Below, one piece after another: positions 1 to 39,656 of a DNA stretch of 39,656 nucleotides. The first letter of the stretch is position 1; each line of letters opens with the position of its first letter. Made by a program: the position numbers and the translations under genes. Source of the stretch: Candidatus Methanophagales archaeon (lineage in GTDB: Archaea > Halobacteriota > Syntropharchaeia > Alkanophagales > Methanospirareceae); contig JAPWVK010000172.1 of NCBI GenBank assembly GCA_029241965.1, positions 1-39,656 of the forward strand, given 5' to 3'. A model generated the notes under the pieces. The model saw only the letters and a list, made by a program, of their open reading frames with translations, did not search any database and had not been told where the DNA came from.

Positions 1-170
1 AACAACATATAAACTTTACTTTTTTAGCGTTTTAGAGTGCAATTTGCGCATCTTTTTTCCCATGATTTATTTCATCATCTTCCGCCGATTATGTAATCCC
101 TTAATTATTTTCTTTAGGGGGGAGTTTTTCAAAATTCTCTTTAGAACATATCAAAAAATGGTATCACATA

Positions 171-971
171 TTGGATAAAATATTAGCAACTATGAGAGAA
201 TTTAAATGTATGCTGAAAGAAGTTATTATTAAGGATAAAAGAAATATGACAATAAATATAGATGTTTATAATCTTAAAGAGTTAAATCTTCGCGGTGCGA
301 CAGTAGTAGATGGTTTTTCGAACACGGGCATGATAAGCACAATAGTAGCAAATTACATCATTAACAACTTGAAACTCGAAGAAGTTGGCTTTTTGGACTC
401 CGATAATTTCCCTGCTGTGTCGCTGGTTTATGACTCAATGCCTAAATATCCAGCAGGAATATTTGCGGATGAAGAGAAGAAGATAGTGGTGTTTTTGTCG
501 GAATTCACACCAGAGCAGCACCTTATGCGGCCCATAGCAAATACAATGCTGGCGTGGGCTGCGGAAAGCAAATGCAGGAGAATAATTACGACAGGATCAC
601 TCGTATCTCCAGAAGGTCAAACTCAAACCCATAAAGAGCACAGGATGTTTGGTGTGGGAAGCGTGGATACTGCACGAAAAAACCTGAAAAAACTTGATGT
701 TACGCAATTGAAGGCTGGATATATAACGGGTGTCCCTGCAATATTGATAAATAATGGTATGAGAGCGAATTTTAATGTGATTTGCTTGTTAGCTGAAGTC
801 TGGGCAAATAACGGAATACCAGATGCAACGGCTGCGGCAAAAGTGATAGAAGTGATTGCGCAGCTACACCCAAAAGTGGAGATAGACGTAGAGCCGCTAT
901 ACGAAGAGGCGGAAAAGATAGAAGATTGGGTGAACGAGCAGCAGCAATCGCCATCACTAATGTTTGGTTGA
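171..971 (+). CDS. PAC2-family protein (proteasome assembly chaperone-like)
   Basis: About 266 residues if started at the TTG at 171. The conserved PAC2 N-terminal pattern is present: a strand plus a glycine-rich loop (TVVDGFSNTGMISTIVANYI) followed by a central ITTGSLVSPEG segment and a GVPAILINNG strand near residue 185. The family (COG2047/COG1938 in archaea) resembles eukaryotic proteasome-assembly chaperones PAC2/Psmg2; its exact archaeal role is not established. The start is uncertain: in-frame ATGs at 192, 210 and 246 are possible, and 246 (preceded by AAGGAT) would place the conserved loop at the usual distance from the N-terminus. The C-terminal ~40 residues are acidic and helical. 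It ends 12 bases before the convergent purM. Family call is fairly sure; function is inferred. Confidence 0.8.
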   Translation: MDKILATMREFKCMLKEVIIKDKRNMTINIDVYNLKELNLRGATVVDGFSNTGMISTIVANYIINNLKLEEVGFLDSDNFPAVSLVYDSMPKYPAGIFADEEKKIVVFLSEFTPEQHLMRPIANTMLAWAAESKCRRIITTGSLVSPEGQTQTHKEHRMFGVGSVDTARKNLKKLDVTQLKAGYITGVPAILINNGMRANFNVICLLAEVWANNGIPDATAAAKVIEVIAQLHPKVEIDVEPLYEEAEKIEDWVNEQQQSPSLMFG

Positions 972-983
972 ATGAAGTTTTCA

Positions 984-1958
984 CTATAATTTTAGATGCC
1001 CTACCCTCAATCCTTTCTCTTTCTCCACGACTTCACCCACGATTTCACCGCCCGTTATTCGCGTTGCGGCATGTTCTTCCACCGCCGGGATAACCGCTGC
1101 GAATCCCATGCCCATGTTGAACGTTTTATACATCTCTATATCTGATATGTTCCCCTTCTCCTGAAGGAACGTGAATATTGGGTTCGGTTCCAGCGGCTTA
1201 TAAATGTCGAAGCCGAGGTCAGTGATTCTACCCAGTTTTAAGAACCCGCTGCCGGTAATATGCGCCAGACCGTGCACTTCACAGCTATTAAATAGCTCTA
1301 ACACTTCTGTATATATCCTCGTTGGCGTGAGCAACTCCTCGCCTATGCTTCGTTCTGAACTGAAAGGCTCGTTATAATCCAACCCCGCACCTTCTATCAC
1401 TTTCCGCGCAAGTGTTAACCCATTGCTGTGTATTCCCGCACTCATCAGCCCAAGAACCAGGTCGCCTACTTCTATTTGTTCGCCGCTTATCACTTTGTCT
1501 TTCCGCACGTATCCAACACAAGTGCCCGAAAGGTCTAAATCGTTTACCACTTCGGGTAGTATCGCGGTTTCGCCACCGATAATAGAAATATCCGAAATTC
1601 TCGCGCCTTCTTCCAGGCCTTTTCCTACTTCTGACGCAATCCGTTCATCCGGCTTTTCCATTGCGATATAGTCAACAAAAGTAAGGGGCGTTGCTCCTAC
1701 GCAGTAAACATCGTTTACGTTCATTGCAATGCAGTCTATACCGATGGTATCCCATTTGTTCAGCCGTGCGGCGATCAGCACTTTTGAGCCGACACCGTCC
1801 GTGGAGATAGCGAGTAGATGTTGTGTATCGAACGGCAGTTCTAAAAGCCCAGAGAAGCTCTTTGATATTTTACCCCGCGTTAGCTCTGCTGATAACGCTT
1901 TTACAACGTTTTTTTCTTTAGTTATGTCCACGCCCGCCTTGGCGTATGTCCATTGCAT
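984..1958 (-). CDS. purM: Phosphoribosylformylglycinamidine cyclo-ligase (AIR synthetase)
   Basis: PurM converts formylglycinamidine ribonucleotide (FGAM) to aminoimidazole ribonucleotide with ATP, the fifth step of purine synthesis, in the cytoplasm. The 324-residue protein is slightly shorter than the usual ~330-345. Family motifs are visible in order: YAKAGVDI at the N-terminus, the phosphate-binding loop STDGVGSKV near residue 53, MNVNDVYCVGATPLTFVDY near residue 79, and GGETAILPEVV near residue 125. The ATG at 1958 fits the family N-terminus. There is no clear Shine-Dalgarno; an AT-rich TTATAATATAA stretch about 70 bases upstream could be the promoter. It stands alone, convergent with the PAC2 gene. 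Confidence 0.95.
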   Translation of the reverse strand: MQWTYAKAGVDITKEKNVVKALSAELTRGKISKSFSGLLELPFDTQHLLAISTDGVGSKVLIAARLNKWDTIGIDCIAMNVNDVYCVGATPLTFVDYIAMEKPDERIASEVGKGLEEGARISDISIIGGETAILPEVVNDLDLSGTCVGYVRKDKVISGEQIEVGDLVLGLMSAGIHSNGLTLARKVIEGAGLDYNEPFSSERSIGEELLTPTRIYTEVLELFNSCEVHGLAHITGSGFLKLGRITDLGFDIYKPLEPNPIFTFLQEKGNISDIEMYKTFNMGMGFAAVIPAVEEHAATRITGGEIVGEVVEKEKGLRVGHLKL

Positions 1959-2110
1959 GGTAGGAAAGAGTAGTTAGGGTATGTTAAAGTTTGTTGAAAG
2001 AGAGAAATGAGAAGCCGTGAAACCGTTATAATATAATTGCAATTTTTAAATTATAGGGTGAGAGGTTTATGCAGATCGAAACATTTTTAAACGTTTCCAC
2101 GACTGTTTCG

Positions 2111-3271
2111 CTATTTTGCTTCGCGAAATCTCACACCCGCCTTTATACGCTTAATATTTTTCATCGCTTCGGCAACTGCACTTTCTCTACTATCTCCAAT
2201 CCCTATGGCAGTGGCTATGGGCGCCCCTTGCTTTATAACTCTACTCTTCTCCGGCACATCTACGATTCCAGCCTTATCTAAATTACCCTTCACCACCCCA
2301 TCATGCTTCGCAAACGCAATAGCCCTCACGGCATATCTATCCGCCACCACTCTTTCTGGTAGCAAACCACCGCTAACCGCATTCACGCTTGCATCTACAA
2401 GATTTAAACCAGTAGAAAATTCCACAGAGTCCAAACTACCCTGAATACGCGGGTTCACTTCTATTGCAAACGGCCCATCGTCACTAATAACAAAATCAAC
2501 ACCATTATTACCTATCAATCCCAATTCAACCGCTAACAACTCCGCTATTTCACATGCACGCGCAGAAAAATCAGTTCTGAACGGTGTGATGTTACCGCAA
2601 TATACAAGCGGTCCTGGTGCGCAAAGCGACTCTATACCTATCAACTGCTCGTTTACAGCAACCGAAATCGTCTCTTTTCTTGTAGATAAAGTAGATACCG
2701 AAGCATGCGCTCCTTTTATGTATTCCTGAAACAAGAACTCCGGTAGTTGCTCAGCGCAACGAATTAACTCCGTTTCGTTGCTACAAAAGAAATTGGCAAT
2801 ACCGCCACCGCCGTAAGCAGGTTTGGCTACCACAGGATAATGTAGCGACTTCGTTGGTTCTGCTTCTATTATTTCACGCCCGGTATAGGTAATAGGATGT
2901 GGAATACCCAATTCATCCAATCGGGAAGCCAGCCACGCTTTGTTCGATACTTCCTTCGTCTTATCAGGCATATTGCCTAAAATCTTGCCCTTCTCTTTAC
3001 GATTTAAGAATCCGAAATCCGCACTTTCTAATCCTGAGCCTATAATAATACCATCCATATTAGTTATCACTCCTTCGAGGAGTCGGACGTCAGCGTGAAG
3101 CTGAAGCGGATCTAATGGGAAATATTTGCGTGCACACCGTCGCGTATCCACATCGCCAAAGGCGTCCGCGGCATACATCTCATAGCCCGCGCGGCTACCG
3201 GAACAAACGATATGCCTGACGGAATAGCCTATTGCCAATATCTTTTTTACCGTATCTGTATGTGACATCAT
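2111..3271 (-). CDS. ATP-grasp carboligase-like protein (COG2232 type)
   Basis: Predicted ATP-grasp enzyme of about 387 residues from the ATG at 3271 (or 3268). The N-terminal pre-ATP-grasp Rossmann part carries the COG2232-like pattern VRHIVCSGSRAGYEMYAADA followed by FGDVDTRRCA. The ATP-binding part has PVVAKPAYGGGG, FQEYIKGAHASVS and, near the end, the metal-binding FAIEVNPRIQGS. Proteins of this type ligate a carboxylate to an amine using ATP; the substrate is unknown. The open frame runs 40 codons further upstream, but those residues are hydrophobic and overlap the divergent membrane protein gene, so I place the start at 3271. It is divergent from the DUF92 gene, with about 60-90 bases between starts. 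Confidence 0.82.
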   Translation of the reverse strand: MMSHTDTVKKILAIGYSVRHIVCSGSRAGYEMYAADAFGDVDTRRCARKYFPLDPLQLHADVRLLEGVITNMDGIIIGSGLESADFGFLNRKEKGKILGNMPDKTKEVSNKAWLASRLDELGIPHPITYTGREIIEAEPTKSLHYPVVAKPAYGGGGIANFFCSNETELIRCAEQLPEFLFQEYIKGAHASVSTLSTRKETISVAVNEQLIGIESLCAPGPLVYCGNITPFRTDFSARACEIAELLAVELGLIGNNGVDFVISDDGPFAIEVNPRIQGSLDSVEFSTGLNLVDASVNAVSGGLLPERVVADRYAVRAIAFAKHDGVVKGNLDKAGIVDVPEKSRVIKQGAPIATAIGIGDSRESAVAEAMKNIKRIKAGVRFREAK

Positions 3272-3357
3272 GTTTTTTCCTTTTCGATATATACACAGCA
3301 TCTTAAGCGCGAAATAAAGAAAAAGATTTAAACTTGCAACCCAAACATAAAGATGCA

Positions 3358-4191
3358 ATGTTCGTTGACCAGTATCCATTGATAACCACATTTACGGTAT
3401 TTATAGTAGCACTCTCACTCGTGCTTATTGCGTACTTAAAGCGAAAAATAAACACTGCGGCATTCTTAGGAACGCTGATGCTTGGTATGGGCATTGTGTT
3501 AACGCTCGGGCGGAAATATAGTTATGCCGGCTTACTTGCACTAATGACCTTCTTCTTCTTCGGGAACTTAGTCACGAAATATAAATACGAGACGAAAGAG
3601 CGACTCGGCGTTGCCGAGGGTAACAAAGGCAGACGCAGCTTAAGAAACGTGTTTGGCAACGGCTTGGGTCCTTTGATATTCGCAATATTGTATGCGGACA
3701 GTCACAATACTATTTTCCTGCTCGGGTTCTCCGGAGCTGTTGCAACCGCCTGTTCCGATACTTTCTCGACCGAAATAGGACAGCCGTGTGGAAAGCCGCG
3801 GCTAATCACCACCCTGAAAAAGGTTCCGGTGGGTACAAACGGTGGCGTTAGTTTAACAGGATTTGCAGCCGCAATGCTTGGCTCTGGTTTAGTCTCTATC
3901 GTTTGTCTCACATTCCGGATAGCAGTAGAACCGCAACTCTTCTTTTTCATATGCACCTTATCCGGGTTCATGGGTTGTGTCGCCGACAGCATCTTAGGCG
4001 CAACGGTTGAAGATAAGAAGCCTTTAAACTTGAATAAACACCATGTGAATATCTTAGCTACGCTATTCGGCGGTTTTTTTGCGATTGCTCTGTGCTATGT
4101 CCTTCTTAATTACCTGCAGATTACACAAATTAGCCAGATTATCCGATTTTTAACGGTAGAGGCTCAATACATCGTGAACCATTTCATTTAA
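3358..4191 (+). CDS. DUF92 / COG1836 integral membrane protein
   Basis: A 277-residue polytopic membrane protein of the DUF92 (TMEM19/VTE6) family. The hallmark sequence GAVATACSDTFSTEIG lies in the middle, followed by VPVGTNGGVSLTG and, later, GFMGCVADSILGATVE; about six to seven hydrophobic segments surround these. Plant VTE6 of this family is a phytyl-phosphate kinase, so an isoprenoid-phosphate role in archaeal lipid metabolism is plausible but not shown by sequence alone. I prefer the ATG at 3358; the frame is open to a TTG at 3334. It is divergent from the ATP-grasp gene and 48 bases ahead of the deaminase gene on the same strand. Confidence 0.82.
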   Translation: MFVDQYPLITTFTVFIVALSLVLIAYLKRKINTAAFLGTLMLGMGIVLTLGRKYSYAGLLALMTFFFFGNLVTKYKYETKERLGVAEGNKGRRSLRNVFGNGLGPLIFAILYADSHNTIFLLGFSGAVATACSDTFSTEIGQPCGKPRLITTLKKVPVGTNGGVSLTGFAAAMLGSGLVSIVCLTFRIAVEPQLFFFICTLSGFMGCVADSILGATVEDKKPLNLNKHHVNILATLFGGFFAIALCYVLLNYLQITQISQIIRFLTVEAQYIVNHFI

Positions 4192-4239
4192 CAAACATGA
4201 ACCCGAGATTTTTAATGCCGTTATGCAAATAAGATAACC

Positions 4240-5517
4240 ATGTCAATCCTGATAAAGAACGTGCTTTTGGAAGGTAAAGAGCGGAACATCTACATTGAGG
4301 GAAATCAGATAGAAGCGATTAGCGAAGCTGGTAGTATTAAAGAAGCGGAATTTGTGATAGAAGGCAAGGATAAGGCGGCAATTCCGGGACTCTTCAATGC
4401 GCACACACATGCAGCAATGACTTTATTACGTGGCTATGCAGATGATATGCCGCTTCAGGAATGGCTTGAGACGAAGATATGGCCGGTAGAGGCGAGATTG
4501 ACGGAAGAAGATGTTTACTGGGGCACGAAACTGGCATGTTTGGAGATGATAAAATCAGGTACCACTTTCTTTAACGACATGTATTGGCACTGGGGCGGCA
4601 GTAGTAGGGCGGTTGCAGAAACGGGAATAAGAGCTGCGTTATCTGCTGTATTTATTGATGGATTCGACATGGAGAAGTCAAAGGAGCAGATAAGCCGAAA
4701 TAAAGCCCTGTACGAAGCGAGTAAAAAACTGCCGGCGAGGATTATTTTTGCGCTGGGACCGCATGCAATCTACACGGTTTCTGAGGAAAGCCTCTGTTGG
4801 ACACGGGATTTCGCGGAAAAGCACGACCTTCTGGTTCATATTCACTTATCAGAGACCGCGGACGAAGTAGAGGGCTGTATAAAGCGGTATGGTATGCGAC
4901 CAGTAGAATTCCTCGATAGTATTGATTTTTTAAGTCCAAGGACGATAGCATGTCATTGTATTCATATGAACCGGAAAGAGACGGAGTTGTTGAAGAAGTA
5001 CGATGTGAAGATAGTGCACAATCCGGCGTCTAATATGAAATTAGCAGCGGGGAGGCGACCATACGAGGAGTTGAAAGAGCATGGGTTATACACCAATATT
5101 GCATTGGGAACCGATGGCTGTGCTTCTAACAACAACCTTGATATGTTTGAAGAGATGAAGATAGCTTCTTTGCTTCATAAAGCGTTTTCCGGCGACCCAA
5201 CGAGTATGCCGGCAAAAGAGGCTTTTGAGCTTGCCACTGTTAACGCGGCAAAAATGTTCCGGTTGAACTCCGGCGTAATCGAAGAAGGCAAACTGGCGGA
5301 TGTTGTACTACTGGACTTGAAGAAGGTGGAGCTTGTGCCGAATCATAATTTAATTTCTAATATTGTATATTCTGCAAATGGCAGTTGTGTTGATACTGTG
5401 ATATGCGATGGTAAGATTTTAATGGAGGGTCGGAAGGTAGAGGGAGAGGAGGAGATAAAGGAGAAGGTGAATGAGGTTGCTCATGAGCTTGTGAAGGGTG
5501 GTGAAGGAAAAGATTAG
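4240..5517 (+). CDS. dadD: Amidohydrolase, 5'-deoxyadenosine / S-adenosylhomocysteine / methylthioadenosine deaminase type
   Basis: The 425-residue cytoplasmic hydrolase belongs to the MtaD/DadD branch of the amidohydrolase superfamily, which deaminates 5'-deoxyadenosine, methylthioadenosine and S-adenosylhomocysteine, by-products of radical SAM and methylation reactions. Metal ligands are visible: HTH at H55/H57 in GLFNAHTHAAMTLLRG, a third histidine in LLVHIHLSETADEVEG, a fourth in IACHCIHMN, and the aspartate of LGTDGCASNNNLDM. The archaeal DadD assignment is supported by the host; substrate preference cannot be read from sequence. There is no clear Shine-Dalgarno; a TTTTTAAT box near 4209 is spaced for a nearly leaderless transcript (inference). 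Confidence 0.88.
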   Translation: MSILIKNVLLEGKERNIYIEGNQIEAISEAGSIKEAEFVIEGKDKAAIPGLFNAHTHAAMTLLRGYADDMPLQEWLETKIWPVEARLTEEDVYWGTKLACLEMIKSGTTFFNDMYWHWGGSSRAVAETGIRAALSAVFIDGFDMEKSKEQISRNKALYEASKKLPARIIFALGPHAIYTVSEESLCWTRDFAEKHDLLVHIHLSETADEVEGCIKRYGMRPVEFLDSIDFLSPRTIACHCIHMNRKETELLKKYDVKIVHNPASNMKLAAGRRPYEELKEHGLYTNIALGTDGCASNNNLDMFEEMKIASLLHKAFSGDPTSMPAKEAFELATVNAAKMFRLNSGVIEEGKLADVVLLDLKKVELVPNHNLISNIVYSANGSCVDTVICDGKILMEGRKVEGEEEIKEKVNEVAHELVKGGEGKD

Positions 5518-5564
5518 CTCAGGGGATAATACGTAAATTGCAAAGTTAATCAGGCAATGTCAAG

Positions 5565-6326
5565 TTACGGGATGCCCATGAATTTATGCACCTGAGGTAT
5601 CACCATAACATCGTGTAAAAACCGCCCTGCCACTTCAGAAAGCGTAAGTAGTTCCTTTGCGCTTGGCGCTACATCAGGTAAATGGCGCAGCGCGGTAACC
5701 GGCTGTAACACGAACTTTATGTCAAAATCAGAAAGGTCGCTACATATCTTTTCTATCTCTTCCGCGGGCGTGTCTTTTAGCACCACCACTTTCACTATCG
5801 TGTCTATGCCACAGTCAACGGAAATCTTTACACATTCAAGTTCATTTCCATACAGTCGGTCATAGTCTTCCACTGCCCGATGGCTCCTCAGCTTTATGTC
5901 AATAGATGCAAAATCGAAGTATTCTGCTAAGGGCGCAAAAACTATTGCCCAGCACCCGCTTGTTTCTATAAAATTTTTGAAGTGCATGTCCTTCGCATCC
6001 ATTGCAATCTCTTTCACGAATTCTGCGGAAAGAAGCGGTTCACCGCCTGTGTAGCAAATACTGTGGACGTCAGGAGTATGCAGCTCTTCCACAAATTTTA
6101 TCACAAGGTGCGAGGGGACAGGATTCTCAATAATCTTCTTACGACTGAAATCGGTATTACCCAAAACGGTACAAAACTCGGGTTGGGCGTCCCGCGCATA
6201 AGAAGTGTCGCAATAAAAGCAAGAAAGTGGGCAGCCTGCAAATCGGACGAATATTTGCCTCCTGCCGACATAAGCGCCTTCTCCCTGAAATGAGCTGAAT
6301 AGCTCGATGATATACCCACTCTTCAT
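5565..6326 (-). CDS. queE: 7-carboxy-7-deazaguanine synthase (radical SAM)
   Basis: QueE rearranges carboxy-tetrahydropterin to 7-carboxy-7-deazaguanine, the precursor of archaeosine in tRNA. The protein has 253 residues from the ATG at 6326, the usual length. The radical SAM cluster motif is C32-x3-C36-x2-C39 within GCPLSCFYCD, preceded by the family signature FSSFQGEGAYVGRRQIFVR; the SAM-binding CYTGGEPLLS follows, and the archaeal-type C-terminus VIPQVHKFMG is intact. The frame is open 31 codons further upstream, but those residues are unlike the family and I reject them. It is divergent from the heterodisulfide reductase gene, with about 147 bases between starts. Confidence 0.93.
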   Translation of the reverse strand: MKSGYIIELFSSFQGEGAYVGRRQIFVRFAGCPLSCFYCDTSYARDAQPEFCTVLGNTDFSRKKIIENPVPSHLVIKFVEELHTPDVHSICYTGGEPLLSAEFVKEIAMDAKDMHFKNFIETSGCWAIVFAPLAEYFDFASIDIKLRSHRAVEDYDRLYGNELECVKISVDCGIDTIVKVVVLKDTPAEEIEKICSDLSDFDIKFVLQPVTALRHLPDVAPSAKELLTLSEVAGRFLHDVMVIPQVHKFMGIP

Positions 6327-6473
6327 TTTTTCCCGTTTCACAAAAAGAAAAACGGTGTTAAAAGAAAAACAAATATGCTCTTTTGCGCTGTAGCTATTTA
6401 ATATTATACAATTAGGCAATTATATAGACAAAAACAGAAAATTTTAAATAGTGATTTAGGATAGAGATACTTT

Positions 6474-7934
6474 ATGTATAAAAAAGTGTTGGATAGGACA
6501 TACGGGCTTCTTGCTGATACTCGTGTACCTAATTTTTATACTTGTGTTCAATGTGGTGCATGCGCTTCTGCCTGCCCCGCGGCTTCTTTAGATAAGCGAT
6601 ACAATCCGAGAAGACTGGTAGAGTGTCTTATCACTGGCGGAGATATAGCTGATTATCCCTTAGAAAAGTGCTTTTCGTGCTATACCTGTAAATACGTGTG
6701 TAGAAAAGGGAATTCTGTGGCTGATATAGTTAAGGTTTTAAAAGAGAAGGCAGGGTTAGAAGTAAATCGTAAAGAAGAGTGTCTGGAAGAGATACATTGC
6801 AATTCACTCTACGAGCGAGGTTTATGCGTGACAGTGGATACACACACCCCAGATAAGTTTCCGGAATGGGGCACTACGTGGGAGAAGATATACCGAGATA
6901 TGGAAAAGCTCAGGTCAGAACTTGGGCTTGAAGAGCATTATCGTAAAATACCACAAAAATCGCTTGGTGAGATAAGGGAGATTGTAGATACAACAGTGGA
7001 TAAAAGGTATAATGAGGGTGGAGAGATCGAGGAAGTAAATATGAGGATTCCGGAGAATAAAATCTATTTGTTTCACAGTTGTATCGCTGACGCACACTAT
7101 CCGGGCATCACAGAGAGTATAAAATACATATTTGATGGGCTTGGGATTGATTATATAGACGACCCCAGACATTCCACATGCACAGGATTTGCGTATTATG
7201 GCGATAAAATACCGTTTTCCACCATGCTCGCGGTAAATGCAAGGAATTTCGCTCTGGCAGAAGAGGTGGGGTATCCAAATATAGCACCGGTCTGTCAAAC
7301 AACTTACGGTATGCTTATGGAATCAGCAGGGATTTTGAAGAGTGCAATAGGGCGGCGTGTAAATGAAGAAGTGTTGAGTAAACTTAACCGGAAGTATAAA
7401 GGTGAAGCGAATATAATCCATGTCTCCGAGATACTATGGGCGCAAAGAGCGAAGATAAAAGAGAAGATAAAGCATAGACTTGACGGTTTGAGAGTTGCCA
7501 CGCACATTGGCTGCCATTATGCGAAGATGTTCAGAAAATCCGCGATACCGAATTTATTGGATGAACTTGTATCTGTTACTGGTGCAGAGCTGGTGGAGTA
7601 CGGGGAAAAGAACTTATGCTGTGGGCTGGGGTTTGGTCATACGATAGAGCAGGAACGAAGGCATCTGACGCGGGAGATTACGCACAGAAAGCTCATATCT
7701 GTGAAAGAAGCAGGAGCTGATGTTGTTTTCGTAGCGTGCCCGGGGTGTCAGATAACGTTGGATAGAAACCAGGAGCTCATTGAAAGAGAAACGGGAGATG
7801 AGATGGGACTGCCTGTTGTGAATTATGCACAGCTAATTGCGCTGGCAATGGGTGCTGATGCGTATAAAGTAGCGGGGATACAAACGCATTCGGTGGCTCT
7901 TGAAGCGGTGTTGGAACGGTTTGGGGTGTTATAA
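6474..7934 (+). CDS. Heterodisulfide reductase-like HdrC-HdrB fusion (HdrD/TfrB-like)
   Basis: A 486-residue iron-sulfur protein joining an HdrC-like ferredoxin part to an HdrB-like part. Two [4Fe-4S] motifs are complete: C24/27/30/34 and C66/69/72/76. The HdrB part normally carries two cysteine-rich CCG motifs that hold noncubane clusters and reduce the CoM-CoB disulfide. The second is complete: C347, C382-C383-G and C422-P-G-C425. The first is incomplete: C203 is present, the CC pair reads T235-C236, and the final CxxC reads C274-Q-T-T. It probably transfers electrons in the cytoplasm with a disulfide or related partner; whether CoM-S-S-CoB is its substrate is open. No HdrA or HdrE neighbour is in the window. 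A TTTTAAATA box near 6442 suggests a nearly leaderless start. Confidence 0.85.
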   Translation: MYKKVLDRTYGLLADTRVPNFYTCVQCGACASACPAASLDKRYNPRRLVECLITGGDIADYPLEKCFSCYTCKYVCRKGNSVADIVKVLKEKAGLEVNRKEECLEEIHCNSLYERGLCVTVDTHTPDKFPEWGTTWEKIYRDMEKLRSELGLEEHYRKIPQKSLGEIREIVDTTVDKRYNEGGEIEEVNMRIPENKIYLFHSCIADAHYPGITESIKYIFDGLGIDYIDDPRHSTCTGFAYYGDKIPFSTMLAVNARNFALAEEVGYPNIAPVCQTTYGMLMESAGILKSAIGRRVNEEVLSKLNRKYKGEANIIHVSEILWAQRAKIKEKIKHRLDGLRVATHIGCHYAKMFRKSAIPNLLDELVSVTGAELVEYGEKNLCCGLGFGHTIEQERRHLTREITHRKLISVKEAGADVVFVACPGCQITLDRNQELIERETGDEMGLPVVNYAQLIALAMGADAYKVAGIQTHSVALEAVLERFGVL

Positions 7935-8163
7935 GTCACATACCTCGGGTTGAAAAATCGCAGGCATCAGCACACCTGCTCATGGTCCAAGTGCATTTGG
8001 ATTGCTGGATGCTCGCGTTTCTGGTTAAGCGCGATTTGAGTTGCAGAGTTGGCAAATCTGGAGTTTATTGCCAAGACATTCATAGTTTGTGTTTCAAAGC
8101 CTGCAAATGGAAGGGTTTAATATAACTGAATTCATGTAATTCTGTTAGGACGGAAAAAAAGAA

Positions 8164-10104
8164 ATGATGAAAAGCGAAGAAAGATTTGGCAAGGCATTGA
8201 TATTTGCCTTTATACTTGTGACGTTAGTATTCGCAAGTCTTGAGTGTGCAAGCGCAAGCGGAACACCGCCTGAAGAGGTTTGGAACGAGACTTATAGCGG
8301 GACAGTAGATGATGAGGCATACGCTGTTCAACAGACCACAGACGGCGGCTACATCATCGCTGGTGGCACGCAGCAATATGATGATGGTAATTCTAATGTT
8401 TTGCTGGTGAAGACCAAGCCAAACGGGGACGAGGAATGGCAGAAGACCTTTGGTGGTCCTTCCATTGATTACGCGTACTCACTCCAGCAGACTTCAGACG
8501 GTGGTTATATCCTTACGGGGAAAACAAAGTTGTCAGATGCTAAGGGTTTAGATGTTTGGCTGCTGAAGACATATTCTAACGGAACACTAGATTGGGACAA
8601 TACCTTTGGCGGTTCTGACCAGGATTGGGCATGGTCTGTTAATCAGACTTCAGATGGTGGCTACATTATCGCTGGTGGCACGTATTCGTACGGCGCAGGG
8701 TGGGCTGATGTTTGGCTGCTGAAGACATATTCTAACGGAACACTGGATTGGGACAATACCTTTGGCGGTGCTGACACTTCTGAAGAGGCTTACTCAGTCC
8801 ATCAGACTTCAGACGGTGGCTATATTCTCGCTGGTCGAAAGGAGTCGTACGGTGGTGGGCCCTGGGATGCCTGGTTGGTGAAGACCTATTCTGATGGAAC
8901 ACTGAATTGGGACAAGACCTTTGGTGGTAGTTACTATGATTGGGCATACTCCGTCCAGCAGACCACCGATGGTGGTTACATCCTGGTTGGAACGTTTTCG
9001 TACGGTGGTGGGCCCTGGGATGCCTGGTTGGTGAAGACCTATTCTGATGGAACACTGGATTGGGACAAGACCTTTGGAGACACCAACGCTGACGAAGGAT
9101 ACTCTGTCCAGCAGACTACAGACAGGGGCTATATCCTGACGGGATCCACAAAGTCGTACGGTGTTGGAGAGTCAGATGCCTGGCTGCTGAAAACAGATTC
9201 AGGCGGAGACGAACTCTGGAATAAAACTTTTGGAGGAGCATCCCCGGATGTGGCATATTCTGTCCAACAGACCACAGACAGTGGCTACATCCTTGCTGGA
9301 CGTACGTGGTCGTTCGGTGCGGGTTCCTACGATTTCTGGCTGATAAAAGTAAGAGCAGAAGGAGAAGGAAATCAAGCACCCACACTCTCAAATGGTTCTG
9401 TGAGTCCATCCACAGGTGATTCAACGACAACATTCAATTATTATGTCAACTACACAGATTCTGATGGCGATGCACCAACTACAAAATCTGTTTATATAGA
9501 CGATAGTCCGCATACGATGACAGAGACAAGCGGCTCTTACACCACAGGCGCTACGTTCAAGTATTCAACAACCCTTTCTGCGGAGTCGCATAATTACTAC
9601 TTCTATTTTGATGATGGGCATGATCATGGAACACGATTTCCAGCGTCTGAAACGTTTTCAGGGCCGAGCGTATCAGGTAGCCACCAAATTTTTGATACCG
9701 GTCCGGGAACATATCCAAGCTGCTCGGGAACGCATGAAGGCGAAATAACACCTGCTCATGACCTCAAAGTCACCATATTGTACACCTATCCGTGTGCAGG
9801 CACCGGTGGACACACTGAATCTATAGAGATACGTGAAGGTAGCAAATTGATAGCGCGTGGTACATGGGACGGATACCAGAAGGATTGGCATAACATAACA
9901 CTACATAACGAAACTAATGGTGCTTCTTATGTCACGTTATTGCAAGACCATAAATACAACTACGTTATTTGCACCGGCTCTTATCCGCAGATAATCCACA
10001 CACAACCGCTTACAAACGAGTATGGGAACATAACCTGCACACAGTTTACAGGTGCAAATGGGGAGATATATAACGATTGGATACCCGCGATTCGGTTAGC
10101 ATGA
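8164..10104 (+). CDS. Secreted seven-bladed beta-propeller protein with Ig-like and C-terminal extracellular domains
   Basis: A 646-residue exported protein. Residues ~12-30 form a hydrophobic signal peptide ending ASASG. Seven repeats of about 50 residues follow (to ~residue 400), each with the pattern YSVQQTTDGGYILxG, then WLLKT and WxxTFGG, consistent with seven propeller blades. A PKD/Ig-like segment beginning NQAPTLSNGSVSPSTGDS follows, then a domain with DTGPGTYPSCSGTHEG, TYPCAGTGGHTESIEI and WIPAIRL that I associate with extracellular proteins of methanotrophic archaea (recollection, not a search). No C-terminal anchor is seen. Blades 2/3 and 4/5 are almost identical at DNA level, showing recent duplication or gene conversion. 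It probably acts at the cell surface; the ligand is unknown. Its 3' end overlaps the convergent FwdA-like gene by nine bases. Confidence 0.85.
   Translation: MMKSEERFGKALIFAFILVTLVFASLECASASGTPPEEVWNETYSGTVDDEAYAVQQTTDGGYIIAGGTQQYDDGNSNVLLVKTKPNGDEEWQKTFGGPSIDYAYSLQQTSDGGYILTGKTKLSDAKGLDVWLLKTYSNGTLDWDNTFGGSDQDWAWSVNQTSDGGYIIAGGTYSYGAGWADVWLLKTYSNGTLDWDNTFGGADTSEEAYSVHQTSDGGYILAGRKESYGGGPWDAWLVKTYSDGTLNWDKTFGGSYYDWAYSVQQTTDGGYILVGTFSYGGGPWDAWLVKTYSDGTLDWDKTFGDTNADEGYSVQQTTDRGYILTGSTKSYGVGESDAWLLKTDSGGDELWNKTFGGASPDVAYSVQQTTDSGYILAGRTWSFGAGSYDFWLIKVRAEGEGNQAPTLSNGSVSPSTGDSTTTFNYYVNYTDSDGDAPTTKSVYIDDSPHTMTETSGSYTTGATFKYSTTLSAESHNYYFYFDDGHDHGTRFPASETFSGPSVSGSHQIFDTGPGTYPSCSGTHEGEITPAHDLKVTILYTYPCAGTGGHTESIEIREGSKLIARGTWDGYQKDWHNITLHNETNGASYVTLLQDHKYNYVICTGSYPQIIHTQPLTNEYGNITCTQFTGANGEIYNDWIPAIRLA
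8551..8769 (+). repeat. Near-identical 63-bp direct repeat inside the propeller gene (blades 2 and 3)
   Basis: Bases 8551-8613 and 8707-8769 match at 62 of 63 positions. They encode the WLLKTYSNGTLDWDN part of two neighbouring blades. Codon-level identity this high suggests recent duplication or gene conversion. Confidence 0.9.
8845..9077 (+). repeat. Near-identical 80-bp direct repeat inside the propeller gene (blades 4 and 5)
   Basis: Bases 8845-8924 and 8998-9077 match at 79 of 80 positions and encode the YGGGPWDAWLVKTYSDGTL part of blades 4 and 5. This is a different duplicated unit from that of blades 2 and 3, so at least two separate events are recorded. Confidence 0.9.
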
Positions 10105-11550
10105 CTGGATAAAACAGTCATCCACCTTTAGATGCTCCGCCCTAAATGACCTTCTATTGCATATCCGGTCTATCAGTTCGCGCTGCTGCTGTTTCGCTGC
10201 TTCTATTTCGTTCTCGCCAATCACAAAATAAAACCTCTTTTTGCTCACACCCTCATTGACAAGTTTTCCTTCTTTTATTACTTCTTCACCACCTTTCACA
10301 AGGTACGAACAACTGCTCAGCCGCCGTTCTAATTCCTTTCCTTCTGTATTTTCGCCCATATCATATATCGCAATATCCGCATCCGCACCTAACCCCAAAT
10401 GACCTTTGTTTCTCAAGCCAAGCAGTCTTGCTGGATTCGTTCTCGTTATCTGTGCGAACTCATATAACGAATACTCAGTGCGAGGTAACTCCTCGTTTGT
10501 TAACTCTTTTCTGCTATTGCGATCAAGCAACCCTGCGAATATCGTGGGATATGCAGAGAAGAGGCAGCCGTTAGTGCTGTCGGAGGAGAAAGAGATACAA
10601 CCTGAACTCGAATTTAGATGTTCTAAGGCTTCCAGTGCGAATAAAAGCGAGTAATATACTTTTTTATCTTGCTTTTTCTTACCGCTCAGCTTTGAAAATA
10701 TCAACGGCTTCTCTAACCCTATATCCATACTAATGAATTTTTCAGTTGCATCAGGGACGTCATAATCAATACTCATGTTTATATCACCATTCTGTGAAGG
10801 GCAGAAGATACCAAGATCAACTGCTACTCCCTTTCTCAATATTTCCTTCGCCGCTTCGTATCGTTCGTCATTATCAATGCCCGAACCGATATGCGCCAAC
10901 CAGAACGGGGTTAAAACGTTTGTATCCTTATCTAACAGCTCGGGGTACGTCCTCAACTGCATCTTCGGCATATTTCCCGATTCTGTTTTGATTAATTCAG
11001 TAAAGAACTCCAAACATTTCTTAATAGAGATATCACGATAAAAAAAACCGCTCTTTGCGTATTTCACACGTGCATCATATAGCTTCACGCTTATGGATTT
11101 CGTGAGGTCTAAAAGAAAAAGAAGCAAGTTCTTTACGCTCTCCATATCCCTTTCTCTTATCTCCTTATCTACGTCGTATAAGCTTAGAACAAGGGATGCG
11201 GAAGTGTCCACCACTGGAATGCCACTGAGTTCATGATGCACGTAACTCGCGGTATTCAAAGTCATTAACGGCTCGTTTACGTGCGTATAGCCCATCCGTG
11301 CATAAGCAAGTCCTATTTCGTTTAAGGAGGGAAATCCAAATGTGAATCTCGTTAAGTTCAGTCCATACGTTGCGACATGACTGTGCACGTCTATCCCTCC
11401 TGGCATTACTGTTTTATCCGTGGCATCTATTATCACTTCGGGTTTTGTTTCGTCCACGATTTTGCCATCTGCAACGAAAATATCCATCTTATCGCCTTCT
11501 ATTCCGTTCGAAGGATCGTAAACCGTACCGTTTTTTATGTGTATTTTCAT
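10096..11550 (-). CDS. Formylmethanofuran dehydrogenase subunit A-like amidohydrolase (divergent, short)
   Basis: A 484-residue amidohydrolase most similar to FwdA/FmdA, which hydrolyses formylmethanofuran in the first/last step of the C1 pathway; FwdA is normally ~570 residues. Seen here: VMPGGIDVHSHV (H56, H58), the GLAYARMGYTHVNEP block typical of FwdA, a candidate carbamylated lysine K156 in SVKLYDA, H220 in WLAHIGSG, and the catalytic aspartate D324 in FSSDSTNG, where FwdA has a DHPNG-like sequence. The histidine-containing strand expected near residue 198 (FwdA LHxHCNN-like) reads MQLRTYPEL, so one metal ligand appears lost. No other fwd/fmd subunit is nearby. It may be a paralogue with a different substrate or a non-catalytic form. 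Start ATG at 11550. Confidence 0.78.
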   Translation of the reverse strand: MKIHIKNGTVYDPSNGIEGDKMDIFVADGKIVDETKPEVIIDATDKTVMPGGIDVHSHVATYGLNLTRFTFGFPSLNEIGLAYARMGYTHVNEPLMTLNTASYVHHELSGIPVVDTSASLVLSLYDVDKEIRERDMESVKNLLLFLLDLTKSISVKLYDARVKYAKSGFFYRDISIKKCLEFFTELIKTESGNMPKMQLRTYPELLDKDTNVLTPFWLAHIGSGIDNDERYEAAKEILRKGVAVDLGIFCPSQNGDINMSIDYDVPDATEKFISMDIGLEKPLIFSKLSGKKKQDKKVYYSLLFALEALEHLNSSSGCISFSSDSTNGCLFSAYPTIFAGLLDRNSRKELTNEELPRTEYSLYEFAQITRTNPARLLGLRNKGHLGLGADADIAIYDMGENTEGKELERRLSSCSYLVKGGEEVIKEGKLVNEGVSKKRFYFVIGENEIEAAKQQQRELIDRICNRRSFRAEHLKVDDCFIQSC

Positions 11551-11745
11551 TTCACTATTTGCTTGGTCCTCTGAGGATATTAAAGGTGTGGTAAATGCTC
11601 AGGGTGGACTTATAAATTCCCAAGGCTAAATCACCGGTCCGAAAACATAAAAAAATCGGATAAAAACCGAAAATCATTAGATCAATTATAGTGCTAACAT
11701 CTAACAGGGATATTCTTACCCCTATTTATTTAACATTTTTCTTCA

Positions 11746-12692
11746 TCATTTGAAATGAAATTCTAGAATTTTATTGTTCAACCACGGTATCCTTGGATTA
11801 ATTCCTTTGCTTTTGAGTTTCTCGTTTAAGCCCTGGAACAAAGACACGAGTTCTGGTGTGTATCGGTAGTAAGAGCCGTGGATTTTTTCACCTTTTGACC
11901 TTACAAATGCTTGGATATTCAAAATTTTCTCGAATATCCCTTCTATCTCCATTTTAGCGTAATCCCCACCAATATCTCTTCTTAAGCAGCTTACCGTGCA
12001 GTATCCTACAAGTTTTATTGCAAGCATTGCTGAAATTTTATTCAGCTCTGTTCCCGGCAATTTGTCTATGTTCTGGAAGATAGCCTCTTTGAGGAAGTTC
12101 TCTATCCCCCATCGCTTTCCTTAAATAGCTACTGTTTTCGCTTCAAGACTGCCATCATCATTTGTCAGATAGCCATAGTATTTGTCTTCACCATCATCCT
12201 GGAACCATATCACAATCAGTTTTGCTTCTCCTTGATAGTTTCTTAGCGAGGTGTGTATAAAGGCGATTTGTCTGCCATTTCCCGGAATTGCCCTGCGGGT
12301 ATTGACTTCATCTCTTCTACACGGTTTGATAGAACTTGAGAAGGGTAAAATATTTTAGCCCCATTTCCTTGAATCTTCTGGAGCACGGGATGTAAAATTG
12401 TTCTGCATCTGATGTTTTCACTTCGAATCACTTTTCTCCCGACGTATAGAATTCAAGCTTTCTGTCTCGTTTTTTAAAAGTAACGCCGTGTTCAGAAAGT
12501 ACACGTGCAACACTCCTCGCACTGATGTTATAGCATTCTTCAGTAAGGATGTCGGTTATCTCATACATGTCCTCCTCAGAACTTTTGAATCGGATAGCCA
12601 ATACCCGCTTCGCCAACTTTTCGGTTCTCTTGGATTTGCTCTTTGGCCCCTTCTTTTTACCTTTCAACCCATCCCACCGGTTTTTGTTCCAT
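11746..12692 (-). pseudogene. Degenerate DDE-type transposase (insertion-sequence remnant)
   Basis: Pieces of one transposase lie in three segments on the minus strand. About 12428-12690 encodes a helix-turn-helix part (GLKGKKKGPKSKSKRTEKLA, then ITDILTEECYNISARSVARV). About 12243-12431 encodes a middle part. 11746-12240 encodes the C-terminal part, including KRWGIENFLKEAIFQNIDKL, the RWGIE block near the catalytic glutamate of many DDE transposases. An in-frame TAA at 12123..12121 interrupts the C-terminal part, and a frameshift near 12240 separates it from the middle. The N-terminus is missing at ~12690, where a zinc-ribbon ORF on the other strand begins. The exact IS family is not certain. 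Confidence 0.75.
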
Positions 12693-12694
12693 CT

Positions 12695-12868
12695 ATGAAA
12701 AGCATTTTGAAATGCCCAAAATGTAACCACGAGTTCGAGTATAGCTGGGTACCGTTGGCATCTCTTGCAAGTATTAGATTGGGTAAGAAAAGATATATGC
12801 GATGTCCAAAACGCCATAAGTTTTCTTTGTTCAATGCAAGGGATACAAGAATTAGCGAAAATAAGTGA
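12695..12868 (+). CDS. Small zinc-ribbon protein, possibly eroded
   Basis: A 57-residue ORF reading KCPKCNHEFEYSW, then SIRLGKKRYMRCPKRHKFSL. The layout, two CPxC knuckles separated by a basic SIRLGxxRYMRC stretch, is that of small archaeal zinc-ribbon proteins. The fourth zinc ligand is replaced: the second knuckle reads CPKR rather than CPxC. Together with its position at the broken edge of the insertion-sequence remnant, this suggests decay or recent loss of function. The start ATG at 12695 abuts the transposase remnant, so its original promoter may be gone. Biological role unknown. Confidence 0.5.
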   Translation: MKSILKCPKCNHEFEYSWVPLASLASIRLGKKRYMRCPKRHKFSLFNARDTRISENK

Positions 12869-13040
12869 GCGGCGGGCTTTTGCGAAGAGTAAATCCCCTT
12901 GATGTTAGCCCGTCATAAAGAAAGCTTACAGGGTTACTATGGTCACAAAAATCCGATAACCTGGCAAAATCGGCACGCATAAAGAACAAACGGGGGTTAT
13001 ACGTGATATACGATGAAAAACAGTCACACACGCCAGCTAC

Positions 13041-15044
13041 CTAAGCCAACTTCTTATAGCCAGCCCTGTCCTTCGCTTGTTCAATAAGCCTTTTGTAGCA
13101 GCCTTCGCTTTCCAGCGTGGTAGAATCGCCAATTAAAATCAGTTTCCTCTTCGCTCTCGTTATAGACACATTAAGCCGCCTCAAATCCTTTAGGAACCCA
13201 ATCACCCTTGATTTATTGCTCCTCACAAAAGACACAATCACCACTTCTTTCTCTCTACCCTGAAAACCATCTACTGTCTTTATCTCTAATCCTTCCACCC
13301 GCAGCATTCTTTTAATGAGTGCGACCTGGGCATCGTAAGGCGATATAATAGCTATATCTTCGGGTTTTATACCCCAGCTCAACAACCCTTCTGCAATCTC
13401 AGTAACCAATTTCGCTTCTCCATCGTTCTCCTTAGACGTAGCTCCTTTCTTTGTCTTATCCGCGAATATCACACCGCCGCCTGCAGTATCAAGAAACAAG
13501 AAGGGTTTTTTAGCCAGCACAAAATCTAAAATACCTGCACGGTTCGTAGGTACGGATTGCAGTAAATCATCCAGACTTCGTCGCTTCACACTCTCATCTG
13601 CCTGTAGCTTACCGTCATAAAACTCATTACAGGGGAACTCCGCTATCTCCTCGTTCATTCTGTACTGAACTTCAAGCATAACTCTTATTTTATCTCCGTA
13701 AATCTCCAGAAGGCGTTCAAACAAGCTTTTGCTCAAGTTGCCCCTCGCTGCCTCTTCGTTCAAAATCGTGGGAGGGAGCTGCTTGTGATCGCCCGCCATA
13801 ATAAAACGCTTCGTTTTGAGCACGGCAATCAAGGAAGAAGGTTCTGTGGACTGCGTTGCCTCGTCTATAACAGCGAAGTCGAACTTCTCGCCTTTTAAAA
13901 TCTCAGAGCCCGCAGTGCTGTTCGTTGCACAAACTACTTCCGCATCGGCTATGATTCTCCTTATCGCGCTCTCTTCCAGTTGTCGTGCATCGCCAAATAA
14001 CTTATCTATCCTTTGCCTCAAGCCAATCCATTTCCTCATACCTTCTATCTTCTTCTTCGGTATCCCTCTCGTTGTTTTCCCTTCGGATGCAAGACCCATT
14101 ATCGTTTCATCGCTTAACCCTCGCCGCCAGCGCATTTCGGGCATCGTAAAACCTTCCATGTGTTCTTTTAGCGTATTAGCGCGTTCCCGCAGCTCCTGTG
14201 CTCTTATGTAGTCCGGTTCTTCCTGAGCCAGATAGTCCAGGCTTCTTTTCCTTAAAGAAGGAATCACACGTGCTGGATGCCCTATCCGCACTACTTTTAG
14301 ACCTATATTATCCAATCGCTCGACCAGATTATCTACCGCCACGTTGGAATCCGCTGCGGCTAAGCCCCTGTTACCACGATTGACAAGTTGTGCTATTACT
14401 TCTATGCACGTGATCGTCTTCCCAGTACCCGGAGGTCCGTGAATGAGAAAGAAATCACGTGCCGCTAAACTTCTCAGAACCGCTTCCTGCTGGCTACTAT
14501 TCAATCCCGCATTTAAAAAATCTATTTTATCTATCTTGCTGAATTCCGGAGGCGCATTACCAAGTAATTTATCCTTCTTCCACCGTGGCAGTCTTCTAAA
14601 CTTATTTAAAGCTTCAAGCATCCTTTGAAACGTGATGTCATTCACAAAAAGGTCTATTCGTAGGTTTTTACGAAAAACGAAGCCTGGAGGGGCATCATCA
14701 AAAGCAACCGTGATTGTGTACGAAGTTTTCTCTGCTATTGTCCCCGTCGGATTATCATCATCCCACGGATCTGTGCCGGGCTTACTCACCAGAACAAGGT
14801 CCCCGGCTTCTATTTCAGTATCAGGCAGTGGTCCTACTTGTTTTCTAAACTTTACTAAGTACTTGCCGCCTAATCCCAAGCCCTGGGATTTCCCTTTCAT
14901 ACCCAAAAACGCTCTTCCCTTCTCCTCCCTCTCACGTCCACTCAATCTTTGCATCTCTTCTTCATGCAGCCTCATCTGTTCCTCTCGCTCCAGCTCCACG
15001 AGTTCGGAGAAATGCCTCACGTATTCGTTATCGCTCAGTTTCAT
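13041..15044 (-). CDS. Superfamily 1 DNA/RNA helicase, IGHMBP2/UPF1 type
   Basis: A 667-residue helicase from the ATG at 15044 (MKLSDNEYVRHF). An N-terminal charged coiled region is followed by a beta-barrel (1B-like) part with GDLVLVSKPG and VFRKNLRIDLF. Helicase motifs in order are Q-like LNSSQQEAV, Walker A GPPGTGKT, a motif II variant VIDEATQSTEPS (DEAT), motif III AGDHKQLPPTI, VQYRMN, motif V DGFQGREKEVVIVSF and motif VI NVSITRAKRKLILIGD. Archaeal members are annotated as IGHMBP2-family helicases, with 5'-3' unwinding of RNA or DNA expected. The longer frame up to 15227 adds 61 hydrophobic residues unlike the family, so I reject that start. It is followed by the insertion-sequence remnant on its 3' side. 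Confidence 0.9.
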   Translation of the reverse strand: MKLSDNEYVRHFSELVELEREEQMRLHEEEMQRLSGREREEKGRAFLGMKGKSQGLGLGGKYLVKFRKQVGPLPDTEIEAGDLVLVSKPGTDPWDDDNPTGTIAEKTSYTITVAFDDAPPGFVFRKNLRIDLFVNDITFQRMLEALNKFRRLPRWKKDKLLGNAPPEFSKIDKIDFLNAGLNSSQQEAVLRSLAARDFFLIHGPPGTGKTITCIEVIAQLVNRGNRGLAAADSNVAVDNLVERLDNIGLKVVRIGHPARVIPSLRKRSLDYLAQEEPDYIRAQELRERANTLKEHMEGFTMPEMRWRRGLSDETIMGLASEGKTTRGIPKKKIEGMRKWIGLRQRIDKLFGDARQLEESAIRRIIADAEVVCATNSTAGSEILKGEKFDFAVIDEATQSTEPSSLIAVLKTKRFIMAGDHKQLPPTILNEEAARGNLSKSLFERLLEIYGDKIRVMLEVQYRMNEEIAEFPCNEFYDGKLQADESVKRRSLDDLLQSVPTNRAGILDFVLAKKPFLFLDTAGGGVIFADKTKKGATSKENDGEAKLVTEIAEGLLSWGIKPEDIAIISPYDAQVALIKRMLRVEGLEIKTVDGFQGREKEVVIVSFVRSNKSRVIGFLKDLRRLNVSITRAKRKLILIGDSTTLESEGCYKRLIEQAKDRAGYKKLA

Positions 15045-15318
15045 GCCTCTATACCTAACTGTAAATAAAAGTGTAACTTTAACCTTTTCTTGTAGAGGCA
15101 GTCCAACAATCCAAAAATAGCGGAAAAAGAAAGACAAATAGGGCTTTAAACCCCAAAAGAAGCGATTTTTTATGGCAAAAATCAATAGTGGGACCGCCTC
15201 CGTAGAGCCCAAACTTGACGTATTCAATCCTTTTCGGCTGTTTTGTCCTTAGTTTGGAGCGTGTTTAGGGCGGGTGTGTAGTAGTCTCTTTAACTTTTCG
15301 TAAACTTCGCTTCTATAA

Positions 15319-15600
15319 TCAAAACATACGTGGACTTTTGATGTACCCGTTCTCTTTCTTGGGTGCATTCCGTAGCGCTTCTGACTGACTTAAAGCCGCC
15401 TTTGGCTCGTCTTCCCTTACCACATCCTTTATGCCAATCACATGATACGTAGGTTCTACATCCTCTGTATCCAACTCATCCAGAACCGCGAAATAATCTA
15501 ATATCGAACTCAATTGCGCCTCAAATAGCTCCTTCTCCGTTTCATTCAGCTCTATCCGCGCCAACCATCCTATATGCTCTATCTCTTCTTTCTTTATCAT
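15319..15600 (-). CDS. gatC: Aspartyl/glutamyl-tRNA amidotransferase subunit C
   Basis: A 93-residue protein of the usual GatC length. It begins with the conserved helix EIEHIGWLARIELNETEKEL, continues with ILDYFAVLDELDTEDVEPTYHV and ends with the characteristic VREDEP and SPRMF elements. GatC is a belt subunit of the GatCAB complex that turns Asp-tRNA(Asn) or Glu-tRNA(Gln) into the amide form. GatA is encoded on the same strand 1.9 kb upstream, but two opposite-strand genes lie between, so gatC needs its own promoter. gatB is not in the window. Confidence 0.93.
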   Translation of the reverse strand: MIKKEEIEHIGWLARIELNETEKELFEAQLSSILDYFAVLDELDTEDVEPTYHVIGIKDVVREDEPKAALSQSEALRNAPKKENGYIKSPRMF

Positions 15601-15679
15601 AACACTTTTTTGTCCCGAAAAAATAGTTTAGTTTTATAATTATTACTTATTCTTTAGTTACATTTAAAAAAGTCAGAAA

Positions 15680-16687
15680 ATGACGAAAGCAGTAATTCTC
15701 GCAGGCGGTTATGGAACAAGGCTCAGACCGCTTACATTTACCACGCCGAAGGCGATGATCCCACTGGTGAATAAGCCTGTGATTGGATATATAGTAGACT
15801 ATCTGGTGAGTTATGGCTTAAAGGACATTGTTATTACCATGCACTACCTTAGAGAGAAAATGATAAATCATTTCACTAAAAGAAAAGATTTAGAGGTTTC
15901 ATTCCCTGAGGAACCCACTCCTTTAGGAACTGCAGGATCAGTAAAAAACGCTGGAATAACTGATACGATGTTGATAATACAAGGTGACAACATCACTGAC
16001 ATGGACCTAAGAAAGGTGCTGGAGTTTCACGAAGAGCATGGTAGACTTGTGACCATTGCACTTTTACCCGTGTCTAATCCGTCTTTATATGGGGTAGCAG
16101 AGATAGCAGCAAATGGAATGATTATGAATTTTAAAGAGAAACCTTCGCCGAATGAGTGCTTCTCAAATCTTGCGAATACTGGTTTGTATATTATAGAACC
16201 CGAAGCAATGGACTACGTTCCAGAAGGTACCGCATTTGATTTTTCCAAAGACCTGTTTCCTATACTGGTAGCGAAAAACGAAGTTTATGGCTGTGTGGTT
16301 GAAGGATTCTGGAGGGACATCGGTAGTCGAGATGGCTACATGGAAGCAAGCAGATGGATATTGGAGAATAAAGGATATGAATGCGCGGATACCGCAGTGA
16401 TAGAGAACAGTGAGATTCATGGGAACGTTGCCATTGGTGAGCACGCGGTGGTAAAACAATCTGTGATACGCGGTCCCGCAGTGATAGGCAACCATGCAGA
16501 GGTAATAAACAGCGAAATGCACGATTCGGTAATTTTTCCCCGAGCGGTTTTAGACGAAGTCACACTAAATAATTGCATGATTGGGGAGGATAGTATAATA
16601 AAAGAAGCGGAAATAAGTGATTCTATCCTTGGTGCTAGCAGTGAGATAAAAGCCTGCGTGTGCCGAGAGGGAGATAAGAAGTTCTGA
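15680..16687 (+). CDS. NDP-sugar pyrophosphorylase / sugar-phosphate nucleotidyltransferase with left-handed beta-helix tail
   Basis: A 335-residue cytoplasmic enzyme. Its N-terminal nucleotidyltransferase domain shows LAGGYGTRLRPLT with TPKAMIPLVNKPVIGYI, the GDNI metal site, NTGLYIIEP and the WRDIG element. From about residue 245 hexapeptide-like repeats (AVIENSEIHGNVAIGEHAVV and onward) form a left-handed beta-helix. This pattern fits archaeal mannose-1-phosphate guanylyltransferase or glucose-1-phosphate nucleotidyltransferase proteins that activate sugars for glycans; the sugar cannot be fixed from sequence. A TTTTATAATTATT stretch about 45 bases upstream could hold the promoter. Its stop directly abuts the next ATG, so the two genes are probably co-transcribed. 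Confidence 0.9.
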   Translation: MTKAVILAGGYGTRLRPLTFTTPKAMIPLVNKPVIGYIVDYLVSYGLKDIVITMHYLREKMINHFTKRKDLEVSFPEEPTPLGTAGSVKNAGITDTMLIIQGDNITDMDLRKVLEFHEEHGRLVTIALLPVSNPSLYGVAEIAANGMIMNFKEKPSPNECFSNLANTGLYIIEPEAMDYVPEGTAFDFSKDLFPILVAKNEVYGCVVEGFWRDIGSRDGYMEASRWILENKGYECADTAVIENSEIHGNVAIGEHAVVKQSVIRGPAVIGNHAEVINSEMHDSVIFPRAVLDEVTLNNCMIGEDSIIKEAEISDSILGASSEIKACVCREGDKKF

Positions 16688-17455
16688 ATGATGGAACGAT
16701 ATTTTAAAGGAGTTCAACCAAACATAAACATAGAGCAGATAGAAGCTGAGATAGCTCTTTTACCGGGTCCACCCGAGAGAGCGCTGAAGATCGCACGGAA
16801 TTTTTCAGAATGCGAGCAGGTAACGGAACAGCGGGAATTCGTCACGTATAAAGGTGTACTTCATGAAAAGAATGTTTGTGTGACTTCCACAGGCATAGGC
16901 TGCCCTTCTGCTGCGATTGTCGTTGAGGAACTTGCGAATTTTGGTGTTAAGGTTTTCATAAGAGTGGGGACGACGGGTGCGATTCAAGACGATATAGAAC
17001 TTGGCGACGTATTAATACCAGAAGCTGCGGTAAGGGATGATGGTACCACAAAAGAATATATAAGCGGGAAATATCCCGCAGTTGCGAGCTACGGAGTTGT
17101 CGAGGCGTTAAAGAAATCGGCAGAGGCGGCAAAGGTAAGAGCTCATACCGGGCTAATAAGAACCAATGACGCCTTTTACGGTGGAAAGAGGTTTGACGAG
17201 GTGCTGAAAAAATATAGACGTGCAAATGTTCTCGGCTTTGATATGGAATGTTCCGCCATTTTTACGGTGGCCGAGTTGAGAGGTTTACAGGCGGGTGCCG
17301 TTTTGGGAGTTGTAGGAAACTTAGCTAAAGATGAACACTGCTACAAAGATGTGAATCATGAACCATTGGCGCACAAATACAAAAAGCAGGCAGAAAAAGC
17401 GGTAGAAAATGCAATAACAGTCGCCTTGAATAGTATAAAATACTTGGAGAGCTAA
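16688..17455 (+). CDS. Nucleoside phosphorylase (uridine phosphorylase / PNP family 1)
   Basis: A 255-residue enzyme that cleaves a nucleoside with phosphate to a base plus ribose-1-phosphate. Family landmarks are LLPGPPERALKIA near residue 28, VTSTGIGCPSAAIVVEEL near residue 66, the phosphate-site RVGTTGAIQDDIELGD, and the GFDMECSAIFTVAELRG block with the ribose-binding ME pair and the Asp/Glu region. Uridine phosphorylase is the nearest general match; a methylthioadenosine or inosine substrate cannot be excluded. It starts immediately after the nucleotidyltransferase stop (ATG at 16688, second ATG at 16691) and ends two bases before the convergent gatA stop. Confidence 0.88.
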   Translation: MMERYFKGVQPNINIEQIEAEIALLPGPPERALKIARNFSECEQVTEQREFVTYKGVLHEKNVCVTSTGIGCPSAAIVVEELANFGVKVFIRVGTTGAIQDDIELGDVLIPEAAVRDDGTTKEYISGKYPAVASYGVVEALKKSAEAAKVRAHTGLIRTNDAFYGGKRFDEVLKKYRRANVLGFDMECSAIFTVAELRGLQAGAVLGVVGNLAKDEHCYKDVNHEPLAHKYKKQAEKAVENAITVALNSIKYLES

Positions 17456-17457
17456 AA

Positions 17458-18918
17458 CTACTTCTTAAGAAGGATGCGCTCAAAACCAAAAGCAGCCCTC
17501 AATATCTTATCCTCGTCGAAATGCGTACCCACGAGCTGTAAGCCAATTGGCAATCCTTGTGAAAAACCACATGGGATGGAAATAGAAGGAACGCCCGCCA
17601 AATTAATAGGTACAGTGTTAACATCCGCCAGGTACAAAGAGAGTGGATCTTTTATCCTTTCTCCAAGCTTAAAAGCGACAAAGGGCATCGTCGGCATTGC
17701 TATTATGTCATGCTTCTTAAAGACTTCATCAAAATCGTTCTTTATCAGCGTACGCACTTTTAACGCCTTCAAATAATATTTACCGTAGTAACCCGCTGAA
17801 AGTGCATAAGTACCGAGAATAATCCGTCTCTTCACCTCTTCTCCAAACCCTTCGCCCCGTATCCGCGAAAATGTAGTGTGCCAGTCCTCGTCCTTGTCCG
17901 GCCTGAGCCCGTAACGCAACCCGTCAAACCTCGCAAGGTTTGATGACGCCTCGGACATCGCGATGAGGTAATACGAAGTAAGTGCATATTTCATGCTTCG
18001 CATGCTTATTTCCTCGTACGTTGCACCGAATTCCTCGAATTTGTGTATGGCATCCCAAACCGCCTTTCCTACTTCGGGGGAAACGCCCTCGATGAACTCC
18101 TTCGGAACTCCTATCTTCATGCCTTTAATATCGTCACTTACGTTTTCCGCTTCGTTTAGCCACGAGCAGCAGTAGTTCGCAGATGCGTTATTATTTAGCT
18201 TTACCTGTGTGCAGTCATGTTCATCCTTCGCCGATAATACTTCCAAGAGCAGTGCTGTATCGGTTACATTTGATGCCATCGGTCCTATTTGTTCCAAGGA
18301 ATTCGCATACGCAATAAGCCCGTGTCGCGAAACGAGTCCATAAGTGGACTTTAGTCCTGCGATACCGCAGAAAGAAGCGGGGCATCGGATAGAGCCCCCT
18401 GTATCGGAACCGAGAGCGAGAACTGCCTCACCCGCCGATATTGCCGCTGCACTACCACCTGAAGAGCCTCCCGGCACACGGCTGAGGTCATACGGGTTTT
18501 TTGTTGCTCCGTAATAACTCGTTTCTGTTGAAGTACCCATACAGAACTCGTCCATGTTCGTTTTTCCTATTATTATCGCTCCCTCACGCTTCAGTGCCTC
18601 TATTACCGTGGCATCGTAGGGTGGAACATAACCCGTAAGAATCTTCGATGCACACGTAGTTTGAATACCCTTCGTAGATATGCTATCTTTAATGGCTATG
18701 GGTACGCCAAGCAGTTTCTTTCGCTTGTACTCTTCTTCTGCTCTGCTTTTATCCACTTCTATCGCTTGTTCAAGAGCGTCCTCCTTGTTTAACGTGATGA
18801 AGCAATTTAGTTTGCTTCGCTCTATTCGCTCATAGATTTTAGATACCAGCTCTTCACACGATATAGCTCCTGTTTTTATCCCTTCTACGACTTCTATTGC
18901 GGTTGGCATATTTTTCAT
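17458..18918 (-). CDS. gatA: Aspartyl/glutamyl-tRNA amidotransferase subunit A
   Basis: A 486-residue amidase-signature enzyme, the glutaminase subunit of GatCAB that releases ammonia for tRNA amidation. The Ser-cisSer-Lys triad motifs are visible: the lysine in GVPIAIKDSISTKGIQT, the serines in the amidase block VPGGSSGGSAAAISAGEAV, and GSDTGGSIRCPASFCGIAGL. The typical C-terminal NLAGVPSISIPCGF is present. The start may be M1 at 18918 or M4 at 18909. An unusual Cys- and Asn-rich patch (NNNASANYCCSW) sits before the KIGVPKEF block. It is divergent from the Tes-like gene, with about 97 bases between starts holding AT-rich promoter-like sequence. Confidence 0.95.
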   Translation of the reverse strand: MKNMPTAIEVVEGIKTGAISCEELVSKIYERIERSKLNCFITLNKEDALEQAIEVDKSRAEEEYKRKKLLGVPIAIKDSISTKGIQTTCASKILTGYVPPYDATVIEALKREGAIIIGKTNMDEFCMGTSTETSYYGATKNPYDLSRVPGGSSGGSAAAISAGEAVLALGSDTGGSIRCPASFCGIAGLKSTYGLVSRHGLIAYANSLEQIGPMASNVTDTALLLEVLSAKDEHDCTQVKLNNNASANYCCSWLNEAENVSDDIKGMKIGVPKEFIEGVSPEVGKAVWDAIHKFEEFGATYEEISMRSMKYALTSYYLIAMSEASSNLARFDGLRYGLRPDKDEDWHTTFSRIRGEGFGEEVKRRIILGTYALSAGYYGKYYLKALKVRTLIKNDFDEVFKKHDIIAMPTMPFVAFKLGERIKDPLSLYLADVNTVPINLAGVPSISIPCGFSQGLPIGLQLVGTHFDEDKILRAAFGFERILLKK

Positions 18919-19015
18919 TCAAACACCTTTATGGCTTATTATCTAACATTATATATTCTTATGCACATCCCCTTTATTAAACTGTTGAAGATGTGTACGA
19001 GGATATGGATAACGA

Positions 19016-20506
19016 ATGAACGAGATGAAGATGAAAACGAAATCACTGTGCCCACAGTGTTTAAAAGTGATAGATGCTGAAGTGTATGAATCCGATGGCA
19101 AGATACTGATAAAGAAGAGATGTGAGGAGCATGGCGAATTCGAGGACACGTACTGGTCTGATGCCGAACTCTATCACAAATTTGCAAAGTGGCAGTACGA
19201 AGGAAAAGCAGGAATCACGCTCACAAAGACAGATAAGGGCTGCCCATTCGATTGCGGGCTGTGTCCGGAGCATAAGAGTTCGACGATGCTCGCGATTATA
19301 GACCTCACGAACAGGTGCAACCAGCACTGCCCCACCTGTTTTGCAAATGCCGCGGTTGCGGGTTATCTCTACGAGCCGACGATGAAACAGTTGGAAGAGA
19401 TGATGAAACTACTCAGGAGTGAGGTGCCACCCTGTCCAGCGGTACAGTTTGCGGGCGGAGAGCCAACGATAAGAGAGGGCTGTGTAGATATAGTAAAGAT
19501 GGCGCGTAAAATCGGCTTTGCTCATGTCCAGATTGCCACAAATGGCATAGCGCTGGCGAATAGCGAGCAGTTCTGCCGTGATTTAGTAGAAGCGGGCTTG
19601 CATACCGTGTATTTGCAATTCGATGGTGTGACCGACGAGCCGTATAAGGTTTTACGGGGCATACCTGCATTAAAGACGAAATTAAAGGCGATTGAGAACT
19701 GTCGTAAGGGTGGATTACGCAGTGTGATGCTCGTGCCCACGCTAATGAAAGGCGTAAATGACCATCAAATAGGCGATATGGTAAAGTTTGCGGCAAAGAA
19801 CCTGGATGTGGTAAGGGGTGTGAATGCACAGCCTATTTCGTTTGAAGGCCGGGTGGACGAGTCAGAAAGAAAGGAAAGGCGGCTTACAATTCCTGATTTC
19901 ATAAAACGCATGGAGGAACAGACAGACGGCGAAATACCTCGTGAAAGTTTCTATCCCGTGCCTTTTGTCCTTCCCTTCTCGTATTTCGTGGAGGCATGGA
20001 AAGGGATACCCCAGTTGGAGTTTACGGTCCATCCGCACTGCGGTGCTGCCACGTATGTGTTTGTTGAGAAGGGAAAGTTCATACCAATAACAGAATTCGT
20101 GGATGTTGAAGGGCTGATGGAGTTTCTGACGGAGGGTGCCGTGGAGATAAAGAAATCGAGAATTGGCAGACTAAAGACGATGGCAAAGCTGATACTATCA
20201 GGCGAGAAGTTTATAGACCGTGAAAAAGCGCCAGATGTGTTCAACGAAAACTTCACCACTTTTACCGATATGTTAAAGAAGGGAAATCGCGATTCTCTTG
20301 CTAAGTTCCATCGCAAAACGATTTTTATTGGTGTAATGCACTTCCAGGATGCTTATAATTTCGACCTTGAACGGGTTAAGCGATGCGGCATTCATTATGC
20401 CACACCAGACGGACGTATAATTCCTTTCTGTTCGTACAATGCCATACACCGACCTTCAGTGGAGAAAGCTTTTTCTATGCCTCTTCGTAAGCCACAACCG
20501 GAATGA
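19016..20506 (+). CDS. tes: Radical SAM protein, tetraether lipid synthase (Tes)-like
   Basis: A 496-residue radical SAM protein with the layout of Tes (MJ0619 type), which joins two archaeol lipid chains into tetraether (GDGT) lipid. It has several cysteine sites: C12/C15 in LCPQC, C36, C76/C80/C83 in GCPFDCGLC, and the radical SAM cluster C101-x3-C105-x2-C108 in CNQHCPTC. The SAM-binding FAGGEPTIRE and the C-terminal half with HPHCGAATYVFVEKG follow. Close paralogues exist that act on other substrates, so the specific activity is a strong family inference, not proven. Lipid and envelope genes downstream, and HMG-CoA reductase within 8 kb, fit the context. Confidence 0.82.
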   Translation: MNEMKMKTKSLCPQCLKVIDAEVYESDGKILIKKRCEEHGEFEDTYWSDAELYHKFAKWQYEGKAGITLTKTDKGCPFDCGLCPEHKSSTMLAIIDLTNRCNQHCPTCFANAAVAGYLYEPTMKQLEEMMKLLRSEVPPCPAVQFAGGEPTIREGCVDIVKMARKIGFAHVQIATNGIALANSEQFCRDLVEAGLHTVYLQFDGVTDEPYKVLRGIPALKTKLKAIENCRKGGLRSVMLVPTLMKGVNDHQIGDMVKFAAKNLDVVRGVNAQPISFEGRVDESERKERRLTIPDFIKRMEEQTDGEIPRESFYPVPFVLPFSYFVEAWKGIPQLEFTVHPHCGAATYVFVEKGKFIPITEFVDVEGLMEFLTEGAVEIKKSRIGRLKTMAKLILSGEKFIDREKAPDVFNENFTTFTDMLKKGNRDSLAKFHRKTIFIGVMHFQDAYNFDLERVKRCGIHYATPDGRIIPFCSYNAIHRPSVEKAFSMPLRKPQPE

Positions 20507-20614
20507 ATCAGGCGGTATGAGGGACCTAAGACTTGTTGCAAAATGATAGTTCCGTTAAAGGATGAGTTCCACCATTCCAGTTCTCACTTTCGATAATGAT
20601 AAAAAGTAATCGCT

Positions 20615-20622
20615 TTTATATA
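20615..20622 (+). promoter_or_regulatory. Candidate TATA box for the flavoprotein-glycosyltransferase pair
   Basis: TTTATATA lies 63 bases before the flavoprotein ATG. With the usual archaeal spacing the transcript would begin near 20645. This is inference from position and composition. Confidence 0.4.
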
Positions 20623-20661
20623 TCTTTTGGACTTGCTTCTTTCAAGCATAAGAGAATAACG

Positions 20662-20688
20662 ATGATTGCGGGGACATGTAATAGATGA
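20662..20688 (+). other. Possible leader mini-ORF (8 codons) overlapping the flavoprotein start
   Basis: ATG at 20662 opens an eight-codon frame, MIAGTCNR, whose TGA stop overlaps the flavoprotein start codon as ATGA. It would sit just downstream of the inferred transcription start and could couple translation. No proof that it is translated. Confidence 0.3.
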
Positions 20689-21977
20689 CCATAGGGATAT
20701 TAGGTGCAGGACTTACGGGATTGACACTTGGAAGTCTCATAGCGGATTGCGAGATATTAGAACGAAATAGCGAGTGTGGTGGGTTATGCCAGTCTATGGA
20801 AGAAGAAGGTTTTACCTTTGACTGCGGCGGCTCGCATATTATATTCTCTAAAGACAACGAGGTTTTGAACTTTATGCTCGAAAAACTCGGGGATAACATC
20901 GTGAAACGCAGGAGGAACACAAAAATATTGTATAACGGCAATTATGTGAAGTATCCGTTTGAAAATGGGCTGTCGGAGCTCCCGTTACAGGATAATTTCG
21001 AGTGTCTCAAAGGCTTTATCGAAGTTTTAGTCAATACTAAAACCAAACCCGTAAATTTTAAAGACTGGCTCTACTCTACTTTTGGAAACGGGATAGCGGA
21101 AAAATATCTTGTACCCTACAATGAGAAGATTTGGAACTACGATCTGTCTAAAATGAGCACCTGGTGGGTAGAAGGAAGGGTGCCAAGACCACCAGTAGAT
21201 GATATTATCAAATCCTCTCTGGGGATCAAGACGGAAGGCTACACGCACCAATTAAACTTCTATTACCCTGAAGAAGGGGGTATAAACGCTTTGATTAACA
21301 GTTTAGAACGAGAATCTAAGGATAAAGTAATAAAAAATTTCGATGTAAAATCAATCACACGAGAGAACAGCGGATGGATCGTATCAAATGGCACAGAAAG
21401 GAGGCGATATGAACTGATTATAGCAACACAGCCGATTTTTGAGGTTGTTCGCGCGATGGAGGATGTTCCTGCTGAGATTTACAATGCGTTAAACGAATTG
21501 AAGTACAACTCGCTTATCACGGTAATGCTTGGGCTCAACGTGACACATTTAAACGATTTTTCATGGTTGTATATACCGGACGTGGATTGTCTCGCGCATA
21601 GAGTCGCATTTCCATCAAATTACAGTAAATGCGTTGCACCAGAAGGGAAGAGTGCGGTTGTCGCAGAGATAACGTATAATAACGGGGATTCCACCGATAG
21701 GTCGTCTGATGAAGAGCTAATAACTAGCACGATAGAAGAACTGCATAAAAAAAAGATTATAGATAAGGATACCGTATGTTTCGCCAAAGCGAAGCGGGCA
21801 AAGTATGCTTACGTCGTATATGATCTAAATTATGAGAAGAATATCGCGGTGCTAAAACGATTTTTAAATCGCAGGGGGATTCACCTCGTCGGGCGGTTTG
21901 CAGAATTTGAATATCTTAATATGGATGCTTGTGTGAGGAATGCGCTGGATTTTGTAAAGGAGCTGAATAATGACTAA
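20685..21977 (+). CDS. FAD-dependent oxidoreductase, protoporphyrinogen oxidase / UDP-galactopyranose mutase-like
   Basis: A 430-residue flavoprotein. The N-terminus has a Rossmann dinucleotide fold, G7-A-G9-L-T-G12, with the FAD ribose-binding acid in ILERNSECGGLCQS, then FDCGGSHIIFS. The middle has an MSTWWVEGRVPRPP segment and FYYPEEGGINALI, typical of the NAD(P)-binding amine-oxidase-like family used in polysaccharide loci. It resembles UDP-galactopyranose mutase-like proteins more than true haem-pathway oxidases, but the substrate is not certain. It overlaps the following glycosyltransferase by eight bases, so a shared role in glycan or glycolipid synthesis is likely. Confidence 0.78.
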   Translation: MTIGILGAGLTGLTLGSLIADCEILERNSECGGLCQSMEEEGFTFDCGGSHIIFSKDNEVLNFMLEKLGDNIVKRRRNTKILYNGNYVKYPFENGLSELPLQDNFECLKGFIEVLVNTKTKPVNFKDWLYSTFGNGIAEKYLVPYNEKIWNYDLSKMSTWWVEGRVPRPPVDDIIKSSLGIKTEGYTHQLNFYYPEEGGINALINSLERESKDKVIKNFDVKSITRENSGWIVSNGTERRRYELIIATQPIFEVVRAMEDVPAEIYNALNELKYNSLITVMLGLNVTHLNDFSWLYIPDVDCLAHRVAFPSNYSKCVAPEGKSAVVAEITYNNGDSTDRSSDEELITSTIEELHKKKIIDKDTVCFAKAKRAKYAYVVYDLNYEKNIAVLKRFLNRRGIHLVGRFAEFEYLNMDACVRNALDFVKELNND

Positions 21978-22686
21978 AAAAATCTCGGTCGTCATCCCAA
22001 CGTATAATGAAGAACGATATATAGGACGATGCCTGAAGAGCCTTGTAAATCAAACATTGCATCGCGATGAATTTGAGATCGTGGTGGTGGACGGTGGAAG
22101 TGCGGACCGAACAGTAGAATTAGCAGAGGAATATGCTGATTTCGTCATACAGCAGAAGAGCAAAGGTGTCGGTGGTGCGAGAAACGACGGTGTGGAAGTG
22201 TCAAGTGGGGAAATTATCGCGACTACCGATGCAGATATACTTCTGCAGGAAGATTGGCTTGCGCGGATATGTGCGGATTTCAAATCTAAAAGTGTGGTTG
22301 CAGTTTACGGCCCGATAATCCCTATTGAAGATATATTTAAATACCGGTTCTTAATCGGGCTGTTTAATAAAGTTGCGCATTTATTTGCAAGAACGCGACT
22401 CTTTTATGCCACGCTTGGGTCCAATACGGCGTCTCGACGGAGTACATTCTTACAGATAGGTGGTTATTCTGATCTACCTGCTGGCGATGATTATGAAATC
22501 GCAATGAGACTTAAACGAGTAGGTCGGATATACTACGATCCAAAGCTTTACGTGGATTTTTCCATGCGGAGAATGCAGCAATTCGGGATTTTACGGACAC
22601 TGTACATCTGGGCAATCAATGCCCTGTCGGTAACGCGGGGTAAGACAGCAAAGGTGAATTATGCACGTCAAATATATAATAAATAA
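21970..22686 (+). CDS. Family 2 glycosyltransferase
   Basis: A 238-residue GT-A fold enzyme that transfers a sugar from an activated donor. Visible motifs are ISVVIPTYNEERYIGRCL at the N-terminus, VVVDGGSADRT (nucleotide contact D41), the metal-binding D87-A-D89 in TTDADILLQEDW, and the acceptor-side GGYSDLPAGDDYEIAMRL. The C-terminal region contains basic and hydrophobic residues that may sit at the membrane surface. It overlaps the flavoprotein stop by eight bases (translational coupling) and is convergent with the flippase-like gene. Donor and acceptor unknown. Confidence 0.88.
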   Translation: MTKKISVVIPTYNEERYIGRCLKSLVNQTLHRDEFEIVVVDGGSADRTVELAEEYADFVIQQKSKGVGGARNDGVEVSSGEIIATTDADILLQEDWLARICADFKSKSVVAVYGPIIPIEDIFKYRFLIGLFNKVAHLFARTRLFYATLGSNTASRRSTFLQIGGYSDLPAGDDYEIAMRLKRVGRIYYDPKLYVDFSMRRMQQFGILRTLYIWAINALSVTRGKTAKVNYARQIYNK

Positions 22687-22792
22687 AGTAATTTTTTAGC
22701 TAACCACAAGATCACACAGTTTTCCACGAGAAAATATGACGCTGTAAGGCATAATATGCAAATCTAACCAATATCCTGCGTCCCGTGCCATC

Positions 22793-22851
22793 TTCTTGTG
22801 TTAATCTTGTGGAATCTCATGGTTTTATTCGCCTTAGTTATACAAATACAA
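22793..22851. repeat. Intergenic repeat B, copy 1
   Basis: Its first 34 bases match 27370-27403 at 31 positions, and the similarity continues weakly for about 25 more bases. The shared core reads TTCTTGTG, then TGGAATCTC, then TGGTTTT. It lies between the convergent glycosyltransferase and flippase-like genes. Confidence 0.6.
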
Positions 22852-22868
22852 TAGAAATTGTAGGCAAA

Positions 22869-23921
22869 TCAAGACATCTCGCTAAGTAATTTTATGCTGG
22901 TAATACCGCCCACAATCAAATTCACATAATACGTGCTCATGCGCCATACGACTGTGAACACACCTAATATAGACGCATCTACCAAGGGATGATACAGGTA
23001 AGTGAACCCAACTTCTGCTACGCCACTGCTACCAGGAGTTATAGGCACCGCAACGATTATAAGTAGTATAAATTGTGCGGCATTGGAATAAACCCAACCG
23101 GGTTCTGCCCCAAAGCCAAGCAGTAATATCGAAGGCACCATAAACGCAACCAACCAAAACGCGACAGTAAAAATGAGTGCAAGCCCGATTGTACTCTTTC
23201 CTTCGCTTTGAAATCTCTTTACGGCACTTAAAAAATTATCCAGCTCTAAGTGGAACTTATCTTCCAGCTTTGCTGCCTTTTTCAGCTTTATCTTTGAAAA
23301 CAACAAATCAACAACTTTCCTTGCCTTTTCGGGCTTCACAAGACCGTAAGTTAGGATTAGAACGCCGACAAAGAGGCAAGCACCAAATACCGTAAAGATA
23401 GCATATAGGACCGGCTGATAGGGCAATATCGCTCGAAATAGCATAAAACTCATTGCCATACCGATTAGAATAACGACGAAGTCCAACGCTCTTTCGCCAA
23501 TAACAACTGCGGTGGCATCGCCCACGGAAAACCCGACCTTTTTCAGCAGATAAATTCTCGCAGGCTCTCCGCCAAATTGTGATGGCGTTATGCAGGCTGC
23601 AAAGAGGCTGGCCGAAATTATCTTTAGTGATTTCAACAGTTTTAGATTAATCTTTTGTGTGCCCTGCCCTTCTGCACTGCTGCCAATAAAATTACTCAGT
23701 AGTTTTAGCCGAAGGCTCCATATTATGAAAGAACTGAGATGTATTCCTATTGCTAATGCCAGATAAAATGGATTGATCTCTGCAAGCGCGGCAATAGTTT
23801 CCGGCGTTATTTTGTAGGGGGTGAAAAATAGGATGAAAAATAAGGTTAAGAGGCTAATCCCAAGAGATGCCGTTAGCAGCAATAGTTTCCGACGTTCAAT
23901 CATAAATTGTTTTAGCCACAT
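22869..23921 (-). CDS. Flippase-like membrane protein (lysylphosphatidylglycerol synthase TM / UPF0104 family)
   Basis: A 350-residue polytopic membrane protein with about eight hydrophobic segments. The two hallmarks of PF03706 are seen: FAACITPSQFGGEPARIYLL followed by TAVVIGERALDFVVI, and VPITPGSSGVAEVGFTYLY near the C-terminus. Archaeal members (AglD-associated proteins) are linked to lipid or lipid-linked sugar translocation. M7 (ATG at 23903) overlaps the upstream PAP2 stop in ATGATTGA and is an equally good start. It is the last gene of a three-gene minus-strand operon with the PAP2 protein and the small exporter. Confidence 0.85.
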   Translation of the reverse strand: MWLKQFMIERRKLLLLTASLGISLLTLFFILFFTPYKITPETIAALAEINPFYLALAIGIHLSSFIIWSLRLKLLSNFIGSSAEGQGTQKINLKLLKSLKIISASLFAACITPSQFGGEPARIYLLKKVGFSVGDATAVVIGERALDFVVILIGMAMSFMLFRAILPYQPVLYAIFTVFGACLFVGVLILTYGLVKPEKARKVVDLLFSKIKLKKAAKLEDKFHLELDNFLSAVKRFQSEGKSTIGLALIFTVAFWLVAFMVPSILLLGFGAEPGWVYSNAAQFILLIIVAVPITPGSSGVAEVGFTYLYHPLVDASILGVFTVVWRMSTYYVNLIVGGITSIKLLSEMS

Positions 23922-24594
23922 AGTAGGTTAAAGAAGCCAGTGCCAGACCTGCAAAGACATCCGTAATCCAGTGTATTCCAAGATACAGCACGGAAAAGAC
24001 AATAATAGGAAATCCCATGTATAAAAAAGTTTTATAACGTTCGAAATTAGTACCGCGAATAATTAGACATGCACTAAATGTCATAGCTACGTGTAAACTC
24101 GGAAAGCAGTTGTCTAAAGGGTCAATAGCACTAATAACCGAAAATACACGTGGAAATTGCTCGTACATGAGCGGCTGCACCGTTTGTAACGATGCTCCGG
24201 CAACGGTAACATTGAAAAACATGAAAAAGGGAAGTGCGATTAAATAATTAAGAGAAAACATCAAAGAAAACCGTTTGAATAAATGCGTCTGCCTATAATA
24301 TGCCAATATCAAAAATGTAAAAATGATAGCACAGATATATATTGCAAGATAAGAGAAGGACATTAAGTAGGTGAGAGAGGGGGAAATCACCTTTTGAAAG
24401 ATACTAACAGAATTAGATTCAATCGCTTCAATAACTGCCGTACCGTCATAGTAGCGGCTTGGCGATATAAATTTTTGCTGAATTGTTGTTTGTGACAGGA
24501 ACAACGCAAAGGCCAGCAGCGAAAATAATATCGGAAAACGACATTCCTTCGCAAACTGCTTACATTTTGCCCTCCGCTGTCCACCTTCTTTCAT
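23896..24594 (-). CDS. PAP2-family phosphatase, inositolphosphotransferase-like
   Basis: A 232-residue integral membrane protein from the ATG at 24594, which has a good Shine-Dalgarno (GGAG, about 9 bases ahead). It carries the PAP2 active-site motifs CFPSLHVAMTFSA (PSxH) and GIHWITDVFAG (HxxxD); the classical KxxxxxxRP first motif is not obvious, as in the PAP2_3 / inositolphosphorylceramide synthase-like branch. About six hydrophobic segments surround the motifs. Likely work is removal or transfer of a phosphate head group on isoprenoid lipids. The longer frame to 24693 would overlap the upstream exporter and is rejected. Confidence 0.83.
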   Translation of the reverse strand: MKEGGQRRAKCKQFAKECRFPILFSLLAFALFLSQTTIQQKFISPSRYYDGTAVIEAIESNSVSIFQKVISPSLTYLMSFSYLAIYICAIIFTFLILAYYRQTHLFKRFSLMFSLNYLIALPFFMFFNVTVAGASLQTVQPLMYEQFPRVFSVISAIDPLDNCFPSLHVAMTFSACLIIRGTNFERYKTFLYMGFPIIVFSVLYLGIHWITDVFAGLALASLTYYVAKTIYD

Positions 24595-24632
24595 TCTTTT
24601 TTCTCCTGTGTCCCTGGCTAACAAACAAGTAT

Positions 24633-25244
24633 CTAAAAGAAAGAGAACACGCCAAGACATATAAGTGTTGTAATGAGCGACCGGATAAAACAACCACTAA
24701 TTACTGCAAGCCAGGTCATCCCAGCCGTCATACCTATTAGCCTACCTACTATTGCTCCCACAGCGGAACCGGTCCATTGAAGCGGGAACATAACAAAGAG
24801 CACAAGCCCTATAAACCCAAATCGAATTGCCCATTTATGTTTTTTTATCGCCTCTTCCCCTTTCACCTCGGTCAGTACCACCATCTTTCCAAAACCCGGT
24901 ATTTTCTTCGCGTGATTGAAGTTCCAGACCAAAAACAGAGCCATATCGGCGTCAGTAAAAAGGACAAAAGCTATAAGACCTGCTGGCGGGATACCAAGAC
25001 CTAAACCCGCAGGAATGGCAGCTACCGCACCTCCAATAGGCATAAAAGTATAAATGCTGAAGACTGTTGCATATTTCGTGTATACCTCCGGACCTACGAA
25101 CCAGAAGAGTAGCACAACAGTGCCAGCGAGGCAAAAGGGTATGATAAATTTAGCAATCGCTATCTTCTTCATTTGCCTTAGCCGTTCCACTTTCTCCTTC
25201 ACTCTATTTTCCATTTCTTTATCATGTTGCTGTCTATTTAACAT
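24633..25244 (-). CDS. Small multidrug export-like membrane protein (PF06695 type)
   Basis: A 203-residue membrane protein with a charged N-terminus (MENRVKEKVERL from the alternative ATG at 25214), followed by about four to five hydrophobic segments. The pattern IYTFMPIGGAVAAIPAGLGL with GIPPAGLIAFVLFTDADMAL and NFNHAKKIPGFGKMV fits the putative small multidrug export family (COG2426-like). The transported substrate is unknown and the family name rests on weak evidence. It heads the three-gene minus-strand run with the PAP2 and flippase-like genes, 38 bases ahead of the PAP2 ATG, and is divergent from the MBL gene. Confidence 0.72.
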   Translation of the reverse strand: MLNRQQHDKEMENRVKEKVERLRQMKKIAIAKFIIPFCLAGTVVLLFWFVGPEVYTKYATVFSIYTFMPIGGAVAAIPAGLGLGIPPAGLIAFVLFTDADMALFLVWNFNHAKKIPGFGKMVVLTEVKGEEAIKKHKWAIRFGFIGLVLFVMFPLQWTGSAVGAIVGRLIGMTAGMTWLAVISGCFIRSLITTLICLGVFSFF

Positions 25245-25334
25245 ACATACGTCATGCGTGACTAAATGAGCGATGTTCTAATTAACTAAGAAGAGTGTTA
25301 GATATAAAAGAGGGAAAAAAGAGGAGAGAGAAGA

Positions 25335-25991
25335 ATGAAGCTAAGAATAGTATATGATAACGAGGCGAAAGGCGGGTTAGAGAGTGATTGGGGGTTCTCC
25401 TGTTTGATAGAAGCGGGAAATAGAAAACTGCTGTTCGATACCGGAGCATCAGGTGCTATATTATCCAGAAACATGCAGAGGTTAGGGATAAAGAAAGAAG
25501 AGCTTGAAATTATTGTGCTATCGCATGAGCACTGGGACCATATTGGCGGTCTTGATGCCGTGCTACACCCAAATGCCGCTGTGTACATACCCAGTTCCTT
25601 CACGACAACAACGAAGAAGAAGATTAAGGAGCAGGCAGCGGAAGTATTTGAGGTGTCGGGACCTGCGGATATTATACCGGGAGTTCACACAACCGGAGAA
25701 CTTGGATCTGAGATCAAGGAGCAGTCATTGGTTCTGGACACGACCGAAGGCGTAGTGGTTTTAACGGGCTGTGCGCATCCTGGCTTGGACACTATTTTAG
25801 AGGCGGCAAAGCAATTCGGTGACGTGTATGGTGTGATAGGCGGTTTTCATGGTTTTGATAAGTTAGAGCTATTAGAAGGGGTAGAAAAGCTAATCCCCTG
25901 TCATTGTACCGTTCATAAGACTGAGATAAGGGATATGTATCCGGAGAAAGCAGTCTGGTGTGGAGCCGGTGCAGTATTTGAATTTTATTAG
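25335..25991 (+). CDS. MBL-fold metallohydrolase (COG1237, dihydropterin-ribofuranosylaminobenzene phosphate synthase-like)
   Basis: A 218-residue metallo-beta-lactamase fold protein. The metal motif is S63-H64-E65-H66-W67-D68-H69-I-G-G; the later ligands lie in LTGCAHPGLDT, and GGFHGF and PCHCT match the COG1237 branch. MJ0301, of this branch, was assigned to a tetrahydromethanopterin-related step (7,8-dihydropterin-6-methyl-ribofuranosylaminobenzene phosphate synthase), so a pterin role is possible, though many members are uncharacterised. The Shine-Dalgarno (GAGGAGAG) is strong. Its stop overlaps the convergent HMG-CoA reductase gene by four bases. Confidence 0.83.
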   Translation: MKLRIVYDNEAKGGLESDWGFSCLIEAGNRKLLFDTGASGAILSRNMQRLGIKKEELEIIVLSHEHWDHIGGLDAVLHPNAAVYIPSSFTTTTKKKIKEQAAEVFEVSGPADIIPGVHTTGELGSEIKEQSLVLDTTEGVVVLTGCAHPGLDTILEAAKQFGDVYGVIGGFHGFDKLELLEGVEKLIPCHCTVHKTEIRDMYPEKAVWCGAGAVFEFY

Positions 25992-27202
25992 CGGTTCAGC
26001 TTAACATGCGCTTCCGCTAAATGTCTTGCACCTAAAGCACCTATTAATGATATTTCACCGGCAAGCACTGCAGCACCAACAATCTCCGCGAATTTTAACG
26101 CATTTGAACCCGGCGGCTCGCCAGCACCGTGAACACCGATTAGCTCCAAAGCTTCTCTCTGTGTGCCTAACGCCGTCCCACCGCCTACGGTGCCCACCTG
26201 TAACGACGGGATCGTAACAGAAAAGAGCAGGTCGCCTTCTTCGGTAAGCTCCGCAGTAGTGAAGCCCTGCGAGCCCTCAACCACATGAGCGGCATCCTGA
26301 CCCGTTGCAATGAAAATAGCTGCGATGACATTTGCGAACTGGGCATTGAACCCGTAAGAAGCTGCCAGAGCACTGCCTAACAAACATTTCCGATAGACGA
26401 TGTCCGCCATTGCCTCCGGGGAAGTATTCAACACCTGTTTTATCACTTCGCGAGTCAAAACAACCTCAGAAATTACTGTTTTCCCTCTACCCTGAATAAG
26501 ATTCAATGCCGACGACTTCTTATCCACACACACATTTCCGCTAAGTGCCACATGCTTTAGACCAGTTTCGGATTCTAAAAACTTAACAGCCTTGTCCGTA
26601 GCAATAGTAGCCATGTTCATACCCATGGCATCGCCAGTTTTAAAAACGAATCGCAAAAACAAATTCCGACCCAGAACCCAGGATTGTATCTCTTTAAATT
26701 TTAAAAACTTCGATGTGGATTCCGTTATCTCCTTCAGTTTGGCCTTGTTGTGCTCTATAAACGCCAGAGCCTCTTTTGCATGATTGATATTCCGTGCTTT
26801 TAAAACCGGTGCCCGCGCCATGCCATCTTTTATAACGAATGAAGCTGCGCCATCTGATTTGTTTATCGTCGTGCAACCGCGGTTTACTGATGCAACAAGA
26901 GCGCCTTCGGTCGTTGCAAGTGGAATGTGATACAAACCATCCGCGAAGTCGCCTCGCACCTGAACGGGTCCCGCAACACCCATTGGCACCTGTGCGACAC
27001 CGATAAGATTCTCTATGTTTGCCTTCACGGCTCTTTCTGCATCTAAGGAGAAAAAGCTTATGTCTTGAAACCTCTTACCCGTCAGAACTTCCAGAGTGCG
27101 TCTTCGCAGCTCTGTCGCCTTCTTTGGATCTACATGCTGTTCCAGCTCGTGAAACTTCAGTTCGTGCTTTACGAGTTTATCTATCAGTTCTTGGTCTTCC
27201 AT
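25988..27202 (-). CDS. hmgA: 3-hydroxy-3-methylglutaryl-CoA reductase (class I)
   Basis: HMG-CoA reductase makes mevalonate, the committed step to archaeal isoprenoid lipids. The 404-residue protein is full length for archaeal class I enzymes. Motifs in order: ENLIGVAQVPMGVAGPVQV, the catalytic glutamate in TTEGALVASVNRG, GDAMGMNM (catalytic aspartate), the lysine in CVDKKSSALN, the nucleotide-binding VGTVGGGTALGTQ, and the catalytic histidine in HLAEAHVKLNR at the C-terminus. A 56-bp repeat-borne AT-rich segment begins 28 bases ahead of its start and may supply the promoter. Confidence 0.95.
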   Translation of the reverse strand: MEDQELIDKLVKHELKFHELEQHVDPKKATELRRRTLEVLTGKRFQDISFFSLDAERAVKANIENLIGVAQVPMGVAGPVQVRGDFADGLYHIPLATTEGALVASVNRGCTTINKSDGAASFVIKDGMARAPVLKARNINHAKEALAFIEHNKAKLKEITESTSKFLKFKEIQSWVLGRNLFLRFVFKTGDAMGMNMATIATDKAVKFLESETGLKHVALSGNVCVDKKSSALNLIQGRGKTVISEVVLTREVIKQVLNTSPEAMADIVYRKCLLGSALAASYGFNAQFANVIAAIFIATGQDAAHVVEGSQGFTTAELTEEGDLLFSVTIPSLQVGTVGGGTALGTQREALELIGVHGAGEPPGSNALKFAEIVGAAVLAGEISLIGALGARHLAEAHVKLNR

Positions 27203-27230
27203 CTTTCATATTGATCACATTTAGTTTATT

Positions 27231-27286
27231 TATTGTATATAATGTATAACTTCCTACTATTTAAGACACTGATTTACACGGATTTA
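27231..27286. repeat. Repeat A, copy 1, immediately upstream of hmgA
   Basis: This 56-bp stretch matches 28390-28445 at 48 positions without gaps. It contains TATA-like minus-strand sequence (TTATACATTATATACA) placed for transcription of hmgA. The same element precedes the HD-domain gene at nearly the same distance. Confidence 0.7.
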
Positions 27287-27369
27287 TTTAAGTTTAGCAT
27301 CGTTGATTTTCACCTTCTGCGTCAATATGTGTCCTGTGATTTATTTTCTTGTCCCCTGCTAACCCAAAA

Positions 27370-27426
27370 TTCTTGTGCTAATCTCGTGGAATCTCGTGGT
27401 TTTTTCGATTAGCTATATAACTACAA
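27370..27426. repeat. Intergenic repeat B, copy 2
   Basis: Second copy of the element at 22793, 31/34 identical over its first part. Lies between hmgA and the HD-domain gene, in the 303-base gap 27203-27505, which otherwise holds repeat A and no gene I can support. Confidence 0.6.
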
Positions 27427-27505
27427 AGAAGGTTTTGTATGTTCGAACGATAGGCCCGAAAGTTTGCCACGGAGAAGTGTCGTGCATCAAAGGGACTCGT
27501 ATTCC

Positions 27506-28366
27506 TTACACCTGATTGTTCACATGGTTAGCTAACGGGGGCACAATGGAATAACTACTCGAAGATTTACCCTCGTTAGAACGTGAGGATATTCTATTCT
27601 CAAGATACTCATTTAAATGGGTTTGAATTTTTCGTATATCCTCCGTATCAGGCAGGGCGGTAATGATCTTCTCAATAATCCGCCTTTGTTGAATATAAAG
27701 GAATGTCGGTGCAAAATTAATGTCGAATAGCCAGCCTAGTTGCAGGAGTTTCATATCATTAAATGTTATCAAATCATGAGAATTTGAAACCCTGTTGTTA
27801 AGGAGGTCATCAATAAAGCAAAGTGAATAGTCAGGTGTATCGGGCAGTTCGAGTTCCAATGCTGGGTTACGATGCTTATGTCGTTCCGAATAATAATTTG
27901 TCACAACGTACCATATATCCATTTTGTCCGCATCACGTATCAACTTCGAATGCAGTTCAATGATTTTATCCGCGTTGTCGGGAACTTTACGTACATTGTG
28001 ATATTCTATGGCTTTATAAACGATGGTTTGCTCCGTTTTTGTGAGTCTGCTTAATACGTTTGTTTCTTTTAAAACCTTCAGCCCAAGAGTTGCATGGTTT
28101 TCCGACACCCGATCATCAAAAGTGCCATATGTCTTGAATTGTTCAAAACGACCTATGTCGTGAAATAATGCGATGGTCTCAGCCAGACGAAGTGCATTCT
28201 TATTTAGATCCAGCGCTTTGCCTAACCGAAGAATCTCCTTACAAACACGTAACGTATGTTCTTCTTTAAGTCTGATATTCTGCTGGATTTTTGGATCTTC
28301 TGTGTAAAAAGATTTTACATAATTCCGAAACCATGAATGGAAAAAGGCAGTGTCCACATCTATCAT
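27506..28366 (-). CDS. HD-domain phosphohydrolase
   Basis: A 286-residue metal-dependent phosphohydrolase. The HD signature is complete: H37 in KEEHTLRV, H69-D70 in ALFHDIGRF, H123 in AIEYHN and D145 in LIRDADKMDIW. Such proteins hydrolyse phosphates of nucleotides, including cyclic and deoxy-nucleotides; no substrate can be assigned. The C-terminal ~110 residues are unfamiliar and end in a polar Ser-rich tail. Start ATG at 28366. It borders the accessory region, has repeat A 24 bases ahead of its start, and shares that element with hmgA. Confidence 0.85.
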   Translation of the reverse strand: MIDVDTAFFHSWFRNYVKSFYTEDPKIQQNIRLKEEHTLRVCKEILRLGKALDLNKNALRLAETIALFHDIGRFEQFKTYGTFDDRVSENHATLGLKVLKETNVLSRLTKTEQTIVYKAIEYHNVRKVPDNADKIIELHSKLIRDADKMDIWYVVTNYYSERHKHRNPALELELPDTPDYSLCFIDDLLNNRVSNSHDLITFNDMKLLQLGWLFDINFAPTFLYIQQRRIIEKIITALPDTEDIRKIQTHLNEYLENRISSRSNEGKSSSSYSIVPPLANHVNNQV

Positions 28367-28389
28367 GTTTATCCCTCTTGTTGTTTAGC

Positions 28390-28445
28390 TATTGTATATA
28401 CCGTATAACTTCTACCTATTTAAGACGCAGATTTATACGGATTTA
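28390..28445. repeat. Repeat A, copy 2, immediately upstream of the HD-domain gene
   Basis: 48 of 56 positions match 27231-27286. It is followed by more ACGGATTTA-type repeats up to about 28460. Placed to contain the promoter of the minus-strand HD-domain gene. Confidence 0.7.
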
Positions 28446-28791
28446 CACGGATTTAATTTCTTCTGCGTTAATCAGTGTTAACTGGTAGCCTTCTTTATGT
28501 TTTTGGATTAAGCATTATGTGCTTTTGTGATAGTTTTGTACAATTGCCCTTTATCCCTTACAAAAGAACCACTCTCCGGGGTTCTACAAACACTAAAATG
28601 TCATATAAAAACAAAATGGTGAGTGAATGATTACTTCACATCCGCTACACACATATTTTTTCGCCTTTTGTATCGCATCCCGTTCTCGCAGCGCCCTTCT
28701 TCTATTTTGCATTTTTGGTGTGAATGTTGACCACATTCATTTGTTTATAACATACCCGCCGAAATATTCGGTTAGTTGGATAGCGAAGCGG

Positions 28792-28823
28792 ATAATATGA
28801 CACTTCACGCTAAGTGTTATTAT
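28792..28823. other. Imperfect hairpin
   Basis: Arms ATAATA and ACACTT (two-base bulge between them) pair with AAGTGT and TATTAT around a six-base loop, 12 base pairs in all. About 240 bases upstream of the HD/eIF2B-like fusion gene. Function unknown. Confidence 0.5.
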
Positions 28824-28927
28824 GACTTCTCAAAAAGGAATATCGAAAAAAACCGAAACTCAGTTTATAGCCTATGATAAATGTATAGTAGCAGTAAGCC
28901 ACTTAGTTCCGTACTTGAGGGTAGGGT

Positions 28928-28950
28928 TTAAGTACAGGCCTTGTACTTAA
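28928..28950. promoter_or_regulatory. Perfect 9-bp inverted repeat, candidate operator
   Basis: TTAAGTACA and TGTACTTAA are exact reverse complements separated by five bases (GGCCT). A related half-site (GTACTTGAG) lies about 20 bases before and GACTTAA lies after. It is 115 bases ahead of the fusion gene start at 29066, where a repressor or activator dimer could bind. Confidence 0.5.
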
Positions 28951-29065
28951 GTATAGTGACTTAAAAGGTATTGGGTATGAACATGCGGATGCTATGAGCG
29001 AAAGTCAAGATAAAATAGAACATTCAAATCCTTCCTCCTACAATACCTAAGATGAGGGAATATAA

Positions 29066-31297
29066 ATGCAAGATAATCAAAAAGACCGTTGGACCGAATG
29101 GATTGAAACTCCAGAATACATCGAACGACTGCAGGTAATAGAAAACTATGTCAGAGATCTGTCTGAGCAAACCGATACTAGCTACTATACCCCCCACGAT
29201 GCCAGTCACTGTTTAGCAGTTGAAAAGATGGTAAAAACCTTGATTGAAAAAAGCGAAGTCAAACTTAGCGATTTAGAGAACTTTATTCTATTCAGCGCCG
29301 TTTGGACGCATGACTTGGGAATGTTCCAAAACATAGCAACTGAATTTTTCAAAGTCCAAGATATCCCTGTCCGTTCACCGCGGATTATTAGAGATATACA
29401 CGATGAGATATCAGCATGGCGTGTATCTTCCGAGAGTGGAGAGATTCTAAGAATCCCGAGTGAGAGAGGAGATAAAAAATCCAAAGCTGTAGTTGACAAC
29501 ATGTTAAGAAACTATGCTTATACTATAAATGTTATAAGTCAATTTCACCGCATGAAGATGGATATCAAGGATTGCCCCAGAGAGAGATTCTTAAAAGGAG
29601 AGAAAATAAGGGCACGTCTGTTAGCCTGTCTCTTGAGGTTGGGGGACACGCTACATGTTGACTCCAGTAGATTCGATCGAAGGCTCTACGATATCTTACA
29701 AATAGGGCAACTCGATAGAAGTGCAAGACTTCATTGGCTCAAGTCGTATGTAGTGTCTAACGTGTACTTAGATCCTAAAACGGAAACTGTGTTTATCAAC
29801 ATCGACCTTCCAGAATCTAGCAAATCTTCTCAGAGCAACGAAGTAAACTGGGAGGAGAGCAGCAAAAACCTCCAAACTGTGATTATTAATGGTATTTTCG
29901 AGGATGTATTGGCTGTTAGGGAAACATTTATGGAATATGGGTTGCCGGCCTATTCAATGGTAAAACCCAATATCACTTTCGTTCCGGGATATTCAGAGAA
30001 AGATCGTAAGGAAATAGCAGGTGTAATAAATGATCTTGGGATTGCCTTTTCCCCCAACACATCCAAAGTCATAGAGAAAGCGCTCGATAGTGTCACGTCT
30101 CTATGCAAGACCAACTTTGAGAAGAGCGAACGTTTTTACAACCAAATGACCCAATTGCTATTATATCTGAAGGAAATGTACGACTTGCGACCCTGTCACG
30201 TGGGGCTTGGTAAGATAATTAAAGATGTAGATGAAGTATTTGAACCCCCCGGTAGTGACCATATGGACGTAACAAGTGCGCAGGTAGTGGAATCCAAAAA
30301 GCGGATTGTCGATAAAATCAACGGAATCAAGGCGACAAGGAGTGGCTTCGCGCAGGGTCTGTATGCCAAGTGCAAAAACGACTTGCTAAAAGAAAACGAC
30401 TTGCTAAAAGATGTCGAAAACATAATTCTTTTTGCATACAGTGAAATGGTAATCAAGTTTCTTGTGGAGTATGGCAAGTACCACTCTTCATGGAAAGATA
30501 AACTCAAACTCTTTGTATTTGAATGCAGTGGAAAAAAGCGTCTTGCGAGCAACAATGATATAGAATACAACGATGGCCTATACTATGCACTCCAGTTGTC
30601 GAAGCGCAATTTCAAGAAGATCCAGTTATTGTCAGACACCTCCTTTGGTTCTCTTGTTTATAATTTGACTAATAAGTATTTGTTTAGCTGGGACAATGTA
30701 TCTGAAATCGACAAAGCTAGACTCTTAAAGTACCTCAAGGATAATCACGATATTAGCGGGGTGGAAAGTGCAAAAATCGAGAAATCAGAAGACAACAAAA
30801 CCATTCGCATCTTTAAGGATAAAGACACCCTCGCCGAAATAACGGTTGATGATGCAGAGGAAAACGCGACCTTAAAGATCAGCGGTGGTGGAACCCACAA
30901 CCTGACAGTTGAAAGGACGAACGGCAAGCTAAACATATACAAGAATAACAACGAGATAGCCAAGTCTTTGGTCTTATTTGGGGTCAATGGCATTAGTGAG
31001 GATGATTATGATTGCGGGCACACTTCAGGGCATCTCATGCTTGCAATTGTAGCAAATCATTTTCAAATACCCGTTAAGATTATAGCAGACAGTTTCAAGA
31101 TAGGAAAAATAGAGTGGAACCCCACAGCTAAGAGAAAAACTCCGTGGCTGACGGGTCAAAGAGACACTCATAATGACATAGAAAAACACAACATCGAACT
31201 TATAAACTATTTGGAGGATAGAATTCCGCTAAAGCTGATAAACGAGATAATCAAAGATGGAGATAATATACCAGGGGGTCAGGATTTAGCTGATTAA
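29066..31297 (+). CDS. HD domain fused to eIF2B-like (ISOCOT-fold) domain; candidate conflict or stress protein
   Basis: A 743-residue fusion. Residues ~20-300 form an HD phosphohydrolase-like domain with H48 (DASHCLAVEK), H82-D83 (WTHDLGMF), H161 (FHR) and D194 (LRLGDTLHVD), all expected ligands. Residues ~410-740 resemble the eIF2B alpha/beta/delta fold: NIILFAYSEMVIKFL, KLFVFECSGKKRLASNN, KKIQLLSDTSFGSLVY, then SLVLFGVNGISEDDY, HTSGHLMLAIVANHFQIPV and KIIADSFKIG. Between them (~541-631) a beta-rich, charged insert interrupts the second domain. Plausibly the second domain binds a nucleotide or sugar phosphate and controls HD hydrolysis; this is inference. It precedes a stem-loop and an AT-rich HEPN-like gene pair. 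Confidence 0.8.
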   Translation: MQDNQKDRWTEWIETPEYIERLQVIENYVRDLSEQTDTSYYTPHDASHCLAVEKMVKTLIEKSEVKLSDLENFILFSAVWTHDLGMFQNIATEFFKVQDIPVRSPRIIRDIHDEISAWRVSSESGEILRIPSERGDKKSKAVVDNMLRNYAYTINVISQFHRMKMDIKDCPRERFLKGEKIRARLLACLLRLGDTLHVDSSRFDRRLYDILQIGQLDRSARLHWLKSYVVSNVYLDPKTETVFINIDLPESSKSSQSNEVNWEESSKNLQTVIINGIFEDVLAVRETFMEYGLPAYSMVKPNITFVPGYSEKDRKEIAGVINDLGIAFSPNTSKVIEKALDSVTSLCKTNFEKSERFYNQMTQLLLYLKEMYDLRPCHVGLGKIIKDVDEVFEPPGSDHMDVTSAQVVESKKRIVDKINGIKATRSGFAQGLYAKCKNDLLKENDLLKDVENIILFAYSEMVIKFLVEYGKYHSSWKDKLKLFVFECSGKKRLASNNDIEYNDGLYYALQLSKRNFKKIQLLSDTSFGSLVYNLTNKYLFSWDNVSEIDKARLLKYLKDNHDISGVESAKIEKSEDNKTIRIFKDKDTLAEITVDDAEENATLKISGGGTHNLTVERTNGKLNIYKNNNEIAKSLVLFGVNGISEDDYDCGHTSGHLMLAIVANHFQIPVKIIADSFKIGKIEWNPTAKRKTPWLTGQRDTHNDIEKHNIELINYLEDRIPLKLINEIIKDGDNIPGGQDLAD

Positions 31298-31317
31298 TCT
31301 AATGGCAACGCAGGATG

Positions 31318-31337
31318 CGCCGTGTTTTAACACGGCG
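31318..31337 (+). terminator. GC-rich stem-loop after the HD/eIF2B-like gene
   Basis: CGCCGTGT pairs exactly with ACACGGCG around a TTTA-type four-base loop, 20 bases after the stop at 31297. It is a good candidate for a transcript-end or RNA-stability structure; it is not followed by a long T-run, so archaeal termination there is only suggested. Confidence 0.45.
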
Positions 31338-31494
31338 TGGTATGGTTGGGGCTTTTAGGTGTCGTGTAAATTTGAAGATGAGTTGTTAAGTGTCAGACGT
31401 GGAAAAATTCAGGAAGATGCCGGATTGTTCCCGGTAAAATATGAAACACTTTTATCTAAAGCTGTTCAAAGGAGATATACCGAGGTGAAATGTT

Positions 31495-32229
31495 ATGTTG
31501 TATAAAAATGATTTGAATAAAATTATCGATAGATTGATCAATGACATTAATTCCTGTTTTATGGAGTTAATAACTGGTTATTTAAAAAATGAATTGGGAC
31601 AGAACACTCTGAGCCAGTTTGCTAATCAAGGTTCTATATCTCCAAAAGTAGGGATGGATTTACATATGGAACCAATTCCAATAGTTGATATTAAAAAATT
31701 TAGTGATAATAGTCCATACTTTTTATCTGAAGTATTTCATGGTAAATTAGTACAATTGTGGAACAATTGCTTACACGATATTTTTTTATTATTTATTGAT
31801 TTAGATTTTACAGGGAAAAGAAACTTTGAAGAGCTTAGTGACCTCTCTTTCAGATTGTTTTTTAAGTCAAATGGAAAAAATTGTAGTCACATCAAAAATG
31901 AATTTATTAATGCTTTTGATTTTAAATCATATGCTTATAAAGTAAAATTAATAAACAAAATCTTAAATTTGAATAATGTTGGCGGAGACGAATTAGCCAT
32001 TATACGAAAGAATGTATCTATAAGAAACGCTATTCAGCATAGAAAGGGTGTTATAGATTTGTTTAATCTAAAAAACCTTGGATCTTCTCAAATCGAAATT
32101 CTTGATATGAATGGAAAAATAAATGTATATAAAGAAAATGATATAATAGTATTATCTATTCCTGAAATTTATTTATTAAAAAAATCAATGTTATATATTG
32201 GACATGTATGGAGGGTAAAAGATGACTAA
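31495..32229 (+). CDS. HEPN-like protein (candidate RNase), first gene of AT-rich pair
   Basis: A 244-residue protein I do not recognise by full family. Near the C-terminus it has IRNAIQHRKGV, with R177-x4-H182, the Rx4-6H pattern of HEPN-domain RNases and nucleotidyltransferase-like partners; the surrounding helices fit a HEPN bundle. The coding DNA is far more AT-rich than the housekeeping genes in this window, suggesting transfer. The Shine-Dalgarno GAGGTGA at 31482-31488 sets the ATG at 31495. It overlaps the zinc-ribbon gene by eight bases, so the two are translated together. A toxin or defence-effector role is inference. Confidence 0.6.
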   Translation: MLYKNDLNKIIDRLINDINSCFMELITGYLKNELGQNTLSQFANQGSISPKVGMDLHMEPIPIVDIKKFSDNSPYFLSEVFHGKLVQLWNNCLHDIFLLFIDLDFTGKRNFEELSDLSFRLFFKSNGKNCSHIKNEFINAFDFKSYAYKVKLINKILNLNNVGGDELAIIRKNVSIRNAIQHRKGVIDLFNLKNLGSSQIEILDMNGKINVYKENDIIVLSIPEIYLLKKSMLYIGHVWRVKDD

Positions 32230-32455
32230 TTATTCAATGGATATTATATCAAAACCAGAAGAAGGAACAGCATCTATTTTATCCTGGTCTGGAGAGAAAG
32301 GTACGTTTGCGGTGATTAAAGGTGAAGGAAACGATAATTATATTTGCGGAGTATGTAATAATGTCATTTGTCAAAACGTCAATCGGGGGCAAATAAGTAA
32401 TTTGGTTATTATTTGCCCAAATTGTGGTAATTATAATTTTATCAAAGGGACGTAA
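32222..32455 (+). CDS. Small zinc-ribbon protein, partner of the HEPN-like gene
   Basis: A 77-residue protein with C42-G-V-C45 and C65-P-N-C68, a four-cysteine zinc ribbon, joined by an NRGQISN segment. It starts inside the HEPN-like gene (ATGACTAA overlap, GGAGGGT Shine-Dalgarno) and shares its AT-rich composition, so the two probably form one unit. Zinc ribbons of this size often bind nucleic acid or a partner protein; antitoxin or regulator is the natural guess but not proven. Confidence 0.65.
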   Translation: MTNYSMDIISKPEEGTASILSWSGEKGTFAVIKGEGNDNYICGVCNNVICQNVNRGQISNLVIICPNCGNYNFIKGT

Positions 32456-32523
32456 CTTACTTTCTGATATGTATAGTAATCCTAAAAAATAGGTCTGCGA
32501 TAGCATAACCATTGGTAATTGCG

Positions 32524-32560
32524 GAGGGGCTTAAGTCGTGGTCGTGAATAATAGCCCCTC
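32524..32560. other. Inverted repeat with 21-base loop
   Basis: GAGGGGCT pairs with AGCCCCTC exactly. It lies 70 bases after the zinc-ribbon stop and may end that transcript. Confidence 0.4.
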
Positions 32561-32731
32561 TTCCCGGTTTATATATGCGAAGCGGAAATAATATGAAATT
32601 GTATTTTTATTGTGTCTCTCATTGCGGATGGGTTTACCCCTCTTCTCGATTGATTGAAATGTGAAGCTATATGAATTTGCTTTGTTAAATGAGCCTTATT
32701 TGTGGGACTTATCCAGTGATCGGTTTGTAAT

Positions 32732-32778
32732 CCCGCGCTTGCGCGGGTCATCAGAAGGGGTAAGGGGAAATTTCCCCT
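32732..32778. other. Two strong palindromes close together
   Basis: CCCGCGCTTGCGCGGG (32732-32747) and AGGGGAAATTTCCCCT (32763-32778) are both exact, separated by 15 bases. Very GC-rich for this region; they could form hairpins in RNA or mark an old mobile-element end. Confidence 0.5.
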
Positions 32779-33027
32779 GAAAAAAGAAAACATAGATAAA
32801 CGGGGCGGTGGTATTTAGAATTTGAGAAAATATAACGCTTTCATATAACGCATGTAAGCGAAGATTTTCCATTAGCCTACATTGTTACCAGAACCACCAC
32901 TTTAATGCACAAGAAACGATGACCGCTAAGGTGGTGAGATAAATATACTAACATCTATGGAATGTAGCTGCTACATTCAGAGGGTGAAATATAGATTAAC
33001 TTTATTATGATTGGCTTGCTTGCCTAA

Positions 33028-33190
33028 TGCGTGTGTTAGAGTGTATACAACTAAACCAAGATAAAAGAAAATCAATTCTGTTACACTGAGAATGTGAAAA
33101 TGCACTGGACGACAGACAGACATATTGCGTGTGTTATGATAATATATAACTAAACCAAGATAAACTAAAATCCACTCTGTTACACTGAGA
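33028..33190. repeat. Two copies of a ~64-bp direct repeat, 98 bases apart
   Basis: 33028-33091 and 33126-33190 share TGCGTGTGTTA at the start, an exact AACTAAACCAAGATAAA core and TCTGTTACACTGAGA at the end. A shorter relic (TACATTCAGAGGGTGAAA, 32972-32989) resembles the end of copy 1. The second copy runs directly into the nested stem-loop. Confidence 0.8.
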
Positions 33191-33276
33191 GGGCTTTGCT
33201 ACTAAAGCAACTTTCGCACCTAAAATCTGAAAGTTGCACCTAATCGGTAAAAAATTGGCCTTTAAGTGCAAAGCCC
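33191..33276 (+). ncRNA. Candidate structured RNA: nested 9-bp stems
   Basis: The outer stem GGGCTTTGC (33191-33199) pairs exactly with GCAAAGCCC (33268-33276). An inner stem GCAACTTTC (33207-33215) pairs exactly with GAAAGTTGC (33229-33237) around a 13-base loop. Extra pairing (ACTAAAG with CTTTAAGT, one bulge) lengthens the outer helix. It is not a tRNA: no T-loop or anticodon arm. The orientation is not known, since the helices read the same on either strand; plus is arbitrary. Confidence 0.45.
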
Positions 33277-33479
33277 ACCCTGCCTAAAAATATAATAAAC
33301 AAACACTTTTTATTTTTTGCCCGGGGCACCCCATCATCAAGCCCCCAGCGTAATCTTGCTTTTAAACGCCAATAGGACTAACAGCTCCACCCCTTTCATA
33401 ATCCAACGCTCACGCAATCAAATAGGATAGGTTAAGTATCTTCTACAACCAAATAAAAAAATAAAAAGGGGTTAACCCC

Positions 33480-33686
33480 TTAAAGTTCTTTTACTGCTTC
33501 TTCAATGTCTTCTCTTTTCACGGTCCTTCGCCTGGCATAGTTAGTAAGGCTTATAGCCTTTTTTGCTATCTCGTCAGCCTTCGCTTCTAACACATCTCTA
33601 AGTGCCATACCTGCATCTTCGCTTACTCTCTCTGCCCCTGCGTCCCTTATCATGCGGATTACAACCGCTATTGGTAGTTCTGCCAT
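33480..33686 (-). CDS. Archaeal histone
   Basis: A 68-residue histone-fold DNA-wrapping protein beginning MAELPIAVVIRMIRDAGAER and including VSEDAGMALRDVLEAKADEI and NYARRRTVKREDIEEAVKEL, the three-helix HMf-type fold with its RxTVxxxD loop. It acts on the chromosome as a dimer. I start at the ATG at 33686, which has GGTGAT a few bases ahead; the frame also opens at a GTG at 33695. It lies between the 1 kb gene-free region and an unrecognised basic protein, with its own TATA-like box. Confidence 0.95.
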   Translation of the reverse strand: MAELPIAVVIRMIRDAGAERVSEDAGMALRDVLEAKADEIAKKAISLTNYARRRTVKREDIEEAVKEL

Positions 33687-33717
33687 TTTTATCACCGATA
33701 CTTAATAAGCAAGGTAC

Positions 33718-33725
33718 ATTATAAA
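33718..33725 (-). promoter_or_regulatory. Candidate TATA box of the histone gene
   Basis: Minus-strand TTTATAAT lies 32 bases before the histone ATG, which predicts a transcript start about 10 bases before the ATG. Inference from spacing. Confidence 0.5.
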
Positions 33726-33820
33726 GGATTTTCCTAATCGCAAGTGTTTTAATGCTTAAAGTGGTGGTAGAACTAAGAAAGGAATACTGATACTTCCGCC
33801 CATTAATAAGGGTAAAAATG

Positions 33821-33847
33821 CGTCACAACCGTCACAACCGTCACGAC
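33821..33847. repeat. Three tandem 9-bp repeats (CGTCACAAC type)
   Basis: CGTCACAAC, CGTCACAAC and CGTCACGAC are in tandem, about 100 bases upstream of the histone TATA-like box and 90 bases beyond the 3' end of the neighbouring basic-protein gene. Spacing close to one helical turn suggests a binding-site array. Confidence 0.55.
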
Positions 33848-33937
33848 TGACACAAGGCAATCACTCAAATTTAGTCATAAACCATGTGCTATTCTAATCT
33901 GTATTCGCCCCGGAAGGGTTTTCTTCTGTGCCTTCTC

Positions 33938-34384
33938 TCATTTCTTCTTATTTCTTCTCGCTTTTCGCTTTGGCTTTAGCCCTGCCTTTACGTCTATCCC
34001 CACAATATCAAAGCGATTAGGAAAGTTAAACCACCTATCCGCCTTCGATAGGTCTTTTAAAACTTCTCGTGGCGTCCACGTGTGTATTGCTCTTTTACGA
34101 TAGTCTATAAGTTGTGCGTGTTCGCTGCGTTCATCGTCCCGCATCTGTGCTTGTGCGATAAATGCTTCCACGTCTGTGTAGCGGTGTCCCATGCGCATCC
34201 CGAAAACATCCAATACCGCCGTCTTGTTTTCATCATAATGCAGGTCAGGACTCATATAATCTTCTATCTCGCCTATACGTGAACTTATGCCACGATTACT
34301 AAGGTATTGTTTTATACGTGCTACTTGCTGCCGAAATGGCATCAGTCGCTCTTTTGTTGACCTGCGTCTTTTTGGCTTGGGCAT
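33938..34384 (-). CDS. Unrecognised basic protein
   Basis: A 148-residue protein with basic ends: KPKRRRSTKERL at the N-terminus and KPKRKARRNKKK at the C-terminus. The middle has EDYMSPDLHYDENKTAVLDV, FGMRMGHRYTDVEAF and WTPREVLKDLSKADRWFNFP. The coding quality looks real (start MPKPK, clean frame, same composition as neighbours) but I cannot name the family. The charge suggests nucleic-acid binding. It is transcribed toward the histone gene, on the same strand, 251 bases away. Confidence 0.7.
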   Translation of the reverse strand: MPKPKRRRSTKERLMPFRQQVARIKQYLSNRGISSRIGEIEDYMSPDLHYDENKTAVLDVFGMRMGHRYTDVEAFIAQAQMRDDERSEHAQLIDYRKRAIHTWTPREVLKDLSKADRWFNFPNRFDIVGIDVKAGLKPKRKARRNKKK

Positions 34385-34611
34385 CTTGTTAATATATTGT
34401 TCACCTCCACATAAGAAGTTTTAGATAGGATTTTTCTATAAAGCGAAGGCGATAATATCTGAACATCAGAAAGCTCGCTTATTCTCTCGCTATTGTTATG
34501 TTTAGTTATCGACATTAATCGCAGGGGTTATAGTGGTTATAGTGGATTGGAAAAGGTTGTTGAGAAGACAGAAAAGCTGAAAAGTTGTTTGGATTGTTGC
34601 ATTTATAGCCA

Positions 34612-34625
34612 CGCTATTTATAGCG
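34612..34625. other. Palindrome at the end of the methylase-tail remnant
   Basis: CGCTATTTATAGCG is an exact palindrome overlapping the remnant's final stop codon. Possible short stem-loop. Confidence 0.3.
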
Positions 34626-34830
34626 ATTTCTCCACTATTTCTATCTCCTCCTCCGTCAGCCCATACAAATCATAAACCAGCCGATCAATCTGCGTATCAA
34701 CAACTTTTATCTGCCGTTCGTAAAGCTATTTATCCCTTTCCATTCTTGCCTCGTGAAATTTCTTCTGCAGTTTGAGCATCTTCTCAACCAGAGCTACAAG
34801 TTTATCGTGCTTTGCTTTTTCGGCTGGAGG
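34618..34830 (-). pseudogene. Decayed C-terminal tail of a second type IIG-like restriction-modification protein
   Basis: The minus strand encodes about 68 residues that align with the last 68 of the restriction-modification protein at 36761-39643, starting PAEKAKHDKLVALVEKMLK. About 54 of 68 positions agree; many differences are conservative (Y/F, D/E, I/V, R/K). An in-frame TAG at 34728..34726 replaces a glutamate codon, so it is dead. The pattern suggests the tail of a different, diverged enzyme rather than a fresh copy. It sits directly downstream of the SIR2 gene, in the same frame after two TGA stops. No body of the enzyme remains. Confidence 0.85.
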
Positions 34831-34848
34831 TATATTTTCATCTGTTCA

Positions 34849-36603
34849 TCAAAAATCCTCAAACGGATTACCTACCCAAGGTGTATGAAAGCTACCTATT
34901 ACTTTCGTGTTAAAAATCTCTTTTGCCTCTCCTAATTTTTCAACAAGCTCCTCATAACTTATATTAAAAAACTCATTGGCTACCGCAGTTCCAAACGTTT
35001 CGTCATATTTTATCCCTTTAAACAACTTCGAGGAAAACCCTCTCAAATAAACGGATGATTGTGGGATCCAATAAGGAGAATACCGATCCATTGGAGGTAT
35101 AACCGAATATACAAAGTATAGCAAATCAACATCTATTATTCGCTCTCTCAAATCATATTCAAACGGAATATCTTGACTTTCTATTAATTGACATAGGTAA
35201 TGCATGTGAGGAACAAGCCACTTTCTCCCCTTTTCTTTCGCCTCCTCCTCATTTTTTACTTCGATGAAACGCGCATAAGTATCCCAATCTAAAATCGGTT
35301 CCATTCCATCTTTTGTGTAATTCAATCTTTTTATCTCTAATAAAGAATGAAGTAGCTTGAAAGCCTTATTTTCTAATAAAATCCCTCCAATGATTTCCAA
35401 TAGAGTGAAGAAATAGTAGTTCACCAATCCCTCTTTGCCATATTGACTTTGATTTTTATTCAAAGATTGAATTTCTTCAAATAGGGGCAATATCCTTTCC
35501 CAATATTTGTTTTGGTATTTAATTATCTGCTCGGCCAAACTCAAAAAGTTCAGTGAATAATTGAAAATCTTTAAGTATCCGTCCCATAGAGATTCGTAAT
35601 TTCCTTCATCTACTTCAGCTAAGATATTTTCAAAATATTTTTTGAGTTTTCTTCTTTCTTCATCAATGGTCTGTTTTATCTCAATATCCGGGCTGGATGT
35701 AATTAGATTCTTGAACCTGACTTGTGCGACCGCCTCCGAAGTCTGTTCAGTTCCTTTTCTTGCAATTTCGACCCTATTCAAAACTTCTTCCAGAAACTCT
35801 GAAGCGCTTTGTATATCAATAAAACGACCATCTTGCCTTTCTACTAACTCTTTTACATTGTCATTAATTTGATTGTCGTGAACAGTCCAAAAAAGAGTGT
35901 ACCCTTTAAATCTCCTTTTGCTGAAACCATCCATCACAGCCTTATCCTCTTTATTACCTGCATAGCCTAACACAATTACGCCGTGTCTTTCGATAATGTC
36001 TAAGAAATCTCTTTCAATAGCGTCATTTAATTTCTCCAAATCCTTTTTGGTGTTCTTTATCACTCCTTGTTCAATAGTGCCATGAACCTTATAAATGCGG
36101 CAATTCTCTACATGATTCCATGGCTTGCTTGTCAAGACTTGCTCTCCATCTGTAATAACAGAATATTTTCCCCTTAACCCTGCATCATCTAGCGAATGTT
36201 CGATTGAAGAGTCAAAATTAGTTGTGATGATAAATCGGATTAACTCTGCTTTTACCCATTCAGCAATTAACTTATGAGCTTTCCCGGGTGCTTTGTTCTC
36301 AAAGAATTTCTCTAAAAACTCTCTTTGTTCCTCTCGTGAAGGAAATAAACTTTCAATGATCTCAGAATAAGTAGAATCCTTAAAGTTCTTTTCATAGTAA
36401 GCTTCCATTTCCTTGTCAGTATATTCCTTGCTCTCGCCATCCTCTTGAGCCCTGATGCGTCTTAATGCCTCTAAGAGGACATGCCAGCCGGTGGGGATAC
36501 TAGCATCTTTTGATACCCCTGCTCCGCAAAATAGAACATGCTTCTTTTTCCCATCAGCGAGATTGTAGGAAAGCGGAAGTATCGGGTTAATGTTTACTGG
36601 CAT
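34849..36603 (-). CDS. SIR2-domain protein (candidate NADase defence effector)
   Basis: A 584-residue protein whose first ~270 residues form a SIR2-like NAD-binding fold: G27-AGVSKDASIPTG39 (NAD loop), T127-T128-N129-F130-D131 (sirtuin TQN-like motif), K172-V-H174-G (catalytic His) and VLGYAGNKEDKAVMD. The C-terminal ~310 residues, helical with Trp- and Glu-rich stretches, are unknown; they could be a sensor or binding region. SIR2 proteins beside restriction systems are a common defence layout in which NAD is depleted on infection. It ends FEDF with TGATGA, and the decayed methylase tail follows on its 3' side. Confidence 0.8.
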   Translation of the reverse strand: MPVNINPILPLSYNLADGKKKHVLFCGAGVSKDASIPTGWHVLLEALRRIRAQEDGESKEYTDKEMEAYYEKNFKDSTYSEIIESLFPSREEQREFLEKFFENKAPGKAHKLIAEWVKAELIRFIITTNFDSSIEHSLDDAGLRGKYSVITDGEQVLTSKPWNHVENCRIYKVHGTIEQGVIKNTKKDLEKLNDAIERDFLDIIERHGVIVLGYAGNKEDKAVMDGFSKRRFKGYTLFWTVHDNQINDNVKELVERQDGRFIDIQSASEFLEEVLNRVEIARKGTEQTSEAVAQVRFKNLITSSPDIEIKQTIDEERRKLKKYFENILAEVDEGNYESLWDGYLKIFNYSLNFLSLAEQIIKYQNKYWERILPLFEEIQSLNKNQSQYGKEGLVNYYFFTLLEIIGGILLENKAFKLLHSLLEIKRLNYTKDGMEPILDWDTYARFIEVKNEEEAKEKGRKWLVPHMHYLCQLIESQDIPFEYDLRERIIDVDLLYFVYSVIPPMDRYSPYWIPQSSVYLRGFSSKLFKGIKYDETFGTAVANEFFNISYEELVEKLGEAKEIFNTKVIGSFHTPWVGNPFEDF

Positions 36604-36760
36604 AGCACTTCCTCACCCCCATTACTGCTGTCTCTACGTTCACTCTTAACCACCAACTCTTTTTAGAGTTTATTCGCATATAAAACTTTTCTCGTTTCAA
36701 CTTTCCACTGCGACAAAGAAGATACACACAATAACAGTGCAAATGGCATGACCTCTTCAC
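36604..36760. other. Gap between the restriction-modification and SIR2 genes
   Basis: 157 bases with no gene. AT-rich; it must hold or lack a SIR2-gene promoter, since the upstream gene could read through. Confidence 0.4.
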
Positions 36761-39643
36761 TCACCCCCTCTCCACCATCTTCACTTCCGCCTCCGTCAGC
36801 CCGTACAAATCATAAACCAACCTATCAATCTCCGTATCAACGATCTTTATCTGCCGTTCGTAAAGCTCTTTATCTCGCTCCATTCTCGCATCGTGATATT
36901 TCTTCTGCAGTTCAAGCATGCTCTCCACCAAAGCTACGAGTTTATCGTGCTGTGCTTTTTCGGCTGGGTTTGAGAAGTCAATGGTGCGGATTGGTAGTTT
37001 CTTAAGATTCACTACTTTTACTTCCGCAAAAACGCGGCCTTTCTCAGGGATTAGCCCCTGATACCACCAAGAAATGAGTTTTGAGTTCAGTAAGCCCAGA
37101 AGATAGGGGTACGATAGTCTATTATCATTTATGCGTAGGTTATGTACATTTTTAAGAGACAAATATTGGTTGGTATCCATATTGGCAATAATCGAATCAG
37201 CAGTCTGTCGGATAACAATTTTGACTGAGTCATCAAAAGGTGCTTTGTATCGAGGTTCGGCAAGCCAATCGCCGTAGCGTATCCAACGCTCCTTTTGCAA
37301 TTGCCAAGTGTATCGGTGAAAATCACGTCCCATAATGTATTGACGATAAGTTATATCCTTCTTGAGGTCAGCATCAAATACCCGGTTCTTCACTGTGTGT
37401 TGACTCTGTGGCGGCTTACCCTTACCTTTTCGGTAGGGCGTAAGACCGCAAATTATAGTAGCTAAATCTCCATGACGCAGGTGTTCATCAGATATCCTTT
37501 TAAATAGGGCTTGTGCAGAGCCGTACTTAGATTGGCACAGATTTGATTCCTTCTGAGCGAGTACTTGGTCTTGCGAAAGAATTTCTACAGAGCCCTCGAA
37601 TGAGCTTGGTTTGTTGGATACCTCTTTAAATTGGATTCGCACACTTGTGGGTTTTTTATTTACAACTGTTTCTATGCAAGTTTCGACGGTAACGTTTTCA
37701 AAAACAGGACTTCGGAATAGTACTATCTGGTCAACGGTAATGTTTGAGAGAAGTAATTTTCTCAGATCAACATATGACGGCATATAGAGCCATGTTGAAG
37801 GTAAAATAAAAGCTTGCCGGCCACCTATCCGAACAAGGTTTAAAGCTTTAATGAGGAAGAGCACAAAGGAGTCTGTAATTGGAACAGGCACTCGATATTT
37901 ACGGGAGAGAAAGTGACGAACATCTTGAGAAAACTCAGCCCCATACGGCGGATTCCCCACTACCGCATCGAAGCCACCACGTTTCATAATCCCTCCAAAC
38001 CCTTTCACATCATCATCCCAGTCAAACACATTAACCCGCCTCATCTCCGCTTCATCAAACAGCATTTCCTGCTGCTGCTCGTAATAATCCACCCCAATCA
38101 ACGAATTCCCGCACTTGATATTACCCTCCAAATTCGGCAGCACACCCTCCAGCCCTAACTTCACCTGCTGGTCTATGCTCTCGCGGCTCTCGTGCTCCAG
38201 CACCTTCAACAGCAAACTCAATTTCGTTACCTCTACCGCCTGCGGGTCAATATCAACGCCAAAAATACTATTCAAAAGAATCCGCTTCTTCTCCGCCGTA
38301 GTCAAATACCATTCGTTCTCGCGAACCTGAAATACCGCCTCTTTATGCTTCTTCGGCTCGTTCCCCACGTACCAGTCCAGATGATACCTCAATAAATACG
38401 TGTACGCACCAATCAAAAAACTGCCTGAGCCACACGCCGGATCCAGAATTTTAATCTCCGCAATCTCTTCCGGCGGCTTCCCCTTCCCTTCAACTAATTT
38501 ACCCACCGTGTTCTTCACAATGTAATCCACGATGTATTGCGGCGTGTAATACACGCCACCCGCTTTTTTAACTTCCGGCTTTGTCTCCACCTTCGCCTGA
38601 TGCCCTGCGGTCAGCCGGATGACTTTACCCAGAAACTGCTCGTACACGTTCCCTAAAATCTCTACGCCGAGCACCGAAAATTCATACGGCGACTTCGGAT
38701 AATACAGACTTTGAATAATCGTCTTCAAAACGCGGTCGTCAATTCTCAACCCCGGCGTTATCCTGTCCGTGTCAAAATCGAATATCCCGCTGTCGTATTT
38801 CGATTCCGCAAGTCTAAAATGGTTCAGCAAGTGCGTGTACACGTCACCAGATTCCGCTATCGTCTGCAACTGCCCGTACGGTTCGATTGCTCGGTCTTCG
38901 CAAATCCGCAGGAAAATTATTCTGTCAATGATTTTCTGCACCGCATAGTTCAATTCGTAAATGGACACGTCAGGATTTCTGAGTGCGATGTTTTTAGCCA
39001 GCAGTTCTCGCCAGCTCTCTATCTCCTTTAGAAATTCGCTGTCCACTTCTGCAGTGCCTTTCTTACCCTTGGTTGATTCTGCGTACTTATCAAAACCACC
39101 TTTGAGCACCGCTTCTTTTGAAAATACGTCGTATATCGCATCAAACTTATCGCTGTCGAGATAATCCTCAAACGTGTAGTACGCGATTCGCCCCACACCG
39201 GATTTGTCGTTTGGATTGGGCTTGATTCTGCAGTCGAAAACCGAGAACTCCTCAAAATCCGTTACGACCGACAACGGCAGTTTTGCACTCCACGCATACC
39301 GCCTCAGTTGATATGCCGGGCTGACGTCCTCTTTTATGTTCACCGCAGGTTTCTTCGCTTCGACAAAGAACTTCCTTTGACCGCCAATTCTGAAACTATA
39401 ATCCGGTGCTCTGGTTGAACGCCCGACTTTTATTACATCTTCGTAAATGACCTCTTTGTATTGCTCTGCAAAGCCCTGTTTATTGCTCACGTCCCAGCCA
39501 AGCGCTTCAAAGAACGGGTTAATGAATTCTATTCTTACTTGCGCTTCGTTATACGACGATTTTTTGTAAACGTCGAGATTACGCCTGAATCGCTCAACGA
39601 GTTCTCCAAACTTTTGCTTTGCTTGTTCTTTTGTGTACGTCAT
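36761..39643 (-). CDS. Single-chain restriction-modification enzyme (type IIG-like, Eco57I-type)
   Basis: A complete 960-residue protein. The N-terminus has a PD-(D/E)xK nuclease-like site, D81 in APDYSFRI with E95 and K97 in VEAKKP. Adenine N6-methyltransferase motifs follow: D401-PACGSGSF (SAM loop) and N564-PPY (catalytic). A TaqI-like target-recognition region (~residues 700-900) contains TPYRKGKG and KNVHNLRINDNRLSYPYLLG, ending in a helical tail (PAEKAQHDKLVALVES). It cuts and methylates DNA from one chain. Start ATG at 39643, 13 bases from the window edge, so any upstream partner lies outside. Confidence 0.88.
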   Translation of the reverse strand: MTYTKEQAKQKFGELVERFRRNLDVYKKSSYNEAQVRIEFINPFFEALGWDVSNKQGFAEQYKEVIYEDVIKVGRSTRAPDYSFRIGGQRKFFVEAKKPAVNIKEDVSPAYQLRRYAWSAKLPLSVVTDFEEFSVFDCRIKPNPNDKSGVGRIAYYTFEDYLDSDKFDAIYDVFSKEAVLKGGFDKYAESTKGKKGTAEVDSEFLKEIESWRELLAKNIALRNPDVSIYELNYAVQKIIDRIIFLRICEDRAIEPYGQLQTIAESGDVYTHLLNHFRLAESKYDSGIFDFDTDRITPGLRIDDRVLKTIIQSLYYPKSPYEFSVLGVEILGNVYEQFLGKVIRLTAGHQAKVETKPEVKKAGGVYYTPQYIVDYIVKNTVGKLVEGKGKPPEEIAEIKILDPACGSGSFLIGAYTYLLRYHLDWYVGNEPKKHKEAVFQVRENEWYLTTAEKKRILLNSIFGVDIDPQAVEVTKLSLLLKVLEHESRESIDQQVKLGLEGVLPNLEGNIKCGNSLIGVDYYEQQQEMLFDEAEMRRVNVFDWDDDVKGFGGIMKRGGFDAVVGNPPYGAEFSQDVRHFLSRKYRVPVPITDSFVLFLIKALNLVRIGGRQAFILPSTWLYMPSYVDLRKLLLSNITVDQIVLFRSPVFENVTVETCIETVVNKKPTSVRIQFKEVSNKPSSFEGSVEILSQDQVLAQKESNLCQSKYGSAQALFKRISDEHLRHGDLATIICGLTPYRKGKGKPPQSQHTVKNRVFDADLKKDITYRQYIMGRDFHRYTWQLQKERWIRYGDWLAEPRYKAPFDDSVKIVIRQTADSIIANMDTNQYLSLKNVHNLRINDNRLSYPYLLGLLNSKLISWWYQGLIPEKGRVFAEVKVVNLKKLPIRTIDFSNPAEKAQHDKLVALVESMLELQKKYHDARMERDKELYERQIKIVDTEIDRLVYDLYGLTEAEVKMVERG

Positions 39644-39656
39644 TTATCTCATCATT

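Follow-up and report, generated by a model that had tools for sequence, protein, structure and literature searches.

The window (the whole stretch of DNA analysed here, 39,656 nucleotides from a Candidatus Methanophagales archaeon) contains an intact gene in which an HD-CE domain is followed by an eIF2B-like half, and a mobile element lies in frame within that half. Among 149 related genomes scanned with the whole protein, we found one close relative (63-67% identical) in genome G071, which belongs to another class than the window's genome; the G071 copy carries an internal TGA. The features of the locus are as follows (window coordinates).

29066..31297, + strand: host gene for the HD-CE / eIF2B-like protein; ORF of 743 aa, ATG start, intact, with the mobile element in frame inside
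29183..29803, + strand: HD-CE domain, residues 40-246 (Pfam PF24391, E=5.5e-30), with the HD metal ligands
30428..30675, + strand: presumed first part of the eIF2B-like half (LFAYSE, FECSGK, and DTSFGS blocks), from conservation in the G071 relative
30668..30675, + strand: 5' target-site duplication ACTAATAA, identical to the 3' copy at 6/8 positions
30676..30940, + strand: protein-coding mobile element, 265 bp, encoding residues 538-625 (YLFSWD...KLNIY), from its ends, duplication, and empty site
30676..30691, + strand: left terminal inverted repeat GTATTTGTTTAGCTGG, the first 14 bp identical to the IS66 left end
30925..30940, - strand: right terminal inverted repeat, read on this strand as GTATATGTTTAGCTTG, matching the left repeat at 14/16 positions
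30941..30948, + strand: 3' target-site duplication AAGAATAA; the empty site in G071 reads AAGAATCA
31022..31258, + strand: eIF2B-like C-terminal part, residues 653-731 (Pfam PF01008, E=1e-5)
31495..32229, + strand: downstream ORF of 244 aa with a HEPN-like R-x4-H motif (RNAIQH), from the sequence

The host gene and its neighbourhood

The original prediction had described an HD domain joined to an eIF2B-like second half, and had proposed profile searches for both. The HD-CE profile PF24391 matched with 105 bits against a Pfam cut-off of 27, and the HD metal ligands H48 (in HDASH, residues 44-48), H82-D83, H161, and D194 were all found at the positions that the prediction had cited. The eIF2B-like assignment held for the C-terminal part: the match to IF-2B (PF01008) was above the cut-off but covered only profile positions 194-274, and the profile gave no match over the LFAYSE, FECSGK, and DTSFGS part (30428..30675), where the prediction had placed the first of its ligand-binding blocks. 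The uninterrupted G071 relative gave the same partial PF01008 match. A single-sequence fold model of the whole window protein was poor; only the insert (about residues 550-610) rose above a pLDDT of about 58, reaching near 60-77.

The architecture of HD-CE plus eIF2B-like half was found in 2 of the 394 genomes of the phylum, namely in the window gene and in G071. No relatives of the whole window protein were found in the genome contig collection, viral contigs, plasmids, or phages. The window's own genome encodes a second, stronger HD-CE domain (212 bits; G000:C149:5199-5948, L001) in a 963-aa ORF. A search of the open-licence full-text literature found no mention of the term "HD-CE domain".

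The HEPN-like ORF downstream, which had no Pfam match, may be associated with the HD-CE gene or simply adjacent to it. It is followed by a 77-aa zinc-ribbon ORF, weakly similar to Mu Com (32222-32455), and a SIR2-like PDC-S65 homologue and a type IIG restriction-methyltransferase lie on the minus strand (34849-39643). In G071, a TIR-domain gene (TIR_2/ThsB_TIR, L023:11972-12817) stands directly 3' of the HD-CE/eIF2B gene, and the two genes possibly form a two-gene system. The PADLOC models did not match the HD-CE/eIF2B protein. A TIR gene follows the G071 copy, and the HEPN-like ORF and the SIR2 (PDC-S65) and type IIG genes lie near the window gene, which agrees with a plausible, if weakly supported, defence or stress role with changing effectors. 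The absence of a PADLOC match, the lack of a Pfam match for the HEPN-like ORF, the rarity of the architecture, and the internal TGA of the G071 copy speak against such a role.

Borders, ends, and reading frame of the insert

The charged, beta-rich segment that the original prediction saw interrupting the eIF2B-like half, at about residues 541-631, is real, and its exact borders are residues 538-625. Its codons occupy 30677-30940, with one leading G at 30676, and it would lie in a loop that joins the DTSFGS helix to the LVLFGVNG strand. The G071 relative aligns with residues 1-537 and 626-738 and has no DNA between them; the gap in the protein alignment is exactly 91 codons, the predicted 265 + 8 nt. 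The target duplication of the window copy has decayed to 6/8 (ACTAATAA and AAGAATAA). When the 149 genomes were scanned, the stretch of about residues 534-630 had matches of its own in many proteins of the window's family that are otherwise unrelated.

The segment had been read as an original component of the sensor in a new HD-CE/eIF2B defence protein. The HD-CE and IF-2B profile matches would suit that reading, as would the TIR gene directly after the G071 relative and the SIR2 and restriction-modification genes near the window gene. However, the segment is absent from the G071 relative and present in unrelated proteins; this refutes its identity as a native sensor, which we consider extremely improbable. 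Given the terminal inverted repeats, the target duplication, the empty site, and the unrelated hosts, the segment is instead best read as a mobile element.

In more than 25 copies of the first set, the left end is TATTTGTTTAGCTGG and the right end AAGCTAAACATATAC, or close variants of these; the two ends form an inverted repeat, and they are conserved across 84 distinct copies. In the same 84 copies, identity between the two flanks peaked at a length of 8, one base 5' of TAT and zero bases 3' (after TAC), with z=13.2. The 8-bp duplication signal persisted in 130 copies (z=13.4), with five perfect 8-mers against 0.05 expected, and it was still z=11.6 when one random copy was taken from each independent host/site cluster (n=83). 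Copies are 252-291 bp long (300 bp in one nested copy), commonly about 262-265 bp, with no transposase inside. At the common lengths, the element, the leading base, and the duplication add up to 270 or 273 nt, a multiple of three, and the measured lengths were divisible by 3 in 130/130 copies. The end codons are conserved beyond codon usage (AGC, 0.76 against 0.19 expected; ATA, 0.83 against 0.34), as a constraint at the DNA level would predict.

Full copies lie in the host frame in 132 of 134 cases; 101 are well inside the host ORF, 20 near the N-terminus, 11 near the C-terminus, and 2 have no recognisable host. About one-sixth of genic copies would be in frame by chance, and four of the five freshest copies were in frame (p=0.003 at 1/6). 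As the copies were found by protein profile, by which decayed non-coding copies would be missed, the figure of 132/134 partly reflects survivorship. All 104 of the 104 matches listed in the 394-genome scan were free of stops, and in a scan of 22 genomes one copy among the matches listed contained stops. A DNA-level search of 51 genomes of the family added only short partial matches to those of the protein search. A recent copy with a perfect target duplication (AATCCATT) is intergenic (L156/L292, G056:C60, about 609-869). Thus, insertion is not confined to genes.

The encoded domain and its hosts

The element encodes an 87-aa domain that is under purifying selection. When the inverted repeats were excluded, the remaining interior codons gave a median dN/dS of 0.36 over 1357 pairs, and pairs of orthologues with the copy at the same site mostly gave 0.16-0.28 (RNA polymerase A' and CDC48); the exceptions were one CDC48 pair (0.37) and a nearly identical RNA polymerase A' pair, for which a value of about 1 derives from very few changes. 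AlphaFold2, run with 48 copies, predicted a compact alpha/beta domain with high confidence (pLDDT 95, pTM 0.84), consisting of one helix (10-24) and seven strands. The predicted last strand (84-87) and the first bridge (3-4) are encoded by the two inverted repeats, and the DSSP strands of the model suggest that the two ends of the domain are adjacent. Foldseek searches of PDB and BFVD found no solved or viral fold relative at E <= 0.001, and sequence searches of Pfam and PDB with the domain found no credible relative.

The hosts are dozens of unrelated archaeal genes. Those named by Pfam include RNA polymerase A', CDC48, LonB, the DNA primase large subunit (PriL), and a FecCD permease, as well as RadC, a CRISPR RAMP protein, an ion channel, a histidine kinase, and PRPP synthetase. 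By named records, copies occur in ANME-1, ANME-2, Methanoperedens, Methanosarcina, Argoarchaeum, and Altiarchaeota, with up to 29 copies in a genome (Methanoperedens LC 1; 26 in Altiarchaeales WOR_SM1_SCG). In the window's phylum, at least one copy was found in 46 of the 394 sampled genomes; most of the genomes surveyed are MAGs. Searches of viral contigs, phages, and plasmids gave no copy, and neither did the 11 genomes of the class of G071. In one contig binned as Omnitrophota, the gene of a TIR-KAP-FGE protein (L111:354-3506) carries a fresh insertion that is in frame and flanked by a perfect duplication (TCGGAAAG); this copy shares 84% identity with those of ANME-1, so that the contig may be archaeal DNA assigned to the wrong bin.

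The RNA polymerase A' copy is common to the window's genus (g1) and genus g6, in genes of 1049-1066 aa, and several other genera of the family have genes of 882-905 aa without the element. In genera g2, g4, and g13 (L305-L307 and others), RNA polymerase A' is 1013-1064 aa long, with a different, unaligned stretch at the place where g1 and g6 carry the element; this stretch may represent other inserts or diverged copies. In Altiarchaeota, LonB contains two copies, and nested or tandem copies occur in RadC and in ORFs of 785-788 aa (L109, L119, L264, L140, L283, and L284); the same hosts have thus received in-frame insertions repeatedly.

In the case of WOR_SM1_SCG, the element lies inside an IS1634-family transposase gene, in the catalytic region (where the profile match is interrupted at 148/152), and the gene is identical on six contigs (L274, L275, L276, and L288-L290). 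Beyond the same left end, each of the six copies has a different genomic context. Six dispersed identical copies indicate that the insertion sequence spread after acquiring the element, which suggests that the enzyme works with the insert, unless the copies were moved by an intact transposase.

A conserved, folded domain under purifying selection, found at one site across genera in RNA polymerase A', could also be an ordinary domain that was spread by gene fusion or recombination and recruited in each host as a regulatory or binding module. However, its borders are DNA inverted repeats flanked by 8-bp target duplications, an exact empty site exists, and the hosts share no common function. The repeats and duplications refute gene fusion as the mode of spread, and we regard this reading as very unlikely.

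The presence of the segment in essential genes without evident loss might suggest that it is removed after transcription or translation, as a minimal intein or an intron, and is thus invisible to the host protein. In contrast to this expectation, 87 aa is far below the size of known inteins, and the splicing residues are absent: position 1 is Tyr in 81% of copies rather than Cys or Ser, position 87 is Tyr in 85% with no terminal Asn, and the +1 residue is variable, with no conserved nucleophile. The frame and the amino acids are conserved, which would be needless for an RNA intron. An intein is therefore rejected, and removal in either form has scarcely any likelihood.

It is harder to decide whether the element, taken as a mobile insert, is tolerated as a selfish sequence or has a positively selected function, such as binding a common partner, so that its capture in frame benefits the hosts. 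The dN/dS of 0.16-0.28 in most same-site orthologue pairs, the long retention in RNA polymerase A' and CDC48, and the several conflict-type hosts (TIR-KAP-FGE and RAMP) would favour a function. However, purifying selection is also expected merely to keep an insert folded and harmless, the hosts are functionally heterogeneous, the same genes in related genera lack the insert, and no fold relative points to a function. A positively selected role thus seems to us rather unlikely, though clearly less so than the alternatives above.

Candidate transposase and comparison with known elements

IS66-family transposases are common in the window's family. Elements of 1532-1543 bp with a transposase of 470-472 aa were found in G004 (of the same genus as the window), G002, G014, G030, and G042; their left end is GTATTTGTTTAGCTACC, and their ends are close to GTATTTGT[T/A]TAGCT. 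The element in G030 is flanked by a perfect 8-bp duplication (GTAATTTA). In the window's own genome, a complete IS66 element with these ends was not found, and the IS66 contig inspected there (L221) lacked such an end. Because the ends and the duplication length are shared, an IS66-family transposase probably mobilises the coding element in trans. Ends like those of the coding element also occur on other elements in these genomes. In G018, a 138-bp non-coding MITE (L179:4147-4285) whose ends are related to these (GTATGTGTTTAGST) is flanked by a perfect 8-bp duplication (TTTTATTT), and other end-like sites in that genome suggest several copies of it. Two further candidate partners were set aside. 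For L176, where a DDE_Tnp_1 transposase adjoins a GTATGTGTTTAGCT end, the search gave no second end that matched the first and had a duplication beside it; L170, with zf-IS66 and DDE_Tnp_1 fragments, is cut by a contig end, and thus the complete IS66 elements were taken instead.

The coding element has the properties by which MITEs are recognised, namely inverted repeats, a target duplication, many copies, short length, the absence of a transposase, and an autonomous element with the same ends in the same or related genomes. Taken as a whole, the segment is very probably a non-autonomous, protein-coding transposable element (a coding MITE), likely moved by IS66, that encodes a fold which hosts would tolerate in frame. 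This explanation is preferred because of the inverted-repeat ends, the 8-bp duplications, the single frame in dozens of genes, the lengths in multiples of three, and the conserved domain, all obtained by computation.

In the proposed mechanism, an IS66-family transposase would act in trans on the coding element, whose ends are the same as its own. Insertion on one strand and in one phase would leave the host gene open. As the fold is compact and the inverted repeats encode its first and last strands, the insert would sit in surface loops of the host without destroying its function. Non-coding and out-of-frame copies would then be lost, and in-frame copies would be held for a long time by selection on the host. 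We infer that hosts tolerate the insert and that the fold evolved for insertion. Somewhat more probably than otherwise, in our judgement, the niche of the element is the gene interior: selection would have shaped its only product into an insertion-tolerant fold, its repeats would at the same time encode the first and last strands, every in-frame insertion would give the host protein one more domain that folds by itself and does no harm, and some copies would have lasted in core enzymes such as RNA polymerase and CDC48.

Among known families, HD-CE (PF24391) and IF-2B (PF01008) match the two host halves, and the combination is seen only in the window and G071 among the 394 genomes. The element itself resembles the IS66 family (PF03050 transposase) in its 8-bp target duplication and in ends that start with GTA, and it has the same left end (GTATTTGTTTAGCT) as the ANME-1 IS66 element; unlike IS66, it lacks a transposase, and its interior encodes a domain. 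It is like non-coding MITEs such as the 138-bp G018 repeat in its related ends, the same duplication length, and its non-autonomy, whereas those MITEs lack a conserved translated domain. Inteins are likewise mobile in-frame inserts in essential genes; unlike them, the element has no splicing residues, is much smaller, transposes by way of inverted repeats and target duplications, and should stay in the mature protein.

By analogy, the nearest known kind is the Rickettsia palindromic element (RPE; Ogata et al. 2000, 2002). According to the summary in PMC10969869, RPEs are short bacterial repeats of about 150 bp that lie in frame in unrelated genes and are translated with the host, and only about half of the R. 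conorii RPEs are in genes. The archaeal element is similarly inserted in frame in unrelated genes and translated within the host protein. In contrast, it is about 262-265 bp long, has terminal inverted repeats and 8-bp duplications that match IS66, and has a compact predicted fold, and almost all of its copies are in frame; its length, taxon, and ends differ from those of the RPEs. In the open-licence full-text literature, we found no description of an archaeal coding MITE like this one, and the only close precedent found is that in Rickettsia.

The element would thus represent a route by which a protein gains a whole folded domain at an arbitrary position in one step, in core genes and in at least two archaeal phyla. 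It explains puzzling beta-rich inserts in archaeal proteins, and such inserts may mislead domain annotation and structure prediction. In Archaea, the ends and the duplication can be named together with a likely transposase, an empty site, a fold, and the selection on that fold, so that insertion tolerance and the gain of domains by transposition, for which Rickettsia offered the close precedent, become directly testable.
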